Positions 1 to 64,000 of a stretch of 64,000 bases of DNA are shown here, one piece after another (positions within the stretch are counted from its first letter, which is position 1; every line of letters begins with the position of its first letter). The notes under the pieces were generated by a model. That model saw only the letters and a list, made by a program, of their open reading frames with translations, ran no database searches and had not been told where the DNA came from. The translations under genes were made by a program, and so were the position numbers. The stretch is from Gammaproteobacteria bacterium (lineage in GTDB: Bacteria > Pseudomonadota > Gammaproteobacteria > GCA-001735895), in the NCBI GenBank assembly GCA_029862005.1, contig JAOTYD010000009.1, positions 1-64,000 of the forward strand. Reading direction: 5' to 3'.

Positions 1-193
1 AGATACTAAGCGTTATATAGTCTCCCGAATTCGGCAAGCTGCTCTGGTGAGCAACATATTGCCAGGTTCGGTAGAATATCTTTTGTTTCTCGAGTTCGAA
101 GATTTCTGCGGAAAGATAGTACTCGGAGGGTAGGGTAAATGATGTCTCGGCATCTTGCGTTAACGGTTTATGCAGGGGAGGTAATGCCGACAT
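1..193 (-). CDS. Rieske non-heme iron oxygenase, alpha subunit (N-terminal 64 residues; runs off the left edge)
   Basis: An open minus-strand frame starts at an ATG 18 nt after the proV stop and stays open to the window edge. Its product begins MSALPPLHKP and contains LPSEYYLSAEIFELEKQKIF, then YRTWQY and GDYITL. This is the characteristic N-terminal lead of ring-hydroxylating or demethylating Rieske oxygenases (glycine betaine, carnitine and stachydrine demethylase types) just before the Rieske domain, which lies outside the window. The upstream Shine-Dalgarno is weak (AAAGCAG). The tight spacing after a betaine/choline-type transporter ATPase suggests a shared operon and a quaternary-amine substrate. 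That substrate is inferred from context; the family assignment rests on this short conserved stretch. Confidence 0.8.
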   Translation of the reverse strand, partial: MSALPPLHKPLTQDAETSFTLPSEYYLSAEIFELEKQKIFYRTWQYVAHQSSLPNSGDYITLSI

Positions 194-211
194 TCTGCTT
201 TAGCCCGGTGC

Positions 212-1243
212 TCAGGAACGACTGTCCATCGCTTTCAGAATCATCGCCTGGTCGATTTCACCGACGATCCTGTCTTCGTCATTAACCACCGCGAGTGGGC
301 CTTCGGTCTGGATGATAAGGTCGATTAATGAGTCGAGCTTGGCGCCCTCGTTGACACGTTGCGCGCCATTGTTCCTGATCGCATCGGAGGCATCACGCAT
401 GATCTTGCCGACGCTCAATACCTTGTAGCGTGGCACATCCTCGGTGAATTCGCGCACATAGTCATCGACCGGGTTAGCGACGATTTCTTCAGGTGTGCCG
501 ATTTGCACCACGACGCCGTCTTTCATGATCGCGATGTGATCTCCCATTTTAATCGCTTCGAGAAAATCATGCGTGATGAAGATCATGGTCTTGCGCACTT
601 CGGCCTGGATTTTGATGAGCTCGTCCTGCATTTCGCGACGTATCAACGGATCAAGTGCGCTGAAGGGTTCGTCAAAGATCAGGATCTCGGGATCTACTGC
701 CATCGCACGGGCCAGCCCGACTCGTTGTTGCATCCCGCCGGAGAGTTCACGCGGGTAATGATCGGCCCAACCGTGAAGGCCGACCTTTTCCAGCACTTCC
801 AGCGCTTTGGCTTTGCGTTCCTTTTTATCCATGCCGCGAATTTCGAGGCCGAAGGAAATATTGTCGATAACCTTGCGATGCGGGAACAGGCCGAAATGCT
901 GGAACACCATGCTCATGCGAAAGCGGCGTAGTTCGGTGAGCTGGGTGCCGTTATAACCCATGATGTCTTCGCCGTCGATGATCATTTCCCCGGCGGTGGG
1001 TTCGATTAATCTTGAAATACAGCGCACTAAAGTCGACTTGCCGCTGCCCGACAAGCCCATGACGACGAAGGTTTCGCCTTTGTTGATTTCAAAAGAAACG
1101 TCATTAACGCCGATCACATGTCCGGTTTGCTCCTGTACCTCGGCGCGCGACAAAGATCGGTCGAGGTTCTCCAGTGTCCGTTCGGGGTAGGTTCCGAATA
1201 TCTTCCAGATATTTTTACAGACGATTTGAGGTGCTTCGGACAT
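212..1243 (-). CDS. proV: Glycine betaine/choline-type ABC transporter, ATP-binding subunit
   Basis: ATPase of a quaternary-amine importer, acting at the cytoplasmic face of the inner membrane. Walker [10 protein letters not shown] lies at about residues 63-71, the signature LSGGMQQ at 167-173 and Walker B ILIFDEP at 187-193. The N-terminal extension before the ATPase core, carrying [11 protein letters not shown], and a C-terminal CBS-like stretch (about 275-340) are typical of ProV/OpuAA. It is divergent from the permease and binding-protein genes instead of sharing their operon, and is followed on its own strand by a Rieske oxygenase gene. The substrate could be betaine, choline, carnitine or trimethylamine N-oxide (TmoV type); the sequence does not decide. 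Confidence 0.9.
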
Positions 1244-1259
1244 TGTAATACTCGTTATC

Positions 1260-1276
1260 AGCCGATATTTCCGGCT
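1260..1276. promoter_or_regulatory. Short inverted repeat between divergent proV and proW
   Basis: AGCCG and CGGCT are separated by 7 nt, in the 134-bp region that must hold both divergent promoters. It could be an operator or chance; a 5-bp arm is weak evidence. Confidence 0.25.
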
Positions 1277-1377
1277 ATCTTAGCCTAACGCCGAACGAGC
1301 TGTAAACCAGCCGTACCGCTATTGCAGGTGTCGTTGATCGAGGATAAGCTAACACGAATCTGACGGGACGGGGATGT

Positions 1378-3510
1378 ATGGGCGCGGTATTAGAAGAACG
1401 GGCACGCTCGGGCTGGTGGAGCGATATCTGGGAAGAACACCGCAGCTGGGTAGTCACTTTTGCGCTGCTTACGGTTTCTCTGGTGATCTGGAAAATTCAC
1501 GGTGGCGAAACCATATTCCCGAAGAGCTGGATCGAGTCATTTCCGTTCGCCCAACAAACTGACGCCTTCAAAGACAAGTTTTTTCCTGTTATTCAACCAT
1601 CGACGCGCGTGGTCGCCGCCGGTGTCGTCTGGTTTTACGAGTTGATGGTCGATTTTCTGACCTTTACCCAGTGGCAGGTAGTATTCGTTATCCTGGTGTT
1701 ACCGGCATTTGCCTATGGTGGTTTGCGCCTGGGCCTGCTCGGTATCATCGCAGTCGGATCATGGTTGGTGCTGGACTTCTGGGACGAATCGATGGAAACC
1801 CTGAGCCTGATGTGTATTTCGATCCTGATAGCGATCGTCAGCGGAGTGCTGCTGGGTGTTATGGCGTCGCAAAGCGATCGTTTCGAGGCATTCATCAAAC
1901 CGATTCTCGATACCATGCAGACGCTACCCGCCTTTGTCTACCTGATCCCGGCATTTTACCTGTTCGGTATCGGCGCGCCCGGCGCGATTCTCGCAACCGT
2001 AATTTACGCACTGCCGCCGGTCGTTCGCCTGACCAATCTGGGTATTCGCCAGGTCCCGGCCGGGATCGACGAAGCCGCGACATCTTTCGGTGCGACCCGG
2101 GTGCAATCGCTTATCAAGGTCAAGATTCCACTCGCGATGCCGTCAATTAAACTGGGTGTCAACCAGACCGTGATGATGGCACTGGCGCTGGTTGTACTGG
2201 CGACTTTCATCGGTTCGCCGGGGCTGGGAGATATCGTGTTCCAGGGGCTGCAACGTCTCAATGTCGGCAAGGCGCTCGAAGGGGGACTCGCGATCGTGCT
2301 GATGGCGATCATCCTCGATCGCGTGACCTACGCGATGGGACACATCGAACAAACCAGGGGCAGCCAGCACGATCATGTATTTCGGTTGTTTCCACAGGGA
2401 CTGGAGAATATCAAGCCGATACTGTACATCGAATACGGCATCGACTGGATATGGCATCGAATAGCCCAGGTTGGGAATTTGGTCGCGCTGACCATTACCT
2501 CGCTGGTATGCAGGCTGGTTGCAATCTACGATTCGGATTTTGCCGGCAAGGTACGTGACATCATGCTGGCGCGCAGTTTCCTGATCGCGAGCCTGGTGTT
2601 GATCGCGGTTTTGATGCTGCTCGACGCCTACACCGACCTGTTTGGTAAATTCCCGCGCGAGTGGGAATATCGTTTCCGCACCCCGGTCAACCAGTACATG
2701 GATGAATTGATCACCAACGATCTGTTTTACGCGATTACGCAGGGAATCAAGGAAACGCTGTGGTATGGATTGATCAATCCGCTGAATAGCTTTTTGAAAG
2801 GTTTGCCCTGGTGGTACACCAGCCTGGTGTTCGTCGTGGGCGCCTACTTATTCAGCGGCCGCGGACTGGCTATCGCGACTTTGCTGGGACTGCTGTTTAT
2901 CGGTGCCACCGACCTGTGGTTGTTCGGCATGATAACGCTGTCAACCGTTCTCGTCTCGGTACTGATTTGTTTTATATTTGGCGTGCCGCTGGGAATTTTA
3001 TCGGCTTACAGTAAAACCACCGATACCATTCTCAAACCGATACTCGATACGATGCAAACGATGCCGGTGTTCGTCTACCTGGTACCGGTCGTCATGTTTT
3101 TCCAGGGTGGGCAGGTGTCGGCGGTGATCGCTACCGTGATCTATGCGCTACCGCCTATTGTACGCTGCACCACGCTGGGTATTCGCGAGTTGCCCGAGCA
3201 GATCGACGAGGTTTCGAATTCGTTCGGTGCCTCGACGGTACAGACCCTGGTCAAGGTCAAGATTCCAATGGCGATTCCGGCGGTTATGCTCGGTATCAAC
3301 CAGGGCATCATGATGGCGCTGGCGATGGAGGTCGTTACCCCGTTGATCGGCGGCAAGGGGCTTGGCCTGGCCGTGTTCGACGGTATGAACATGGCGAGCA
3401 TAGGCCTTTCGCTGCAGGCCGGTATCGGGATTGTACTGCTCGCGATTATTCTCGACCGTATGTCACAGGCCTGGACCAAAACCCAGCGCGAGGCAATGGG
3501 ATTGACCTGA
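1378..3510 (+). CDS. proW: Betaine/choline-type ABC transporter permease, two fused ProW domains
   Basis: Integral inner-membrane permease of 710 residues, about twice the length of E. coli ProW. It carries two copies of the permease core, each with the cytoplasmic EAA loop that contacts the ATPase: EAATSFGATRVQSLIKVKIP in the first half and EVSNSFGASTVQTLVKVKIP in the second. So one polypeptide supplies both halves of the channel. Long hydrophobic segments fill both halves. ProX follows after a 112-bp gap. Double-length permeases occur in marine transporters for betaine or trimethylamine N-oxide (TmoW type), which is an alternative substrate. The start is the ATG just downstream of a GGGG-rich stretch. 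Confidence 0.88.
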   Translation: MGAVLEERARSGWWSDIWEEHRSWVVTFALLTVSLVIWKIHGGETIFPKSWIESFPFAQQTDAFKDKFFPVIQPSTRVVAAGVVWFYELMVDFLTFTQWQVVFVILVLPAFAYGGLRLGLLGIIAVGSWLVLDFWDESMETLSLMCISILIAIVSGVLLGVMASQSDRFEAFIKPILDTMQTLPAFVYLIPAFYLFGIGAPGAILATVIYALPPVVRLTNLGIRQVPAGIDEAATSFGATRVQSLIKVKIPLAMPSIKLGVNQTVMMALALVVLATFIGSPGLGDIVFQGLQRLNVGKALEGGLAIVLMAIILDRVTYAMGHIEQTRGSQHDHVFRLFPQGLENIKPILYIEYGIDWIWHRIAQVGNLVALTITSLVCRLVAIYDSDFAGKVRDIMLARSFLIASLVLIAVLMLLDAYTDLFGKFPREWEYRFRTPVNQYMDELITNDLFYAITQGIKETLWYGLINPLNSFLKGLPWWYTSLVFVVGAYLFSGRGLAIATLLGLLFIGATDLWLFGMITLSTVLVSVLICFIFGVPLGILSAYSKTTDTILKPILDTMQTMPVFVYLVPVVMFFQGGQVSAVIATVIYALPPIVRCTTLGIRELPEQIDEVSNSFGASTVQTLVKVKIPMAIPAVMLGINQGIMMALAMEVVTPLIGGKGLGLAVFDGMNMASIGLSLQAGIGIVLLAIILDRMSQAWTKTQREAMGLT

Positions 3511-3622
3511 TTAATGGCAAGAATTTAGCGACTCGACAACTGCATTGACAGTCAGTATTATCGATCCAACCCGTCCTAACTGGCGGAAAAAATTACAATA
3601 TCCGAAGAGAGGAGAAGTTAAA

Positions 3623-4552
3623 ATGTCAATAAAACTAAAAGCCGCGTTGGCGTCTGTAATACTGATGCTTGGCGTCGGTTCGATTCCTTCCGTGGAGGCA
3701 GCCAAGCGCCTTACCGTACCCGATCCGGACTGGACTGGTGGTGTAATCACCTGTCGCACCATTCAATATGTGTTGGAAAACGAGTTGGATTACAAGGTCA
3801 AGACTGTAGCCATTCCTCAAGGACCTGGCGTTTGGGAGGGGATTCGCGCAGGGGACCTGTTTTACAACTGTGAAACCTGGCCTTCCTACAATCCCACCAA
3901 GGAAAAGTACCTCAGTGAATATGGTGGTGATGGATCGGTAACTATCATTGCAGATACTGGCATCATCGGCGAGACGGCCTATTGGGTACCGCGTTACATG
4001 ATCGAAGGAGATAGTGCACGCGGGATTCCCGCATCGGCTCCGGATCTAAAATCGTTCAAGAACCTGAACAAGTATAAGCACATGTTCAAGAGCCTGGAAT
4101 CAGGCGACCGGGGTAACCTGATCGGCTGCCCGGTCTCCGCCTGGGCCTGTGAAGATCAAAAACGAATGGATGATCTGGGTGTTGATTTTTACGCGCAGGC
4201 GCTCGGCTCGGAAACAGCCCACTGGGCCGAAATGCTTGCCAAGTACAAGCGCGGTGAACCCTTCATAGCCTATGCCTGGGCGCCCCATTGGATACATGCG
4301 GCCCTGGACCTGGTTGAAGTGGAGCTGCCGCCGGAAGCTGCCTGGCCAGATGATATTACCTTTAAATACGCCAATCCGGATCTGATGAAAGAACATCCCG
4401 AAGCAGTTGAAGTAATCAAAAAGCATCGCCTGACCAATGCTCAGCAGGCGGGCATGATTTATGAAATCGATGTCAAGAAACGCGATGTTGACGAAGTTGT
4501 CGAAGAGTGGATGGAAGCCAACGAAGCCATCTGGCGTAAGTGGCTGCCGTAG
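3623..4552 (+). CDS. proX: Quaternary-amine ABC transporter periplasmic binding protein (ProX/OpuAC family)
   Basis: Periplasmic binding protein of 309 residues. I start it at the ATG preceded by GGAGAAGTTAAA, not 26 codons upstream, because this places a clean signal peptide (KLKAALASVILMLGVGS, cleavage near VEA/A) at the N terminus. The mature protein has many tryptophans, for example in NCETWPSYN and AYAWAPHW, which could form the aromatic cage used by this family to bind a trimethylammonium group. Five cysteines are present, unusually many for this family. It lies downstream of the fused permease and ends before a strong terminator. Confidence 0.88.
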   Translation: MSIKLKAALASVILMLGVGSIPSVEAAKRLTVPDPDWTGGVITCRTIQYVLENELDYKVKTVAIPQGPGVWEGIRAGDLFYNCETWPSYNPTKEKYLSEYGGDGSVTIIADTGIIGETAYWVPRYMIEGDSARGIPASAPDLKSFKNLNKYKHMFKSLESGDRGNLIGCPVSAWACEDQKRMDDLGVDFYAQALGSETAHWAEMLAKYKRGEPFIAYAWAPHWIHAALDLVEVELPPEAAWPDDITFKYANPDLMKEHPEAVEVIKKHRLTNAQQAGMIYEIDVKKRDVDEVVEEWMEANEAIWRKWLP

Positions 4553-4572
4553 GCTGGTTCTCAATCGAGTGC

Positions 4573-4603
4573 AATCAGGCTCCCGCGGGAGCCTGATTTG
4601 TTT
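4573..4603 (+). terminator. Intrinsic terminator after proX
   Basis: A perfect 26-nt palindrome (positions 4573-4598, core CAGGCTCCCGCGGGAGCCTG) begins 20 nt after the proX stop and is followed by TTGTTTG. It ends the proWX transcript before the sulfatase gene. Confidence 0.85.
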
Positions 4604-4634
4604 GTGGCCTGGTTAATTTAATCCACGAAACGAA

Positions 4635-6065
4635 ATGAGTGGCAGCAATGTAATCGTTTTTATGTCGGATGAGCATACCTGTTCGGTCATGGGTGCCTAT
4701 GGGAACCAGCTCGTGCATACCCCGACACTAGATAAACTCGCTAAAGGCGGAGCGCGTTTCGACAACGCCTATACACCGTCGCCGATCTGTATCTCGGCGC
4801 GCGCCAGCTTCGCCACGGGAACCCAGGTGTTCGAGCATCGCTGCTGGTCATCGGCCGAACCCTATTACGGTCAGCAGCAAAGCTGGATGCATCGTTTGCG
4901 CGATCGAGGGCACGAGGTTGTCTCGATTGGCAAGCTACATTATCGTTCCGCGGCTGACGACGTTGGTTTCAGCGCGCAAATTTTGCCGATGTACCTGGCC
5001 AACAACGGTGCCGGTTGGCCACAGGGTTTACAACGTAAACCGATGGGAAGTTTCCCGGATTCAGTCGAAATGGCCGCGATTCTGGGGCCTGGCGAAACCA
5101 GTTATACGAAGTATGATCGCGACATCACCGCAGCCGCGGTTAACTGGCTTGAACAGCGCCGGGATTCTGATTCCAGGCCGTGGGTACTGTTCGTGTCCTT
5201 CATCTGTCCGCATTTTCCACTGTCAGCGCCACGGGAATTCTATGATCTGTACCAGGATGTAGACTTGCCGCAACCCTATGATCGCAACCCGTCTACACAA
5301 TTGAAGCACCCGGTAATCGACCAGATGCGCTGCTTCTGGGATTATGCTGACCACTTTGATCGTGACAGTGAAAAAATTGGGCTTAAGAATTACTATGCGC
5401 TGTGTAGTTTTCTTGACGATAATATCGCACAGGTATTGTCCGCGCTGGACAGTTCAGGGCAGGCTGCCAACACGCAGATAATTTATACCAGCGACCATGG
5501 TGACATGACTGGCAATCATGGTATCTGGGGCAAATGCTACATGTACGAGGATTCGGTTGGCATTCCGATGACATTAAGTGGACCCGGTATCGAGTCCTCG
5601 GTAAACCCGACGCCAGTTTCGTTAACCGATCTGGCGGCAACAATCGAACATGCGGTTCATGGAGAGGTGCATGCTGCGGAAAATAGCTGGTGCAGCAGGC
5701 CCTTGCAGGGGTTTGTCAATCATCCGGAACCCGAGCGTCCGATTCTGAGTGAATATCACGATGGTGGCAGCCCCTGCGGCATTTTCATGCTGCGGCAAGG
5801 GCGCTGGAAGTACGTGTATTTTTCCGAGGGATATCCATCACTGCTATTCGATATGGAAAATGATCCCCGCGAATTGGTTAACCTCGCCGACGATGTGACA
5901 CTTACCGGCAAGCTTGCCAAATTGGATCAGTTGCTATTTCAGATTCTCGACCCGGAGGAGGTTAATCGGCAAGCCTTTGCCGATCAGGAAATAATGATCG
6001 AGACACTTGGCGGTATGGATGCAATTCTGGCGTTGCCGAGTTTTAATCACACGCCGATCGGTTGA
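4635..6065 (+). CDS. Sulfatase family hydrolase with an atypical CISAR active-site signature
   Basis: Type I sulfatase fold of 476 residues, about arylsulfatase/choline-sulfatase size. Metal-binding motifs are visible: MSDEH near the N terminus, GKLHYRS, and TSDHGDMTGNHGIWGK around residues 285-300. The formylglycine signature, normally C-x-P-S-R, reads PICISARASFATG: the nucleophile Cys and the Arg are kept but positions 3 and 4 are Ser and Ala. No signal peptide is seen, so a cytoplasmic enzyme is likely. It converges with a glycosidase-like gene 2 nt away, at the tail of a transporter operon, so its substrate may be a small sulfate ester or sulfated sugar taken up by that system. Phosphonate monoester hydrolase or phosphodiesterase activity is an alternative within this superfamily. 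Confidence 0.8.
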   Translation: MSGSNVIVFMSDEHTCSVMGAYGNQLVHTPTLDKLAKGGARFDNAYTPSPICISARASFATGTQVFEHRCWSSAEPYYGQQQSWMHRLRDRGHEVVSIGKLHYRSAADDVGFSAQILPMYLANNGAGWPQGLQRKPMGSFPDSVEMAAILGPGETSYTKYDRDITAAAVNWLEQRRDSDSRPWVLFVSFICPHFPLSAPREFYDLYQDVDLPQPYDRNPSTQLKHPVIDQMRCFWDYADHFDRDSEKIGLKNYYALCSFLDDNIAQVLSALDSSGQAANTQIIYTSDHGDMTGNHGIWGKCYMYEDSVGIPMTLSGPGIESSVNPTPVSLTDLAATIEHAVHGEVHAAENSWCSRPLQGFVNHPEPERPILSEYHDGGSPCGIFMLRQGRWKYVYFSEGYPSLLFDMENDPRELVNLADDVTLTGKLAKLDQLLFQILDPEEVNRQAFADQEIMIETLGGMDAILALPSFNHTPIG

Positions 6066-6067
6066 GG

Positions 6068-7006
6068 CTACAATCTTTTTAGCTCGCCGATTGCAATACC
6101 CTGTTCACCGGCGATCGCATAAAGCAGGTATATTTTACCATCTTCCTCAAAGATCGCTGGATCACGAAGTTGATTAACACGTTGTTTGACGGCTCCATAT
6201 TCAGATGCGCGCGGTATCATGTCGGCTCCTTCCCAGGACTTTTGTGCGCGATGGATTTCACAGGTCTCACTTAATTTCCACTGTTGCCAGTCGGCTTCCA
6301 TATCCAGCCTGGACAGCAGTATGCGTTCGGGGGAGTCGCCAACCCGGCTCCAGAGTACATACCAGTCATTTCCGTGTTGCAGCAATGCGTGATGGCGAAT
6401 GGATTCCTGCGTCAATCGGGGACCTGTTTCAAACTCACCCAACCCGTCGCGCGAACGATAGAGTTGTCCGGGCATGGCAATCGCGTAGAACCAGTCAGCA
6501 TGAAAGAAGATCCTGAAATAGGGTGAACCTATTATTTCCATTCGGGCTGCAAAATTAAGCCCGTCCCGAGACAGCGCGACCCGGCTGCGTTGTCTGCCAT
6601 CCTCCAGGCGACCATGGTAGTAGAGTCGAATTTGCTCGGTCTGGTGATCAACCCAGACATCGGGCGAGGCGATGTGGGGATAGTTGCCATCGGTGCCGCG
6701 TGCCATGTAATCACGCGCTTCCTGGTGCAGTTGTGCATCAGCAGGGGTCTGGCTTGCAAACAGGCTACGTTCGATCTCGAGAGGCGCTGGCGTTATCATT
6801 TGCCAGGGACCGACGAGGTCATCGCTGGCGGCAAGCCGAATCGAGCGGCCCTCGTGGTGGGCAAAGTAGAGCAGGTATTTAGCCGGCGGATCGGGTAACC
6901 ATTCGGGTGCCGCGATCAACGAGGGTCCGTTAACGTTGCCTTCGAGCTCGGGATGATCGTCGACACTGATAATCGGACCATCATGGAGGTAATCGAAGTA
7001 AAACAT
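6068..7006 (-). CDS. Five-bladed beta-propeller glycosidase-like protein (GH43/GH32/GH130-like)
   Basis: A 312-residue protein with repeated propeller-blade patterns such as KYLLYFAHHEGRSIRLAAS, IRLYYHGR, WYVLWSRV and KIYLLYAIAGEQGIAIG. An LRDPAIF stretch near the C terminus recalls the RDP motif of GH32-type enzymes, and an acidic SPDVWVD segment sits in the middle. No signal peptide is seen. It lies 16 nt after the transporter ATPase and is most likely the last gene of that operon. This suggests the transporter brings in a glycoside or oligosaccharide that is handled inside the cell. The exact family and substrate cannot be set from sequence alone; it might also be a non-catalytic propeller. 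Confidence 0.65.
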   Translation of the reverse strand: MFYFDYLHDGPIISVDDHPELEGNVNGPSLIAAPEWLPDPPAKYLLYFAHHEGRSIRLAASDDLVGPWQMITPAPLEIERSLFASQTPADAQLHQEARDYMARGTDGNYPHIASPDVWVDHQTEQIRLYYHGRLEDGRQRSRVALSRDGLNFAARMEIIGSPYFRIFFHADWFYAIAMPGQLYRSRDGLGEFETGPRLTQESIRHHALLQHGNDWYVLWSRVGDSPERILLSRLDMEADWQQWKLSETCEIHRAQKSWEGADMIPRASEYGAVKQRVNQLRDPAIFEEDGKIYLLYAIAGEQGIAIGELKRL

Positions 7007-7021
7007 TACCAGGGCGTAATG

Positions 7022-8665
7022 TTACGCAGTGGCGGAGCCCTCGCGCGCACGCTCATCGAGCAGGCCGGTCAGCCAGTCCGGATCCATTTCCGGTACCGAG
7101 GATAACAGCAGCTTGGTGTAATCAGGGTAGGGCGGCGACAGGATTTCACTTTTCATACCCTGCTCGACGACGCGACCTTCAAGCATGACGACGATTTGGT
7201 CCGAGATCGCCTTAACCGTCGCAATGTCGTGAGTTATAAAGATATAGGTCAGATTGAGCTCTTTCTGCAGGCGCAGTAACAATTCGAGAATACCCTTTTG
7301 CACGATCTGGTCGAGTGCCGAGGTTACCTCGTCGCAAATGATGAGTTCCGGATCGGCTGCGAGTGCCCGCGCGATACAGATGCGTTGTTTCTGTCCCCCG
7401 GAAAGTTCGGCCGGCAGGCGCTCGATAAAGGTTTCGTCGAGTTCAATCATTTCGATCAGTTCAAGCAGGCGTCGGTCACGTTCCTTACCGCGCAATCCCA
7501 GGTAAAACTCGAGCGGTCTACCGATGATATCGCGTACCGTATGGCGTGGATTCATCGCGGTATCGGCCATCTGGTAGATCATCTGGATTTTCTGTAACTG
7601 GTCGACACTACGTTCCTTGAGTGTGGGCGGCAAGGCTTTGCCATTGAACAGGATCTGGCCTTTTGACGGTGGTAGTAATCCGGTGATCGCGCGCGCCGCC
7701 GTTGACTTGCCGGAACCGGACTCGCCCACGATAGCGACCGTATGTCCACGAGGCACTTCGATGGTTACATCATCGAGTACCTTGGCACTTCCAGTGTAGC
7801 TGGCATCGACGTGATCAACCTTTAGAATAACGTCTGCCGATTCTTCTTCAGGCTTTTCGATCGAACGTACCGACCACAGTGATTTCGTGTATTCTTTTTT
7901 GGGCTGGGACAGCATTGTGCGGGTATCGGAATCCTCGATCGTTTCGCCATAACGTAACACCTTGATGACGTCGGCCATTTGCGCAACCACGGCAAGGTCA
8001 TGGGTGATGTAAATTGCCGCGGTATTGTATTGCTCGACAATTCTGCGCATCGAAGCCAGTACCTCAACCTGCGTGGTTACGTCTAGCGCAGTCGTCGGCT
8101 CATCAAATATTATGAGATCAGGACGAGGAGACATCGCCATCGCAGTCATGACACGCTGCAGCTGGCCACCGGATACCTGGTGCGGGTAACGATCGCCAAT
8201 AGAATCTGGATTCGGTAACTGCAGATCGCGATAAAGCTGGCGGGCATCCCTTTTAGCCTCGTCCTCCGGTTTTATTCCCTTGCGCACTGTAGATTCGACG
8301 GTTTGTTCAATCAGTTGGTGGGCCGGATTGAACGACGCTGCCGCGGATTGTGCGACATAGGCAATCCGGGAACCCCGCAATGCGCGCCTCTCTTCTGCCG
8401 TGGCTTTCATCAGGTCGATATCGTCGAACATTATGCTGCCACTGGTAATGCGACAACCCGGTCGCGCAAAACCCATCGCCGCCAGTCCCAGGGTAGATTT
8501 TCCGGCACCGGATTCACCGATTAAACCCATGACTTCACCGCGCCGCAGGGTGATGTCGACGCCCTTGATGATTTCATGCCAGCGATCGTCGCTGTAGCCA
8601 TCGATAACGATATCCTTCATTTCCAGCAGGATATCGCCTTTCTTTCCCCTTGATTGATCACTCAT
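7022..8665 (-). CDS. Dpp/Opp-class ABC transporter, fused DppD-DppF ATPase (operon 1)
   Basis: Double ATPase of 547 residues joining both nucleotide-binding domains of a peptide/oligosaccharide-class importer. The first half carries Walker [10 protein letters not shown] and signature VSGGQLQRV; the second has GESGSGKST and LSGGQKQRI. Each half also has its own Walker B ([12 protein letters not shown] and [12 protein letters not shown]). Unlike the paralogous ATPase of operon 2, its C terminus lacks the Cys-rich DppD tail and ends soon after [10 protein letters not shown]. It follows the DppC-type permease by 23 nt and precedes the propeller gene by 16 nt. Confidence 0.9.
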
Positions 8666-8688
8666 AGCTGTTTTCTCTACGTGACGGC

Positions 8689-9678
8689 TCAGTCCTTCAG
8701 ACCACTGGATTTATGCAGGAACCAGTCGACCACGAAGTTGACTGCGACGGTCAGCAGGGCAATCGCGGCGGCCGGTAACATCGGGGTCATCGCGGCGGTT
8801 ATGTCGTACTCCGCAAACTGGATCAGGCCCGCGGTTTCACGCACCATCGAACCCCAGTCGGCTGTGGGTGGTTGAATACCCACACCGAGAAAAGATAGCG
8901 CCGCGATCGTCAGGAACACGAAACAGAAGCGCAAGCCGAATTCAGCCACCAGTGGCGGCATGATATTGGGCAGGATTTCCCGGTACAGGATCCAGAACAA
9001 CTTTTCGCCGCGAAGCCTGGCGGCTTCGACGTAATCCATGACCACCACGTTCAGCGACACCGCGCGCGCGATGCGGAAAACCCGGGTGGAGTCGAGAACC
9101 GCGATAATAATAATCAGGTTAAGCGTGTTAGCGCCAAACATCGACAGCAGGATCAATGCGAAAATCAGGCTCGGAATCGCCATCAGGACATCGACCGAGC
9201 GGCTCAGCAGGTTATCGAGCCAGCCATTATTATTGATTGCCGCGGTAATCCCGAGACCGCCGCCGATGATGAAGGCAAACAGTGTTGTTACAAATGCGAT
9301 CCCGACCGTGTTACGTGCTCCATAAATCAGGCGGGATAGAATGTCGCGACCGAGTTGATCGGTGCCGAACATGAATTCTTCACCCCACGGGGCATACGAC
9401 AAATCGAAGATTTCGGCTTCGCCATGGGGCGCCAGCAACGGCGCAAACAGCGCGAAGAATACGTAGATCGTAATTACCGACAGGCCAAACAATGCCGTGG
9501 GTGGTGCGGATTTCAGGCCTCGCCAGACGTTTTCAAGAAATGTGCGCCGCGCCTTGATCAGGCCGACTTCACCGGCGGCAGAATATCCCTGGTCGGCCAG
9601 TTCCGCGGGGGCGTGTCCCAATCCCTGGTCGGCAAGTTCGGCCTCGTTACTGGGGGTGATATCGTCGTCGGTTTTCAT
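8689..9678 (-). CDS. Dpp/Opp-class ABC transporter permease, DppC-like (operon 1)
   Basis: Inner-membrane permease of 329 residues. A hydrophilic N-terminal region of about 50 residues (with a repeated ELADQG motif) precedes the first membrane segment, as is usual for DppC/OppC. The BPD-transport EAA loop reads EAARLRGEKLFWILYREILP, followed by a membrane segment and FLGVGIQPPTADWGSM, a near-invariant DppC signature. Its ATG overlaps the stop of the DppB-like gene by 4 nt (ATGA), indicating translational coupling. It pairs with the DppB-like protein to form the channel. Confidence 0.9.
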   Translation of the reverse strand: MKTDDDITPSNEAELADQGLGHAPAELADQGYSAAGEVGLIKARRTFLENVWRGLKSAPPTALFGLSVITIYVFFALFAPLLAPHGEAEIFDLSYAPWGEEFMFGTDQLGRDILSRLIYGARNTVGIAFVTTLFAFIIGGGLGITAAINNNGWLDNLLSRSVDVLMAIPSLIFALILLSMFGANTLNLIIIIAVLDSTRVFRIARAVSLNVVVMDYVEAARLRGEKLFWILYREILPNIMPPLVAEFGLRFCFVFLTIAALSFLGVGIQPPTADWGSMVRETAGLIQFAEYDITAAMTPMLPAAAIALLTVAVNFVVDWFLHKSSGLKD

Positions 9679-10658
9679 CGTGGGTGTAACAGCCGCGGAT
9701 TGGTTATGATTGAAATAATGTCAGCGAACAGGTTGAGCAGGATGTAAGTCGCGGCGAAGATCATTGCGCAGCCCTGAACCACCGGTACGTCGCGTGTCGT
9801 CACCGCATCGACCATGAGCTGACCAACGCCGGGATAAACGAAAACCACTTCGACAACGACCACGCCAACCACGAGGTAAGCCAGGTTGAATGCGATGACC
9901 GTGACAATTGGCGCCCAGGCATTGGGTAAGGCGTGGCGCAGGATTATCTCAGATTTACTGGCGCCCTTGAGATCGGCCATTTCAATGTAGGGACTCGCCA
10001 TCAGGTTGATGATCGCGGCGCGCGTCATGCGCATCATGTGCGCCACGATAACCAGGGTCAAGGTTAATGCCGGGAGAAAGGTCAGGTAAACCCGTTCCCA
10101 GAATTCTGCCTCGGCGCCAATATTGGCTAGCGATGGGAACAGCTTGGTAAATGATGACAAGAACAAAATCAGCAAATATGCCACGAAAAATTCCGGAAAT
10201 GATATAGTGGTCAACGTCATCGCGTTAACCATGCGATCGTAAATTGAATTGCGGTAAAGCGCCGCGGTTATGCCGAGGAACAGGGCCAGGGGTACCGAAA
10301 TTATTGCCGCCATTGAGGCAAGAAACAGCGTGTTGGCGAGCCGCGGTGCCAGTAACTCGATAACCGGGCGGGAGCGGTCGGCGCCTCCCGAAGAACCCCG
10401 GCCGGAGAACGAATTGCCCATGTCGCCAGTCAATATTCCACCCAGCCAGTCGAAATAACGTTCATGTATGGGTAGGTCAAGCCCCAGTTCCTTGCGAAAT
10501 GCGGCAACGGTTTCAGGCAGTGCCGCCTGTCCGAGCACGGCTTCGCCGAAATCGCCGGGTAAAAATTCGATGGAACTGAACAGAATCAGCGACACCACAA
10601 AAAGCGTGACCAGGCCCAGGCCAAGTCGTTGCAGTATGGTGCGAATTACTGGATGCAC
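9675..10658 (-). CDS. Dpp/Opp-class ABC transporter permease, DppB-like (operon 1)
   Basis: Inner-membrane permease of 327 residues with the DppB pattern: LGLDLPIHERYFDWLGGILTG after the first membrane segment, the EAA loop ADLKGASKSEIILRHALPNA, and a C-terminal YPGVGQLMVDAVTTRD motif. An in-frame ATG lies 18 codons upstream, but I choose a GTG start because GGAGGGG sits at ideal distance before it and the usual DppB N terminus (HPVIRTILQRL) begins there. The gene is separated from the binding-protein gene upstream by an intrinsic terminator, so it is probably expressed at a lower level from read-through. Confidence 0.88.
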   Translation of the reverse strand: MHPVIRTILQRLGLGLVTLFVVSLILFSSIEFLPGDFGEAVLGQAALPETVAAFRKELGLDLPIHERYFDWLGGILTGDMGNSFSGRGSSGGADRSRPVIELLAPRLANTLFLASMAAIISVPLALFLGITAALYRNSIYDRMVNAMTLTTISFPEFFVAYLLILFLSSFTKLFPSLANIGAEAEFWERVYLTFLPALTLTLVIVAHMMRMTRAAIINLMASPYIEMADLKGASKSEIILRHALPNAWAPIVTVIAFNLAYLVVGVVVVEVVFVYPGVGQLMVDAVTTRDVPVVQGCAMIFAATYILLNLFADIISIITNPRLLHPR

Positions 10659-10726
10659 GGTGATTCCCCTCCAACGAACCAGTCTATTCAATTCCCCGTG
10701 AATAGCGGCCAAAATCTAATTATTGT

Positions 10727-10755
10727 AAAAAGGTAATGGGCCGCAGCCCATTACC
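10727..10755 (-). terminator. Intrinsic terminator/attenuator between binding-protein and permease genes (operon 1)
   Basis: On the minus strand a perfect 10-bp stem (GGTAATGGGC / GCCCATTACC, 4-nt loop) is followed directly by TTTTT. It lies 14 nt after the binding-protein stop and upstream of the permease start, so most transcripts should end here. This favours excess binding protein over membrane components. Confidence 0.88.
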
Positions 10756-10768
10756 CTTGTCTTTACTT

Positions 10769-12373
10769 TTAGACGAACCACCAACGTTCGGCGTTCTTGT
10801 TGCCATCGAATTCCCAGTTACCTGCAACCTTATCGGGATGACCGATCTTCTTGCTGACCGCGTGGATATTGTTGGCAAACATCGGCACCAGGGAGCCGCC
10901 GTCGTCGTTAACAATGACCTGGCATTCGTAGTACATTGCGCGACGCTTGCTGGTATCGAGTTCGGAGCGAGCCGCTACTACCAGTTTGTTGAACTTGTCA
11001 GCCGCAGGAGTGTCTTTCCATGCGGTGTCGTTCCATTTACTTTCCGCGACATACGCTGCGGTAAACATCCAGTCCTCGGTCGGCCGACCACCCCAGTAGC
11101 AGGCGCACCAGGCTTTCTTGTTCCAGACATTGGACCAGTAGCCGTCCTTGGGTTCACGCACGACATTGACATCTATTCCAGAGGCGGCAGCTGAGTCCTT
11201 GATCAACAGAGCGGCATCAACCGCACCGGAGAAAGCAGCCTCCGAGGTGCTGAGATCGAGTTTGACGCCTTCCATACCGGCTTTCTTCAGGTGAAATTTG
11301 GCCTTGTCGGGATTGTACATGCGCTGTGGCATTTCGCTGTTGTGATATGGATTTGCAGTCGAGATCGGGTGATCGTTACCCATGGCGCCATGCCCGAGCA
11401 GTATTTTCTTCACCAGTGCCTCGCGATCGACCGACAGTTTTACTGCCATGCGTAGGTCATAGTTGTCAAACGGTGGCTGGTCGAGGCGCATCGGAAAGGT
11501 GTAATGCAGGGTGCCCGTAACTTCGAGGATCTTGAGGCTGGGGTTGCGGCCGAGCAAGTGTACGGTCTTGGGATCGACCCGGTTAATAGCGTGGACTTCC
11601 TGGTTCATCACCGCACTTTGACGCGAGGTAGTATCGATCAGTGCAATGGTTTCGACCTCGTCGAAATGGGCACGACCCGTCTTGAAGTAATTGGGATTGC
11701 GCTTGAAGGTTGCGCGCACACCCGGCTCGAAGCGATCGATGATGTAGCCGCCGGTTCCAAAACCGGCCTGCCAGTCCATTTCGCCCTTGAAATCGGGGAA
11801 TATTGCGAAGTGGTAGTCGCTGAGAATAAACGGAAAATCGGCATTGCCGGCGCTGAGCTTAAAGGTGATTTCCATCGGTCCGGTTTTCTTCATATCCACC
11901 ACTGGCTCTAGCAGTGACTTACCCGCTGATTTCGTATCCTCGCCACGGTGATGATTCATTGACGCAATTACGTCTTCCGGCGTTAATGATTTCCCGTTAT
12001 GGAACTCGACACCCTGACGCAGCTTGATGATCCAGGTTTTAGCATCCGTGCTGGCTTCGAAGCTTTCTGCCAGTTCGGGTGCGATCTGTCCTTCGTTATC
12101 GACTTCGAACAGATGATTGGCGTAGGTGTAAACCACATTTTGCATGAAGCCGTTTTCATGGGTACCGGGATCCAGCGTATCGGTGGTTGATCCATGTGCT
12201 GTACCCTGGACAAATCTTCCGCCTTTCTTCGGCATGGCTGCGTGCACGGATTGTGATAGCAGCGTCGCAGCAAACGGTGCGGCCAGACCCAGGGCGCTCG
12301 CGCGCTTGATAAATTCGCGCCGATCGAGTTTTCCCTCTTTCGCCGCTTTTTCGAGATCTTTGATGTCCGCCAT
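10769..12373 (-). CDS. Family-5 extracellular solute-binding protein, Tat signal (operon 1)
   Basis: Periplasmic binding protein of 534 residues, the SBP_bac_5 (DppA/OppA) family. The N terminus has a twin-arginine motif DRREFIKRASALGLAAPFA and a cleavage site near VHA/A, so export is probably by the Tat route. Family landmarks include WIIKLRQGVEFHNGKSLTPE, DVIASMNHH and YNPDKAKFHLKKAG. A good Shine-Dalgarno (GAGGAAAT) precedes the ATG. It is the first gene of the operon. This family binds peptides, but also cello-, xylo- and other oligosaccharides; the operon's propeller gene favours a sugar ligand. Confidence 0.9.
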   Translation of the reverse strand: MADIKDLEKAAKEGKLDRREFIKRASALGLAAPFAATLLSQSVHAAMPKKGGRFVQGTAHGSTTDTLDPGTHENGFMQNVVYTYANHLFEVDNEGQIAPELAESFEASTDAKTWIIKLRQGVEFHNGKSLTPEDVIASMNHHRGEDTKSAGKSLLEPVVDMKKTGPMEITFKLSAGNADFPFILSDYHFAIFPDFKGEMDWQAGFGTGGYIIDRFEPGVRATFKRNPNYFKTGRAHFDEVETIALIDTTSRQSAVMNQEVHAINRVDPKTVHLLGRNPSLKILEVTGTLHYTFPMRLDQPPFDNYDLRMAVKLSVDREALVKKILLGHGAMGNDHPISTANPYHNSEMPQRMYNPDKAKFHLKKAGMEGVKLDLSTSEAAFSGAVDAALLIKDSAAASGIDVNVVREPKDGYWSNVWNKKAWCACYWGGRPTEDWMFTAAYVAESKWNDTAWKDTPAADKFNKLVVAARSELDTSKRRAMYYECQVIVNDDGGSLVPMFANNIHAVSKKIGHPDKVAGNWEFDGNKNAERWWFV

Positions 12374-12590
12374 TGGTCTATTTCCTCAAGATTTAATTGT
12401 GATAATTACCAGGTAATATTTTTTGTCCTGATATGACGCCTGTTACTTGCTTATATGTAGAGCGCCGTCGTGAGGTTGTTTTAACATGAATCAGGTAACA
12501 ATATCAATTTTTAACCAGCAGTTGAGCCTGCCAGAAACGGTGATATCCCCTTACCGTGCAAAGGTTTCCGGGGTTTAACGGCAATCGGGT

Positions 12591-12974
12591 CTAGAGCTTG
12601 TCGAGCAGCGAATTGATGTATTGCGTGCGCAACGCGATATCTTCCTCCAGGTGCTTGATTTCTTCCCTGATCATCGCCGCCAGGTCCACTCCCTTGCCCC
12701 GGGCAGTCTTCAACGCTTCGAGCTCATGCAGGGCTTCCCGAAACGCCGGCGAGCTTTCAAACAGCGTTTCGGTCTGCCGGGTACCGCTATCGACCAGCAC
12801 CGATTTCTTGATCTGCGGAAACTTGTAGCGTCGACTGACCGGCAGCAACGAACCCTTCTTGCGGTCGTAGGTAACATGCAGGATATCGGTGCGTCCCACC
12901 GTGTAAATCGCAAATTTTTCGATTTCCTCAGGATGTTTAATTCCCATTTCGGTCAGTTTTGGATAGTCACTCAT
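12591..12974 (-). CDS. DUF3461/UPF0325 family protein (YaeH-like)
   Basis: A 127-residue cytoplasmic protein. The opening LTEMGIKHPEEIEKFAIYTV, followed by DILHVTYDRKKGSLLPVS and KFPQIKKSVLVDSG, matches the pattern I know for E. coli YaeH and its DUF3461 relatives. The C-terminal third (EALKTARGKGVDLAAMIREE onward) is a predicted coiled helix ending in SLLDKL. It follows the ATPase of operon 2 by 21 nt and could be its last gene, although relatives elsewhere are stand-alone genes. Its molecular role is not known. Confidence 0.8.
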   Translation of the reverse strand: MSDYPKLTEMGIKHPEEIEKFAIYTVGRTDILHVTYDRKKGSLLPVSRRYKFPQIKKSVLVDSGTRQTETLFESSPAFREALHELEALKTARGKGVDLAAMIREEIKHLEEDIALRTQYINSLLDKL

Positions 12975-12995
12975 GTCATGTTAATCCTGTGTTGG

Positions 12996-14891
12996 TTATG
13001 GGACGTGGACCTGCGGATCTTCCTGGCCCAGCTTTTCGTAACCCAGCAGTATTTTCTGCGCTTCGGCTTCGGCCTCCTGCAACTGTTCGAGTGTCAGGTG
13101 GCAGGAAATCTGGTGACCTTTTTCAAGCTCCAGCGTTGGCGGCGTCTTCACTTCACAGGTACCGTCGATGGCGAGTGGACAGCGATTGTAGAATGGACAA
13201 CCTTTCGCGGTAATTTCGACGCCCCGTGCTATACCCACCGCCATCTCCCGTTTCTTCATCGTGTCCTCGAGCCAGCCGATGCGCAGTTCCGGTACCGAGC
13301 TGATCAGCAGGCGCGTATACGGGTGGAACGGTGGTTCCAGCACTTCGTCGGTGGGCCCTTGTTCGACCACCCGTCCGGCATAGAGTACGACTATTTCATC
13401 GGCAAACGAGGCCACCGTGGATAGGTCGTGACTGATAAAAACAAAGGATACCCCGGTCTTGTCACGCAGCGCCGTCAGTAACTTGATGACATTGGCGCCA
13501 ACGATGCTATCGAGTGCCGATGTCACTTCGTCACAGAGCATGACTTCAGGATTTGCCGCGAGTGAGCGTGCCATGTTGATACGCTGTTTCTGGCCGCCGG
13601 AGAGTTCCATCGGGTAGCGGCTTGCGAATGCTGCCGGTAATTCGACCATTTCCAGGATCTCGGCAACCTTGGCATGTTTTTCCTTGCCTTTGAGCCCATG
13701 ATAGAACTCGAGTGGTCGACCGATAATATTACCGATCAGCTGTTTTGGATTGAGCGCGGTATCGGCCATCTGGAACACGAATTGAACTTTCTGCAATTCA
13801 GATAACTTGCGATCGTGCAAATCACCTTCGAGTTTTTTACCGTCGAGAATGATGTCGCCGCGGGCTGGCGGTAACATTCCGGCCATGACACGGGCCAGAG
13901 TTGATTTACCACAGCCCGACTCGCCGATGACGCCGACCACGTGGCCATTCCTGACGCTGACATTGATATCCTTCAGGATCGGAATCACGGGCTCGCCATC
14001 GACGATACCGCCATAGCCTGCGGTCATATCCTTGACCTCGATATTGTCGATATCGCGGTGGTGCTCATGCGTTAATTCGACGCCCATACCAGCCTCCGGT
14101 TTGGGTCGCACCGCTTCCATCAGGCGCTTGGTATAGGCGTGTGTCGGATGGTTAATAATTTGATCAGCAGATCCCTGTTCCATGATTTCGCCGCTGTAGA
14201 GCACGACGATGTGGTCCGCAACCTGGGCTACGACCGCCAGGTCGTGGGTAACGTAAACCGCGGCCGAGTTTTCTTCGCGAATTACTTTCTTGAAGGCTTT
14301 CAGGACTTCGATTTGCGTGGTTACATCGAGCGCCGTGGTGGGTTCGTCGAGCACCATCAGGTCGGGTTTGCCGCACAGCGCCATGGCCGCCATCAAGCGT
14401 TGCAATTGACCACCGGACACCTGGTGCGGATAACGGAATCCAATGCGGTCGGCATCGGGCAGTTCCAGTGCATGGTACAACTCGATTGCACGATCGTTAG
14501 CCTGTGCCTGGGTCAGGCGACCATGCAATACCGCCGCCTCGGTGACCTGTTCGTTGATCGTGATTGCCGGGTTGAAGGTTGCCGCCGCGCTTTGTGCGAG
14601 GTAGGCAACGTTACCGCCGCGCAATTCGCGTTGTGCCAGCGGCGGCATGGTCAAGACATCTTTGCCGAACAACTGGCATTCGCCCCCGGCAAAATGCAGC
14701 CCAGGTTTGGTATAGGCCAGCGTCGCTAACGATATTGTTGTCTTGCCCGAACCGGATTCGCCGATCAGGGCAACCACTTCACCCTTGTGGATATCGAAAC
14801 TGACACCCTTGACGATCGGAACTTCCTCGCCATCATCATTGGTGGCGCTGATCCTGAGGTTTTTTACTTCGAATAGTTTTTCCCGGTTCAT
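12996..14891 (-). CDS. Dpp/Opp-class ABC transporter, fused DppD-DppF ATPase with Cys-rich tail (operon 2)
   Basis: Double ATPase of 631 residues. The first domain has Walker A GESGSGKTT and signature VSGGQLQRL; the second has GESGCGKST and LSGGQKQRI. The tail contains GCPFYNRCP, then TCEV and SCHL: four cysteines in the arrangement of the oligopeptide-transporter C-terminal domain, which in DppD proteins ligates a [4Fe-4S] cluster. Here that tail sits at the very end of the fusion. It is paralogous to the fused ATPase of operon 1, which lacks this tail. Neighbours are a DppC-like gene 21 nt upstream and the YaeH-like gene downstream. Confidence 0.9.
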   Translation of the reverse strand: MNREKLFEVKNLRISATNDDGEEVPIVKGVSFDIHKGEVVALIGESGSGKTTISLATLAYTKPGLHFAGGECQLFGKDVLTMPPLAQRELRGGNVAYLAQSAAATFNPAITINEQVTEAAVLHGRLTQAQANDRAIELYHALELPDADRIGFRYPHQVSGGQLQRLMAAMALCGKPDLMVLDEPTTALDVTTQIEVLKAFKKVIREENSAAVYVTHDLAVVAQVADHIVVLYSGEIMEQGSADQIINHPTHAYTKRLMEAVRPKPEAGMGVELTHEHHRDIDNIEVKDMTAGYGGIVDGEPVIPILKDINVSVRNGHVVGVIGESGCGKSTLARVMAGMLPPARGDIILDGKKLEGDLHDRKLSELQKVQFVFQMADTALNPKQLIGNIIGRPLEFYHGLKGKEKHAKVAEILEMVELPAAFASRYPMELSGGQKQRINMARSLAANPEVMLCDEVTSALDSIVGANVIKLLTALRDKTGVSFVFISHDLSTVASFADEIVVLYAGRVVEQGPTDEVLEPPFHPYTRLLISSVPELRIGWLEDTMKKREMAVGIARGVEITAKGCPFYNRCPLAIDGTCEVKTPPTLELEKGHQISCHLTLEQLQEAEAEAQKILLGYEKLGQEDPQVHVP

Positions 14892-14912
14892 ATTAAATTT
14901 TGCTCCATCGTG

Positions 14913-15836
14913 CTACACCATTTTCTTCGCGAGGCTGCCACCGGACTTGGCGGAAATGTCATCGACGATCAGGTTGATCGCGATGGTGAAGGACGCGATT
15001 GCGACCGCTGGCCAGATTGCCGCGTAGGAGCCGTAGGTCAGGCCCTGCAGGTTTTCGCGCACCATGCTGCCCCAGTCGGAAGCCGGTGGCTGCACGCCCA
15101 GCCCGAGGAAACTCAGGCTCGAAATGAACAGCACCACGAATACGAGGCGTAAGCCGAAATCAGTCGCCAATGGCATTGCCGCATTCGGTAATACTTCGGC
15201 CCTGATAATCCACCAGATACCTTCGCCGCGGGTGGCCGCGGCTTCGACATAATCCTGCACCATGATGTCCTGCCCGAGCGCACGTGCAATACGGAATACG
15301 CTGGTGGCATAAATCACCGCCGCGGTGCCGATTAGAATGGGGATCGACGAGCCGAGCGCGGCGATTACGATCAAGCCCAGCATGATCGTCGGCAACGCGA
15401 GTATCGCATCGTTCACCCGGCTGATCCCCATGTCGATCCAGCCGCCCTTGACCGCGGCGAGGATGCCGAGCGTTATCCCCATCAGGTAAGCGAGCAGGGT
15501 CGCCGCCAGCGAAATGCCGATGGTGTTGCGCGCACCGAAAAGTATGCGTGACAGGGTGTCGCGGCTGAGATAATCGGTACCCAGGTAGAAGTAACCGTAC
15601 TCGCCCTGGCCGGCCGGCAGGAAGCTGTCATCGCCGTCCATGTCCATTTCATGAAAGGGTGCAATACTCGGTCCGATAACACAGATCACCAGCCAGAATA
15701 CAACTACCCCGACCGAGACCCATCCAACCCATGACAGCCTGAATTTACGTTTTGGCGGCGCATCGGGTAATTCGGCAAACGAGTCCAGTTCCGCGAGAAC
15801 TTCTTCTTCTTTTTTGCTAGCTGTTTGTTCAGTCAT
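14913..15836 (-). CDS. Dpp/Opp-class ABC transporter permease, DppC-like (operon 2)
   Basis: Inner-membrane permease of 307 residues with a long hydrophilic N terminus (acidic KKEEEVLAELDSF), the EAA loop EAAATRGEGIWWIIRAEVLP and the DppC signature FLGLGVQPPASDWGSM. A TTG five codons upstream abuts the preceding stop codon, but I choose the ATG because GGGGGA sits 7 nt before it. Paralogue of the operon 1 DppC protein. It pairs with the DppB-like gene immediately upstream. Confidence 0.88.
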   Translation of the reverse strand: MTEQTASKKEEEVLAELDSFAELPDAPPKRKFRLSWVGWVSVGVVVFWLVICVIGPSIAPFHEMDMDGDDSFLPAGQGEYGYFYLGTDYLSRDTLSRILFGARNTIGISLAATLLAYLMGITLGILAAVKGGWIDMGISRVNDAILALPTIMLGLIVIAALGSSIPILIGTAAVIYATSVFRIARALGQDIMVQDYVEAAATRGEGIWWIIRAEVLPNAAMPLATDFGLRLVFVVLFISSLSFLGLGVQPPASDWGSMVRENLQGLTYGSYAAIWPAVAIASFTIAINLIVDDISAKSGGSLAKKMV

Positions 15837-15851
15837 TTTTATGTCCCCCAA

Positions 15852-16802
15852 CTATTTCGGGTTGCGCAAGCGCGGATTGGAAAGTATCGATCCGACATCG
15901 GCAATCAGGATCAACACTACGTAGGTGGCGCAGAAAATCATCGCGCAGGCCTGCACCAGCGGCAGATCGCGCGTCTGCACCCCATCGATCATTAATTTCG
16001 CGAGACCGGGATAGGCGAAGATGGTTTCGACGATGACCACGCCACTCACCAAGTAGGCCAGATTCAACGCAATGACGTTTATGATCGGTCCGATCGCATT
16101 AAAGAAAGCGTGGCGCAGGATAATGCGGCCACGCGGTACACCCTTGAGGATGGCCATTTCGATATAGGGGGAACTCATGACATTGAGAATACCGGCGCGG
16201 GTCATGCGGATCATTTGCGCGGAGACCACGATCACGAGGGTGATCAGTGGCATCGCCAGCGCCTTCATCAGCTCGAGGAAGCTTTCTTCGCCGGTCATGT
16301 AGGCAGTGGAGGGCAGCCAGTGCAATTCGACCGCGAGGACTAATACCGCTACCGTGGCGATGAAAAACTCGGGTACCGAGATCAGGCTCAGGGTGCCAAA
16401 GGTGACGATGCGGTCGAGCCAGGTACCCGGATGCATCGCGGCCCACAGGCCGAGTGCGATCGAGATAGGGATCGATATTACCGCTACCCATCCGGCCATC
16501 ATCATGGTATTGCCCAGACGCCCGCCGATCAGGCTTGATATGGTTGCGCCCCCGGCCTTGGAGATGCCCAGGTCGCCGGTCATCATGTTGCCAAGCCAGG
16601 AAAAGTAACGCACGTAGCCGGGTTGATCAAGACCGAGTTGGGCGCGCAGTGCTGCCAGTGTTTCCGGCGTCGCACTTTGCCCGAGAACGATTTGTGCTAC
16701 GTCCCCGGGTAATATGCTGGTGGCAATAAATACGATAATGGAAACCACGATTAAGGTAGCGAAACCGATGCCAATTCGCTGCATGACCATTCGCGTCATC
16801 AT
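15852..16802 (-). CDS. Dpp/Opp-class ABC transporter permease, DppB-like (operon 2)
   Basis: Inner-membrane permease of 316 residues. It shows the DppB hallmarks LGLDQPGYVRYFSWLGNMMT, the EAA-loop region AILKGVPRGRIILRHAFFNA and YPGLAKLMIDGVQTRDLPLV. GGGGGAAG precedes the double ATG start. An intrinsic terminator lies between it and the binding-protein gene, repeating the arrangement of operon 1. Confidence 0.9.
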   Translation of the reverse strand: MMTRMVMQRIGIGFATLIVVSIIVFIATSILPGDVAQIVLGQSATPETLAALRAQLGLDQPGYVRYFSWLGNMMTGDLGISKAGGATISSLIGGRLGNTMMMAGWVAVISIPISIALGLWAAMHPGTWLDRIVTFGTLSLISVPEFFIATVAVLVLAVELHWLPSTAYMTGEESFLELMKALAMPLITLVIVVSAQMIRMTRAGILNVMSSPYIEMAILKGVPRGRIILRHAFFNAIGPIINVIALNLAYLVSGVVIVETIFAYPGLAKLMIDGVQTRDLPLVQACAMIFCATYVVLILIADVGSILSNPRLRNPK

Positions 16803-16836
16803 TGGATACTTCCCCCGTTATAATTCTTTTACAACG

Positions 16837-16869
16837 AAAAAGGCCTGTATAAATTCATTTATACAGGCC
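16837..16869 (-). terminator. Intrinsic terminator/attenuator between binding-protein and permease genes (operon 2)
   Basis: A perfect 12-bp stem (GGCCTGTATAAA / TTTATACAGGCC, 4-nt loop) is followed on the minus strand by TTTTTCG. It begins 25 nt after the binding-protein stop and precedes the permease gene, like the hairpin in operon 1 but with an unrelated stem sequence. Confidence 0.88.
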
Positions 16870-16894
16870 CTGTTCGTACTGTTTTGACTACTAC

Positions 16895-18523
16895 TTACGC
16901 GAGCCAGATAAATTCAGGCCATTCGCAGGCACCTAATTGCCCCAGCGGTACCGTGGGCATTCCCATGACGTTATCAGCGATACCGTCGTTGATGTTGGAG
17001 AATGCAGGAATAACCATACCGCTACCTTCGTGGATCAGGGTTTGCATTTCACAGTACAAGTCGTGACGTTTGACCGGATCCGTTTCCGCTAGAGACAGGG
17101 CTAATAGCTCGCCCATGCGCTCATTGTTCCAGAAGGTGTCGTTCCAGGCAGCACCCGGGCCAAACTGAATCCCCATTTGCGAATTCGCGGTTGGACGCAT
17201 GTTCCAGGATACTACGTTGAGCGGTTCTTTCATCCAGACTGCACCCCAATAGCCGTCGGTCGGCACTTTTTTCAGTTTCAGATCGAAGCCGATCTTGGCG
17301 CAGTTGGCCTGCGCAGTCAGGCAGGCATCTTCGATACCGCCCATCACCGGGGCCACGAAGAGTTCGGCAGAGCTATATCCGGACTTCTTGAAATGAAACT
17401 TGGCTTTATCGGGATCGTATTGGCGTTGTGGCAATTCATGGCAAAAATCCTTACCGTGCGCAATCGAAACTGGTGTGTCATTACCGAGCGTTCCCTTGCC
17501 CTTGAGAATACGTTTGACGATGCGCTCGCGATCCTGGATGTACTTCATGCCCAGGACAAAATCATCGTTGCTACCGGGTTCGGTATTCTTCAGGCAACAG
17601 ATTCCCATTTGCAACGCAGCTGGAGTCGACAGCAGGGTGACGTTTTTCGCGCTTTCTACCTGGCGGAATGCATTGGGTTCAATCTGGGTGACTAACTGCA
17701 TATCGCCCGAAATCAGTGCGTTGACGCGTGCCACCGGATCGGTGATCGCGGTAATTTCACAGGCATCGAGATGCGCGCCCTCACGCCAGTAATTTTTGTT
17801 GCGGACATGCACCGATTTCACACCGGGCTGGAATGATTCCATGACAAAAGGCCCGGTACCGATACCGTCGCCGGTGCTGCCATTCTGCACGATCTTGGTC
17901 TGGAACAGGCCGAGCAGGGTCGGCAGGTCGGCATTGGGTGATTCAAGGATCGCCTTGACTTCCATCGGCCCGGTTTTCTTCCATTCCTTAACCGATGCCA
18001 GCACCGCCTTGATGACCGAGGTCGAATCTTCACCCTGGTGGCGCTTCATCGTGTAGACGACATCATCGGCGGTCAGTTTTTTGCCATCGTGGAATGTAAC
18101 GCCGCTACGAATCTTGAAGGTCCACTCGGTCGCATTGCCGTTCGGCTCGAACGATTCCGCCAGTTCGGGCTGCGGGCTAAGGTCATTTGCATGCTGGATC
18201 AGGCTGTTATAGGTTGCGCGACCACGGGTGTAATCGATGGTCGAGGTAAACAGCGTGGGATCGAGTTGATCGTCGGGTCCGTGCAGATTGGACGACATGC
18301 GCACCGAGCCGCCTTTTTTCGGGGTTGCTGCAATTGCTGCTTTGCCGTCGAATAACAGATGCTCGGCTGCAACCAGCGAGACGCCGGTAACCATGGCCAA
18401 CTTCATTGCGTCGCGTCGGGTAACGGTACCGCTACCACCCTTCACCATTTTATCGACTAGATCCTGATCGGCCTGGGTCAAATCTCTGAAATTCAGTTCA
18501 GATTTGGGTTTATCGTCTTTCAT
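16895..18523 (-). CDS. Family-5 extracellular solute-binding protein, Tat signal (operon 2)
   Basis: Periplasmic binding protein of 542 residues. The start is the ATG preceded by GAGGAGTAAAA; 19 further in-frame codons upstream have no such site. The N-terminal region is unusually long before the twin-arginine motif TRRDAMKLAMVTGVSLVAAE. Family landmarks are EWTFKIRSGVTFHDGKKLTA, DDVVYTMKRHQGEDS and YDPDKAKFHFKKSGY. It is clearly paralogous to the operon 1 binding protein (shared KKGG motif at the mature N terminus, same domain layout), so the two systems probably arose by duplication and may differ in ligand. Confidence 0.9.
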   Translation of the reverse strand: MKDDKPKSELNFRDLTQADQDLVDKMVKGGSGTVTRRDAMKLAMVTGVSLVAAEHLLFDGKAAIAATPKKGGSVRMSSNLHGPDDQLDPTLFTSTIDYTRGRATYNSLIQHANDLSPQPELAESFEPNGNATEWTFKIRSGVTFHDGKKLTADDVVYTMKRHQGEDSTSVIKAVLASVKEWKKTGPMEVKAILESPNADLPTLLGLFQTKIVQNGSTGDGIGTGPFVMESFQPGVKSVHVRNKNYWREGAHLDACEITAITDPVARVNALISGDMQLVTQIEPNAFRQVESAKNVTLLSTPAALQMGICCLKNTEPGSNDDFVLGMKYIQDRERIVKRILKGKGTLGNDTPVSIAHGKDFCHELPQRQYDPDKAKFHFKKSGYSSAELFVAPVMGGIEDACLTAQANCAKIGFDLKLKKVPTDGYWGAVWMKEPLNVVSWNMRPTANSQMGIQFGPGAAWNDTFWNNERMGELLALSLAETDPVKRHDLYCEMQTLIHEGSGMVIPAFSNINDGIADNVMGMPTVPLGQLGACEWPEFIWLA

Positions 18524-18666
18524 TTTTACTCCTCGGGTTGGGTATCTCTCTTTATATTGCTGTTGTCTTAATGAACGCAACCTTAATTCAGATAGATTAT
18601 GATTTTCTACCCGAGTTGAGGCGAGACTGCGAATAAGCCAGCTTTATCGAACCATAGAGTAATGGC

Positions 18667-18688
18667 TGTCAAAACCATTGTCAAAACC
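18667..18688. repeat. Direct repeat of TGTCAAAACC, 12-bp period
   Basis: Two exact copies of TGTCAAAACC start at 18667 and 18679, about 105-125 bp upstream of the MFS start and about 145 bp upstream of the minus-strand binding-protein gene. They could be a regulator site for either gene. No known consensus was recognised. Confidence 0.35.
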
Positions 18689-18791
18689 CGGAATCGTGAG
18701 TTTTATTGCAGGTTTCATTCAGTGCGTGATATCGGGTAACTATTTCGTTAGAGTAAGCGAATACCTGGCATCGGCAACGGCCGAAGAATAA

Positions 18792-20081
18792 TTGCTCAAA
18801 ACGCTCCCCACCATTGCTTCGATCCTGCTGAGTTACGGTCTGCTGTTGCTCGCCAACGGTCTGTTCGCAACCTTGCTTGGCGTGCGCACTCAGATCGAGG
18901 GTTTTTCGCCCAGTCTGGTCGGCTTTATCGTCGCTGCCTATTTTACCGGGCTGCTGCTGGGGGGACTGTTCGCCGCCAGGGTTGTGACGCGCGTCGGTCA
19001 CATACGTTCGTTTGCCGTATTTGCGTCGTTGATGTCGGCCTCGGCGCTGATGCACCCGATACTCGTCGATGGCTACGCATGGATGGGATTTCGCCTCGTC
19101 GCTGGATTTTGCATGGCAGGCATGATCATGGTCACCGAAAGCTGGCTCAATGAAACCGCCACCAACAACACGCGGGGCAAGATCCTGTCGATGTACATGA
19201 TTACCAATTACTTCGCAGCCGGCTGCGGTAATTTTTTGCTGACGGTTGGCGATCCTTCCGATTTCCTGCTGTTCAGCCTGGCGTCGATCATTTTTTCACT
19301 GGCGCTGGTACCGGTGTTGCTGACCCGCGCCAAGGCCCCCGTGCCGGTGCATGCTGAACGCATGCATGTCTGGGAACTTTACCGTATTGCACCGCTAGGT
19401 GTAGTGGGCGTTTTCTGCTGCGGGCTGGTGAACGCCAGTATCAACGGCCTGGGTTCGGTGTTTGCGACCAATATCGGTTTTGACCAACAGGAACTAGCTA
19501 CCTTTATGGCGGTCATGATCATGAGCGGCCTGCTGTTGCAGGTGCCGATGGGGCTGCTGTCAGATCGTATCGGGCGTGGGCCGTTACTGGTCTACATTCC
19601 AATAGTCGTGGCATTGGCCGCAATCTGGCAACTGTATGCCGAGGGCTTCTTGCCGGTGCTCGTGGGGGCCGGATTTCTCGGTGCATTCGTGTTCACGCTT
19701 TATTCACTGTCGGCGGCAACGGCGAATGACATGGTGACTTCGGCCCAGCGGGTACAGGTCGCGGGCGCTTTGCTGATTACCTATGGTGCGGGTGCCGTTA
19801 CCGGCCCGATCATTGCCGGACAATTCATGGGTCTGCTCGGTCCCCAGGGCCTGTTTTTTTACATCGCGCTGATTGAACTCGTGCTCTGTGCTTTCGCCAT
19901 TATTACGCGGCGTCGACGGGCCGGTAGTCCCAGCAAACGCAAGCCGTTTGTCGTGGTGCCTTCGTCACAGGCGACGTCGAACCAGCTCTACGTTGCGGTG
20001 CATCGGGAGAAACCCGAACACGTCGAAGACAGTACTGATAGCGACGATGTAAAGTGGGAAAATCCCTCCCACGATGAGTAA
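18792..20081 (+). CDS. Major facilitator superfamily transporter (YcaD-like)
   Basis: Inner-membrane protein of 429 residues with about 12 hydrophobic segments. The early part LLLANGLFATLLGVRTQIEG, then RVGHIRSFAVFASLM and VTESWLNETATNNTRGKILS, resembles YcaD-type MFS proteins. The cytoplasmic tail of about 50 residues is hydrophilic and acidic. The start appears to be TTG; no ATG exists near the first membrane segment. The 3' end overlaps the following MATE gene by 8 nt, so the two are probably translationally coupled. Substrate unknown. Confidence 0.8.
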   Translation: MLKTLPTIASILLSYGLLLLANGLFATLLGVRTQIEGFSPSLVGFIVAAYFTGLLLGGLFAARVVTRVGHIRSFAVFASLMSASALMHPILVDGYAWMGFRLVAGFCMAGMIMVTESWLNETATNNTRGKILSMYMITNYFAAGCGNFLLTVGDPSDFLLFSLASIIFSLALVPVLLTRAKAPVPVHAERMHVWELYRIAPLGVVGVFCCGLVNASINGLGSVFATNIGFDQQELATFMAVMIMSGLLLQVPMGLLSDRIGRGPLLVYIPIVVALAAIWQLYAEGFLPVLVGAGFLGAFVFTLYSLSAATANDMVTSAQRVQVAGALLITYGAGAVTGPIIAGQFMGLLGPQGLFFYIALIELVLCAFAIITRRRRAGSPSKRKPFVVVPSSQATSNQLYVAVHREKPEHVEDSTDSDDVKWENPSHDE

Positions 20082-21417
20082 CGCGCGGGCCGCTCTCGAG
20101 GTCTCGCATCGCAAGGTCTGGCTGCTGGCCGGCCCCATTATCCTCTCCAATATTTCGGTACCCCTGGTCGGTGCAGTCGATACTGCCGTGGTTGGACATC
20201 TGCCCGAACCGACAGCAATCGGTGCAGTTGCGCTCGGCGCGCTGATTTTCAGTTTCCTGTACTGGAGTTTCGGCTTTCTGCGCATGGGTACCACGGGTTT
20301 TGTCGCCCAGGCCTTTGGCGTCGGCGACTGGAAGAGCCTCTCCGACACGTTACTCCGGGTCCTGATCCTCGCAGCCGTACTTGGTTTATTTACGGTCGCT
20401 GTCGGTTCACCGATTATCGATCTGGCGCTTGATCTGATCGACAGCAGTGCCGACGTTGAGGGGCTCGCCGCTGACTATGCACGGATCAGGATCTGGAGCG
20501 CGCCTGCTGTGCTATGTGTTTACGCGTTTACCGGAATTTTTATCGGTATGCACAACACCCGGGGCGCTTTCGTGTTGCAGCTGGTAATGAATGTCAGCAA
20601 TATGCTACTCGATGTTTTATTCGTATTTGGCTTCGACTGGGGTGTTGAAGGCGTGGCCGTGGCCTCGGTCCTGGCCGAGTACCTGGCCATGCTGCTCGGC
20701 TTTTACCTGTTGCGTAGCCCGATCGGGAATGCTTTCAAGCATTACAACCGTGTGCGTTTGCTTGAACGCAGCGCTTTGCTAAGGCTTTTTACGGCGAATA
20801 CCAATATTTTTATTCGCACTTTATGCCTGTTATTTGCGTTCAGTTATTTTACCGCAAAAAGCGCGAACCAGGGCGATGTCATCCTCGCCGCGAACGCGAT
20901 TTTATTGCACTTGCAAACCATCATGGCCTATGGACTCGATGGTTTTGCCCATGCCGTGGAAGCAATGGCTGGCAGCGCCTATGGTGCCCGCAGGCGCGAT
21001 GTTTTTCGTCGCGCGGTCATGTTAACCAGTTTCTGGGGTGCGGTTATCGCAGTACTGGCGGGACTGGTTTATTTTCTTTTAGGCGCGCCGATCATCAACC
21101 TGTTTACTAGTATCCAGACGGTTGCCGATACCGCACTGCGCTACCTGCCATGGATGATTGTGGCACCGATTTTGTCGGTATGGAGCTTTCAACTCGATGG
21201 CGTATTTATTGGTACCGGGCATACCCGCGAAATGCGCAACGCCATGATTTTCTCACTACTCACTTATCTCGCACTGTTACAGTTCGTAATTCCGCTGCTG
21301 GGTAACCATGGGCTCTACCTCGGGCTCGCATTTTTCATGGTGATCCGGGCGTTGTCGCTGTTATTCTATTTCCCCGGAATCGAAGCCGCGATCCAGACGG
21401 CCGGCGAGCCTAATTAA
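20074..21417 (+). CDS. MATE family multidrug/metabolite exporter (DinF-like)
   Basis: Inner-membrane antiporter of 447 residues with 12 likely membrane segments in two homologous halves. Landmarks are PLVGAVDTAVVGHLPEPTAI near the N terminus, FLRMGTTGFVAQAFG, and GLDGFAHAVEAMAGSAYGAR in the second half, the pattern of the DinF branch. It overlaps the upstream MFS gene by 8 nt. Likely exports a cationic or toxic compound in exchange for H+ or Na+. The substrate is not predictable. Confidence 0.88.
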   Translation: MSNARAALEVSHRKVWLLAGPIILSNISVPLVGAVDTAVVGHLPEPTAIGAVALGALIFSFLYWSFGFLRMGTTGFVAQAFGVGDWKSLSDTLLRVLILAAVLGLFTVAVGSPIIDLALDLIDSSADVEGLAADYARIRIWSAPAVLCVYAFTGIFIGMHNTRGAFVLQLVMNVSNMLLDVLFVFGFDWGVEGVAVASVLAEYLAMLLGFYLLRSPIGNAFKHYNRVRLLERSALLRLFTANTNIFIRTLCLLFAFSYFTAKSANQGDVILAANAILLHLQTIMAYGLDGFAHAVEAMAGSAYGARRRDVFRRAVMLTSFWGAVIAVLAGLVYFLLGAPIINLFTSIQTVADTALRYLPWMIVAPILSVWSFQLDGVFIGTGHTREMRNAMIFSLLTYLALLQFVIPLLGNHGLYLGLAFFMVIRALSLLFYFPGIEAAIQTAGEPN

Positions 21418-21466
21418 TGCATCTTTATCATGAACGTTTCCGCGCGCGAGCCTAACCGCGATAAAA

Positions 21467-22696
21467 ATGACAGCTGAACCCGTCCAACGGCATCGCTTCC
21501 TGCTGGGTGCCTTGTTTATGGGTCATTTGGCGAACGACTGGGTTGCGGGAACCCTGTGGCTGCTGGCGCCGGCGATCGCGGCAAGCATGAACCTCGGGCC
21601 GACCGAAGTCGGCTTGATCCTGACCATCAATGGCATTGGCGCGGGACTGGCCTATATTCCGGCCGGAGTCATTGCCGATCGTTCGACCCGTCCCGGGTTC
21701 CTGATGCTGCTCAGTTTCTGGTGGGTTGCTATTGGCTACCTGAGTGCAACCCTGGTACCGGGATTCTGGGCAATCACACTGTTACTCGCCTTTGGCGTCA
21801 TGGGTGACGCTTTCTGGCATCCAATCGCAACCGGGGTTCTGGTCAAGGAGATGCCGCAACGGCGAGCGCAGGCACTCGGCATTCACGCGGTTGGTGGCAG
21901 CATCGGTGCCGAGGTGCTCGGGCCGCTTAGTACCGGTTTCCTACTCGGTTTCTTTGACTGGCAGGCCACACTGCAAATACTGGTGCTGCCAGCTGTAATT
22001 ATGGGAACGCTGTTTATCCCGGTGGCAGCGCGAATTAGCCGCGACAATCCAGGAGAGGTTGCCCATATCGATTTTCGGGCGCTAGCGAAGCAGTGGTTAA
22101 AACCCGCTGGCATTGCACTGATGCTGGTTATGATTCTTTACAACATGGCGTTAATGGCGCAACTCGCGATGGCTCCACTTTATTTTCAAAGCGAACACGG
22201 TTTATCGCCATTTCACGCCGGGATGATTTTTGCGGCAATCCTGATGATTGGCTCAGTTTTCCAGCCGTTTTTTGGTAAGTACACCGATAGCCGGGGCCGT
22301 AAACCTTTGATATTAATAGCTCTGTTCGGTGCCAGTTTCTTTGCGCTGTTTGCGGGTCTGAGTAATAGCCTCTACTGGGCGATTCTCGGTTTGTTGCCGG
22401 CAGTTGTCGTTCTAACCGCGGTGCGCCCGGTGATTCTCGCGGCCGCGGTCGAATATACCGGCAAATCAGAAGCCACTACACTCGGCATCGTGTTTACCGT
22501 GCTCGATGGTGTCGGCATGTTCGGCGCGCTTTTGGCTGGACTGGTGGGCGAATTTGAACTTCGTTACGCGTTTATCATGGCTGCGCTGCTGGCCCTGGTC
22601 TCCGGCTTGATCTGCCTGTTTTTAAGTTTCAGCAAAACGGTTATCAGCGAGGATCAGCCTGCTATTTCCCCGGTAGCGAGTCCAGGTGATCTTTGA
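21467..22696 (+). CDS. Major facilitator superfamily transporter
   Basis: A 409-residue inner-membrane protein with about 12 hydrophobic segments. It has the MFS loop motif ADRSTRPGFLM between segments 2 and 3 and a second, YTDSRGRKPL, in the matching place of the C-terminal half. The opening GHLANDWVAGTLWLLAPAIA resembles fosmidomycin-resistance-type (Fsr) efflux proteins, a tentative placement. It starts 49 nt after the MATE gene and may share its transcript. Its last 35 nt overlap the end of the convergent phosphoribosyltransferase gene. Confidence 0.8.
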   Translation: MTAEPVQRHRFLLGALFMGHLANDWVAGTLWLLAPAIAASMNLGPTEVGLILTINGIGAGLAYIPAGVIADRSTRPGFLMLLSFWWVAIGYLSATLVPGFWAITLLLAFGVMGDAFWHPIATGVLVKEMPQRRAQALGIHAVGGSIGAEVLGPLSTGFLLGFFDWQATLQILVLPAVIMGTLFIPVAARISRDNPGEVAHIDFRALAKQWLKPAGIALMLVMILYNMALMAQLAMAPLYFQSEHGLSPFHAGMIFAAILMIGSVFQPFFGKYTDSRGRKPLILIALFGASFFALFAGLSNSLYWAILGLLPAVVVLTAVRPVILAAAVEYTGKSEATTLGIVFTVLDGVGMFGALLAGLVGEFELRYAFIMAALLALVSGLICLFLSFSKTVISEDQPAISPVASPGDL

Positions 22697-23240
22697 TGAT
22701 GGCGTAGAGTTCGGGGCGATTGGCGGCGACTTCATCAATACTGAGGCCTTCCAGCGAATGCGGGTATTTCAGCCACTGCGCGGTTTCATTGAGGTAATAA
22801 TCCGGTATGCGGTCGGTCTGGTTGCGTGACGGTTTGTAGTAGGGCACCGCGACCCGGATATCATGCGGCGTGTTAAGCCGCGCCTTTTCGTGTAAGTAGG
22901 CGATCACCGCTTCGATGGTCAAACCGGTGTCGAATACATCGTCGACGATCAGCAGGCTGTCCTCGCGGCGGCAGTTCTTGACCAGATAATTCATACCGTG
23001 GATTCGGATCTCAGGCGAATGTCCGTCTATCCCGCTATAGGACGACGTGCGGATCGCAATATGGTCGGTTTCGATGCCATACCAGGCCAGCAGTTCCTGT
23101 ATCGCGATTCCCATCGGCACACCACCGCGCCAGATCGCGATCATGATGCTGGGGCGAAATCCGTCCCTGATAATTTCGGCGCCGAGACGGAATGAATCCT
23201 CGAGCAATTGTTGCGCGGACAGGTACAGTTTTTCGCTCAT
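22662..23240 (-). CDS. Phosphoribosyltransferase (purine/xanthine type), copy 1
   Basis: Cytoplasmic type I phosphoribosyltransferase of 192 residues. The PRPP-binding motif is LLIVDDVFDTGLT; IAIWRGGVPMGI is the early pyrophosphate-binding loop. I start it at the internal ATG (MSEKLYLS) because this aligns exactly with the start of its neighbouring paralogue; a GTG eight codons upstream is also possible. The C-terminal YKPSRNQTDRIPDYYLNETA is shared in form with hypoxanthine/xanthine enzymes. It is divergent from a second, related copy. Purine salvage is likely; the base is not certain. Confidence 0.82.
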   Translation of the reverse strand: MSEKLYLSAQQLLEDSFRLGAEIIRDGFRPSIMIAIWRGGVPMGIAIQELLAWYGIETDHIAIRTSSYSGIDGHSPEIRIHGMNYLVKNCRREDSLLIVDDVFDTGLTIEAVIAYLHEKARLNTPHDIRVAVPYYKPSRNQTDRIPDYYLNETAQWLKYPHSLEGLSIDEVAANRPELYAIIKDHLDSLPGK

Positions 23241-23314
23241 GCTGCGTGCATTAATCCGAGTCACTTGATAGGCTTCGCAAGAATATCACAGGGCTTTGAA
23301 TGGGCGCAGTTTTG

Positions 23315-23899
23315 ATGAAAAAACGCTTTATCGGGGAACAGGAATTGCTCGAGGATTCCTATCGTCTGGCGGTACAAATTTACCAGAGCGGCTTTCGCCC
23401 TGATTTTATTGTCGGGTTGTGGCGAGGCGGTTCCACGGTCGGAATTTACGTGCAGGAATGCTTACAGTATCTCGGTGTCGAAACCGACCATATTGCTATC
23501 CGTACTTCGTACCAGGGTCGTGATGATTACTTCAGGCAGCTGGAGCAGGGCAATGAAATACGTGCGCACGGTCTGCAGTACCTGTTCGAAAATCTGGATG
23601 CCGACGATTCGCTGCTGATCGTTGACGACGTTTACAGTACCGGACGCAACACCCGTGCCGTGGTTGAGCGTCTGCAGCAGAAAGCCAAGCGCAACATGGC
23701 CAAATACGTTCGCATCGCGGCGCCTTATTATCGTGCAAGTGCCGGTAACTCCGTCGCGGCACCGGATTATTTCCTGCAACAAACCGACCACTGGCTGGTG
23801 TTACCCTATGAGCTGACCGGAAACAGTCGCTCCGAGCTCGCAGCGCACAAACCCTGGATCGTGCCTTTACTCGATGACTTGAAGCCCGGCTGGCAGTAA
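23315..23899 (+). CDS. Phosphoribosyltransferase (purine/xanthine type), copy 2
   Basis: A 194-residue paralogue of the divergent enzyme upstream. Both share QxLLEDS(F/Y)RL, the GLWRGGSTVGI / AIWRGGVPMGI loop, TDHIAIRTS, and the PRPP motif LLIVDDVYSTG. An in-frame ATG exists five codons earlier (MGAVLM); neither has a strong Shine-Dalgarno. The gene ends 2 nt before an aminotransferase gene and is probably cotranscribed with it and with tag. The two copies may have split substrate range or form a hetero-oligomer. Confidence 0.82.
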   Translation: MKKRFIGEQELLEDSYRLAVQIYQSGFRPDFIVGLWRGGSTVGIYVQECLQYLGVETDHIAIRTSYQGRDDYFRQLEQGNEIRAHGLQYLFENLDADDSLLIVDDVYSTGRNTRAVVERLQQKAKRNMAKYVRIAAPYYRASAGNSVAAPDYFLQQTDHWLVLPYELTGNSRSELAAHKPWIVPLLDDLKPGWQ

Positions 23900-23901
23900 T
23901 C

Positions 23902-25071
23902 ATGAAATACTCCTTACTAACCGACAGGGTAAAGGGCGGCGCCGCCGACGCATGGAACCTGCACTCGATCGCCAAGCAGGCGCGTAGCCGCGGCGATGAC
24001 GTCATCGTTTTAAGCGTCGGCGATCCCGATTTTGCTACCCCGAAACCGATAATCAACAGGGCGCTGCAGGCGATGCTAGAGGGTGACACGCACTACACCC
24101 AGATTAGCGGGCATGACGATCTGCGCGAATGCATTGCCGAAAATCACCAGGCCAGCAGCGGTCAGAGGGTCAGTGGCGCAAACGTAATTGTGACCTCGGG
24201 TGCGCAGAATGCACTGTTCGCAACGTCGTTGTGCCTGTTGGAGGACGGCGATGAAGCCATCGTGCTGCAGCCCATGTACGTCACCTACGAGGCGACGGTG
24301 CAGGCACCGGGTGCGAAACTGGTTCCGGTTGTGCTCGATGCCGACACCGATTTTCGCCTTAATCCCGATTTGTTACGGGGCGCGATCAGCGAGCGCACAC
24401 GCGCGATATTCTACGCCTCGCCAAGCAATCCTACCGGGATTGCGTTGAATCATGAAGAAGTGCAATTGATTGCCGAACTGGCGCGTGAACAGGATCTCTG
24501 GGTTGTCGCGGACGAGGTTTATTCCAATTTCGTATTCAATGGCGATTTTCACCATATTGCCTCCGAGCCTGGCATGGCCGACCGTACTGTGACCATCGGC
24601 AGCATGTCCAAGTCTTATGCGATGTCGGGATGGCGCCTTGGCTGGGCAATTGCGCCGACTGAAATGATTGATAACATGGAAAAACTCGCGCTTTGCATGC
24701 TTTATGGCCTACCCGGATTTATAATGCAAGCTGGTCGTTACGCACTACAACATTGCACTACCGAGCGAGATTGCATGCGCGATATCTACCGCGAACGACT
24801 CAAATTCCTGTTCGACGAATTTTCAGCCATGTCGGGACTGAAGCCACACCGACCGGACGCGGGCATGTTTATGCTGGTCGATGTAAGCGGCACCGGTGTT
24901 GAGGTACCAGAGTTTTGCCAGCGCCTTTATGACACCACCGGAGTCTCGGTGCTCGATGCGACGGCTTTCGGCGCGAGTGCTGCGGGTCACGTGCGCGTTT
25001 CCTGTACTGTCAGCGACGATGAGTTGCGCGAGGCCTGCGTGCGTATCGGCGATTTTCTCGAGACGTTGTGA
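23902..25071 (+). CDS. Class I aminotransferase, AruH-like (arginine:pyruvate transaminase type)
   Basis: PLP-dependent fold-type I aminotransferase of 389 residues. SVGDPDFATP and THYTQISGHDDLRE mark the N-terminal part; the PLP lysine is in SMSKSYAMSGWRLGW; ARG contact regions such as AGHVRVSC lie near the C terminus. The opening MKYSLLTDRVKGGAADAWNL and the stretch LALCMLYGLPGFIMQAG are very close to Pseudomonas AruH as I remember it, which starts an arginine catabolic route. No other arginine gene is nearby, so the substrate is tentative. Its stop overlaps the tag start (TGATG). Confidence 0.82.
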   Translation: MKYSLLTDRVKGGAADAWNLHSIAKQARSRGDDVIVLSVGDPDFATPKPIINRALQAMLEGDTHYTQISGHDDLRECIAENHQASSGQRVSGANVIVTSGAQNALFATSLCLLEDGDEAIVLQPMYVTYEATVQAPGAKLVPVVLDADTDFRLNPDLLRGAISERTRAIFYASPSNPTGIALNHEEVQLIAELAREQDLWVVADEVYSNFVFNGDFHHIASEPGMADRTVTIGSMSKSYAMSGWRLGWAIAPTEMIDNMEKLALCMLYGLPGFIMQAGRYALQHCTTERDCMRDIYRERLKFLFDEFSAMSGLKPHRPDAGMFMLVDVSGTGVEVPEFCQRLYDTTGVSVLDATAFGASAAGHVRVSCTVSDDELREACVRIGDFLETL

Positions 25072-25652
25072 TGGCCACAGGCGAAATCAAGCGCTGCTGG
25101 TGGTGTGGGGACGATGAACTTTACCAGCAATACCACGACCAGGAATGGGGTATGCCGGTGCACGACGATCGCGACCTGTTCGAATTCCTGTGCCTCGAGG
25201 GCGCACAGGCTGGGTTGAGCTGGATCACGATTCTACGCAAGCGTGAAAATTATCGCCGCGCTTTCGATAACTTCGACGCACACAAAATCGCGCGCTATGC
25301 GGACAAAAAAATCCAGGCACTGTTGCAGGACCCCGGCATCGTGCGCAACCGGCTCAAGGTCAACGGTTTCGTCAAGAATGCGCGCGCCTATCTCGAGCTG
25401 CTTGAGCAGGACAGTACGCTCGACGAATACCTGTGGAATTTCGTCGATGGCAGGCCGCTGCAAAACCAGCGCAAAACAATGAAGCAGGTACCGTCCACGA
25501 CTGTGATATCCGATGCGATGTCTAAAGATCTGAAGAAGCGGGGCTTTACATTTGTCGGCAGCACCATATGTTATGCCTTCATGCAGGCCGCGGGACTTGT
25601 TAATGACCATGTTGTTGACTGTTTCCGTCACGATGAATTGAAACGAGGTTGA
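25071..25652 (+). CDS. tag: DNA-3-methyladenine glycosylase I
   Basis: Base-excision repair enzyme of 193 residues that removes 3-methyladenine. The zinc-binding residues of Tag are present: an N-terminal Cys in RCWWCG, His in YHDQEWG, and the C-terminal NDHVVDC His/Cys pair. The core QAGLSWITILRKRENYRRAF is the family signature. It is translationally coupled to the aminotransferase gene; a GTG one codon earlier is an alternative start. The following oxygenase gene begins 1 nt after its stop. Confidence 0.93.
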   Translation: MATGEIKRCWWCGDDELYQQYHDQEWGMPVHDDRDLFEFLCLEGAQAGLSWITILRKRENYRRAFDNFDAHKIARYADKKIQALLQDPGIVRNRLKVNGFVKNARAYLELLEQDSTLDEYLWNFVDGRPLQNQRKTMKQVPSTTVISDAMSKDLKKRGFTFVGSTICYAFMQAAGLVNDHVVDCFRHDELKRG

Positions 25653-25653
25653 T

Positions 25654-26475
25654 ATGTCAGCACAGGCAAAAGTTGAATTCCTCTCCAAAAGAACCGAGCG
25701 TCCAATCTATTACGCCTCGAGCGCCGGTCGTAACGCGAGACATGAAATCGATCAGCCGATGAACATTGTCTCGGTCGAGGTCGCCGATGCACGTGAACGC
25801 GGCGATAACGACGAGCGCGATGAATTCGGCATGCACAGGTCGGGATTCGAACTGCTCAAGTTCCCGACGCGGGTAGAAAATTTTCTGGACCAGGGACAGG
25901 TCGCGTCGGTTTATGAAGCCGAAATTGATAGTTTTCTCAAATCGGTGACCGGCTGTTACCGAGTGCATATCTTCGATCACACGGTGCGCGCCTCCGATCC
26001 GGATTTGCGCGAACAAAAGCAGGTGCGCGAACCCGCGACGCTGGTGCACAACGACTACACGTCGAAGTCCGGATTTGTTTGTCTGCACGAAAACCTCGGC
26101 GATGATGCCGAAGCGCTTGCCGGGGACCGTTTCCAGATTGTCAACGTCTGGCGGCCGCTGACCGATCCCGTCGAGGATTACCCGCTGGCGCTGGTAGACG
26201 CCCGTAGCCTGAAGGCAGACAACCTCGTGGATACCGAGCGCCGCGCTCCCAATCATGTCGGCGAAATCCAGCTCGCGCTGCACGATCCCGATCAGCGCTG
26301 GTATTATTACTCGGCGATGCGTCCTGACGAAGTACTGTTGTTTAAAACTTTTGATTCAGTCGATGGCGGCACCCATCCCTGCAGCATCCACACCGCGATC
26401 CACTTGTTCGATGCGCCGGCCGACGCGAAACCGCGCGAAAGCGTCGAAACCCGCGCGTTCGTTTTTTACCGCTGA
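25654..26475 (+). CDS. CmcJ/NvfI-family oxygenase (7-alpha-cephem-methoxylase P8 related)
   Basis: A 273-residue protein of the family that includes CmcJ of cephamycin synthesis and fungal NvfI/AsaB. Landmarks are VHIFDHTVR, VHNDYTSKSG (a likely metal-binding His/Asp pair), INVWRPLTDPVEDYPLALVD, a central arginine-rich part, and the end YYYSAMRPDEVLLFKTFDS with SIHTAIHLFDAP. Members are treated as Fe(II)/2-oxoglutarate-like oxygenases. It is 1 nt downstream of tag, so it is probably cotranscribed; no natural-product genes are nearby, and its substrate is unknown. Confidence 0.8.
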   Translation: MSAQAKVEFLSKRTERPIYYASSAGRNARHEIDQPMNIVSVEVADARERGDNDERDEFGMHRSGFELLKFPTRVENFLDQGQVASVYEAEIDSFLKSVTGCYRVHIFDHTVRASDPDLREQKQVREPATLVHNDYTSKSGFVCLHENLGDDAEALAGDRFQIVNVWRPLTDPVEDYPLALVDARSLKADNLVDTERRAPNHVGEIQLALHDPDQRWYYYSAMRPDEVLLFKTFDSVDGGTHPCSIHTAIHLFDAPADAKPRESVETRAFVFYR

Positions 26476-26483
26476 GGGCCTAC

Positions 26484-27008
26484 TCAGACCAGATCGATTT
26501 TAACCGGAACTTCCCGGCTCAGGGTATGCCCGACCGGTGAGGTCCCAACGACTTTTTCATGCAGCGCCTTGATGTCTTCCTCGGATCCATCACAGTCGAT
26601 ATGTACCTTGACTGAGATATTGTCGTAGCCGGCATTGCCCTGCGGCGCCAGGCCGAGGAAGGTGTGTAGATCCAGATCACCTGCCAGCTCGATATTTAAA
26701 TCCTTGAGCTCGATACCCATGGCGGTCGCGTTTGCCGCGTAGCCGACCGCGAGGCAATTGCCGAGTGCCGCGAGCACCTGTTCGACCGGGTTGGGCCCGG
26801 TATCGGTGCCACCGAGTGCACCGGGTTCGTCGGACACCATCGGCCCGAAGTTGCGGATCTTTGCCTCGGAGCGAAATCCGCCTTTCCAGTTAACGTTGGC
26901 ATTCCACTGGGTGCCGGCAACCTCGGGTTCCTGCTGGATTTTGCCGGCGAGACCGGCGACCGCGTCAATATTGACGTCGTTAAGCGTGGTGGTGACGGAT
27001 GCAGTCAT
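26484..27008 (-). CDS. OsmC/YhfA family protein with a single conserved cysteine
   Basis: A 174-residue cytoplasmic protein. I start it at the ATG preceded by GGGAGGACACGAC; a longer frame adds 23 residues without support. The OsmC core is seen in QVLAALGNCLAVGYAANATA, which holds the first redox Cys. The second redox Cys, normally in a C-P-x-x-x-T-L setting, is replaced: the text is GTSPVGHTL, with Ser. So a thiol-peroxidase cycle of the classical type is doubtful, and a YhfA-like role of unknown chemistry is more likely. It converges on the oxygenase gene with an 8-nt gap. Confidence 0.85.
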   Translation of the reverse strand: MTASVTTTLNDVNIDAVAGLAGKIQQEPEVAGTQWNANVNWKGGFRSEAKIRNFGPMVSDEPGALGGTDTGPNPVEQVLAALGNCLAVGYAANATAMGIELKDLNIELAGDLDLHTFLGLAPQGNAGYDNISVKVHIDCDGSEEDIKALHEKVVGTSPVGHTLSREVPVKIDLV

Positions 27009-27154
27009 GTCGTGTCCTCCCTCTGGAAGCATTTGATCGGATACATCATCATACGCGCATTGGCACGGGCTGGACAATTCTGATGTAAAGACTCAGGATT
27101 GCGACGCAACCGAAGATTTCCCGAGCGCTATCGCGGGGTAAGGACAATACATTA

Positions 27155-28294
27155 GTGAGTTTGACGATGACGGAAAAAGGAACGCGCCGACAAGCGATCA
27201 TCGAAATCTGGCAGGCCGCAATCGATGCAGTCTCGGGTCGACAGGCGGTGCTGAATGCACTTGACGCAGATCCCGCGTTCAAGCCCGATCTGATCATGGC
27301 CGTTGGCAAGGCTGCATCCGGCATGTGCGTAGGCGCGCTCGAGCGCTTCCCTGGCTGCGATGCGCTCGTGGTGACCAAGTATGATCATGCGGATCAGTCC
27401 CTGCGCGAGCGGGCCAGCGTCGAGGTAATCGAGTCTGGACACCCGATTCCGGATCAGAATTCGCTGCTTGCGGGCCGTACCTTATTGTCTCGCATGCGCT
27501 CGATGCCCGCGGGCAGCCGGGTTTTATTGCTGGTGTCGGGTGGTGCGTCGGCGCTTGCCGAGGCTCTGCCGGAGGATATGACGCTGGCCGATTTGCAGGC
27601 AGTTACCGATGACATGATAGCCGGCGGTAAAACGATCGCCGAGATTAACAGCCGGCGCAAGCAGGCATCGCTGATCAAGGACGGTAAGCTGGTCGAAGCT
27701 TTCGGTGGCGCCGAGCTAAGGGTCTACGCCATTTCGGATGTCGAGGGGGACAGTATTTCTACTGTCGGTTCGGGAATCGGGGACTGTTATCGAGCGACAG
27801 CTGACGCACATTCGAGCATTATCGCCTCGAACCGGATTGCCCGCGAACAGGCTGCAAGCAAGGCCCATGAACTCGGGTTTAGCGTTTGCCTGAATGAGGA
27901 ATCGCTCTATGGCGACGTGTTTGATCTGGCTCTCGTTATCGGCGAGCGGCTGCGTCTGGCAAACCCCGGGATCTATATATGGGGAGGTGAACCCACCGTG
28001 GTATTGCCGGATAATCCGGGCAGAGGCGGGCGTAATCAGAGCCTCGCACTGGCCGCCTCGGAATGGTTTTCAGGCAGGGATAACGTTCTGCTGCTGGTAG
28101 CCGGAACCGATGGCACCGACGGGCCGACGACAGCCGCAGGCGGCCTCGTTGACGGAAAGACCTGGCACGAGGATGCGCTTCAGTTCCTGCAAAACGCCGA
28201 TGCCGGCCGTTACCTCGAGCAACACGATAGCCTGTTCGAAACCGGACCGACTAACACCAACGTGATGGATCTGGTCATTGCCATCGTCAGCTGA
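27155..28294 (+). CDS. Glycerate 2-kinase, GckA/MOFRL family
   Basis: A 379-residue cytoplasmic kinase of the DUF4147 + MOFRL type. It probably phosphorylates D-glycerate to 2-phosphoglycerate, linking glyoxylate or serine-cycle carbon to glycolysis. Seen motifs are AVGKAASGMC, VIESGHPIPDQNS, LLVSGGASAL and ISDVEGDSISTVGSG, and in the C-terminal MOFRL domain GGEPTVVLP, GRGGRNQSLALAAS and GTDGTDGPTTAAGGLVD. The start is probably the GTG with AAGGA 10 nt upstream; an ATG four codons later is possible. It lies near isocitrate-lyase genes, which make glyoxylate, but not in the same operon. Confidence 0.88.
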   Translation: MSLTMTEKGTRRQAIIEIWQAAIDAVSGRQAVLNALDADPAFKPDLIMAVGKAASGMCVGALERFPGCDALVVTKYDHADQSLRERASVEVIESGHPIPDQNSLLAGRTLLSRMRSMPAGSRVLLLVSGGASALAEALPEDMTLADLQAVTDDMIAGGKTIAEINSRRKQASLIKDGKLVEAFGGAELRVYAISDVEGDSISTVGSGIGDCYRATADAHSSIIASNRIAREQAASKAHELGFSVCLNEESLYGDVFDLALVIGERLRLANPGIYIWGGEPTVVLPDNPGRGGRNQSLALAASEWFSGRDNVLLLVAGTDGTDGPTTAAGGLVDGKTWHEDALQFLQNADAGRYLEQHDSLFETGPTNTNVMDLVIAIVS

Positions 28295-28368
28295 ATGACA
28301 AGCGTTAAAATAATCATATTCATATCTGAAATAATTGCGTTAATAGAGAACGGTCAAAGCGACACTGA

Positions 28369-29499
28369 CTATTGCCAGAAGTGTTTTTTACTTTTTTCGC
28401 CGGCTTCGCGCAACTGTCGATAAAGGTCCTTTTCGGCCTTGCTCAGCTTCTCCGGGATGTGTATCTGCAGGCGGATGTTCATATCGCCGCGCATCGGTGC
28501 TCCAAAAACCGGTAAGCCTTTACCCTTTAGTCGCAACACCTCATCCGGCTGCGAACCAGCGGGTACTTTGACCTGAACCTTTCCGTCCAGCGTCGGAACG
28601 CTGATCTTGGTACCGAGCACAGCATCGGGTATTGCAATTATTTCCCGGCGCCATAAATCGGCGCCGTGGCGTTCGAAGCGCGGGTCACGCTGGCTGTGGA
28701 CGATGACGAACAGATCACCTGTAGGGCCGCCAGCGGTCGGGCTGGGTAAGCCGTGTCCGGGTATACGTAGCGCCGTGCCTTCGTCAATACCGGCTGGTAT
28801 CGTCACCTTGAGATTATCATCCTGGTTGACTTCGCCGCGCCCGCCACAGGTCTTGCAGGGTTTATCGATAAAGGTCCCCTGGCCGTGGCATACCGGGCAG
28901 ACCATAATCTGCTGAAAACTGATCGAGCCCTTGTCCTTGGTTTCTTGTCGGCTGGTTACCTGCTTGCCGCTGCCGTTGCAATGACTGCAGGGGCGTGGTT
29001 CACTGCCTTTCTCGGCGCCGGTGCCGTTACAATCCCGGCAAGATACCGGACGGTTGAAGTGCACCGTTTCTTCACCACCGGAATTGACTTTTTCCAACGG
29101 GATAGTAAGCCTGACCTCGAGATCACTGCCTTTGGCGGGACCCCGTGGGTGGCGATGTCGTCCAAAAAAATCCCCGAATAAACCACCACCGCCAAGATCG
29201 AAACCGAATCCCATATCGCCGAAAATGTCGCCAAAATCGATACCGGAAAACAGGTCTTCGGCGGAAAAATCGGCCACTCCCGCGAAACCACGTGAATCGT
29301 AGTTTGCGCGTTTTTTCGGGTCTGAAAGTATGGCGTAGGCCTCGGCGATTTCCTTAAAATGCGCCTCGGCATCTGGTGACTTGTTGCGATCCGGGTGGTA
29401 TTTCAACGCTAGTTCGCGGAACCTGTCTTTTATCGTTTTCGCATCTGCGTCACGCGCTACGCCAAGAACCTCGTAATAGTCACGCTGTTCGCCGGCCAT
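28369..29499 (-). CDS. dnaJ: DnaJ-type co-chaperone
   Basis: Hsp40 of 376 residues with all classical parts in order: J domain with KYHPDRN (about 35-40), a Gly/Phe-rich linker (FGFDLGGGGLFGDFFG, about 95-115), four zinc-finger repeats (CRDCNGTG, CSHCNGSG, CPVCHGQG, CKTCGGRG), then the C-terminal substrate domains. It stimulates DnaK ATP hydrolysis and delivers unfolded clients. It follows dnaK by 8 nt in an operon. Sequence details such as FAGVADFSAEDLF differ from the usual gammaproteobacterial DnaJ, so it may be a second, accessory copy. Confidence 0.88.
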   Translation of the reverse strand: MAGEQRDYYEVLGVARDADAKTIKDRFRELALKYHPDRNKSPDAEAHFKEIAEAYAILSDPKKRANYDSRGFAGVADFSAEDLFSGIDFGDIFGDMGFGFDLGGGGLFGDFFGRHRHPRGPAKGSDLEVRLTIPLEKVNSGGEETVHFNRPVSCRDCNGTGAEKGSEPRPCSHCNGSGKQVTSRQETKDKGSISFQQIMVCPVCHGQGTFIDKPCKTCGGRGEVNQDDNLKVTIPAGIDEGTALRIPGHGLPSPTAGGPTGDLFVIVHSQRDPRFERHGADLWRREIIAIPDAVLGTKISVPTLDGKVQVKVPAGSQPDEVLRLKGKGLPVFGAPMRGDMNIRLQIHIPEKLSKAEKDLYRQLREAGEKSKKHFWQ

Positions 29500-29507
29500 G
29501 AGACGAT

Positions 29508-31385
29508 TTAACGGGTTTCTGTGTAATCGGCATCGACTACTTTGCCGCGGGGACCCGCACCGGAGGGTTTGGCTTCACCACCGGCGCCACTCATGTCGGG
29601 TGCCGCCTGGTGTGCGTAGGGGCCCGACTTGGGTGCTTCCGAACTTTGCGAATAAATCACGGTACCGGCTTCCTTGATAACTTCTTCGAGTTCCTGTGCG
29701 CGCTGGCTGGCTTGTACGGCGTCTTTTTTATCGATCGCTTCTCGTGTTTGATGCATGCCGCTTTGCAGGCGATTTTTCATTTCGTCGGTCAACTTGTCGC
29801 TGAACTCGGCCAGTATCTTTTCAGCCTGGTAGCAAATATTGTCCGCATTGTTAAGTTTGTCGACCTGTTCGCGTCGTATTTTGTCTTCGTCGGCATATTT
29901 TTCGGCTTCATCGATCTGACGTTGTTTTTCTTCATCGCTTAATCGAGTGGAGCCGGTGATGCGGATCGATTGCGATTTTCCGGTGGCCTGATCCTTGGCG
30001 GTAACATTTAAAATACCGTTGGCGTCAATATCGAAGGTGACGTCGACTTTCGGAATACCCCGGGGTGCCGGCGGTAAACCATCGAGGTTGAATTCGCCGA
30101 GGCTGGTATTGTCACGCGCCATCGGTCTTTCACCCTGGTAAATGTGGACCGTGACTGCTGTCTGCATGTCTGCCGCGGTAGTAAAGGTTTCGGTATGCTT
30201 TACCGGAATCGGCGAATTACGCGAAATCAGGGCAGTCGCGACACCGCCCAGGGTTTCTACGCCGAGGGTCAGCGGTGTGACGTCGACCAGCACGATGTCG
30301 CTAACTTCGCCGCTCAAAACACCGGCCTGTATTGCGGCTCCGCTGGCGACGCATTCCATCGGATCGACGCCCATTTCGGCTTTACGTCCAAACAGGTCTT
30401 CAAAATACTTGTGCACTACCGGCATACGTGTCGGTCCACCGACGAATACAATTCGGTCAATTTCCTGGGCGCTAACGCCGGCATCGTGCAGCGCCTGTTC
30501 GATTGGACCTCGGCACTTCTCTACGACGTCATTAACCTGCCGTTCCAACTCGGTACGGTTTAAATCCAGTTCGAGATGCTTCGGTTCTCCCGCTACGGCG
30601 GTCAGATAAGGCAGGCTGATATGGGTGGTAGTGCTGGTTGAGAGTTCTATTTTCGCGATTTCAGCGGCTTCCCTGATACGTGCCATCGCTTTTACGTCTG
30701 ATCTTATATCGTTCCCGGTTTCCTGGTTAAATTTATCGGTAATGTAATTGACCAGGTTTTGATCCATGTCCGTACCGCCGAGTTGGGTATCTCCGCTGGT
30801 CGCTTTGACTTCAAATACGCCCTTACCAAACTCCATGATGGTGACATCCAGGGTGCCACCACCAAAGTCGATGACGGCGATACGCAATTCTTCACCTGCA
30901 CGATCAAGTCCGTAGGCCAGCGACGCGGCGGTGGGTTCGTTGACCAGGCGCTCGACTTCGAGACCCGCGATACGGCAAGCATCCTTAGTTGCGCTGCGCT
31001 GGTTATCGTCAAAATAGGCGGGCACCGTGACGACCGCCTTGGTAACTGGCTCACCGAGAAAGGCTTCCGCGTCATCCTTGATTTTTTTCAACAGGAAGGC
31101 GGATAACTGTTCAGGAGAGAATTTTTTGTCACGTAAAGTAATTTCTTCGCGTTGCCCCATACGCCGTTTGAAAGCTGACGTCGTGCCTTCCGGGTTGGCA
31201 GCCTGCTGGCGCCGTGCCGGCTCTCCGACCAGCGTTTGTCCATCTGCTGTTATTGCCACGTAGCTGGGAAATGCTTTACCCCCGAGACTGATGCCTTCTG
31301 CGCTTGGAATGATGACTGGCCGGCCACCCCGGAGTACGGCGGCAGCTGAATTTGACGTGCCCAGATCTATACCGATGATTGCCAT
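29508..31385 (-). CDS. dnaK: DnaK-type Hsp70 chaperone, divergent copy
   Basis: Hsp70 of 625 residues: nucleotide-binding domain from [20 protein letters not shown] to about 370, linker [19 protein letters not shown], substrate-binding domain, and lid ending [10 protein letters not shown]. The phosphate loop reads DLGTSNS where E. coli-type DnaK has DLGTTNS, and the strand after it lacks the usual SCVA. The linker ([14 protein letters not shown]) also resembles non-gammaproteobacterial DnaK proteins. No grpE lies next to it. The operon is dnaK-dnaJ. These points suggest an accessory or horizontally acquired pair. A perfect FNR box lies 127 bp upstream. Confidence 0.88.
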
Positions 31386-31480
31386 GACTTACCCCGTTCT
31401 TGTTATCAGCCGGATCTCAATGTCGACTGAATTAGCCAATTACCTGATAAAAATCAATTATGACATTAAATCAACTCCTC

Positions 31481-31506
31481 GATACTTATCAAATCTATTA
31501 AGTATC
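31481..31506. promoter_or_regulatory. Inverted repeat upstream of dnaK
   Basis: GATACTTA and TAAGTATC form 8-bp arms around a 10-nt spacer, about 95-120 bp upstream of the dnaK start. This is not CIRCE. On the minus strand it contains a possible -10 hexamer (GATAAG) 21 nt after the FNR box. Operator or leader structure; function unknown. Confidence 0.4.
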
Positions 31507-31511
31507 AGTAG

Positions 31512-31525
31512 TTGATTTACATCAA
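31512..31525 (-). promoter_or_regulatory. FNR/ANR-type binding site upstream of dnaKJ
   Basis: TTGATTTACATCAA matches the FNR consensus TTGAT-N4-ATCAA at every defined base. On the minus strand, a -10-like GATAAG begins 21 nt downstream, close to the spacing of a class II FNR-activated promoter (site centred near -41). The only downstream gene on this strand is dnaK. Confidence 0.6.
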
Positions 31526-31572
31526 ACAGGTTAACGGCTTTAGAGCCTGCGTTGGTCCCTTAGCAAGAAGAT

Positions 31573-31587
31573 TGCAGATAATCTGCA
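31573..31587. promoter_or_regulatory. Perfect 15-bp palindrome between prpE and dnaK
   Basis: TGCAGAT-A-ATCTGCA is a perfect inverted repeat with a single central base, located 43 bp downstream of the prpE stop. There is no T-run, so it is more operator-like than terminator-like. The regulator is unknown. Confidence 0.35.
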
Positions 31588-31629
31588 CGGAGAGGGGTGA
31601 TCATGGCCAGACGGGCAGCGGATTCTGGC

Positions 31630-33498
31630 CTAAAGCAGCACCTTGATTTCGTCCAGTGCTGCCGGATCTTCGATGGTCGACGGAACAACATACTCGTCGC
31701 CATCCACCATCGCACGCAGGGTCTTGCGCAGTATCTTGCCAGAACGGGTTTTGGGTAAACGTCCTACGACAAGGGCTTCCTTGAAGGCGGCGACCGCTCC
31801 AATATCCTGTCGCACCAACTGCACCAGCTCCTCGACAATTTGATCGGGTTTTGCGCCCTCGGCGTTTTTCAACACGACGAACCCCATCGGCATCTGGCCC
31901 TTGAGTTCATCCCGCCGACCGATGACCGCACACTCGGCCACCATCGGGTGCTTGCCGACGACTTCTTCCATTTCACCGGTGGACAGGCGATGACCCGCGA
32001 CATTGATGACGTCGTCGACGCGGCCCATGATGTAAAGGTAGCCATCCTCATCGAAGTAGCCACCGTCACCGGTGGTGAAAAAACCGGGGTAGGTTTCCAG
32101 GTAATTCGACTTGAAGCGTTCGACATCACCCCAGATCGTGGTCAGGCAGCTCGGCGGCAACGGCAGCTTGATCGCTATGAAACCCTGTTCATTGGCAGGG
32201 AGTTCGTTACCCGCTTCATCGAGTATCCTGACGTTGAATCCTGGCACCGGCATCGTCGACGAACCTGATTTGACCGGCATCGATTCGAGACCATGCAGGT
32301 TGGCGGCGATAGCCCAGCCGGTCTCGGTCTGCCACCAGTGGTCGAGCACTGGAACTTTGAAAGTCTCTGCCAGCCATTCGTAGGTTGGTGGGTCGAGTCG
32401 TTCGCCGGCGGCAAAAATGGTTTTCAGGCAAGACAGGTCGTACTGGTGCGCCAGCTTCGCCTCAGGATCTTCCTTCTTGATGGCTCGAAACGCGGTCGGC
32501 GCGGTAAACAATGCTTTTACGCCGTGCTCAGAGATAACTCGCCAGAAGGCTCCCGCATCCGGGGTCATGATTGGTTTGCCCTCGTACAGTATCGTGGTAC
32601 AGCCGTGAATCAGGGGTCCATAGACAATGTAGGAATGACCGACGACCCAGCCGACATCCGACGCGGCCCAGTAAACGTCGCCGGGTTCAATATCGTAAAT
32701 CGCGGTCATACTGTATTTCATGGCAACGGCATGGCCCCCGTTTTCGCGTACCACGCCCTTGGGCTTGCCGGTAGTACCCGAGGTGTAAAGTATGTATAGG
32801 GGATCGGTGCCTTTAACCGGCACACAGGCTGCCGGGTTCGCAGCGGCCAGCGCCTGTTGCCAGTCAACGTCACGCCCGGCCTGCATCGTGGCACTGGCCT
32901 CGGGACGTTGCAGCACCACGCAGGTTGCGGGTTTGTGTTGCGCCATTTCGATCGCGGTGTCGACGATAGGCTTGTATTCGATGACCCGGTTGATCTCGAT
33001 ACCGCAGGATGCAGTCAACAGGACTTTCGGGGTCGCGTCATCGAGGCGCACCGAGAGTTCAGGTGGTGCAAACCCTCCGAACACGACCGAGTGCACCGCG
33101 CCGAGACGCGCGCAGGCGAGCATTGATATCACCGCTTCGGGGATCATCGGCAGATAGATAACGACGCGGTCGCCTTTTTCGACGCCGTGGTTTTTAAGCA
33201 TGCCCGCGCACAGGGCCACCGCGTCTCGAAGCTCGCGGTAACTGTATTTTTTTTGCTGGTGGGTTACCGGGGAATCATAGATCAATGCCGTTTGATCACC
33301 GCGACCGTTTTCAACATGGTAATCGACGGCGAGGTGACAGGTATTTAGTTCGCCGTCGGCGAACCAGCGCTGGACACCATGTTCGTCCGTGCTGAGGACC
33401 TTCTCGGCCGGTTTATACCAGTCCAGTTGGCGTGCCTTCTCTGCCCAGAATGCCTCTGGATTTTCGATTGATGCCTGGTATTCATCCCGATATGACAT
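31630..33498 (-). CDS. prpE: Propionyl-CoA synthetase (PrpE-type acyl-CoA synthetase)
   Basis: AMP-forming ligase of 622 residues that activates propionate (and often acetate) to the CoA thioester. The N-terminal domain SYRDEYQASIENPEAFWAEK is the ACAS_N lead. The P-loop-like YILYTSGTTGKPKGVVRENG, the adenylate motif WWQTETGW and the lysine motif [14 protein letters not shown] (site of regulatory acetylation in relatives) are all present. The ENGGHAVA stretch after the P loop is typical of PrpE and separates it from the acetyl-CoA synthetase at 43-45 kb. No methylcitrate-cycle gene (prpB/C/D) is adjacent. Confidence 0.88.
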   Translation of the reverse strand: MSYRDEYQASIENPEAFWAEKARQLDWYKPAEKVLSTDEHGVQRWFADGELNTCHLAVDYHVENGRGDQTALIYDSPVTHQQKKYSYRELRDAVALCAGMLKNHGVEKGDRVVIYLPMIPEAVISMLACARLGAVHSVVFGGFAPPELSVRLDDATPKVLLTASCGIEINRVIEYKPIVDTAIEMAQHKPATCVVLQRPEASATMQAGRDVDWQQALAAANPAACVPVKGTDPLYILYTSGTTGKPKGVVRENGGHAVAMKYSMTAIYDIEPGDVYWAASDVGWVVGHSYIVYGPLIHGCTTILYEGKPIMTPDAGAFWRVISEHGVKALFTAPTAFRAIKKEDPEAKLAHQYDLSCLKTIFAAGERLDPPTYEWLAETFKVPVLDHWWQTETGWAIAANLHGLESMPVKSGSSTMPVPGFNVRILDEAGNELPANEQGFIAIKLPLPPSCLTTIWGDVERFKSNYLETYPGFFTTGDGGYFDEDGYLYIMGRVDDVINVAGHRLSTGEMEEVVGKHPMVAECAVIGRRDELKGQMPMGFVVLKNAEGAKPDQIVEELVQLVRQDIGAVAAFKEALVVGRLPKTRSGKILRKTLRAMVDGDEYVVPSTIEDPAALDEIKVLL

Positions 33499-33657
33499 TA
33501 ACTACCCCCTCAAGCAGGACTTAGAATAGCGCTTAGCGACGTTCGCAGCATCATATTACGCGCAGGAATTACAGACAATACGGTTTCTCGACGCCTGGAA
33601 TATTTAAAAAATCACTAACCGGGACGATTGTAAAATAGTCGATCGCGGCAATATGGG

Positions 33658-34581
33658 TCACGAATTTGCTTCGATACCGAAGCATTCATGCATGATTTCG
33701 ATAAAGCGTTTCGAAGGCGCCGACAGAAATTTTCCCTTGCGCGTAACAATACCGTAACTTCGCTTTGGAAAGTACTGGTCAACCGGAATCACGTTCATTT
33801 TATTGCGGTCCTGCTCGGTAATACAGACATCGGTGACGATGGAAATGCCCTGTCCGAGGCTGACGTAGCGCTTGATGACTTCCCATCCACCCGCCTCGAG
33901 CGTGACCCGAAAATTAACATTATGTTGTGCAAATACCATTTTCACGATATGCCAGGTACTGAGGTGGCGGGGGGGCAGAATCAGTCCGTACTCCCCGATG
34001 TCGGCCAGGGTAATCTTTTCCATTTGCGCTAGTGGATGATCGAGTGGTGTAATCACGACCGGGTTGTAGGTGACGATCGGGGCATAAACCAGGTCATCGG
34101 GCACTTCCAGCATTGAGCCGACGGCAAAATCCACCGAGTCGGTACGCAACATTTCCATACCGTTGCGGCCCGTTTCGTTGGCGAGACGTAGCTTGATTGC
34201 CGGGTACTGAAGCGAGAACTTGCCGACCGGCTCTGGCAGTACGTAAAGGATGGTCGATTCGCCGGCAGCAATATTGAGTTCGCCTGAAGTCAGGTTGCCG
34301 CAGTGCGCATCGAAGGTTTCCTTGAGGCGGTCGATACCCTGGACGTGTGGCAAACACAGTTCGTAAAGAATACTGCCTTCGGTGGTGAGGCTTAACCTGG
34401 GACCACTGCGTTCGAACAGGATGGTGTCCATCTCTTCTTCGAGCGCATGTATTTGCAGCGAAATGGTCGGTTGACTGGCAAATAGTGATTCGGCTGCCTT
34501 GGTCATACTGCCCAACTTTGCAGTCTGGCAGAATGCGCGCAGCTTCTTTAAATGATTTTGCTTGTAATAGGAATTTGACAT
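33658..34581 (-). CDS. LysR-family transcriptional regulator, CysB-like effector domain
   Basis: A 307-residue DNA-binding regulator. The winged helix-turn-helix is at the N terminus (MTKAAESLFASQPTISLQIH, about 25-45), followed by a CysB/Cbl-type effector-binding domain with AAGESTILYVLPEPVGKF and SLGQGISIVTDV. It is divergent from isocitrate lyase across a 339-bp region, the standard LysR-target arrangement, so aceA is the leading candidate target. The effector is unknown. The shared region has two copies of ATTGAGTAA that could be its sites. Confidence 0.88.
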   Translation of the reverse strand: MSNSYYKQNHLKKLRAFCQTAKLGSMTKAAESLFASQPTISLQIHALEEEMDTILFERSGPRLSLTTEGSILYELCLPHVQGIDRLKETFDAHCGNLTSGELNIAAGESTILYVLPEPVGKFSLQYPAIKLRLANETGRNGMEMLRTDSVDFAVGSMLEVPDDLVYAPIVTYNPVVITPLDHPLAQMEKITLADIGEYGLILPPRHLSTWHIVKMVFAQHNVNFRVTLEAGGWEVIKRYVSLGQGISIVTDVCITEQDRNKMNVIPVDQYFPKRSYGIVTRKGKFLSAPSKRFIEIMHECFGIEANS

Positions 34582-34604
34582 CGACTCACTCGCGAAATCA
34601 CATT

Positions 34605-34619
34605 ATTGAGTAATTCAAT
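34605..34619. promoter_or_regulatory. Candidate LysR-type site near the lysR start
   Basis: ATTGAGTAATTCAAT is an inverted repeat (ATTGA-N5-TCAAT) 24 bp from the lysR start codon. Its ATTGAGTAA core recurs 212 bp away on the aceA side. It would suit autorepression by the adjacent LysR protein. Confidence 0.4.
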
Positions 34620-34814
34620 GCGAATATCAAACAAGATGTATTTATTCAATCATTACCCCAGCAATCGACTTGCTTCAACCTGGTGATTTCGGTCCAGATC
34701 GAAGAGTCGCCGTAAGCGAGTGAAATGTCGTGGCTTCGCTAGTTTCTGCCCGGTTCAAAAGGCAAGATTGGTGTTATTCCGCATGAATGGTTCTATTGTG
34801 ATATCCAATAGACA

Positions 34815-34829
34815 AAATTGAGTAAATTT
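34815..34829. promoter_or_regulatory. Candidate LysR-type site upstream of aceA
   Basis: AAATTGAGTAAATTT is an inverted repeat (AAATT-N5-AATTT) about 92-106 bp upstream of the aceA start, sharing ATTGAGTAA with the site next to lysR. The position is compatible with activation or repression of aceA. Confidence 0.4.
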
Positions 34830-34920
34830 ACTTTTTAAATAATAAAACAAGCGTATATTTAACGGTTTACGGGTATTGAGCCTAATTTAAATCAATCTGT
34901 ATTTTGAGAGATACGACGAG

Positions 34921-36225
34921 ATGACAAGAGACGAACAAATCGCTGCTCTGGAGCAAGAGTGGCAGGAAAATCCACGTTGGAAAAATGTAACGCGCGGCTA
35001 TAGCGCGGCAGACGTGGTGCGCTTACGTGGTTCCATACAACCTGAAAATACGTTGGCGCGTATGGGTTCCGAGAAACTCTGGCAGCAGGTAAACGGCGGC
35101 GCGAAGAAAGGCTATGTCAACAGTATGGGCGCGATCACCGGTGGCCAGGCAATGCAGCAGGCAAAAGCAGGGATCGAGGCGATTTACCTGTCGGGGTGGC
35201 AGGTTGCCGCTGACGGCAATACTTCAGAAACAATGTACCCGGACCAGTCGCTGTATGCCTACGATTCGGTTCCGGCGATGGTGCGTCGTATCAACAACAG
35301 CTTTCGCCGTGCCGATGAAATTCAATGGAGTCGCGGCGCTAATCCCGGGGACGCCGGCTACGTCGATTATTTCCTGCCCATCGTTGCCGATGCCGAGGCC
35401 GGGTTTGGCGGCGTACTGAATGCATTCGAGTTGATGAAAAACATGATATCCGCAGGTGCCGGCGGCGTTCACTTTGAAGATCAACTGGCCGCGGTCAAGA
35501 AATGCGGGCACATGGGTGGCAAGGTCCTGATACCCACCCAGGAAGCGGTACAAAAGCTTATTGCGGCGCGCCTGGCGGCTGATGTCATGGGGGTACCAAC
35601 CGTGCTGTTGGCCCGCACCGACGCCGAGGCAGCCAACCTGCTGACTTCGGACGTTGACGATAATGACAAACCCTTTGTTACCGGTGAGCGTACCGATGAA
35701 GGTTTTTACTGTGTTAAAAATGGTCTCGAGCAGGCGATTTCGCGCGGCGTGTCCTATGCGAAATACGCCGACATGGTATGGTGTGAAACCGGGACCCCGG
35801 ATCTTGGCTTCGCGCGGGAGTGGGCCGAGGCCGTGCGTGCGGTTCATCCTGGAAAACTACTCGCCTACAACTGTTCACCGTCCTTTAACTGGAAAAAAAA
35901 CCTCGATGACAAAACCATTGCCGAGTTCCAGGACAAGCTGGCCGAGATGGGCTACAAGTACCAGTTCATAACGCTCGCCGGTATCCACAACATGTGGTAC
36001 AACATGTTCGATCTGGCCTACGATTACGCGCGCGGCGAAGGCATGAAACACTACGTCGAAAAGGTTCAGGAACCTGAATTTGCCGCTGCCGACAAGGGCT
36101 ACAGTTTTGTATCGCACCAACAGGAAGTGGGTGCCGGTTATTTTGACGATGTGACTACTACCATCCAGGGCGGAGCTTCATCGGTAACCGCGATGTCAGG
36201 TTCGACCGAGGAAGATCAGTTCTAA
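34921..36225 (+). CDS. aceA: Isocitrate lyase
   Basis: Glyoxylate-shunt enzyme of 434 residues, the same length as E. coli AceA, cleaving isocitrate to succinate and glyoxylate. The catalytic loop KKCGHMGGKVL is intact, as are VHFEDQLA (Mg2+ site region), ERTDEGFYCVKNGLEQAISR and the C-terminal SSVTAMSGSTEEDQF. It allows growth on acetate or fatty acids together with the acs and prpE genes nearby. Malate synthase is not in the window. An intrinsic terminator follows. Confidence 0.97.
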   Translation: MTRDEQIAALEQEWQENPRWKNVTRGYSAADVVRLRGSIQPENTLARMGSEKLWQQVNGGAKKGYVNSMGAITGGQAMQQAKAGIEAIYLSGWQVAADGNTSETMYPDQSLYAYDSVPAMVRRINNSFRRADEIQWSRGANPGDAGYVDYFLPIVADAEAGFGGVLNAFELMKNMISAGAGGVHFEDQLAAVKKCGHMGGKVLIPTQEAVQKLIAARLAADVMGVPTVLLARTDAEAANLLTSDVDDNDKPFVTGERTDEGFYCVKNGLEQAISRGVSYAKYADMVWCETGTPDLGFAREWAEAVRAVHPGKLLAYNCSPSFNWKKNLDDKTIAEFQDKLAEMGYKYQFITLAGIHNMWYNMFDLAYDYARGEGMKHYVEKVQEPEFAAADKGYSFVSHQQEVGAGYFDDVTTTIQGGASSVTAMSGSTEEDQF

Positions 36226-36251
36226 CCGGTAAATTCACTGGACAACAAAAG

Positions 36252-36282
36252 CGCCCACGGTTTTACTGTGGGCGTTTTTTTT
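36252..36282 (+). terminator. Intrinsic terminator after aceA
   Basis: CGCCCACGG pairs with CTGTGGGCG around a TTTTA loop and is followed by eight T residues. It lies 26 nt after the aceA stop and 18 nt before the RraA-like gene, so that gene needs read-through or its own promoter. Confidence 0.9.
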
Positions 36283-36299
36283 GGCAACGAGTAATCTTA

Positions 36300-36785
36300 A
36301 TGACTTTCAAAACAGCAGATTTAAGCGACGCGTACGAGGGTAAAGTTCAAATCGTGTCTCCCGGGCTCTTGAATTTCGGGGGCAAGAAACGTTTTCACGG
36401 TGAAATCGTGACCATCCGCTCACTGGATGATAATTCGCGCGTGCGCGAACAGATTCGGACTGCCGGCGACAACAGGGTGCTGGTCATCGACAATGATGCC
36501 TCGATGCGCTGTGCGATGCTCGGTGACATGATGGCAGCCGCGCTGATAGAGAACGGCTGGAGCGGTGTCGTCATCAATGGCTGCCTTCGCGATTCGGTCG
36601 ACATCAATGACATGGATATCGGCGTTAAGGCATTGTCGACCAACCCGTTGCGCAGCGTCAAGGAAGACCGGGGCGAGGTCAACGTCGAGCTCAATTTTCT
36701 CGGCGCAACCTTTCGTCCCGGAGATTATCTCTACAGCGATGAAGATGGAATTTTACTCAGCGCCACGGTCCTGGAGTTAAGCTGA
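36300..36785 (+). CDS. RraA-like protein / class II HMG-CHA aldolase family
   Basis: A 161-residue protein of the RraA/HMG-aldolase fold, the same length as E. coli RraA (RNase E inhibitor). However, in the place where E. coli RraA has a non-catalytic sequence, this one carries GCLRDSVDINDMDIG, an R-D-x2-D motif of the metal-dependent 4-hydroxy-4-methyl-2-oxoglutarate / oxaloacetate-decarboxylating aldolases. So an enzymatic role in C4/C5 keto-acid metabolism is possible and would fit its place between aceA and aceK. Its end overlaps the convergent aceK gene by 9 nt. Confidence 0.78.
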   Translation: MTFKTADLSDAYEGKVQIVSPGLLNFGGKKRFHGEIVTIRSLDDNSRVREQIRTAGDNRVLVIDNDASMRCAMLGDMMAAALIENGWSGVVINGCLRDSVDINDMDIGVKALSTNPLRSVKEDRGEVNVELNFLGATFRPGDYLYSDEDGILLSATVLELS

Positions 36786-38525
36786 TTCGCGCGTAAACCG
36801 GATTTTCTGAGGGTAGGGGAATACATCCTCGTAGATTCCGGCCTCGATGTTTTTCTGCTTTTGAATCCAGAAATCGGCGTCGAGCAGATCGCGATGGTAC
36901 TTTAAAAAAGCCTGACGCACGCGGTTGTCAGCAAACAGGAAAGTCACGAACTGCTCCGGGAAAACGTCATTCGCCGCGATGCTGTACCATGGCTCCGCTG
37001 CCATTTCGTCTTCCGGGTAAAGTGCCTCCGGGATGCGACGGAAATTACATTCGGTCAGGTAACAGATTTCATCGTAATCATAGAACACGATGCGGCCCTG
37101 GCCCTGGCCGGTAACGCCGAAGTTTTTCATTAGCAGGTCACCTGGAAAGATATTGGCCGCTGCTAGTTCCTTGATTGCTTCACCATAGCCTTTCATCAGT
37201 CGCACAAGGTACTGATCATCCGCCTGCTGCACGGCGATGTTCAGGGGTGTCATGCGACGCTCGATATAAATGTGCTTGATAATAATCTGGTCGCCTTCAT
37301 CGGAAATACTGTTGGCGCAGGTTTCGTAGAGCTCCTCGAGCAGATCCTCGGCAAAACGTGCCCGCGGCAACGCGACATGAGAGTACTCGAGAATATCGGA
37401 CATGCGTCCGACCCGATCGTGCATCTTGACCAGTCGATAGGTGTTAAGTACCTCCTGCCGGGTCGTCTTTTTCGGTGGCGGGAAGCGATCCCGGATTACC
37501 TTGAAAACGTAAGGATAGGATGGCAGCGTAAACACGGCCATGACCATGCCCTTGATTCCGGGCGCGAATATCAATTCGTCCTCTGAGTGTTTCAGATGAT
37601 GCAGAAAGTCACGGTAAAAAACAGTTTTGCCCTGCTTGTGAAAACCGATCGCGGAGTAAAACGATTCCTTGCTTCGATTTGGCATCAGGCGACGCAGGAA
37701 GGTCACGATCGACGAGGGCACCGGGTGATCGACCATGAAGTAGACGTAAGAAAACTCGAACAGCCGGTTAAGTCCCTGGGTGCCGATAATGATGGCGTCG
37801 GCATAAATTGAGCCGTTTCCGCTGTGCAGCAGAGGAATCGCAAACGGAATATCCTTGTTTGAATTGATTGCCCTGCCGACAATATAGGCAGCCTTGTTGC
37901 GGTAAAACACGGTACTAATCACCTGGAACTGGAAATTCAGGTGTGCGCGCCGTGGCCGCGCAAAGGTATGCCTGATCAAGGCATGAATGATGTTGCGCAG
38001 GTCGCGATTGATATCTTCAAACGGCAGGTTGAATCCGCTGTCGAGCAGTACCTGTTTAATCGATGCCCGAAATCCGCGCTTGGCCGGGTAGTAAACGTGA
38101 TACGAAGGTTTTTCCGAATCAATAAACTCGGTCGAAACAGCGCTGCGTACAAAGATATAATCGTTGCCGAAATAATCTCGATGGAACAGGGCGCAAAATA
38201 CGGAATTGTAAAATGTCTCGGCCAGTTCCGGTTGCAGGTGGTTACTGATCAGCAACACGTAATCGCGCTTGACGTCAAACCAGAGCTGGCTGTCGAATGG
38301 TTCGAGATCAAACAGTTCCTGCAGGTCACGGATCGAATCCTTGACCCGGATGTCGTAATAAAGAATTCGTTCGCGCGAAGCCTTGCGTTCGGCCTCCCAG
38401 TCCGCACTCTCGAAGCGTTCTCTGGCACCCCTGGTGATTTCACTGAAAATCGTGAAATGCCGGTCAAATCCGTTCAGGATCGTGGTCGCTATTCGTATCG
38501 ATAAACCGATGGAGGAATTATCCAT
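36777..38525 (-). CDS. aceK: Isocitrate dehydrogenase kinase/phosphatase
   Basis: Bifunctional regulator of 582 residues, close to the 578 of E. coli AceK. It phosphorylates isocitrate dehydrogenase to divert isocitrate into the glyoxylate shunt and reverses this when carbon is plentiful. Recognisable parts are APGIKGMVMAVFTLPSYPYV with FKVIRDRFPPPK (kinase N-lobe) and FPGDLLMKNFGV followed by VFYDYDEICYL (catalytic and metal-binding aspartates). In E. coli it sits in aceBAK; here it is on the strand opposite aceA, next to cbrB. The start is the ATG; a TTG one codon earlier is a less likely alternative. Confidence 0.95.
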   Translation of the reverse strand: MDNSSIGLSIRIATTILNGFDRHFTIFSEITRGARERFESADWEAERKASRERILYYDIRVKDSIRDLQELFDLEPFDSQLWFDVKRDYVLLISNHLQPELAETFYNSVFCALFHRDYFGNDYIFVRSAVSTEFIDSEKPSYHVYYPAKRGFRASIKQVLLDSGFNLPFEDINRDLRNIIHALIRHTFARPRRAHLNFQFQVISTVFYRNKAAYIVGRAINSNKDIPFAIPLLHSGNGSIYADAIIIGTQGLNRLFEFSYVYFMVDHPVPSSIVTFLRRLMPNRSKESFYSAIGFHKQGKTVFYRDFLHHLKHSEDELIFAPGIKGMVMAVFTLPSYPYVFKVIRDRFPPPKKTTRQEVLNTYRLVKMHDRVGRMSDILEYSHVALPRARFAEDLLEELYETCANSISDEGDQIIIKHIYIERRMTPLNIAVQQADDQYLVRLMKGYGEAIKELAAANIFPGDLLMKNFGVTGQGQGRIVFYDYDEICYLTECNFRRIPEALYPEDEMAAEPWYSIAANDVFPEQFVTFLFADNRVRQAFLKYHRDLLDADFWIQKQKNIEAGIYEDVFPYPQKIRFTRESA

Positions 38526-38543
38526 CAAGAGGCCCGATCTGGA

Positions 38544-39881
38544 TTATTGCTTGCGGGACGGAATCTCAAGACGCTGTCTCCTTTCCCATAGGTTTTTACG
38601 GCTAATCCCCAGCATACGCGCGAGCTCGGTTTCATTGTAACGGGCCTGGTATTTTTTTACGAAGCTGACGAAGTAATCATCCATCGACAATCGATTCTCC
38701 AGTTCGTACAGCGGCAGTCTCTGTCCGGCCTCGGTATTATTCAATGCCAGGTCGTCGGCTTCGATACTACCATTTTGTTTTAGTAATACCGCGCGTTCGA
38801 TAACATTTTCAAGTTCACGCACATTCCCCGGCCATGGGTAGTTCAACAGTTGCTGGTAGGCTTCTTCGTCAAAGGTCACAGACTTTCTATGGGTGCGCTG
38901 GGCCATCCGGGTCAGAACTGTATCAGCCAGCAACTTGATGTCACTGCCACGTTCCCGCAGTGGTGGCAGATTTATTTCGAAAACGTTGAGTCGATAGTAA
39001 AGGTCTTCACGAAAGGTTTTTTCGGCAACCATTTGCGCAAGGTTCTTGTGCGTGGCGGCCAGCACGCGGACATCGACCTTTATGATCTTGTTGGAACCAA
39101 TCCGTCTGATTTCGTTATCCTGCAAAACAGCCAGCAGGCGTGCCTGGGCATCCAGTGACAGTTCACCGATTTCATCGAGAAACAGGGTAGCGTGGTTTGC
39201 GACTTCGAGCAGGCCTTTTTTGGTTTGCAATGCCCCGCTAAAGGCCCCCCGTTCATGACCGAATAATTCTGATTCGATCTGGGTCTCCGCAAATGCGGCA
39301 CAGTTGACGGTGACAAGTGAATGTTTTCGCCGCTCGCTTTGCGAATGTATTGCACGCGCTGCCAGTTCCTTGCCGGTGCCGGTTTCTCCGACAATCAGTA
39401 CCGTGGTATTGGTTGCCGCTACCCGCTTGATTCGGTCCACAACCTCCAGCATCGGTTCACAGTGTGCAACCATGCCATCGATAGGATAATTCTTCGCCAG
39501 CTCGTTTTGCAGAATCGTGTTTTGCTGTTCGACCATTGCCTTGTCCAGAATCCGTTTCACGGTCATGATCATTTCATCATGATTGAATGGTTTGGAAATG
39601 TAGTCCACGGCGCCCTGTTTCATCGCCTCGACTGCCGATTGCACGGTGGAGTAACTGGTCATAATCAGCACCGGGGTAGGTGCCGCGCGCGATATGAGCT
39701 CGGTGCCGGGTTCGCCGGGCAGGCGCAGGTCCGAGATAATCAGGTCATAGGTGTTGATAGAGTTTTCTTCCGCTTCGGCAACCGAGGCGACACCGGTTGC
39801 ATCGTGGCCCTGGCGCTGGAGCAGGCGCAGCAGGCTCTCCTGGATAATCGGTTCATCCTCGACGACCAGGATATTACTCAT
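38544..39881 (-). CDS. cbrB: Sigma-54-dependent response regulator, CbrB-like (NtrC family)
   Basis: A 445-residue regulator with a receiver domain (phospho-Asp in LIISDLRLPG), an AAA+ domain with Walker A GETGTGKE, and a C-terminal Fis-type helix-turn-helix (ELARMLGISRKNLWERRQRL). The sigma-54 contact loop reads GAFSGA instead of GAFTGA, a conservative Thr-to-Ser change. It overlaps the cbrA stop region by 4 nt, so kinase and regulator are translationally coupled. The pairing with a symporter-type kinase identifies it as CbrB-like. In Pseudomonas CbrB controls carbon and amino-acid use; here the neighbours suggest acetate and glyoxylate metabolism. Confidence 0.87.
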   Translation of the reverse strand: MSNILVVEDEPIIQESLLRLLQRQGHDATGVASVAEAEENSINTYDLIISDLRLPGEPGTELISRAAPTPVLIMTSYSTVQSAVEAMKQGAVDYISKPFNHDEMIMTVKRILDKAMVEQQNTILQNELAKNYPIDGMVAHCEPMLEVVDRIKRVAATNTTVLIVGETGTGKELAARAIHSQSERRKHSLVTVNCAAFAETQIESELFGHERGAFSGALQTKKGLLEVANHATLFLDEIGELSLDAQARLLAVLQDNEIRRIGSNKIIKVDVRVLAATHKNLAQMVAEKTFREDLYYRLNVFEINLPPLRERGSDIKLLADTVLTRMAQRTHRKSVTFDEEAYQQLLNYPWPGNVRELENVIERAVLLKQNGSIEADDLALNNTEAGQRLPLYELENRLSMDDYFVSFVKKYQARYNETELARMLGISRKNLWERRQRLEIPSRKQ

Positions 39882-42814
39882 GCCTCTGCCGCCATCGCTG
39901 TATCAATACCCGGAAGGTAGATGTCGAATCGACAGCCAGCCATGGACCTGCTGGATACCGAAATCGAACCCCCGTGTTCCTTGACAATATTATAGGTCAG
40001 CGATAGCCCGAGGCCGGTACCTTCACCAACGGTTTTAGTGGTAAAGAAAGGTTCGAAAATTTTAGACAGGTGTTCCTCGGGAATGCCCTTGCCCTGGTCT
40101 TCGACCGATATCAGGACCTGGCTTCCGTAAACTGCTGAACCGATGGTTACGGTCTGGCCGGGTTTCGAAGCGTCGGTCGCATTGGAGAGCAGGTTAACAA
40201 ATACCTGCACCAGTTTTTGCGCGAATCCCTTGACCATGAGGCCTGTTTCACATTGGTTCCGGTAATGCATTTGCTTGCCGGCCTCACTCAGCGAGACCAG
40301 GTTAATCGCTTCATGAATAACCTGGTGCAGATCGATAATTTCCGAGGGATATTCGTCGGGGGCCCCGGCACGACTGTAATTGGAAAGCGATCCGACAATG
40401 CGCGCAATGCGCTCGGTCTGGGTCAGGATCCGATCGAGATCCTGTGTCGCCCGCGGTGTATCTTCAAGTACCGAACGCAAATCCTGAGCGAGGCAGGCGA
40501 TGCCGGTCACCGGGTTACCGATTTCATGCGCAACGCCCGAGGCAAGCTGACCGATTGACGCAAGACGTTCGCTATGGGCAAGTTTTTCCTCCAGCAGGTG
40601 ACGTTCACTATGGTCTTCAATGAGGATAGCAATTCCACTGTTGTCTTCCCTTTCCCGGCTTACAACGGCCTTGAACAGATTAAGCACCCGTACCTGGTCT
40701 TTAACCGTAACCTTGAGCTTGCTGATTAAAAACTCGTCGCTGGATTTAAATCTCGCCAGCAGATCTCGCCACGGCTCCTCGAGTTGATCGATGGAATTGC
40801 CAATTGCGTCGCCGAGCCTGATACCGGTCAACTTGCTGAGCTCCTTGTTCCAGCTCAGAATAATTCCCGCGTTATCGATCGATACGACCCCGAGCGGCAG
40901 ATCCTGCAGTACCTGGAAGTGAAAACGCCGCAAAGCATCCAGTTCGCTTGACACACCGCGCAATTCGCTGCGTGATTTCTCCTGGCTGTTTTCAACGAAC
41001 TGGATGGTATCGGCGAGCGCCGACTGGGTCGCACGATCTATCTGCAGGTGCTCATTGACGATCATGCGTGACAGTACGGGACCAACCAGGCCCGAAAGAT
41101 TCCGATCGATCTGGGCGCGCAGGCGGGTAAGGTCAGCCTGGTTAATCTCGCCCGGGGTCAGGCCAAGATCGGCAAGGGCGCGATCGACCTCGTTGTGCGC
41201 AATGTCATGGCCGACGATGCTGCCCAGCTGCTGTTCGAACTCCGCGATCGAGGTCGCTTTTACCGAACCTTTAGGCATCAGGAAGCTCTCGCGACTGCAG
41301 GCTTCGGCCACCTCCCGTTCATCCGCGGACTGCCGACTCATTAGCGATACGATAACAAAAGTTAGACTGTTCAACAGCAGCGACCAGAGTGCCGCATCGG
41401 TAGTGCTCATCGCGAGTTCCGGAATCGTAAAAAAGGGTGTTTCAATAATTCCGGCGCGTTCAAACAGCGGGACAAATAACGTGAATACCCAGATAGTTGC
41501 GCCGACAATCAAGCCACTGACAAAACCGGTCCTGTTGGCGCGCGGCCAGTAAAGCAACCCGATTACCCCGGGGAGGCATTGCGCCACTGCAACGAACGAG
41601 ATCAGGCCTAGCCCGGCCAGCCCCGGATTATGGGTTTGCACCAGGTAGAATATGTATCCAATGGCAACGATCGACATGATGACGAAGCGACGACCCCACA
41701 ACAGCCATTCGTACATGCTGGTGCCGGAGGACAGCTTGGGTGGAAAGCTTGCAGGAAGTACGAAATTATTCATGCACATGGATGCCAGTGCCAAAGTGGT
41801 CACGATGATCATCGCACTGGCCGCGGAAAGGCCGCCCATAAAGGTTAATATCGGCAAAATCGAAGACCCGCTTTCGAGTGTAATTCCGAGTACGAAAAAA
41901 TCAGCCGGTATATCGAGCTGCAGTGATTGACCCGCCCAGAGAATTGGCGGAATCGACAGGTTCAACAGTAGCAGGAAAAGGGGAAATGCCCAGCTCGCGG
42001 TTTCGATATTCTTGTGCTTGATGCTCTCGACGAAAATCATGTGGAACTGGCGCGGCAACAGAAACGCGGCAGCAAAGGAGAGCAGCATTAATGTCGCCCA
42101 GGGACCCTCCTGTACCGGCGTAAACAACGCTGCATTAATTTCTGGATGCTGGTCCAGGTAGCGGTTGAGTTCGCCGAATCCGCCAAAAATTCCAAATACC
42201 GCAAATATTCCCACGCTTAGCAGCGTGACTAACTTGACCAGCGACTCAAACGCGATTGCGACCACCAGGCCCCGGTGCTTTTCTCGCAGAGAGATGTGCC
42301 GGGTACCAAACAGGATTGAAAACAGGCCGACCGTGATGCAAAACATCAACGCGATCAAATGCTGTTCGGTTTCATTGGTCATGATTTGCAGTGTGTTCGT
42401 GACCGCCTGTATCTGCAGTGACATGTAGGGCAGGGTGCCGGCCAGCACCAGCAGTGTCACCAGCACCCCGGCAAGCTGGCTGTGGTAGCGAAAAGCGAAC
42501 AGGTCAGCGAGCGACGCCAAGCGATAGGTCTCGGTGATTTTCAGTATCGGCCTGAGCAGGATGGGTGAAGCGACGAAAGCCAGCGTGGTTCCCAGGTATA
42601 TGGTCAGGAAGTTAAACCCCTGTTTTTCAGCAAAACCGACGCTGCCGTAAAAGCTCCAGGATGTTGCGTATACGCCGATGGAGAGTGAATAAATCAACGG
42701 GTGGCTGGCCAGGGATTCCGGAATCCAGCCACGATCGGTAGCGGTTGCGATCAGGAATAACAATCCCAGGTAGAGCACCCCGACCAGGAATAACTGCCAC
42801 AGTTCAAACTGCAT
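39878..42814 (-). CDS. cbrA: Sensor histidine kinase with Na+/solute-symporter domain, CbrA-like
   Basis: A 978-residue membrane sensor, about the size of Pseudomonas CbrA. The N-terminal ~480 residues form an SLC5-type symporter domain with many membrane segments (for example [20 protein letters not shown]). A STAC-like region follows ([20 protein letters not shown]), then a PAS domain ([20 protein letters not shown]), the phospho-acceptor His in [12 protein letters not shown], and an HATPase with [20 protein letters not shown]. There is no receiver domain, unlike CrbS. I choose the ATG starting [12 protein letters not shown]; it overlaps the end of the small upstream gene by 11 nt. The ligand may be an amino acid or organic acid. 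Confidence 0.9.
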
Positions 42815-43004
42815 TTTTGCGCAGCACGCGTTGCAACCAGGCCGACAGCAGAATAATGCCAAACCAGACCAGGTAGGGCAGGTACCAGGGTAAATCGACG
42901 TCGATCCACAGCGTAAACAAGGGGGGCAGCAATACCAGCAGCGAGATCAGTACCACGATGACGGTGATCTCGGTAGGGCGCACATCGGACGATAACAGCG
43001 ACAA
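42804..43004 (-). CDS. cbrX: Small membrane protein, CbrX-like
   Basis: A 66-residue protein with two hydrophobic segments (ITVIVVLISLLVLLPPLFTL and LPYLVWFGIILLSAWL) and a basic tail. It overlaps the start of cbrA by 11 nt, which matches the small cbrX gene described upstream of, and translationally coupled to, cbrA in Pseudomonas. Start codon is TTG with AGGGG at a suitable distance; a GTG seven codons later is possible. It may be required for cbrA translation or assist the sensor in the membrane. Confidence 0.75.
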   Translation of the reverse strand: MSLLSSDVRPTEITVIVVLISLLVLLPPLFTLWIDVDLPWYLPYLVWFGIILLSAWLQRVLRKNAV

Positions 43005-43008
43005 AAAG

Positions 43009-43046
43009 TGTTACCCCTGGTTACTTATTATTTAGGCGAGTGTTAC
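43009..43046. promoter_or_regulatory. GTTAC-type repeats between divergent cbrX and acs
   Basis: TGTTAC occurs at 43009-43014 and 43041-43046, with a further GTTAC at 43020-43024; the second and third copies sit in the 9-mer GTTACTTAT. The half-site resembles the GTTAC-type elements that I recall for CbrB targets. They are 170-207 bp upstream of acs and next to the cbrX ribosome-binding site. No sigma-54 -24/-12 element was seen. Tentative. Confidence 0.35.
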
Positions 43047-43215
43047 TTATCGTGACGCACAGGTCAATAAGTGTGGAAAATATGTCGGTAAATTGCCTAT
43101 TTCAACCTGGAGGGGATATCGACCCGGGATCAGCATCTTGTCGATGGCTGATGTTTGTGTAAGCATATCTGGCGCCACCAATAAAACCAGTCAAAGCAAC
43201 CGTGAGGAAGGCGCC

Positions 43216-45162
43216 ATGTCAGAAAGCAAGCTTTACCCCGTTCCCGCCGATTTTGCCGCGCAGGCAAATATTAATGCAGCGCAATACGATGAAATGTACC
43301 AGCAATCCGTTGACGATCCCGAGGGTTTCTGGTCGGAACAGGCGGAAAACTATCTCTCGTGGTTTAAACCCTGGGACTCGGTCTGCGACTGGAGTTTCGA
43401 CGAGGATGATTTGCATATCAACTGGTTTGCGGGCGCCGAACTGAATGTCTCCTACAATTGTCTCGATCGCCACCTGAACTCGCGCGCAGACCAGGTTGCC
43501 ATTATCTGGGAGGCCGATGATCCAGGCGAAGACCGCAAGATCACCTACGCCGAACTGCACGAGGAAGTCTGCAAGTTTTCCAACGTGCTCAAGGCGCAAG
43601 GTGTCAAACGCGGTGACCGGGTATCGATCTACATGCCCATGGTTCCAGAGGCCGCGGTTGCGATGCTGGCTTGCACCCGCATTGGTGCGATGCATTCTGT
43701 AGTGTTCGGCGGTTTTTCACCGGACGCGTTGCGTGATCGTATCCAGGATTCGGATTGCCAGGTGGTCATAACCGCGGATCAGTCGGTACGTGGCGGTAAA
43801 CGAGTTCCATTAAAAGCAAATGCCGATAAGGCCGTGAGCGAGTGCCCCAATGTTAAAAGCGTGATCGTGGTGCAGCGTGGCGGTGAGCCGGTCGAATGGA
43901 CTGACGGTCGCGATGTCTGGTATCACGAGGCGATGGCACAGGCATCAACGGACTGCGAACCGGAAATGATGGATGCCGAGGATCCATTGTTTATTCTCTA
44001 TACCTCGGGCTCAACCGGCAAACCCAAGGGCGTTCTGCACACCACCGGCGGTTACTTACTGCAGGCTGCAATGACCCACAAGCTCGTGTTTGACTACAAG
44101 GATGGTGAAATTTACTGGTGTACCGCTGACGTCGGCTGGGTTACCGGCCATACCTACATCGTTTACGGACCGCTCGCCAACGGCGCAACCACCCTGATGT
44201 TTGAAGGTATTCCGACCTATCCCGACATCTCCCGGTTCTGGCAGGTTTGCGACAAGCATAAGGTTTCGATTTTCTATACCGCTCCGACGGCAATCAGGGC
44301 CTTGATGGGTGCCGGCGACGAACCGGTCAAGAAGACCTCGCGCAAGTCGCTGCGCCTGCTCGGCACCGTGGGTGAGCCCATCAATCCCGAAGCCTGGCTG
44401 TGGTACTACAATGTCATTGGTGACGGTCGTTGCCCGATCGTCGATACCTGGTGGCAAACCGAAACCGGGGCGCATCTGTTGACGCCGTTACCCGGCGCGA
44501 CTCCCACCAAGCCGGGATCCGCGACCATTCCGTTTTTTGGTGCTCAACCGTTAATTCTGGATGACCAGGGTAACGAAATCGAGGGTAACCCGGCCGAGGG
44601 CAACCTGGCAATGCGGGCACCGTGGCCATCGATGATGCGTTCGGTATACGGCGACCACAAGCGTTTTTATGAAACCTACTTCGCGATGTTCAAGGGTTAT
44701 TACTTCACCGGCGACGGTGCGCGTCGCGACGAGGATGGATATTACTGGATTACCGGCCGGGTAGACGACGTACTCAATGTCTCCGGTCACCGGCTTGGAA
44801 CCGCGGAGATCGAGTCCGCGCTGGTCAAGCACGAAAAGGTTGCCGAGTCAGCCGTGGTGGGTTATCCGCACGACATCACCGGGCAGGGCATTTACGCCTA
44901 TGTCACGCTGATGGCAGGCGAGGAAGGCAGCGATGAATTGAAGCAGGAACTCGTCAACCTGGTGCGCTCCGAAATCGGACCCATCGCCAAGGTCAATATC
45001 ATTCAGTGGGCACCGGGTTTACCGAAAACCCGTTCCGGCAAGATCATGCGCCGCATACTGCGCAAGGTTGCCGCGAATGAACTCGATAACCTCGGAGATA
45101 CCTCGACATTGGCTGACCCGGGCGTGGTCGATAACCTGATCGATAATCGACTCAATCGGTAA
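43216..45162 (+). CDS. acs: Acetyl-CoA synthetase
   Basis: AMP-forming acetate:CoA ligase of 648 residues, close to the 652 of E. coli Acs. The start is the ATG after GAGGAAGG; a longer in-frame N terminus is not supported. Motifs: adenylate-binding [33 protein letters not shown], and [15 protein letters not shown], whose lysine is the usual acetylation switch. It supplies acetyl-CoA for the TCA and glyoxylate routes encoded nearby. It is divergent from the cbrXAB operon, so CbrB control is plausible. A strong terminator follows. Confidence 0.97.
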
Positions 45163-45183
45163 CAGCAACAGCTGGACTGGAAT

Positions 45184-45212
45184 AAAAGCCCCGCTTAGTG
45201 CGGGGCTTTTTT
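45184..45212 (+). terminator. Intrinsic terminator after acs
   Basis: An 11-bp stem (AAAAGCCCCGC / GCGGGGCTTTT, loop TTAGT) begins 22 nt after the acs stop and is followed by further T residues. Confidence 0.93.
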
Positions 45213-45261
45213 CTGAAAAAGTTACTTATAATTCTCTTTTTAAGTGTAACTACATCAACCC

Positions 45262-46740
45262 GTGTCGATCCTGTCGCAGCTGAATACCGAGACCCGCCTT
45301 GGCCGCCTACCCGAACATTTTTACCGGCGTGTCAGTCCGCAGGCGCTGAACAATCCTTACCTGGTCGCTTTCAGCCCGGCAGTTGCGGAATTGCTTGATA
45401 TCGATCCCGCGTTGTTCCAGCAGCAACAGCTGATTGATTTGCTGACGGGCAATACGCTCGTGCCTGACAGTGATCCGATCGCGATGCTCTACGCGGGCCA
45501 CCAGTTCGGTCATTACGTGCCGCAGCTCGGTGACGGGCGCGCCCTGATGATCGGTGAAATTGCTGACGTCACCGGCAGCAACTGGGAGATACAGCTTAAG
45601 GGTTCGGGACTGACTCCGTTTTCGCGCATGGGTGATGGTCGCGCCGTGTTACGTTCGACCATTCGTGAATTTCTCTGCAGCGAGGCGATTGCCGCGCTGG
45701 GAATTCCGACCACGCGGGCGCTGTGCGTGACCGGAAGCAACGATCCGGTATACCGGGAGCGACCTGAAACCGCCGCGGTATTGACCCGCGTCGCGCCGAG
45801 TCACATGCGCTTCGGCAATTTCGAGGTCTTTTTCTATCGCCAGCAATATGCTGAACTGAAAATCCTGGCCGACCATATCATCGAGCACTTTTATCCCGAT
45901 TGTGATGGCGCCGAAAATCCCTACCTCGAGTTGTTGCGCCAGGTCATCGAACGCACCGCCAGTCTCATCGCGCAGTGGCAGTTGATCGGTTTCACTCACG
46001 GTGTGCTGAATTCCGACAACATGTCGATGCTCGGCCTGACCATCGATTATGGTCCCTACGGATTTCTCGATACCTACGAATCCGGTTTTGTCTGTAATCA
46101 TTCCGACGAACAGGGACGTTATGCCTACGATCAACAACCCCGCATCGGCCTGTTCAACCTGTCCTGCCTGGCACAGGCAATGCTGCCGCTGATCGACGCT
46201 GACAGCGGCGAAGCGGCGGCCGAAAAGGCCAAACAGTTACTGGCCGACTATCAACCAGCCTACCTGACTCACTTCAACCGGGGTATGGCGTCAAAGCTTG
46301 GATTGCAGGCGTTTCGCGACGGAGATGAGGAATTGTTTCACGGCCTGTTCGACGTCATGGAAGGGCAGGTTGATTTTACCAATTTTTTCCGCGCGCTCAG
46401 TGATGCCGCTGGCGATAACAACGACCACTCGTTGCGCGACCGGTTCGTCGAGCGCGAGAAATTTGATCATTGGTACCACGATTACCAGGCACGAATAAAA
46501 ACCGAAACGATCGAAGCCGGATTCCGTCGGCGCCAGATGCGCGCTACCAACCCGAGGTTCATCCTGCGAAACTACCTTGCGCAGCAGGCTATCGCGCGCG
46601 CCGAGGATGGAGATTACGGTGAGGTTGAAACCCTGCATCAACTGCTGCAAAAACCTTTCGATGAACAGCATGAGCTCGCCGAATACGCGGCAGAACCCCC
46701 GGACTGGGCACGCCATATCGATCTCAGCTGTTCTTCGTGA
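45262..46740 (+). CDS. selO: SelO family protein AMPylase (YdiU/UPF0061)
   Basis: Pseudokinase-fold enzyme of 492 residues that transfers AMP to Ser, Thr or Tyr of proteins in redox homeostasis. Family motifs are all present: YAGHQFGHYVPQLGDGRA, LKGSGLTPFSRMGDGRAVLR, STIREFLCSEAIAALGIPTT, GVLNSDNMSMLGLTIDYGP and NPRFILRNYLAQQAI. It ends HIDLSCSS, the conserved C terminus where eukaryotic relatives carry selenocysteine. The start codon is GTG, 50 nt after the acs terminator. Confidence 0.95.
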   Translation: MSILSQLNTETRLGRLPEHFYRRVSPQALNNPYLVAFSPAVAELLDIDPALFQQQQLIDLLTGNTLVPDSDPIAMLYAGHQFGHYVPQLGDGRALMIGEIADVTGSNWEIQLKGSGLTPFSRMGDGRAVLRSTIREFLCSEAIAALGIPTTRALCVTGSNDPVYRERPETAAVLTRVAPSHMRFGNFEVFFYRQQYAELKILADHIIEHFYPDCDGAENPYLELLRQVIERTASLIAQWQLIGFTHGVLNSDNMSMLGLTIDYGPYGFLDTYESGFVCNHSDEQGRYAYDQQPRIGLFNLSCLAQAMLPLIDADSGEAAAEKAKQLLADYQPAYLTHFNRGMASKLGLQAFRDGDEELFHGLFDVMEGQVDFTNFFRALSDAAGDNNDHSLRDRFVEREKFDHWYHDYQARIKTETIEAGFRRRQMRATNPRFILRNYLAQQAIARAEDGDYGEVETLHQLLQKPFDEQHELAEYAAEPPDWARHIDLSCSS

Positions 46741-46743
46741 GAC

Positions 46744-46792
46744 TTGCAAGTTCTCATTCTTTTCTCTAAACTGGGTGAGAATAAAGTGAGAA
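46744..46792 (+). promoter_or_regulatory. lexA promoter with a two-armed TTCTC/GAGAA operator
   Basis: TTGCAA (46744-46749) and TAAACT (46767-46772) are 17 nt apart and could be -35 and -10. The spacer between them is TTCTCATTCTTTTCTC (46751-46766). Its imperfect inverted copy GAGAATAAAGTGAGAA (46777-46792) covers the likely transcription start; 13 of 16 positions match. Each arm itself is a direct repeat of TTCTC with an 11-bp period. Including the preceding G, the first arm reads GTTC-N7-TTTC, which resembles the alphaproteobacterial LexA box GTTC-N7-GTTC. No gammaproteobacterial CTGT-N8-ACAG box is present. Confidence 0.6.
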
Positions 46793-46804
46793 GAGTTACC
46801 AGAA

Positions 46805-47404
46805 ATGCTGACTTCACAGGAACAAAAGACACTCCAGTTTATCCGCAATTACCTCGCGCAATACGGCTATGCCCCAAAATTCAAGGAAATTGGAATCGCC
46901 ATCGGCGTAACATCGCATGGCACCATACACCGCTACGTGCAGTCGCTGGAAGACAAGGGTTACATCAACCGGGTCAAGGGCAATTCTCGCGGCATGAGCC
47001 TTGTCGATTTGCCGCTGGTAAGTCCGCCCACGATACCCCTGGCCGGGAAAATCGCGGCCGGATCCCCGATTGAAGCGATCGAAGACCAGCAGGAACTGAA
47101 CCTGGCCGAAATGTTCATGGGTCCCGAGTTATTCGCGCTGCGCGTTACCGGCGATTCGATGATTGATGCCGGTATTCTCGATGACGATTACGTGATCATA
47201 AAGAAACAACCGGTCGCCAATGACGGGGACATCGTGGTTGCTATGATCGACAAGGCGGAGGCCACGTTAAAACGTTTTAAACGCAAGAGTGAAAGGCTGG
47301 TGGCGCTAATCCCCGCGAACGTCGAGATGGAGCCGATGATATACGCGGCCGAACGCGTCAGTATCCATGGCGTGCTGGTGGGCCAGTTAAGACACTACAG
47401 GTAA
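46805..47404 (+). CDS. lexA: LexA-type SOS repressor
   Basis: A 199-residue self-cleaving repressor. The N-terminal winged helix (LTSQEQKTLQFIRNYLAQYG, recognition region VTSHGTIHRYVQSLEDKGYI) is followed by the peptidase domain. Cleavage should occur between A85 and G86 (KIAAGSP), with Ser118 (TGDSMI) and Lys156 (ATLKRF) as the catalytic pair. Residues in the recognition helix (SHGTIHRY) differ from E. coli (SPNAAEEH), in line with a non-canonical operator upstream. It sits just after selO, with a probable own promoter. Confidence 0.93.
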   Translation: MLTSQEQKTLQFIRNYLAQYGYAPKFKEIGIAIGVTSHGTIHRYVQSLEDKGYINRVKGNSRGMSLVDLPLVSPPTIPLAGKIAAGSPIEAIEDQQELNLAEMFMGPELFALRVTGDSMIDAGILDDDYVIIKKQPVANDGDIVVAMIDKAEATLKRFKRKSERLVALIPANVEMEPMIYAAERVSIHGVLVGQLRHYR

Positions 47405-47508
47405 AAACTATCTCATTCCAACTGGGCGTCGTAATCCATACCCGGGAGTTTGATTAAGTGTATAAACCCGTCTTACTGGATCTCAGGGTTATGCATTTGA
47501 GAGTGCGA

Positions 47509-48297
47509 TCAAGCTTTCTGCTGTTGCTGAATTTTGCGTAGCATTTCGGCAATTATCTTCGCGTTGCCGGCAACGATCTGGCCGTTTTCGAGAAAATTAC
47601 CGTCACCGCTGTAGTCGGTAACCAGGCCGCCGGCTTCGCGAACGATTAGCGCGCCGGCAGCGAGATCCCAGGCACTGAGTCCGGATTCCCAGAAGCCATC
47701 GAGGCGTCCTGCCGCCACATAGGCGAGATCGAGTGCTGCCGAGCCCGCACGCCGGATGTCGCTGGCGGAGGTAAAAAAGGCGCTAAAAAGTTTGAGGAAC
47801 TCATCAAGTTGACCTGGATTTTTAAACGGGAATCCGGTTGCAAGTAAAGCCCCCTCAATTGTTTTCAGGTGAGCGACCCGGATACGGCGATTATTGAGGG
47901 TGGCGCCATCGCCGCGACTGGCGGCAAACAGTTCCTGTTTGTAAGGGTCGTAAATCACGCCATGCGCGAGGCGACCTCGATGTTCGCAGGCTATCGAGAC
48001 GGCATAATGGGGAAAGCCATGCAGGTAATTGGTAGTGCCATCGAGCGGGTCGATAATCCAGCGGTACTCGTCCTTGCCTTCGATGCTTCCGGACTCTTCG
48101 GCGAGAATACCGTGAGCGGGGAAGGCCTTTAGCAATTCCTCGATTATCCGTGATTCCGCTTCGCGGTCGACTTCGCTGACGTAATCGTTAACGGCTTTTA
48201 CTTCGACCTTTAAGTCGGGTAGCTTGTTGATTTTGCGAACGATAAAATCACCAGCGTGATGAGCCGCCCGAACCGCGATATTGAGCATTGGTTGCAT
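47509..48297 (-). CDS. suhB: Inositol-1-monophosphatase family protein SuhB
   Basis: Mg2+-dependent phosphatase of 262 residues. The metal-binding motifs are present: EESGSIEGKDEYRWIIDPLD (with the GTTNYLHG continuation) and the C-terminal WESGLSAWDLAAGALIVREA. SuhB also acts with Nus factors in rRNA antitermination in E. coli. As is common in gammaproteobacteria, it is divergent from trmJ and near the isc operon. Confidence 0.93.
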   Translation of the reverse strand: MQPMLNIAVRAAHHAGDFIVRKINKLPDLKVEVKAVNDYVSEVDREAESRIIEELLKAFPAHGILAEESGSIEGKDEYRWIIDPLDGTTNYLHGFPHYAVSIACEHRGRLAHGVIYDPYKQELFAASRGDGATLNNRRIRVAHLKTIEGALLATGFPFKNPGQLDEFLKLFSAFFTSASDIRRAGSAALDLAYVAAGRLDGFWESGLSAWDLAAGALIVREAGGLVTDYSGDGNFLENGQIVAGNAKIIAEMLRKIQQQQKA

Positions 48298-48388
48298 CGA
48301 TGGAGCCTGGTGATACCGGAAAAGGCGCGCAGTCTAGCAAAGGGTCCGAAAATAGACCAGAAGTAAACCCAACGGTGAGTAGCACAAA

Positions 48389-49114
48389 ATGAAACTGCAT
48401 AACATCAAGATCGTCATGGTCGGTACGACCCATCCTGGAAACATCGGTGCCGCTGCCAGGGCCATGAACAACATGTGCTTCAGTCACCTCAGCCTGGTAG
48501 ATCCGCAGTGCCCGATCGGGGAGACGGCTTATGCCAGGGCCTCGGGTGCCAACGGCATACTCGACAAACGCGAAACCTGCAGCGATCTGTCCCAGGCGAT
48601 TGAGGATTGTAGCCTCGTGGTTGCGGCCAGTGCTCGTCGACGCTCGCTTCCGTGGCCCGAGCTTAGCCCGGCGGAACTGGCGGTTAAGCTGGATTCAATG
48701 GCTGATTCAAACCACGCAGCGCTGGTGTTCGGACGCGAACATTCAGGCCTGACCAACGAGGAAATCCAGGTATGTAATCAGATGGTCTGCATTCCAGCGA
48801 ATCCGGAATTCAGCTCACTTAATCTGGCTTCGGCGATCCAGATTCTGTGTTACGAGATCTATGCTCGCCTGGGCAATACAATGCCGCCCGCAAAAGCGCC
48901 GGATGCCCATGATTTACCGGCGCCAAATGCCGAGGTCGAAGGTTACATCCAGCATTTGGAGAAAACTTTGAAAGGCTGCGGGTATCTCGATCCTGGCCAA
49001 CCGGGCATGATTATGCAGCGCCTGCGACGCCTTTATCTGCGTAGCGAACTGACCCGCAACGAGATAAATATCTTACGCGGCATGCTGACGGCAATAGAAA
49101 AACAGCAAATCTGA
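48389..49114 (+). CDS. trmJ: tRNA (cytidine/uridine-32-2'-O)-methyltransferase TrmJ
   Basis: SPOUT-class methyltransferase of 241 residues that modifies the anticodon loop at position 32. Typical motifs: VGTTHPGNIGAAARAMNNM at the N terminus, and the knot sequences LVFGREHSGLTNEE and CIPANPEFSSLNLASAIQIL that bind S-adenosylmethionine. In many relatives trmJ directly precedes iscR; here a Spy-like protein and a two-component system lie between them. Confidence 0.93.
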   Translation: MKLHNIKIVMVGTTHPGNIGAAARAMNNMCFSHLSLVDPQCPIGETAYARASGANGILDKRETCSDLSQAIEDCSLVVAASARRRSLPWPELSPAELAVKLDSMADSNHAALVFGREHSGLTNEEIQVCNQMVCIPANPEFSSLNLASAIQILCYEIYARLGNTMPPAKAPDAHDLPAPNAEVEGYIQHLEKTLKGCGYLDPGQPGMIMQRLRRLYLRSELTRNEINILRGMLTAIEKQQI

Positions 49115-49116
49115 AT

Positions 49117-49179
49117 GTTACAAATCGTTACAAAACGTTACCCGGCTGAAAAGCTTTGTAACAGGCGATTCCCTAGAAT
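49117..49179 (+). promoter_or_regulatory. Tandem GTTAC repeats and -10 upstream of the Spy-like gene
   Basis: GTTAC occurs at 49117, 49127 and 49137, exactly 10 bp apart, and once inverted as GTAAC at 49158-49162. Read on the other strand this is GTAAC-N5-GTAAC-N5-GTAAC, one base from the CpxR consensus GTAAA-N5-GTAAA. A TAGAAT -10 lies at 49174-49179, without a good -35, as expected for an activator-dependent promoter. The adjacent response regulator is the obvious candidate. Confidence 0.6.
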
Positions 49180-49213
49180 TTTCTCCGTCACTAATCAACT
49201 ACGGAGACAATCC

Positions 49214-49675
49214 ATGAAACTTTCTACAAAAATTATTACTGCAGTATTGCTTATCGCCGGCAGTTCGGGCGTGGTTTACGCATTCAGTAAACATGGCGAC
49301 TGGGGCATGTCCCCCGAAGAAAAGGTCGAGTTCCTGACCGATCGCGTCACCAAAAAGCTGGAACTCGACCGCGGGCAACAGGAAAACTTCACCCGGCTGG
49401 CACAGATGGTGGCTCAACTGATGATGGATGCCAGGGCTACCAGGGCACAGCATGTTAGCGAAATCGAAGCGCTGCTGGAGGAACCCAGTTTTAATCAGGC
49501 AAGGGCGCTTGAACTGGTGCAGCAAAAAATACTGATGGTCAACGAAAAAGCGCCCCTCGTTATTGCTTCGCTGGCGGTATTCCTGGATTCCCTGAGCGCT
49601 GAACAAAAACAGGAGTTGCAGGGCTTTCTCGAACACCGTCACAAGCACCATCACCGGTATGGGGGCGATGAGTAA
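49214..49675 (+). CDS. Spy/CpxP-like periplasmic protein
   Basis: A 153-residue exported protein. The start is the ATG after CGGAGACAATCC; it gives a signal peptide (MKLSTKIITAVLLIAGSSGV, cleavage near VYA/F). The mature protein is all-helical with a LSAEQKQEL segment like the LTxxQ motif of Spy/CpxP, and ends in a His-rich tail (HRHKHHHRY) that may bind metal. Upstream of a CpxR/CpxA-like pair, it is probably the feedback inhibitor or chaperone of that system. Confidence 0.8.
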   Translation: MKLSTKIITAVLLIAGSSGVVYAFSKHGDWGMSPEEKVEFLTDRVTKKLELDRGQQENFTRLAQMVAQLMMDARATRAQHVSEIEALLEEPSFNQARALELVQQKILMVNEKAPLVIASLAVFLDSLSAEQKQELQGFLEHRHKHHHRYGGDE

Positions 49676-49693
49676 TCCTGCCCCTAGATCGCG

Positions 49694-49720
49694 ACGCGGC
49701 TGCTCGAAGAGTAGCCGCGT
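49694..49720 (+). terminator. Stem-loop between the Spy-like and response-regulator genes
   Basis: ACGCGGCTGCTC and GAGTAGCCGCGT form a 12-bp stem with one G-U pair and a GAA loop. No T-run follows, so it may be an attenuator or mRNA-stability element that sets higher Spy-like than kinase expression, not a full intrinsic terminator. Confidence 0.5.
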
Positions 49721-49757
49721 TGTACAATGACTGCCTGCTAGCAACCCGGGCCTGTAG

Positions 49758-50423
49758 ATGCGTAAATTATTACTGATCGATGACGACGAAGGACTGGCTG
49801 AGCCGTTGCAAAAGTATCTTGCGAAATTCGATATGTCGTTAGATAACGAAATCCAGCCGTTAAAGGCGATCGAACGTATCAGGCAGCAACCCTATGACCT
49901 GGTGGTACTGGATGTCATGTTGCCGCAGATCGACGGATTCGAAACCTGCCGTCGCATACGCCATTTCAGCGATATTCCAATCTTGATGCTGACCGCGCGT
50001 GGCGAAGTAATGGACCGGGTTGTCGGACTGGAACTGGGGGCCGATGACTACCTGCCGAAGCCGTTTGAACCGCGTGAACTGGTGGCGAGAATTCAGAATA
50101 TCTTCAAGCGCGGTAAAGCAACGGCATCCGGGACTGTTTACACGGTCGGCGAATTTCGTATCGATCTGGACAAGAAACACCTCACGCGTAATGGCGAAGC
50201 GGTGGCGATCACGGCGACCGAATTCGGTTTACTGAGCTTGCTCGCGGAGAACCAGGACCGTGTCTTGTCCCGCGATGAAATCATGCAGGTACTGCGCGGT
50301 CTTGATGCCGACATATACAGTCGTGCCATCGATGTCCTGGTGAGCCGGCTCAGGCAGAAGCTGCAGCGTCCTGAATTGATACGCACGGTGCGTGGACAGG
50401 GCTATCAACTCGTGAATCGCTAA
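49758..50423 (+). CDS. OmpR/CpxR-family response regulator
   Basis: A 221-residue regulator: receiver domain with phospho-Asp in LVVLDVMLP and Lys in PKPFEPRELVARI, then an OmpR-type winged helix ending ELIRTVRGQGYQLVN. It resembles CpxR. Its stop codon overlaps the start of the kinase gene, so the two are coupled. The repeated GTTAC sites upstream of the Spy-like gene are its probable targets. Confidence 0.9.
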   Translation: MRKLLLIDDDEGLAEPLQKYLAKFDMSLDNEIQPLKAIERIRQQPYDLVVLDVMLPQIDGFETCRRIRHFSDIPILMLTARGEVMDRVVGLELGADDYLPKPFEPRELVARIQNIFKRGKATASGTVYTVGEFRIDLDKKHLTRNGEAVAITATEFGLLSLLAENQDRVLSRDEIMQVLRGLDADIYSRAIDVLVSRLRQKLQRPELIRTVRGQGYQLVNR

Positions 50424-51727
50424 TGTGGTCCTATTTACAGGCTCGATGGCAAAGCCTGATTTTCAGGCTTTTATTTTATTTCCTGGTTTCAATGCTGGCA
50501 CTTGCCGTTATTCTGGGGATCAGTTTCGCCCAGCGGATTAAGCCCCACGTGCAGAATGAAATCCTTCCCAACGTGGAGCGTTATATCGAGTACCTCATTG
50601 AGGATATTGGAAATCCGCCTGACCTGGCAACTGCTCAGCAGCTCGCCGAGCAGTTGCCATTCGAAATCCGTATCGAAGGGCAGGGGATCGACTGGAGTTC
50701 GAGCCCGGGACTGAAAGCCATTGCTGTCTATGAATTCGAGCCGGCCCCACGGCCCTACGACAACGTGTATCTGAGCCATCATCGGCGCGACCAGTTCCTG
50801 TTGATTCAAAAGCAGGACTATCGATACCTGTTTTCTGTCGACAACGGCTTTCGACGTGGGTCTGAACGACGACACTGGGTACTGTTCCTGTTGCTCGGCT
50901 CGATTCTGCTGTTCCTGTATTTTGTCATTCGACGCATGTTCAGGCCGATAGAAGCGATGTCACGACAGGTCAAAAAAATTGGCGAGGGTGACCTCGAACA
51001 GAGAATCGAAACCGGGGGAAAGGGTGAGCTCGAACTGCTGGCAGCAGGGATTAACGATATGTCGGAACAGATCAAGGCGATGCTCGAGGGTAAATCGGCC
51101 CTGTTGCTCGCCATCAGTCACGAACTGCGCTCACCCATTACCCGTATGCGTGTCAACCTCGAGCTGCTCGAACCCGACGAGGTTCAGCAAAAATTAATCG
51201 ATGATCTGCGTGAAATGGAAACACTGATTGCGTCAATACTCGAATCAGAAAAGCTGAATTCCGGGCATGCTCCACTAGCACTGGAACGCTGCGATATGTC
51301 GAGCCTGATCGAAGAAGTGATAAAGGATCATCCCTGTCGGGAGCGCATTAGAACCCGTATGAATCCGATCGAGGTCAGGGTAGATCCGATGCGGATAAAG
51401 CTGTTGATCAAGAACCTGGTTGACAACGCCTGTCAACACGCAGGCGAAGACCGGGCAGATATCAATATAAACCTGTCCCTGGAGCAGGGGATGGTAAGAC
51501 TGGAGGTGCAAGACCATGGCCCTGGCCTGGACCCAGGGGATATTCCAAGGCTTACCGAGGCGTTTTACCGTCCCGACAGCTCGAGGCAAAGAAATACCGG
51601 GGGTTACGGCCTGGGGCTATATCTTTGCAAGCTTATTGTCGATGCGCATGCGGGGCAGATTACGATTGAAAGCGAGCCCGGAAATGGTACCGGAGTAATA
51701 GTCATACTACCCATTGATAATAGTTGA
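50423..51727 (+). CDS. CpxA/RstB-like sensor histidine kinase
   Basis: A 434-residue inner-membrane kinase. One N-terminal membrane segment (LLFYFLVSMLALAVILGISF) and a second at about 155-170 (WVLFLLLGSILLFLYFVI) enclose a periplasmic sensor of about 110 residues. HAMP, the phospho-acceptor His (LLLAISHELRSPITRMRVNL), and an ATPase domain with GGYGLGLYLCKLI follow. The Spy-like protein nearby may bind its periplasmic domain, as CpxP does CpxA. Confidence 0.9.
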   Translation: MWSYLQARWQSLIFRLLFYFLVSMLALAVILGISFAQRIKPHVQNEILPNVERYIEYLIEDIGNPPDLATAQQLAEQLPFEIRIEGQGIDWSSSPGLKAIAVYEFEPAPRPYDNVYLSHHRRDQFLLIQKQDYRYLFSVDNGFRRGSERRHWVLFLLLGSILLFLYFVIRRMFRPIEAMSRQVKKIGEGDLEQRIETGGKGELELLAAGINDMSEQIKAMLEGKSALLLAISHELRSPITRMRVNLELLEPDEVQQKLIDDLREMETLIASILESEKLNSGHAPLALERCDMSSLIEEVIKDHPCRERIRTRMNPIEVRVDPMRIKLLIKNLVDNACQHAGEDRADININLSLEQGMVRLEVQDHGPGLDPGDIPRLTEAFYRPDSSRQRNTGGYGLGLYLCKLIVDAHAGQITIESEPGNGTGVIVILPIDNS

Positions 51728-51751
51728 CCATTTTAGTCAGGATTGTATACT
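51720..51751 (+). promoter_or_regulatory. iscR promoter overlapped by a type-1-like IscR box
   Basis: A sigma-70 promoter is clear: TTGACC (51724-51729), 16-nt spacer, TATACT (51746-51751), each hexamer one base from consensus. Positions 51720-51744 match the E. coli type-1 IscR motif at about 22 of 25 positions, including the GAC and AGTC cores (ATAGTTGACC then ATTTTAGTCAGG). The box covers the -35 and spacer, so binding would repress. It begins over the stop region of the kinase gene. Confidence 0.75.
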
Positions 51752-51780
51752 GAACGCGTTTGATACCAACTTCTTACGCC

Positions 51781-52239
51781 ATGCGACTATCCACTAAAAG
51801 CCGATATGCGGTGACATCACTGCTCGACCTGGTTATGCATTCCGACCAGGGTCCGGTTTCGCTTGCCGACATATCGGTTCGACAGGGTATTTCCCTCTCT
51901 TACCTCGAACAACTGTTCGCCAAGATGCGCCGTAATAAACTGGTTGTCAGTACCCGCGGACCCGGTGGCGGTTACAGCTTGGGTAGTTCTCCGGACCAGG
52001 TTTGTATTGCTGATGTCATCAGTGCGGTTGACGAGGAAGTGCAGGTTGTCGACAAAGGTGTTACCGGGGGTTCGGCAAGTTACGAACCCTGTCTGACCGA
52101 ACAACTGTGGGAAGAGCTCAGTGCCGAAATCGAAAATTACCTGACCAAGATCTCGCTGGCTGACATGATGCAGAATGACGAGGTGCAGGCGCTGTCTCGC
52201 GCCCACGATCTGCGACAGAAGCGACATAACCTGATCTAA
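51781..52239 (+). CDS. iscR: IscR-like Rrf2 regulator lacking three of four [2Fe-2S] ligands
   Basis: A 152-residue Rrf2 protein, colinear with E. coli IscR without gaps through residue 107. The DNA-binding half is well kept (GISLSYLEQLFAKMRRNKLV, RGPGGGYSLG). The cluster loop reads DKGVTGGSASYEPCLTE: C92 is Lys, C98 is Ser, H107 is Glu, and only C104 remains. One extra Cys lies at 75. A classical [2Fe-2S] cluster therefore seems impossible, so it may act as a constitutive apo-form or use another signal. A longer frame starting at TTG 51760 is ruled out because it would begin only 2-3 nt after the expected transcription start. First gene of the isc operon. Confidence 0.88.
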   Translation: MRLSTKSRYAVTSLLDLVMHSDQGPVSLADISVRQGISLSYLEQLFAKMRRNKLVVSTRGPGGGYSLGSSPDQVCIADVISAVDEEVQVVDKGVTGGSASYEPCLTEQLWEELSAEIENYLTKISLADMMQNDEVQALSRAHDLRQKRHNLI

Positions 52240-52243
52240 AGCC

Positions 52244-53392
52244 ATGGCCATCTACCTCGACCATAATGCAACGTCGCCTATGCATCCAGAAGTGGCCGAT
52301 GCGATGATGCCTTTCCTGCGTAACCCGACTGGAAATCCGTCGAGCCTGCATAGTTTCGGGCGTATGGCGCGCTCGGCCGTCGAATCCGCGCGTGCTGAAG
52401 TAGCAAATTTACTGGGTTGCTCGAGTGATGCCGTCATTTTCACGTCCGGTGGCACCGAAGCCAACAACATGTTGCTCAAAGGTTATGTAGACCGGACCAG
52501 TGAACGTCCTGTCGTCAGCAGTGAAATAGAACACCCGAGTATCCTCGAACCCCTCAGACAGTTGCAGGCCGACGGCCAGGCAGTGGTGCTGTTAAAACCG
52601 GATTACGATGGATTGATCGATCTTGCCGCAGCTGACAAGGCGTTATCTGATGCAAATGCACAGTTACTTACGATCATATACGCTAACAATGAAACCGGGG
52701 TTATTCAGCCAGTCAAGGAATTGGCCGCGATGGTCGATCGTGATTCCTGCCTGGTACATAGCGATGCAACCCAGGCCGTCGGCAAGATTCCCATCGATAT
52801 GGCACAGATCGATATCGATGCAATCAGCTTTTCCGCACATAAGCTGCGCGGACCGCAGGGCGTGGGAGCCCTGGTGGTAAATCGCAAACCGAGGAACGTG
52901 CTGATCAGCGGCGGTTACCAGGAAAACAGGTTGCGCGGTGGTACCGAAAATGTCGCCGGCATTGTCGGCCTGGGCAAGGCAGCCCAGGTTGCCAGGCTTG
53001 AAATGGCGCACAAGAAGCACCATCTTGAACAGCTGAGGGATGTTTTTGAAGCAAAGCTGGAAATCATCCCGGGTAGCGTGGTTTTTGGACAGCAGGAGCC
53101 ACGGTTACCGAATACGACTTTTTTCGCGTTGCCTTACTATCACGGAGAGACTCTGCTGATGGAACTGGATCGAGCCGGTTTTGCCCTTTCCAGCGGGTCT
53201 GCCTGCCACAGTGCGGTGACTAAACCCAGTCACGTTCTGACCGCCATGGGCGTCGATGACGGCCTGGCTCTGAATGCGATCAGGGTGAGTTTCGGCATGG
53301 ACAACAGCCTGCAGGATGTTGAAATGTTAGTGACTAAACTCCAGGAACTGGTAAACCAGTTGCCTGCTGTTATCCGCCAGGTAGCGGTGTAG
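52244..53392 (+). CDS. iscS: Cysteine desulfurase (IscS/NifS class, short form)
   Basis: PLP enzyme of 382 residues that takes sulfur from cysteine for cluster assembly. PLP Lys200 lies in [12 protein letters not shown]; the persulfide Cys321 is in [15 protein letters not shown]. True IscS proteins have SACTSASLEPSY here and about 20 more residues at the C terminus, the part that docks IscU. This protein ends at [10 protein letters not shown]. It is thus a group I desulfurase that may not be an orthologue of IscS. It begins 4 nt after iscR. The next gene is iscA, not iscU. Confidence 0.88.
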
Positions 53393-53402
53393 AGAGATTT
53401 TA

Positions 53403-53726
53403 ATGGCGATTCATATTAGCGATATAGCAGCCTCACGAGTGCAGCATTTTCTTGCTAACCGCGGCAAGGGTATCGGCTTGCGACTCGGTGTCAAAACGAC
53501 AGGTTGCTCGGGTCTCGCCTATGTCATCGAATTTGTCGATGAGCTCCAGGATGACGATGAAGTCTTCGAAACCAAGGGCGTTAAGGTAGTCGTGGATAAA
53601 AAGAGCCTTGTTTTTCTTGATGGCACGGAAGTTGATTTTGCCAAAGTGGGTCTCAACGAGGGATTCCAGTTTAAAAATCCTAACGCCAAGAATGCCTGTG
53701 GTTGTGGTGAGAGCTTTACCGTTTAA
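53403..53726 (+). CDS. iscA: Iron-sulfur carrier protein IscA
   Basis: A-type carrier of 107 residues. The three ligating cysteines are at 35 (TTGCSGLAY), 99 and 101 (ACGCGESF), the same numbering as in E. coli IscA. It accepts and transfers clusters to apo-proteins. It begins 10 nt after the desulfurase, in the place where iscU would normally come first. It does not have IscU features (no LPPVK, no N-terminal C-G-D). Confidence 0.95.
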
Positions 53727-53743
53727 ACTAAGCCGCCGCTTCC

Positions 53744-54283
53744 ATGCAGTCCCCTGATTTTAGCCAGACCTACTTCGAGCTATTCGGCCTCGAACCTGCG
53801 TTCGATCTCGATGCCAGGGATTTACAGGCTGAACAACAGCGTCTGCAAGCGACCTACCACCCGGATAGATTTATCGGTGCCGATGACCGGGATAAGCGGT
53901 TGTCGACGCAAATAGCATCCTGGGTAAACCAGGCCTATGAAACGCTGCAGGACCCGGTCAAACGTTCGCGCTATCTGCTCGAAATCAGCGGCGCCACTAT
54001 CCCCGACGACTCGAGTACCACGTCGGATACCGAGTTTTTGATGGAGCAGATCGAATTGCGAGAAGAAGTTGAATCCTGTCGGCATGGCGATGATCCATTA
54101 CAGCAGTGCCAGCAGATTGAGTCGAAGCTGGCACACAGGGCCAGCGAACTCGCAACCGAGTTCGTCACGCATTTCGAATCGCGCGATCTCGATGCGGCAT
54201 TGTTAAGCAGCCGCAAGATGCAGTTTATTCAGCGGATTCAGCACCAGTTGTCCGAACTCCAGTTCGAGTTGGAGGATCACTGA
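53744..54283 (+). CDS. hscB: Co-chaperone HscB
   Basis: J-domain protein of 179 residues with the HPD motif in ATYHPDRF and a C-terminal three-helix part (ELREEVESC onward, ending [11 protein letters not shown]). In E. coli it brings IscU to HscA. It overlaps the hscA start by 1 nt (TGATG). Its normal client, IscU, is not encoded in this operon. Confidence 0.93.
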
Positions 54284-56154
54284 TGGCCTTGCTGCAGATA
54301 TCCGAACCCGGTGGATCCAGCGCACCACATCAGCACCGTAACTCGGTCGGCATCGATCTGGGCACCACGAATTCACTGGTGGCGACCGTGCGCAGCGGAG
54401 AGGCGGTATGCCTGGCCGATGGAGAGGAACGCAGCCTGCTGCCGTCGGTCGTCCATTTTGGCGACCAGGAAATCCTCACTGGCCACCAGGCATTGTCCTT
54501 GCAGACCCTTGATCCGCTAAATACCGTTTCCTCGATAAAAAGAATGATGGGTAGAGGACGGGAAGACGTCAGCCAGCTCGGTAGTTCCGTGCCTTATCAA
54601 TTCGTGGTCAGCGAAGAAAGTAATGTTCCGAGGATCCGAACCCGAAGCGGCGATTTCAGTGCGGTCGAAATTTCGAGCGAAATTCTAAAAACATTGTCCC
54701 GTCGCGCGGTTCAGAGCACGGGTGGAGATCTCGATGGCGTCGTTATCACCGTGCCTGCTTATTTCGATGATGCCCAGCGTCAGGCGACGCGCGATGCGGC
54801 GAAACTAGCCGGCCTGAACCTGTTCCGGTTATTAAACGAACCGACCGCAGCGGCGGTGGCCTACGGACTGGATCAGCAAAACGATGGATTGATCGCGGTT
54901 TATGATCTCGGTGGTGGCACCTTCGATATATCGATATTGCGACTTAACAAGGGTGTATTCGAGGTTCTTGCTACCGGGGGTGATTCATCGCTCGGCGGAG
55001 ACGATATGGATCATGCGCTGGGTGAGTGGATAATCGAGCAGGGCGGCTTCACCGGTATCGATGCAGGTCTCGCCCGGAGAATCCTGTTCGCGGCGCGCAC
55101 TGCGAAAGAGGCACTTTCGGGCGCCGACTCCGCTGAAATTGTCATCGACCATGAGGGACAGCATTGGAGCGGTGTTGTCGATCGAGACTTGTTCGAAACC
55201 CTGATTGATCCCCTGGTAAAAAGAACACTGAGCGCTTGCCGACGTGCGGTGCGAGATGCCGGAATTTCGAAACACGATATCGGTGAAGTTGTCATGGTCG
55301 GCGGATCTACCCGGGTGCCATTGGTGCAGTTAATGGTAGGCGATTATTTTGAACGCAAGCCGATGTGTGATCTCGATCCTGACCAGGTGGTTGCGCTCGG
55401 TGCCGCAATTCAGGCGGATATACTGGCAGGCAATAAGCCTGGCAGCGATATGCTGTTACTTGATGTACTACCGCTGTCCCTGGGGATAGAGACCATGGGT
55501 GGCCTGAGCGAAAAGATAATCCATCGTAATTCACCGATTCCGGTGACCCGGGCACAGGAGTTCACAACCTTCAAGGATGGTCAGACCGCGATGTCAATTC
55601 ACGTGGTCCAGGGTGAACGCGAACTGGTTTCTGACTGTCGGTCATTGGCGCATTTCGAGTTACGTGGATTTCCACCGATGAATGCTGGTGCCGCCCGCAT
55701 CCGTGTGACCTACCAGGTAGATGCCGATGGCCTGATGTCTGTGACGGCCGAGGAACTCACCAGCGGAGTTGCCGCAGATATCGTGGTCAAACCTTCTTAT
55801 GGCTTGACCGACACTGAGATCGAATCGATGCTGCGGGACTCGATGGATCATGCCCGTGAGGATATCATGCAACGTATGCTCAGGGAGGAACAGGTCGAAG
55901 CCAGAAGGGTGATTGAAGCGATTGATGCCGCGTTGGCACAGGACGGGGAGATCCTGCTGAGCGAAGCCGAAATCGCGCAAATCCGGCAGCACAGGGACGC
56001 ACTCGATACGGTTATCGATACGGCACCGGCAGACGAACTGAAGCAATTGATCAAGGCGATAGAGGATGCGAGTGAATCTTTTGTTGCGAAACGCATGAAC
56101 GCGAGCGTAAAACAGGTGCTCACCGGTAAACAAATTGACGAGGTTGATGTTTGA
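54283..56154 (+). CDS. hscA: Hsp70-class chaperone HscA
   Basis: Specialised Hsp70 of 623 residues (E. coli 616). Nucleotide-binding domain starts [20 protein letters not shown]; the linker is [17 protein letters not shown]; the substrate domain follows. It uses ATP to release clusters from IscU by binding an LPPVK peptide. Whether it has another client here is open, because iscU is absent. It overlaps fdx by 1 nt (TGATG). Confidence 0.95.
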
Positions 56155-56492
56155 TGACCAAGGTCACCATACTACCCCATGAGGAAATTTGCCCCGAGGG
56201 TGCAGATATAGAGGTGGAACCCGGTATCAGCTTATGCGATGCGATGTTGAGCAACGGTATCGAGATTGAGCATGCCTGTGAAAAATCCTGCGCCTGCACA
56301 ACTTGCCATGTATACGTGCGCGAGGGTTTTAATTCGCTCGAAGAATCCAGTGAAGATGAAGATGACTATCTCGACAAGGCCTGGGGGCTGGACATGGATT
56401 CGCGCCTGAGTTGCCAGGCAATCGTCGCAGATGAACCATTGACTATCGAGATACCGAAATACACCATCAACATGGTGTCCGAAAATCACTAG
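56154..56492 (+). CDS. fdx: [2Fe-2S] ferredoxin of the Isc system
   Basis: Adrenodoxin-type ferredoxin of 112 residues. The cluster ligands are in HACEKSCACTTCHVYV (C-x5-C-x2-C) with the fourth in RLSCQAIV. It gives electrons for cluster assembly. The acidic stretch LEESSEDEDDYLD is typical. A TTG one codon earlier is possible, but the ATG overlapping the hscA stop is preferred. Confidence 0.95.
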   Translation: MTKVTILPHEEICPEGADIEVEPGISLCDAMLSNGIEIEHACEKSCACTTCHVYVREGFNSLEESSEDEDDYLDKAWGLDMDSRLSCQAIVADEPLTIEIPKYTINMVSENH

Positions 56493-56501
56493 GAGCAAAT
56501 C

Positions 56502-56702
56502 ATGAGTCTTAAGTGGACCGATACACTGGATATAGCCATTGAACTGGCCGAGACACATACCGATGTTGATCCGCAGTATGTACGTTTTACCGACCTCCAC
56601 GCATGGGTCTGCGCGCTTGAAGATTTTGATGATGATCCCAATCATTCGAATGAAAAGATCCTTGAGGCCATCCAGATGGCCTGGATCGAAGAGGCTGATT
56701 GA
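56502..56702 (+). CDS. iscX: Fe-S assembly protein IscX
   Basis: Acidic protein of 66 residues, the same length as E. coli IscX/YfhJ. It has the family pattern [20 protein letters not shown] and ends [10 protein letters not shown]. IscX binds IscS and modulates its rate or carries iron. Last gene of the isc operon, 9 nt after fdx. Confidence 0.95.
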
Positions 56703-56905
56703 TGGATTAGATTCAAGCGCCATCCCTCATTTCAGGTTGATGACGCCATTCTCTCTGGTAATCAACTACTTTCAGTGTGTTTTTAACGTGATTTAGATGC
56801 TTTTTTCAACAATGTGAATTATTTTTTTTAGTTAGTTTTTTTTCGATTAAGCCCTAACTTACAGTATTTTAAGAATTAAACTTAAAGTGCTTTCTCACTA
56901 AAGAG

Positions 56906-56923
56906 CTGTGAAGAGCGTCACAG
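56906..56923 (+). promoter_or_regulatory. Perfect CRP/Clp-type site upstream of rpfF
   Basis: CTGTGAAGAGCGTCACAG is a perfect match to TGTGA-N6-TCACA with one extra paired base at each side. It lies about 171 bp before the rpfF start. In Xanthomonas the CRP relative Clp is a c-di-GMP-sensing regulator in the DSF pathway; plain CRP is the alternative. Confidence 0.7.
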
Positions 56924-56964
56924 TTCGCTTGCAATCATCTCCGGTTTCGGTAAATTACAACTCA

Positions 56965-56978
56965 TAATCCATGGATTA
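56965..56978. promoter_or_regulatory. 14-bp perfect palindrome in the rpfF upstream region
   Basis: TAATCCATGGATTA is its own reverse complement and lies 42 bp downstream of the CRP/Clp site. It could be a second regulator site close to the transcription start. Confidence 0.4.
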
Positions 56979-56993
56979 AATAAAGTGGATAAG

Positions 56994-57026
56994 GCGCTGA
57001 AATTAAAGAAATTTCGTTATCAGCGC
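56994..57026 (+). promoter_or_regulatory. Hairpin in the probable rpfF leader
   Basis: GCGCTGA and TCAGCGC form a 7-bp stem around a 19-nt loop that itself holds AAATT/AATTT. It ends 67 nt before the rpfF start. There is no T-run; a leader structure or operator is possible. Confidence 0.35.
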
Positions 57027-57093
57027 AAATTACCAAAGCTATTCTCGAACGCAATGTTCGGGCGGAAGACATCGATAATAGGAGAGAAGCACC

Positions 57094-57972
57094 ATGAGTA
57101 ACGTAGCATACATCAGTGAAGTTGCGGCTGAACGGCAAACCTACGCTAGGGAATCCCAGTTAAAAACCTACTACGATACCAGAAACCGGATTATCTGGCT
57201 TCTGATGAAGGGCGCACCACGCCCGGCGTTCACGTTAAAGCTGCTGAACGAAATTACTAGTCAAATCAAGACCGTTCAGCAGGACATGGCGGAAAGCGAT
57301 GGCGAAAAATACGATTTTCTCGTCCTCGGTTCCGACATCGAAGGCGTATTCAATCTGGGCGGCGATCTCGACCAGTTCTGCCAGTATATCCGTAATCGCG
57401 ACAGGGACGGGCTGCTCAGATATGCGAAGCTTAGTATCGATCTCGTGTATCAAAACCTGGTCCATTTTGGCGCGGATATGAAGAGCATTTCGCTGATACA
57501 GGGCGATGCGCTGGGCGGCGGTTTCGAAGCGGCGTTTTCCGCCAACATCGTGGTAGCCGAGCGCGGCACCAAATGTGGATTGCCCGAGGTTCTTTTCAAT
57601 ATGTTCCCCGGCATGGGCGCCTTTTCGATTCTGTCGAGAAAGATCGGTTTCGCCGCGGCGGAAAAGATGATCATGAGCGGCGGCGTCTACAGCGCGGAAA
57701 AACTCTACGATATGGGTCTGGTTGACATACTGGCGGAAAAAGGCGAGGGCGAGGTCGCGATATACCAGTATATCAAGTCCACCCAACGATCGAATAACGC
57801 CTATCGCTCGATGCAGCAGGTCAAGGATATCTGTAACCAGGTAAGCTATCAGGAATTGATAGATATCGGGACAGTATGGGCCGATGCGGCGCTTAAACTC
57901 AGCGAGAAGGATCTACGCATGATGCAGCGCCTGGTCCGCCGGCAGAACAACCGCATGCAGGAAAGCGTCTAG
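57094..57972 (+). CDS. rpfF: DSF synthase, RpfF-like enoyl-CoA hydratase/thioesterase
   Basis: Crotonase-fold enzyme of 292 residues that makes diffusible-signal-factor fatty acids from acyl-ACP. It has VFNLGGDLDQFCQYIR, GDALGGGFEAAFSANIVVAE and GLPEVLFNMFPGMGAFS, all characteristic of RpfF. The two catalytic glutamates E145 and E165 match E141 and E161 of Xanthomonas RpfF. A strong Shine-Dalgarno (GGAGAGAAG) precedes the ATG. It converges on an RpfC-like kinase with only 4 nt between the stop codons, and rpfG follows, completing a DSF synthesis and sensing locus. Confidence 0.92.
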   Translation: MSNVAYISEVAAERQTYARESQLKTYYDTRNRIIWLLMKGAPRPAFTLKLLNEITSQIKTVQQDMAESDGEKYDFLVLGSDIEGVFNLGGDLDQFCQYIRNRDRDGLLRYAKLSIDLVYQNLVHFGADMKSISLIQGDALGGGFEAAFSANIVVAERGTKCGLPEVLFNMFPGMGAFSILSRKIGFAAAEKMIMSGGVYSAEKLYDMGLVDILAEKGEGEVAIYQYIKSTQRSNNAYRSMQQVKDICNQVSYQELIDIGTVWADAALKLSEKDLRMMQRLVRRQNNRMQESV

Positions 57973-57976
57973 CAGG

Positions 57977-60544
57977 CTAGCGCTCAGGTAATTTCTTCGA
58001 ATATATGTTGTCTTCTTCGACCGTCGCTGCATTGTTCAATGCAGCGACGGTCCTTTCAAAAACTTCCGCGATCTGCTCGCTCATCTGCTTGATCTTTTTG
58101 CTGCCCATATCGTAGGGCTTTAATGCTTCCCCTCCCAGGCATACCTCTACCAGCCGGTTGGCACCCAGTTCGGTCGCCGAGCCCTTGAGCGCATGCAGAT
58201 GTTCGCGGTACTCGAGGTAGTCGTCATACATGGATTTCTTGATGTCCAGCACGTGCTGCGCGCCTTCCTTCTCGAAATTATTTAGCAGCGTTTTGATGAA
58301 ATCAGGATCATCGCCGAGTACGTCGAGTTCGTGCAAAATGATATTGTCGAACCATTCGGACTCGTTGTAGTTGCTGCGTAACTGGGTCCTGGATTCCCGA
58401 GGCGCGGGTTTTTCCATTGTCTTGGCTTTGCGGGTATTTTTCGACAGCGAAGCAATACACTCGAGAAGTCCGCGGGCGTCGATCGGCTTGGTGAGGAACC
58501 GGTTCGCACCGGCAGCCAGTGACTTCTCGCGGGCATCGGGCGTGGCGTCGGCGGTCAGCATGATGACCGGTAACTGACCGCCGGTATCCATGAAGCGCAG
58601 CGACTGCACCACCTCGACACCCGAGACTTCGGGCATGTTCATGTCGAGGATGAGCATGTCGATCTGGTCCAGTTCATCGGACAGTATATCCAGAGCTTTT
58701 TCACCAGTATCGGCGATGCGCACGTTATGGCCCGCGTTGCGCAGGATGCCGTTGATGACCTGCTGGTTCACCTGGTTGTCTTCCGCGACCAGGATATTCA
58801 ACGTCGATACACCGGCCTGCTTGGCGTAATGCTCGGCCATAGTGACGATCTTGCTGTCGTTCAAGTTCACGCTCTGCGCCGCGTGCAATGCGTTGAACAG
58901 GAGTCGTTTCTCTTCGGGATTAGCGATTGTCGATATGTAGTAATGGTTCGAACGGTTGGCGTCGATCATGGTATCGGACGAATTGATCAACACCATGGAA
59001 GTATTTTCCAGTAAACCCTCGGACTTCACCATTTGCGCGAACTGCACTGCGTTGATATCGATCAGGCAGTCCTGGTCGACCACAATCGTCTCGTAGGGAT
59101 TGTCGTCATCGTCCGCCTGGATCATCTGCGACAGGGCGCGGCTCGAGGTGCGTACCCAGTCGAAATTGGCTTGCCATTGTTTGAGCGCAGGTCTGATCAC
59201 GCTGGCGGTATCCTCACCTGACAGCAGCAATACGTGGTTTTCGGAAATACTGATTTCCGGGTTGGTGCTCGCCAGGAACGGAAGTTCGAACCAGAAAGTG
59301 GAACCCTTTCCGACCTCGCTGACGACGCCGACTTCACCGTGCATCAACTCGACCAGTTCCTTCGATATCGTTGTTCCGAGCCCGGTGCCGTCGAATGTTC
59401 GACTGGTGCCGGCGTCGGCCTGGGTGAAATCGTCGAAGATCTTGCCGAGGTCCTCCTCGGCGATGCCGATGCCGGTATCGACGATTTCGAAACGAATCCG
59501 CGGTGCCGACACAGTGCCCCCGATTAACCCCACCGACAGGATCACCGAACCCCTCTCGGTAAACTTGATCGCGTTATTAACCAGGTTGATGAGCACCTGG
59601 CGCAGATGTTGCTGATCGCCCTTGAGCGCGAACGGGGTTTCCGGATCGAAATTACAGGACACCGTTAAATTCTTTTTTTCGCCCATCGGCGCAAGCATGA
59701 AAATCACCGAGTTGACAAGCCCGTGCAGGTCGAAATCCCTGGATTCGATGATGATCTTGCCGGCCTCGATCTTGGCTATATCGAGCACGTTCTCGATCAG
59801 TTCCAGCAACGTGTTGGCCGAATTGTGCATCGTGTTGACGAGTTCCTGCTGTTCGTTGTTCAGCTTGGTTTCGCGCAGCAGATCACCCATGCCGATGACG
59901 CCGTTCAGCGGTGTTCTGAGTTCGTGTGACATGTTGGCGAGAAAGCGGCTCTTGGCCTCGTTGGCCTGCTTGGCCATGTCCACCGCGGCGTGCAGTTTCT
60001 TGATCAGGAAACTGGCGTAAATCGGCAACAGGCAAATTGTCAGTAGCAGGCTGACACCGAAGATGTGGTGTTGTTGCCAATAGTCGCCCCAGATGACGAC
60101 CGCGGAAAAGCCGAGAATGGCGATGGCCTGTGAAATGTAGAGATTGGTGAGGCCGTAGCGAAAGCCGTTGCCGAGGATAACCCAGGGATAAATCACGAAA
60201 AATAGCACAGTTTCGGCACCAGAGTGGTACATCAGCCACGACAGCAGACCCATGTCCAGCACTGCGCCGCAAATCCGTCTGAACTGCGATGGCACTGGCT
60301 TAATGACAATTGCGGTAAAAATCGCCAGAGCAGACGTGTAATAGATAATGCACATCAGCCCCACCAGCGAAGTGAGCGTATTGACGAAGGTTTCGCCCTG
60401 GTTCCAGGGGATAAAGACGTAACCAATTACGATGAAACTGATCGCGAGTCTCAGCTTGGCCTGTTCTGGTTCAGAGTCGCCGGTGCCTTTTAGTCTTCTG
60501 TTTAATCGACCAAAAAAACTGGAATTTATTTCAGTGGAGGCCAT
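57977..60544 (-). CDS. rpfC: RpfC-like hybrid sensor histidine kinase
   Basis: Membrane hybrid kinase of 855 residues. About five membrane segments (residues 30-185) form the sensor, then the phospho-acceptor His207 (NMSHELRTPLNGVIGMGD), an ATPase domain with FDGTGLGTTISKELVELMHG, a receiver domain (AEDNQVNQQV, phospho-Asp in MLILDMNMPE), and a C-terminal HPt domain (HLHALKGSATELGANRL). This is the exact order of Xanthomonas RpfC, the DSF receptor. It is 21 nt downstream of rpfG on the same strand. Extra degenerate receiver-like sequence lies at about 430-550. Confidence 0.9.
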   Translation of the reverse strand: MASTEINSSFFGRLNRRLKGTGDSEPEQAKLRLAISFIVIGYVFIPWNQGETFVNTLTSLVGLMCIIYYTSALAIFTAIVIKPVPSQFRRICGAVLDMGLLSWLMYHSGAETVLFFVIYPWVILGNGFRYGLTNLYISQAIAILGFSAVVIWGDYWQQHHIFGVSLLLTICLLPIYASFLIKKLHAAVDMAKQANEAKSRFLANMSHELRTPLNGVIGMGDLLRETKLNNEQQELVNTMHNSANTLLELIENVLDIAKIEAGKIIIESRDFDLHGLVNSVIFMLAPMGEKKNLTVSCNFDPETPFALKGDQQHLRQVLINLVNNAIKFTERGSVILSVGLIGGTVSAPRIRFEIVDTGIGIAEEDLGKIFDDFTQADAGTSRTFDGTGLGTTISKELVELMHGEVGVVSEVGKGSTFWFELPFLASTNPEISISENHVLLLSGEDTASVIRPALKQWQANFDWVRTSSRALSQMIQADDDDNPYETIVVDQDCLIDINAVQFAQMVKSEGLLENTSMVLINSSDTMIDANRSNHYYISTIANPEEKRLLFNALHAAQSVNLNDSKIVTMAEHYAKQAGVSTLNILVAEDNQVNQQVINGILRNAGHNVRIADTGEKALDILSDELDQIDMLILDMNMPEVSGVEVVQSLRFMDTGGQLPVIMLTADATPDAREKSLAAGANRFLTKPIDARGLLECIASLSKNTRKAKTMEKPAPRESRTQLRSNYNESEWFDNIILHELDVLGDDPDFIKTLLNNFEKEGAQHVLDIKKSMYDDYLEYREHLHALKGSATELGANRLVEVCLGGEALKPYDMGSKKIKQMSEQIAEVFERTVAALNNAATVEEDNIYSKKLPER

Positions 60545-60565
60545 CAGGAAAAGTGGCGACAGCTA

Positions 60566-61708
60566 CTAACCGTCGCTGAAAGTATCATGGATTTTAGTAA
60601 TCGTGTCTAAACGTTCGAAAAAGGCTTCAACACAAATCGGGTCGAACTGGGTGCCCGCATGCTTGTGCAGGTAATCCTGGGCATCCTTGGCATCCCAGGC
60701 GCGTTTATAGGGTCTGGCTGAAACCAGCGCATCATATACATCCGCCACTGTGACGATACGTGCCACCAGCGGAATGTCTTTACCCGAAATACCGTTTGGA
60801 TAGCCGCTGCCATCAAAACGCTCGTGGTGATTGAGCGCAATAATCGAGCCTGTCTGGATATAGCGCGACTGGCTGTGCGATAAAATCGAGTGGCCGATAA
60901 TGGTATGCTGCTGCATGGTCATCCACTCGGTCGGTTCGAATTTGCCGGGTTTGAGCAGGATCCTGTCCTGGATCCCAATCTTACCGATGTCGTGCATCGG
61001 CGCGGCATACTCGATTTCGTCACACTCTTTTTCGCTGAGGCCAAGGGCTTCGGCGATCTCGCGTGAATACCTGGCCATGCGCACAACATGATTCCCGGTC
61101 ACCTCGTCGCGGTATTCCCCCGCCTTGGCGAGGCGCAGCAGGGTTTCATGTTCTCGCGAGACGATCTGCTGGGTCGCAACTTCAACCTGACGTGCCAACC
61201 AGTCGGCGCGATCCTGGATGATGGATTGCTGTTCATGCAGTTTGAGTAGATTACGACAGCTGGTGCGGCATTCGATCTGATCGATTGGACGAGTCAGAAA
61301 TGCCGTTGCCCCGGCTTCCAGGGCATCGTAACGGACCGATTTCTCGCTCACCACGGTAATCATCATGATCGGGATATCCTGGCAGGCCGACCTGGTACGA
61401 ATTTGCTTGATCAGCTCGACGCCATTAATATCGGGCATGCGATAGTCTGTAATGATTAAATCTGGATGGTTGTGATCTAACCAGTGCAGTGCTTCGAGCG
61501 GGTTGGCAAATGATTCGATACTGACATCGTCTTCGGCTTGCTGAATTATCTTTGCGAGGATGGTTCGACCGGTTGATTCATCGTCGACGATTAACACCTT
61601 ACGCTGGCGCCGAAGAATGCTGAGTCGACGGGCGTTTTCATAAGGTTCGATATTTGAGCCCTTTGGAATATCGGTTTTTTTATCTGTGCTCGAAATCAAT
61701 TCTCTCAC
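60566..61708 (-). CDS. rpfG: RpfG-like response regulator with HD-GYP phosphodiesterase domain
   Basis: A 380-residue regulator. The receiver domain has VLIVDDESTGRTILAKII and phospho-Asp in LIITDYRMPDINGVE. The HD-GYP domain has the HD pair in APMHDIGKIGIQDRIL and the GYP motif in HHERFDGSGYPNG, so c-di-GMP hydrolysis is expected. In Xanthomonas it couples DSF sensed by RpfC to a fall in c-di-GMP, which frees Clp to bind DNA. It is first in the rpfG-rpfC operon. Phosphorylation by the RpfC HPt domain is inferred from gene order. Confidence 0.92.
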   Translation of the reverse strand: MRELISSTDKKTDIPKGSNIEPYENARRLSILRRQRKVLIVDDESTGRTILAKIIQQAEDDVSIESFANPLEALHWLDHNHPDLIITDYRMPDINGVELIKQIRTRSACQDIPIMMITVVSEKSVRYDALEAGATAFLTRPIDQIECRTSCRNLLKLHEQQSIIQDRADWLARQVEVATQQIVSREHETLLRLAKAGEYRDEVTGNHVVRMARYSREIAEALGLSEKECDEIEYAAPMHDIGKIGIQDRILLKPGKFEPTEWMTMQQHTIIGHSILSHSQSRYIQTGSIIALNHHERFDGSGYPNGISGKDIPLVARIVTVADVYDALVSARPYKRAWDAKDAQDYLHKHAGTQFDPICVEAFFERLDTITKIHDTFSDG

Positions 61709-61847
61709 CCCATATCGATCCAGAGAGGATCGCGCATAGTAGCAATATCAATGACTTATGTCGCTTTTTTAAACGTTGCTTTATGAGCTTGGTTATAAAC
61801 TGCAGCTTATCTGTTAAGTAATGTTATTCAATAAAATCAAACTGCTG

Positions 61848-61882
61848 TGAGACATACATCTCAAACTGGATGAAAATCCAGT
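61848..61882. promoter_or_regulatory. Inverted repeat and GAAA-loop hairpin between rpfG and the DUF192 gene
   Basis: TGAGA-N6-TCTCA (61848-61863) has the spacing of a CRP-type site with an altered core. It is followed by ACTGGAT-GAAA-ATCCAGT (61865-61882), a 7-bp stem with a GNRA-type loop that ends 13 nt before the DUF192 start and could affect ribosome access. Confidence 0.35.
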
Positions 61883-61895
61883 AATATCGGTAAAT

Positions 61896-62357
61896 ATGTC
61901 ACATTCATATATTTGTAGCACAAATTCCAAAATCCGCCTGCTCGCGGTGCTATTTTTTTTGATCGCGAGTCATGCTCCTGGCGTACTCGCCGGGCCTGAT
62001 ACGATTGATATAAAGATTGGTCAAGGCAGTTACCGGGTCGAGCTTGCGCTGACATCAGCGCAGCGTCGTCAGGGTTTAATGCATCGCGAGCGACTTGCCC
62101 ATAACGGTGGTATGTTGTTGGTCTATCCGCGGCCCGGTGACCATCGTATCTGGATGAAGAATATGAAAATTCCGTTAAGGGTGCTCTGGATCGACGAGCA
62201 ATTCAAGGTGTTGCAAATCCGGCGCCTTGTTCCCTGTGAGGCATCTCCGTGCCCGGTATTTTCAGCACCATTACCGGCACGGTATATCCTCGAGTTAAGC
62301 GATGATGAACACGATGTCAAACCGGGCGACGAGATCGTAGGGCTCAATGCCCTGTAG
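61896..62357 (+). CDS. DUF192 family exported protein
   Basis: A 153-residue protein. It has a signal peptide (IRLLAVLFFLIASHAPGVLA, cleavage at LAG/P) and a compact DUF192 domain: ELALTSAQRRQGLMHRERL, MLLVYPRPGDHRIWMKNMKI and ILEL. Members are small beta-barrel proteins of unknown function. Its last 14 nt overlap the end of the convergent MFS gene. Being next to rpfG may be incidental. Confidence 0.85.
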   Translation: MSHSYICSTNSKIRLLAVLFFLIASHAPGVLAGPDTIDIKIGQGSYRVELALTSAQRRQGLMHRERLAHNGGMLLVYPRPGDHRIWMKNMKIPLRVLWIDEQFKVLQIRRLVPCEASPCPVFSAPLPARYILELSDDEHDVKPGDEIVGLNAL

Positions 62358-63522
62358 ATAACAGGCGACGCCTGTTGTTAAATTTTAACCAGATGTTTGC
62401 CAGCACCACGATGGCGATCAGCGGTGTGACCGCGTAGTTGACGAAGCGCCACCCCCATTCATATTGCAGGGCCCCCGCGCTGAAAGACGATGCCGCCGCC
62501 ACAGTAAATACGGTGAAATCATTGAAAGCCTGCGCCTTGGCGCTTTCGTCACCGCGATAGGTTTCCGTCAGCAGACTGGTGCCACCGATAAACATGAAAT
62601 TCCAGCCGACGCCCAGGGTCAGAAGCGCCGCCCAGAAATGTGAAACGGAACTGCCATGAAAACTCATCAAAATGCATAGCACCATCAGCAAGGTGCCGGT
62701 CATGATAATCCGCTGTGCGCCAAAGCGATTGATCAAATGCCCGGTAAAAAACGATGGCACGAACATCCCGAGTACATGCCACTGGATAACGAAGGCGACC
62801 TCGCTGAATTCATGATGTTGATGCGTCATCTCGAGGGGAGTGGCTGTCATCAGCAAGACCATAATGCCATAGCCAATGGCTGCGCTCGCAACGGCCACGA
62901 TAAACGCAGGTTGTGCCGCTATCTGCAGCATCGGCCGGGTGGTTTGCCTGAAGTCCCGGATTAGAGGTTTTGGCAGTTGCATGAACATAAAATTAATCCC
63001 GTTCAGGCTGTATAGAATTATCACTGATATCAATGTGCCGACGTAAGTGACAGCAAACACGTCTTTACTGAGATTGGCCAGATTCGGTCCGATGACTGCA
63101 GCAAGCACACCACCGGCGAGAACGTAACTGATCGCCGTGTTCTTTTTTTCCGCTGGTGCAACCTCGGTCGCGGCAAACCTGAAGTAGTTGCCGAAGCCGG
63201 TATAAACGCCGATTGCAATCGTGCCGATACAAAACAGCGGGAACAGGCCTTGATAAATTCCGACGGCACCGCAGCCGCCACCGATAATACCGATCAGGGT
63301 CGCGAGCAAAAATCCGCGCTTGCGACCGATCACGCCCATTAACAGCGAGGCCGGGATACTGGTCAGCATGACAGCCACAAAATAGAGTGCGAGTGGCAGG
63401 GTAGCCAGCGCCTTGTTGGTGGCCAGATGACTACCGATAATGGCCGCGGCAGTTACCATCAGGGAATTTACCGACATCATGCTGGCCTGTGCCAGGGCCA
63501 GCTGGATAACGTTACGATTCAT
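62344..63522 (-). CDS. Major facilitator superfamily transporter
   Basis: A 392-residue inner-membrane protein with about 12 hydrophobic segments. MGVIGRKRGFLLATLIG is the loop between segments 2 and 3; FFTGHLINRFGAQRIIMTGT is the equivalent in the second half. A TATPLEMTHQHHEFSEVA loop with three histidines stands in the middle. The start overlaps the stop of the upstream AEC-type gene by 2 nt (ATGA), so the two are coupled. Substrate unknown. Confidence 0.8.
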   Translation of the reverse strand: MNRNVIQLALAQASMMSVNSLMVTAAAIIGSHLATNKALATLPLALYFVAVMLTSIPASLLMGVIGRKRGFLLATLIGIIGGGCGAVGIYQGLFPLFCIGTIAIGVYTGFGNYFRFAATEVAPAEKKNTAISYVLAGGVLAAVIGPNLANLSKDVFAVTYVGTLISVIILYSLNGINFMFMQLPKPLIRDFRQTTRPMLQIAAQPAFIVAVASAAIGYGIMVLLMTATPLEMTHQHHEFSEVAFVIQWHVLGMFVPSFFTGHLINRFGAQRIIMTGTLLMVLCILMSFHGSSVSHFWAALLTLGVGWNFMFIGGTSLLTETYRGDESAKAQAFNDFTVFTVAAASSFSAGALQYEWGWRFVNYAVTPLIAIVVLANIWLKFNNRRRLLSTGH

Positions 63523-64000
63523 AGTATGAACCAGAGTAAGGCGGGGATGACCAGCACGCTTGCCAGGTTGCCGACCAGTACGATAGAAGCAACCCGATGG
63601 GGTTCCTGGTCGAATCTTTCGGCCACGATGAAATTCAGGATCGCGGGCGGCAGGATGCTAAACAATAACAGCAAGGATGCCTGCTCCTGCGGTAACGGCA
63701 ACAGTTTAACAAATAGCACCGCGATTATCAGACCACTGATCGGGCATAGCAATGCACCGATGGTGCTGATTTCCCAGTCACGAAAATCGATTGCTATCAT
63801 ACGAACGCCAAGCGAGAACAGCATCAACGGAATAGCGATCAGTCCGAGCATATGGATCGGCAGTCGCAGGGTTTCTGGAAGCTGTATTTCGAGAATTGAT
63901 ACCGCGATACCGAGAAAAGTGGCCACGATCATCGGATTCGTCAGCACCGTCCTGATAGACCAGCGCTGGGTGATCAGTTGTTGACCGACGAGGAAGTGTA
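63519..64000 (-). CDS. AEC (auxin efflux carrier) family permease, C-terminal part; cut by the right edge
   Basis: The frame is open to the window edge, so the 5' part is missing; 160 residues are visible. It carries HFLVGQQLITQRW at the edge, then TNPMIVATFLGIAVSI, LIAIPLMLFSLGVRMI and FSILPPAILNFIVAERF, the hydrophobic pattern of bacterial AEC permeases with the N-x-x-V motif. A GTG at 63947 could be misread as a start. It is coupled to the MFS gene downstream. Probable exporter of organic acids or related metabolites. Confidence 0.85.
   Translation of the reverse strand, partial: HFLVGQQLITQRWSIRTVLTNPMIVATFLGIAVSILEIQLPETLRLPIHMLGLIAIPLMLFSLGVRMIAIDFRDWEISTIGALLCPISGLIIAVLFVKLLPLPQEQASLLLLFSILPPAILNFIVAERFDQEPHRVASIVLVGNLASVLVIPALLWFIL

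Follow-up and report, generated by a model that had tools for sequence, protein, structure and literature searches.

Which repressor controls the SOS response in an uncultured gammaproteobacterium whose lexA promoter is built around an unusual repeat? The promoter lies in a stretch of 64,000 nucleotides (here, "the window") from a 3.99-Mb genome in 105 contigs. A preliminary description of this DNA reported two 16-bp inverted arms upstream of lexA, each of them a direct repeat with an 11-bp period, and proposed that they form an undescribed LexA operator.

Arm 1 (TTCTCATTCTTTTCTC) occupies positions 46751 to 46766 of the plus strand, and arm 2 (GAGAATAAAGTGAGAA) occupies positions 46777 to 46792 of the minus strand, where it reads TTCTCACTTTATTCTC. 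The arms are 16 nt each, inverted, 81% complementary (13/16), and separated by a gap of 10 nt. Each is an exact TTCTC-N6-TTCTC with a period of 11 bp (10/10 matching bases in both arms), as the preliminary description had said; its starting point, position 46744, is not part of an arm but the first base of a -35-like hexamer, TTGCAA (46744 to 46749, plus strand). A -10-like hexamer, TAAACT (46767 to 46772, plus strand), lies 17 bp from TTGCAA. LexA box 1 together with the preceding G makes up the whole 17-bp spacer between these hexamers, and LexA box 2 covers the point where transcription is expected to begin and the 5′ untranslated region of lexA. Both hexamers were read by eye; a sigma-70 consensus scan returned no promoter above threshold. 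Nearly all aligned lexA promoters share an upstream CTTGCA or TTGCA, and TAAACT or TAGACT is kept in most of those from the window's genus. The 42-bp pattern of the pair, with up to three mismatches allowed, has a single match in the window and no match in any of 100 shuffles. Single boxes with up to two mismatches are no rarer than chance (45 found in the window versus 48.8 expected), so the signal lies in the exact, paired form. No CTGT-N8-ACAG within one mismatch is found near the lexA promoter at 46.7 kb, in keeping with the reported lack of an E. coli-type box there; the nearest in the window are at 42480 and 52089.

The gene downstream (lexA, 46805 to 47404, plus strand) encodes a GTTC-type LexA repressor of 199 aa, here called LexA1. 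It matches TIGR00498 over its full length (177 bits versus a cut-off of 110.95) and comprises a LexA_DNA_bind domain (PF01726, a winged helix-turn-helix) and a Peptidase_S24 domain (PF00717). Residues A85-G86 (cleavage site AAG), S118, and K156 align with E. coli LexA (chain 7b5g), and we take them to be the Ala-Gly cleavage site and the Ser/Lys catalytic dyad established for LexA. The recognition helix, previously described as changed, does differ from that of E. coli; the difference is common to the GTTC-type LexA group, however, and is not unique to this protein.

The motif had also been predicted at recA and similar SOS genes, and it is present there. The window's genome contains 10 copies of the exact 10-base box (0 in the reversed control), with two of them at lexA, one at recA (its first base 65 bp before the recA start), and one at umuDC. 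When a 15-fixed-base consensus was searched for with at most two mismatches, eight sites emerged versus none in controls, with recA and umuDC at the top. We extended the comparison to 41 uncultured genomes from three genera of the same family, the only family of its order in our sample. The lexA pair was found in all 30 family loci read: box 1 was kept in every one, box 2 was exact in 29 and had one mismatch in the other, and 29 loci were exact in both boxes. The spacer between the boxes was 10 bp in 23 loci, 9 bp in 5, and 11 bp in 2. At recA, 30/30 family loci carried a box upstream of the -10 (29 exact and 1 with one mismatch), nearly always GTTCTCTTTATGTTCTC. Among the 20 umuD-like loci fetched, with the window's umuDC counted separately, 18 had an exact box, 1 had a box with one mismatch, and 1 had none; the box faces umuD in 16 of them, with a consensus of GTTCTCATTTTGTTCTC followed by TAT, and by eye the umuDC box forms the promoter spacer. 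Boxes at recA and umuD were seen singly rather than paired. Summed over the family's genomes, there were 290 exact boxes versus 62 in reversed controls. An operator at lexA, recA, and umuDC is what is expected of an SOS regulon, and we consider the box to be very probably the operator of LexA1.

The lexA promoters of genera g2 and g3 offer a further view of what is conserved. Here, the boxes are shifted, so that the likely -10, TATTCT, falls inside box 1, at a distance of 17 bp from TTGCAG or a hexamer like it (both read by eye). Because the promoter shifts while the pair, 9 to 11 bp apart, stays, the promoter by itself does not seem to account for these bases, and LexA binding appears to hold them in place.

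The operator is not of an undescribed type, and we reject that part of the preliminary proposal. Its strong sites, at recA (GTTCTCTTTATGTTC) and umuD (GTTCTCATTTTGTTC), match GTTC-N7-GTTC at 8/8 bases, and GTTC-N7-GTTC is the direct repeat published for alphaproteobacterial LexA (PMC8565304, PMC3323433, and PMC12907096). Arm 1, noted earlier as close to this box, reads GTTC-N7-TTTC (7/8), and arm 2 reads CTTC-N7-ATTC (6/8), the lexA arms being incomplete matches since they lack the G in one or both half-sites. GTTC-N7-GTTC was found in 7/7 alphaproteobacterial lexA promoters read, and the exact TTCTC-N6-TTCTC was found in 0/7 (best matches with two to three mismatches).

Kinship of the repressors points the same way. 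A tree built from 36 LexA proteins (L119, L042, L048, and L159 were dropped; L197, L198, and L207 are in neither of our two trees) places LexA1 of the window's family and other gammaproteobacterial GTTC-type LexA proteins in one group (support, 96/86). The alphaproteobacterial proteins (six rows) form their own group (100/99), and the gammaproteobacterial GTTC-type proteins stand beside it, not inside it. A branch supported at 99/97 parts these two groups together from one canonical gammaproteobacterial LexA as well as Gram-positive and other LexA proteins; an earlier tree with four extra rows, some of them long-branched, did not resolve the alphaproteobacterial link. A literature search, incomplete and thus not establishing absence from print, returned no gammaproteobacterial GTTC-type LexA. 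The operator type is known; the novelty seems to lie in the head-to-head arrangement of the boxes, in this gammaproteobacterial LexA subfamily, and in recA having apparently been captured.

Most genomes of the window's genus encode a second LexA (LexA2). In the window's genome it heads a lexA2-imuA-imuB-dnaE2 operon (L042, G000:C2:126000-140000), the imu and dnaE2 names being assigned from gene order and sequence. The operon is divergent from genes for a FAN1-like VRR-NUC nuclease and a Rad3/DinG-like helicase, which may share LexA2 control. Its promoter holds an imperfect palindrome of ~30 bp centred on CTGTTGCATACAACGG, which in relatives is CTGT-N8-ACAG-like; the imu promoter palindrome is of the CTGTTGCATACAACAG type, and in 15/21 lexA2 loci the palindrome is within one mismatch of CTGT-N8-ACAG (6 exact). 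No exact TTCTC box was present in the lexA2/imu promoters read. The imuAB-dnaE2 genes had been named among the expected targets of the TTCTC box; with a LexA of their own, a CTGT-type palindrome, and no exact box, we reject them as such.

Outside the family, the paired box tracks LexA genes. With a gap of 7 to 13 bp, the exact inverted pair was detected in 13/369 gammaproteobacterial genomes (control, 0); with a gap of 0 to 30 bp, there were 28 sites in 26/370 genomes (reversed control, 0). Four of these 28 sites are in the window's family, and the other 24 are in 22 of the 366 sampled genomes outside it. Twenty-two of the 24 adjoin a LexA gene, with a Y-family polymerase downstream of lexA in at least 10 (frames read by eye), and two adjoin a lone Y-family polymerase (G270 contig 4 and G448 contig 13). 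Gaps in these 24 pairs were 4 bp (three sites), 6 (two), 7 (four), 8, 10 (three), 11, 13 (three), 15, 16 (five), and 23. The plasmid-encoded LexA closest to LexA1 (44.9% identity) is from Methylophaga thalassica, where the plasmid carries a lexA-polymerase pair and one exact box. The recA test outside the family covered eight genomes in which a GTTC-type lexA accompanies a recA that scores above the family cut-off (a ninth, G270, gave none), and 0/8 had a recA box within one mismatch (best matches with two to four mismatches); one of the eight recA promoters has an exact CTGT-N8-ACAG. Among the genomes tested, the window's order alone showed a GTTC box at recA, so the GTTC-type LexA seems to have acquired control of recA there.

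Two variants of the paired site were also observed. In G388 (L153) and G303 (L166), a paired box separates a GTTC-type lexA from a divergently oriented DEAD/DEAH helicase gene, with an HRQ1-like winged helix in the L153 protein, and one symmetrical operator may govern both genes. In family f138 (L334, L335, and L336), the boxes are only 4 bp apart, a tighter pair, and in G384 of this family the whole site is a nearly perfect palindrome, TTCTCTATTCTTTCTC-N4-GAGAAAGAATAGAGAA.

From these sites, their conservation, their gene contexts, and the kinship of the LexA proteins, we infer a mechanism that we hold with high confidence: the two arms would be a head-to-head pair of operators for the LexA1 encoded just downstream, which would bind them, repress, and be cleaved, and which would have gained recA. 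Each operator would be a direct repeat of the half-site (G)TTCTC, one helical turn (11 bp) apart, and would probably take one LexA1 dimer, with both half-sites on one face of the DNA. The alphaproteobacterial type would pose the same puzzle of a two-fold dimer on a direct repeat. With box 1 filling the spacer between the two hexamers and box 2 placed over the start, bound LexA1 should keep RNA polymerase off the lexA promoter. Upon DNA damage, RecA filaments would stimulate self-cleavage of LexA1, releasing lexA, recA, and umuDC. Elsewhere, the targets of the LexA1 subfamily would mostly be its own gene and that of a neighboring Y-family polymerase; recA would have been added in the window's order, with the second LexA keeping imuA-imuB-dnaE2. 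The simplest reading is of two LexA proteins with two motifs and of SOS control (lexA, recA, and umuDC) that moved to the GTTC type. Binding, repression, and cleavage, as well as the direction and timing of this take-over, are predictions from sequence.

Other explanations of the repeat can be weighed against this one. The four half-sites might form one composite operator, bound by a LexA tetramer or by two cooperating dimers, with the inverted pair as the functional unit. The pair's conservation in 30/30 family promoters at a spacing of 9 to 11 bp would fit such a unit, as would the recurrence of pairs at LexA genes across the class. However, spacers of 4 to 23 bp outside the family hold no fixed helical phase, recA and umuD have single boxes, and one exact box was found at the lexA of the Methylophaga plasmid. 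The varying gap favours two independent dimers over a fixed tetramer; we disfavour one rigid tetramer site and regard a composite operator in general as unlikely. That the repeats arose by chance, or from the composition of pyrimidine-rich promoter stretches, would agree with the chance-level count of degenerate single boxes in the window, but the shuffles, the empty reversed controls in 370 genomes, and above all the conservation at recA, lexA, and umuD refute it, and the probability that we leave to it is negligible.

The box could also belong to another regulator, such as the LexA2 encoded in the imu cassette or a repressor resembling UmuD, with LexA1 as a bystander. Two LexA proteins do coexist in most genomes of the genus, and LexA1 was not found in 7/41 family genomes (G001, G006, G009, G010, G018, G026, and G028, one of them rated 98% complete), at least five of which retain the recA box. 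These absences from draft genomes are likely assembly gaps. Against a bystander role, g2 and g3 have LexA1 and the boxes, with no full-length LexA2 match among those listed; the lexA2 promoter carries another palindrome and lacks an exact TTCTC box; and the paired box follows GTTC-type LexA genes throughout the class. We consider ownership by another regulator very improbable, and we retain LexA1 as the probable repressor at this box.

Several boxes have other neighbors. In the window's genome, no SOS gene adjoins the boxes L001, L005, L006, L007, and L008 in the stretches read, and the L006 box is inside a coding frame; some of these five are probably due to chance. The two-mismatch scan of this genome added sites on C12, C16, and C18, also without a recognizable SOS gene. 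At L010 (G000:C68:4829-6991), the box at 1501 lies 8 bp before a LAGLIDADG-like open reading frame (PF14528 and PF00961). The sequence beside it resembles the 3′ end of tmRNA, but ARAGORN found no gene there; a box in G021 (L234, G021:C7) has similar sequence beside it. At L230 (G022:C6:1-3000), the first base of an exact LexA-type box lies 46 bp before the start of an integron integrase-like protein that is unusually long (453 aa; TIGR02249, 336 bits). Upstream sequence of this kind, again with a box, is also present at L227, L238, L240, and the window genome's own contig end, L005, with no integrase frame there. Since only 1/16 over-cut-off integron integrase loci read had a box before the integrase (G022, L230/L314), we reject integron integrases as a general target.

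Taken together, the data suggest that a LexA of foreign type has taken over the SOS response in this uncultured gammaproteobacterial group. A broader account, which we favour with some reserve, is that a widespread, undescribed LexA subfamily of Gammaproteobacteria, a sister group of the alphaproteobacterial proteins that is sometimes plasmid-borne with a Y-family polymerase, represses itself from a head-to-head GTTC pair; it would act as a local side-switch for mutagenic repair in most hosts and as the master SOS repressor in the window's order, where recA and umuDC would have been captured and the canonical-box LexA left with the imu cassette. The LexA binding motif changes unusually often in evolution. 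Our reading of two LexA proteins with two motifs fits a published model in which, once the first LexA is lost, control of the SOS network falls to a duplicate LexA that reads a new motif (PMC8565304). Relatives show an apparent intermediate state, a GTTC-type LexA over itself and a polymerase with recA lacking the box, and an apparent end state in which recA, lexA, and umuDC all have it, which makes the hand-over model testable. If this is correct, "before" and "after" stages of a LexA replacement have been caught in living relatives. The box also provides a ready consensus for SOS genes in gammaproteobacterial lineages that the E. coli box would miss.

The system shares with the alphaproteobacterial LexA box the GTTC direct repeat with its 11-bp period, 8/8 matches at recA and umuD, and grouping of the LexA proteins; it differs in its gammaproteobacterial host, in the extension of the half-site to TTCTC, and in the head-to-head pair at lexA. 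With E. coli and canonical gammaproteobacterial LexA (CTGT-N8-ACAG) it shares the self-cleaving family and lexA, recA, and umuDC as targets, whereas the E. coli box is absent from the window's lexA promoter, the recognition helix differs, and a CTGT-N8-ACAG-like palindrome stands instead at the second LexA, in the imu cassette. The LexA of Acidobacterium capsulatum was reportedly acquired from Alphaproteobacteria (Mazon 2006); it would likewise be an alphaproteobacterial-type LexA outside Alphaproteobacteria, but in another phylum. In Betaproteobacteria, a noncanonical LexA regulon, reportedly described by Sanchez-Alberola in 2015, also places the SOS response of a lineage under a noncanonical LexA; its motif is said to be inverted and Bacillus subtilis-like, unlike the direct repeat here. 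Pseudomonas putida has a lexA2-imuA-imuB-imuC operon (PMC5261740), and the second LexA of the window's genus heads lexA2-imuA-imuB-dnaE2 in the same order; in contrast, this genus has its noncanonical-box LexA over lexA, recA, and umuDC rather than in the imu operon.

Follow-up and report, generated by a model that had tools for sequence, protein, structure and literature searches.

The genes of the ISC system for Fe-S cluster assembly are usually, though not necessarily, united in a single iscRSUA-hscBA-fdx operon. In E. coli, the C-terminal segment of the desulfurase IscS is required for IscU binding (PMC2854127). An extra IscS-type desulfurase beside iscR is known from the isc-suf operons of Rhodobacter (PMC6956336), and the IscR of R. 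sphaeroides, which has a single Cys, binds a cluster (PMC4618611). The isc genes considered here are distributed over two loci, and a literature search, conducted mostly outside subscription papers, found no description of a split isc operon or of paired IscR paralogues.

The stretch of DNA that we analyzed (the window; 64,000 nucleotides of a gammaproteobacterial draft genome) contains iscR2-iscS2-iscA-hscB-hscA-fdx-iscX, in this order, at 51781-56702, with all genes on the plus strand and iscU absent. The initial annotation had described an isc operon without the scaffold gene, and this holds: the desulfurase stop is at 53392, iscA starts at 53403, and only 10 nt (53393-53402, plus strand) remain at the site that is occupied by iscU, or by iscS1-iscU, in unsplit operons. 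The operon opens with an Rrf2/IscR paralogue gene, iscR2 (51781-52239), whose product scores 169.8 bits against an NCBIfam IscR cut-off of 207.55, and a second cysteine desulfurase gene, iscS2 (52244-53392; 382 aa), whose product scores 317 bits against an IscS cut-off of 643. The remaining genes were all assigned by NCBIfam, and the ISC components HscB, HscA, Fdx, and IscA are all among them: the A-type carrier gene iscA (53403-53726; C35, C99, and C101), the co-chaperone gene hscB (53744-54283; HPD motif), hscA for the Hsp70-type chaperone specific for IscU (54283-56154), fdx for the ISC [2Fe-2S] ferredoxin (56151-56492), and iscX (56502-56702). Because trmJ (48389-49114, plus strand) is kept upstream, as it is in E. 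coli, where trmJ also precedes iscR, the window operon appears to mark the ancestral isc position, from which the iscS1-iscU pair was lost.

The surroundings of the operon contain further genes. The interval between trmJ and iscR2 (49115-51727, plus strand) encodes a small CpxP/LTXXQ-like protein as well as a histidine kinase paired with a response regulator, and the position of this histidine kinase upstream of iscR2 is kept in most same-genus relatives. On the other side lies a crotonase related to the DSF synthase RpfF (57094-57972, plus strand; 253 bits, under the curated cut-off of 550), which adjoins the isc genes in the majority of same-genus relatives, and end to end with it a hybrid histidine kinase with HisKA-HATPase-REC-Hpt architecture (57977-60544, minus strand), the two genes together resembling an rpfF/rpfC signalling pair.

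The draft genome to which the window belongs (3.99 Mb in 105 contigs, 97% complete) contains a single PF01592 match, an IscU encoded at 92922-93293 of another contig, C10. Its gene is the last of an iscR1-iscS1-iscU operon (L002, 15048-12920, minus strand), a short distance downstream of sdhA and sdhB. This IscU is identical to that of E. coli at 103 of 125 positions (82%), exceeds the TIGR01999 cut-off, and has both the HscA-binding LPPVK motif and the cluster residues C36, D38, C62, and C105. IscS1 is identical to E. coli IscS at 311 of 404 positions, C-terminal docking tail included, and exceeds both IscS cut-offs. CyaY and three A-type protein matches were also found in this genome, as was one HscA over the cut-off; a further DnaK-family protein is encoded in the window (29673-31376, minus strand; 626-aa open frame, 493 bits to the HscA model), and a DnaK on contig C25. 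Neither the SufB/SufD core (PF01458) nor NifU, SufU, or any second PF01592 protein was matched in the 105-contig, 97% complete draft. ISC is the only Fe-S assembly system that we found in this genome, and its scaffold is an ordinary one, since canonical IscU and IscS1 are present and the SUF core is absent.

The initial annotation had offered two explanations for the missing gene: iscU elsewhere in the genome, or another protein (IscA, or one of the NifU/SufU type) serving as the scaffold on which HscA and HscB act. The first was correct, and the finding of a normal iscU, HscA-binding motif included, reduces the case, as the annotation itself had anticipated, to a rearrangement. The second would be compatible with the retention of HscA and HscB in an operon without iscU and with the existence of A-type proteins; but the IscA of the operon is an ordinary A-type carrier, and whole-genome PF01592 and PF01458 searches for a substitute returned one canonical IscU, accompanied by a canonical docking IscS1, and no SUF core. 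We therefore rejected a replacement scaffold, which is now very improbable. Judged by its gene content, the Fe-S pathway is complete and simply split into two operons. Of an ordinary ISC, the window operon would be the half that encodes chaperones and carriers, with the scaffold encoded in the iscR1-iscS1-iscU operon elsewhere, and we assign this reading a probability of about 0.93.

Comparison with close relatives, which the initial annotation had proposed, revealed that the split extends across the family. A family member besides the genome studied here was scorable if it had both an IscU and an HscA that exceeded the cut-off. In 26 of 26 such genomes the two proteins are encoded separately, either on different contigs or, in G029, roughly 407 kb from each other on the same contig. 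Direct reading of loci showed iscS2 joined to iscA with no iscU between them in 18 relatives, and iscR1-iscS1-iscU elsewhere in 13. These data also bear on the possibility that iscU had been dropped from the contig by misassembly. This would be conceivable in a metagenome-type draft, but the same junction recurs in 18 independently assembled relatives and is thus not an assembly artefact, and one relative (G029) carries both half-operons 407 kb apart within a single 1.9-Mb contig. An assembly or annotation gap was consequently ruled out, with a residual probability close to nil, and the split is a conserved family trait.

The window desulfurase was reported in the initial annotation to lack the tail that docks IscU, and this was borne out. 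IscS2 has no equivalents of E. coli IscS residues 387-404, within the docking tail at 376-404, and in the region that contacts IscU it deviates at E309, A316, and E347. Its catalytic set is kept (C321, the PLP lysine K200, and H97), which identifies it as a NifS/IscS-type cysteine desulfurase, while its score, its missing tail, and its position in the tree place it outside the IscS subfamily. In a desulfurase tree of 170 rows, IscS2 falls into an iscR-adjacent clade apart from IscS1 with 99% support. Members of this clade lie between iscR and iscS in the unsplit operons of Zoogloea, Sulfuricella, Denitromonas, and two genomes of the same class (G036 and G045), and in further proteobacterial operons they follow iscR without iscS1-iscU. 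We had considered IscS2 as a truncated IscS, and this was excluded by the tree and by the occurrence of its relatives upstream of an intact iscS in other bacteria. As a separate paralogue rather than a modified IscS, the tail-less IscS2 provides no argument for a changed scaffold. It is unlikely to dock IscU in the established manner.

The window regulator has also diverged from its counterpart. IscR2 matches PF02082 (Rrf2 fold) and conserves S40, E43, and R59, but at the [2Fe-2S] ligand positions 92, 98, 104, and 107, where E. coli has C, C, C, and H, it reads K, S, C, and E. The loss of C92, C98, and H107 (now Glu) and the retention of C104 are common to the window protein and all orthologues read, whereas all four ligands are kept by IscR1 and by essentially all canonical isc-operon IscRs read from Gamma- and Betaproteobacteria. 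Conservation is concentrated in the DNA-binding half: IscR2 and IscR1 share 51 identities in residues 1-80 and only 22 of 70 aligned positions beyond. Since three of the four ligands are lost, we propose that regulation by IscR2 probably requires no classical [2Fe-2S] cluster, or else that the protein holds a cluster through its single Cys as in Rhodobacter. We withdrew the label "cluster-free" for IscR2, because the R. sphaeroides protein binds its cluster through one Cys (PMC4618611).

The promoters of the two half-operons carry a common element. A 25-bp type-1-like IscR box (51720-51744, plus strand) overlaps the -35 hexamer of a promoter-like pair upstream of iscR2 (TTGACC at 51724-51729 and TATACT ending at 51751). 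It is the only match in the 64 kb, at three mismatches or fewer, to what we take to be the type-1 consensus of E. coli (0.00 matches expected), and the same consensus recovers the E. coli iscR promoter box with one mismatch. Boxes with four mismatches or fewer precede iscR2 in 21 of 21 family loci and iscR1 in 16 of 17, compared with 1 of 6000 upstream regions in a shuffled control; in the genome studied here, the counterpart of the window box lies at 95061-95085 of contig C10. When these boxes were condensed into a 20-nt pattern, a circular design that nevertheless indicates specificity, the genome matched it perfectly only at the two half-operons. Because the boxes are conserved before both operons, the two halves are probably still one IscR regulon, as inferred from these sites.

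One could also imagine two partly independent ISC modules, in which IscS2 together with IscA, HscBA, and Fdx is specialized for stress or particular clients under IscR2, and IscR1-IscS1-IscU does the housekeeping. Each half has its own regulator, the sensor region of IscR2 has diverged, and IscS2 has kept its catalytic residues and, in almost every family member, its place in the operon. Against this, the genome has only one HscA over the cut-off, the known client of HscA is IscU, the IscR box is common to both promoters, and in one relative of the same genus (G014) iscS2 has been lost from the operon, which runs directly from iscR2 to iscA. We consider such modules rather improbable. At the G014 locus (L077), iscR2 and iscA are about 115 nt apart.

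A neutral fission of the operon without regulatory meaning, with IscR2 as a decaying duplicate, deserves more weight and is a possible explanation, though not the one we favor. It agrees with the recurrence of iscU/hscA separation, in differing ways, in several gammaproteobacterial families; yet IscR2 is uniform in all orthologues read, with positions 92, 98, and 107 lost and C104 and the DNA-binding half kept, and both IscR boxes are conserved. This uniformity and the conserved boxes argue for selection.

Under our preferred reading of one ISC pathway divided between two operons, the cluster would be built by IscS1-IscU, and the HscB/HscA, IscA, Fdx, and IscX of the window operon would act in trans on this IscU. 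Cluster-loaded IscR1 would repress both operons via their boxes and thereby hold them in one regulon, and IscS2, a member of the group encoded ahead of iscS in unsplit operons, would serve as an accessory desulfurase. As the likeliest origin, we speculate that an ancestral trmJ-iscR-iscS2-iscS1-iscU-iscA-hscBA-fdx-iscX arrangement lost iscS1-iscU at the old site, and that another copy of iscR-iscS1-iscU was retained elsewhere.

We surveyed 114 gammaproteobacterial genomes, one per family, and compared the coordinates of iscU and hscA in the 42 with an HscA over the cut-off. The two genes lie within a few kb of each other in 34 (G120 was settled by reading contigs), one genome (G075) falls into neither class, and in seven (G000, G095, G100, G123, G140, G144, and G145) they are separate; this 7 of 42 counts families with a split and not independent events, as the IscR trees have long branches and IscR and IscU are short. 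In the single-contig genome G123, about 1.8 Mb lie between the iscU and hscA loci. In G095, G100, G123, and G144, as well as in G057 and G058 (Thiohalobacter sp.), iscS1 is still part of the hsc operon but iscU is not, and iscU directly follows an Rrf2/IscR-like gene without cluster cysteines; the cassettes of regulator and relocated iscU are loci L228 (G095), L230 (G100), L224 (G123), L226 (G144), L211 (G057), and L212 (G058). Type-1-like IscR boxes were seen upstream of the cassettes in G058, G095, and G123. A split between iscU and hscBA is thus a recurrent arrangement, and it repeatedly comes with an IscR paralogue, poor in cluster ligands, in one of the two units. Whether this amounts to a general pattern is more speculative; we tentatively suggest that IscU may have been uncoupled repeatedly from the HscBA operon in Gammaproteobacteria, with one unit in several lineages placed under an IscR paralogue without the classical ligands. 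If so, the supply of scaffold and the supply of chaperones and carriers would answer different signals, and only one of the regulators would sense cluster status in the usual way.

These results correct the tempting inference of an ISC system without a scaffold and show that annotation from the neighbourhood alone can overlook a relocated iscU. They also describe a natural case in which one pathway is encoded by two operons with a shared regulatory box and one IscR copy has lost cluster ligands, which may be of use for studying how the tasks of sensing and of binding promoters are shared out among IscR paralogues in ISC-only organisms.

Compared with the iscRSUA-hscBA-fdx-iscX operon of E. coli, the protein set, the hscB-hscA-fdx-iscX order, the upstream trmJ, and the IscR box in the promoter are alike; here, however, iscS1-iscU lie in a second operon with its own iscR, iscS2 stands in their place, IscR2 lacks three ligands, and the genome has no SUF system, which E. 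coli has as well. The unsplit trmJ-iscR-iscS2-iscS-iscU-iscA-hscBA-fdx-iscX operons of Beta- and Gammaproteobacteria (Zoogloea, Sulfuricella, Denitromonas, G036, and G045) agree in gene order and in having an IscS2 relative right after iscR, but iscS1-iscU are gone from the window operon. The isc-suf operons of Rhodobacter (PMC4618611, PMC6956336) share the iscR-iscS start and the extra desulfurase, and their IscR resembles IscR2 in the number of Cys, with just one in its C-terminal part (PMC4618611); they encode SufBCD and no IscU, whereas the genome studied here encodes a complete ISC, HscBA included, as well as another IscR that has all four ligands. A further counterpart is the iscR-(iscS2)-iscS1-iscA-hscBA-fdx-iscX arrangement of Thiohalobacter sp. 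(G058), G057, G095, G100, G123, and G144, where iscU likewise lies elsewhere beside an IscR-like regulator. In that arrangement only iscU has moved and the ligand-less regulator goes with it, whereas in the family of the window iscS1 has moved too and the ligand-poor regulator has remained with hscBA.
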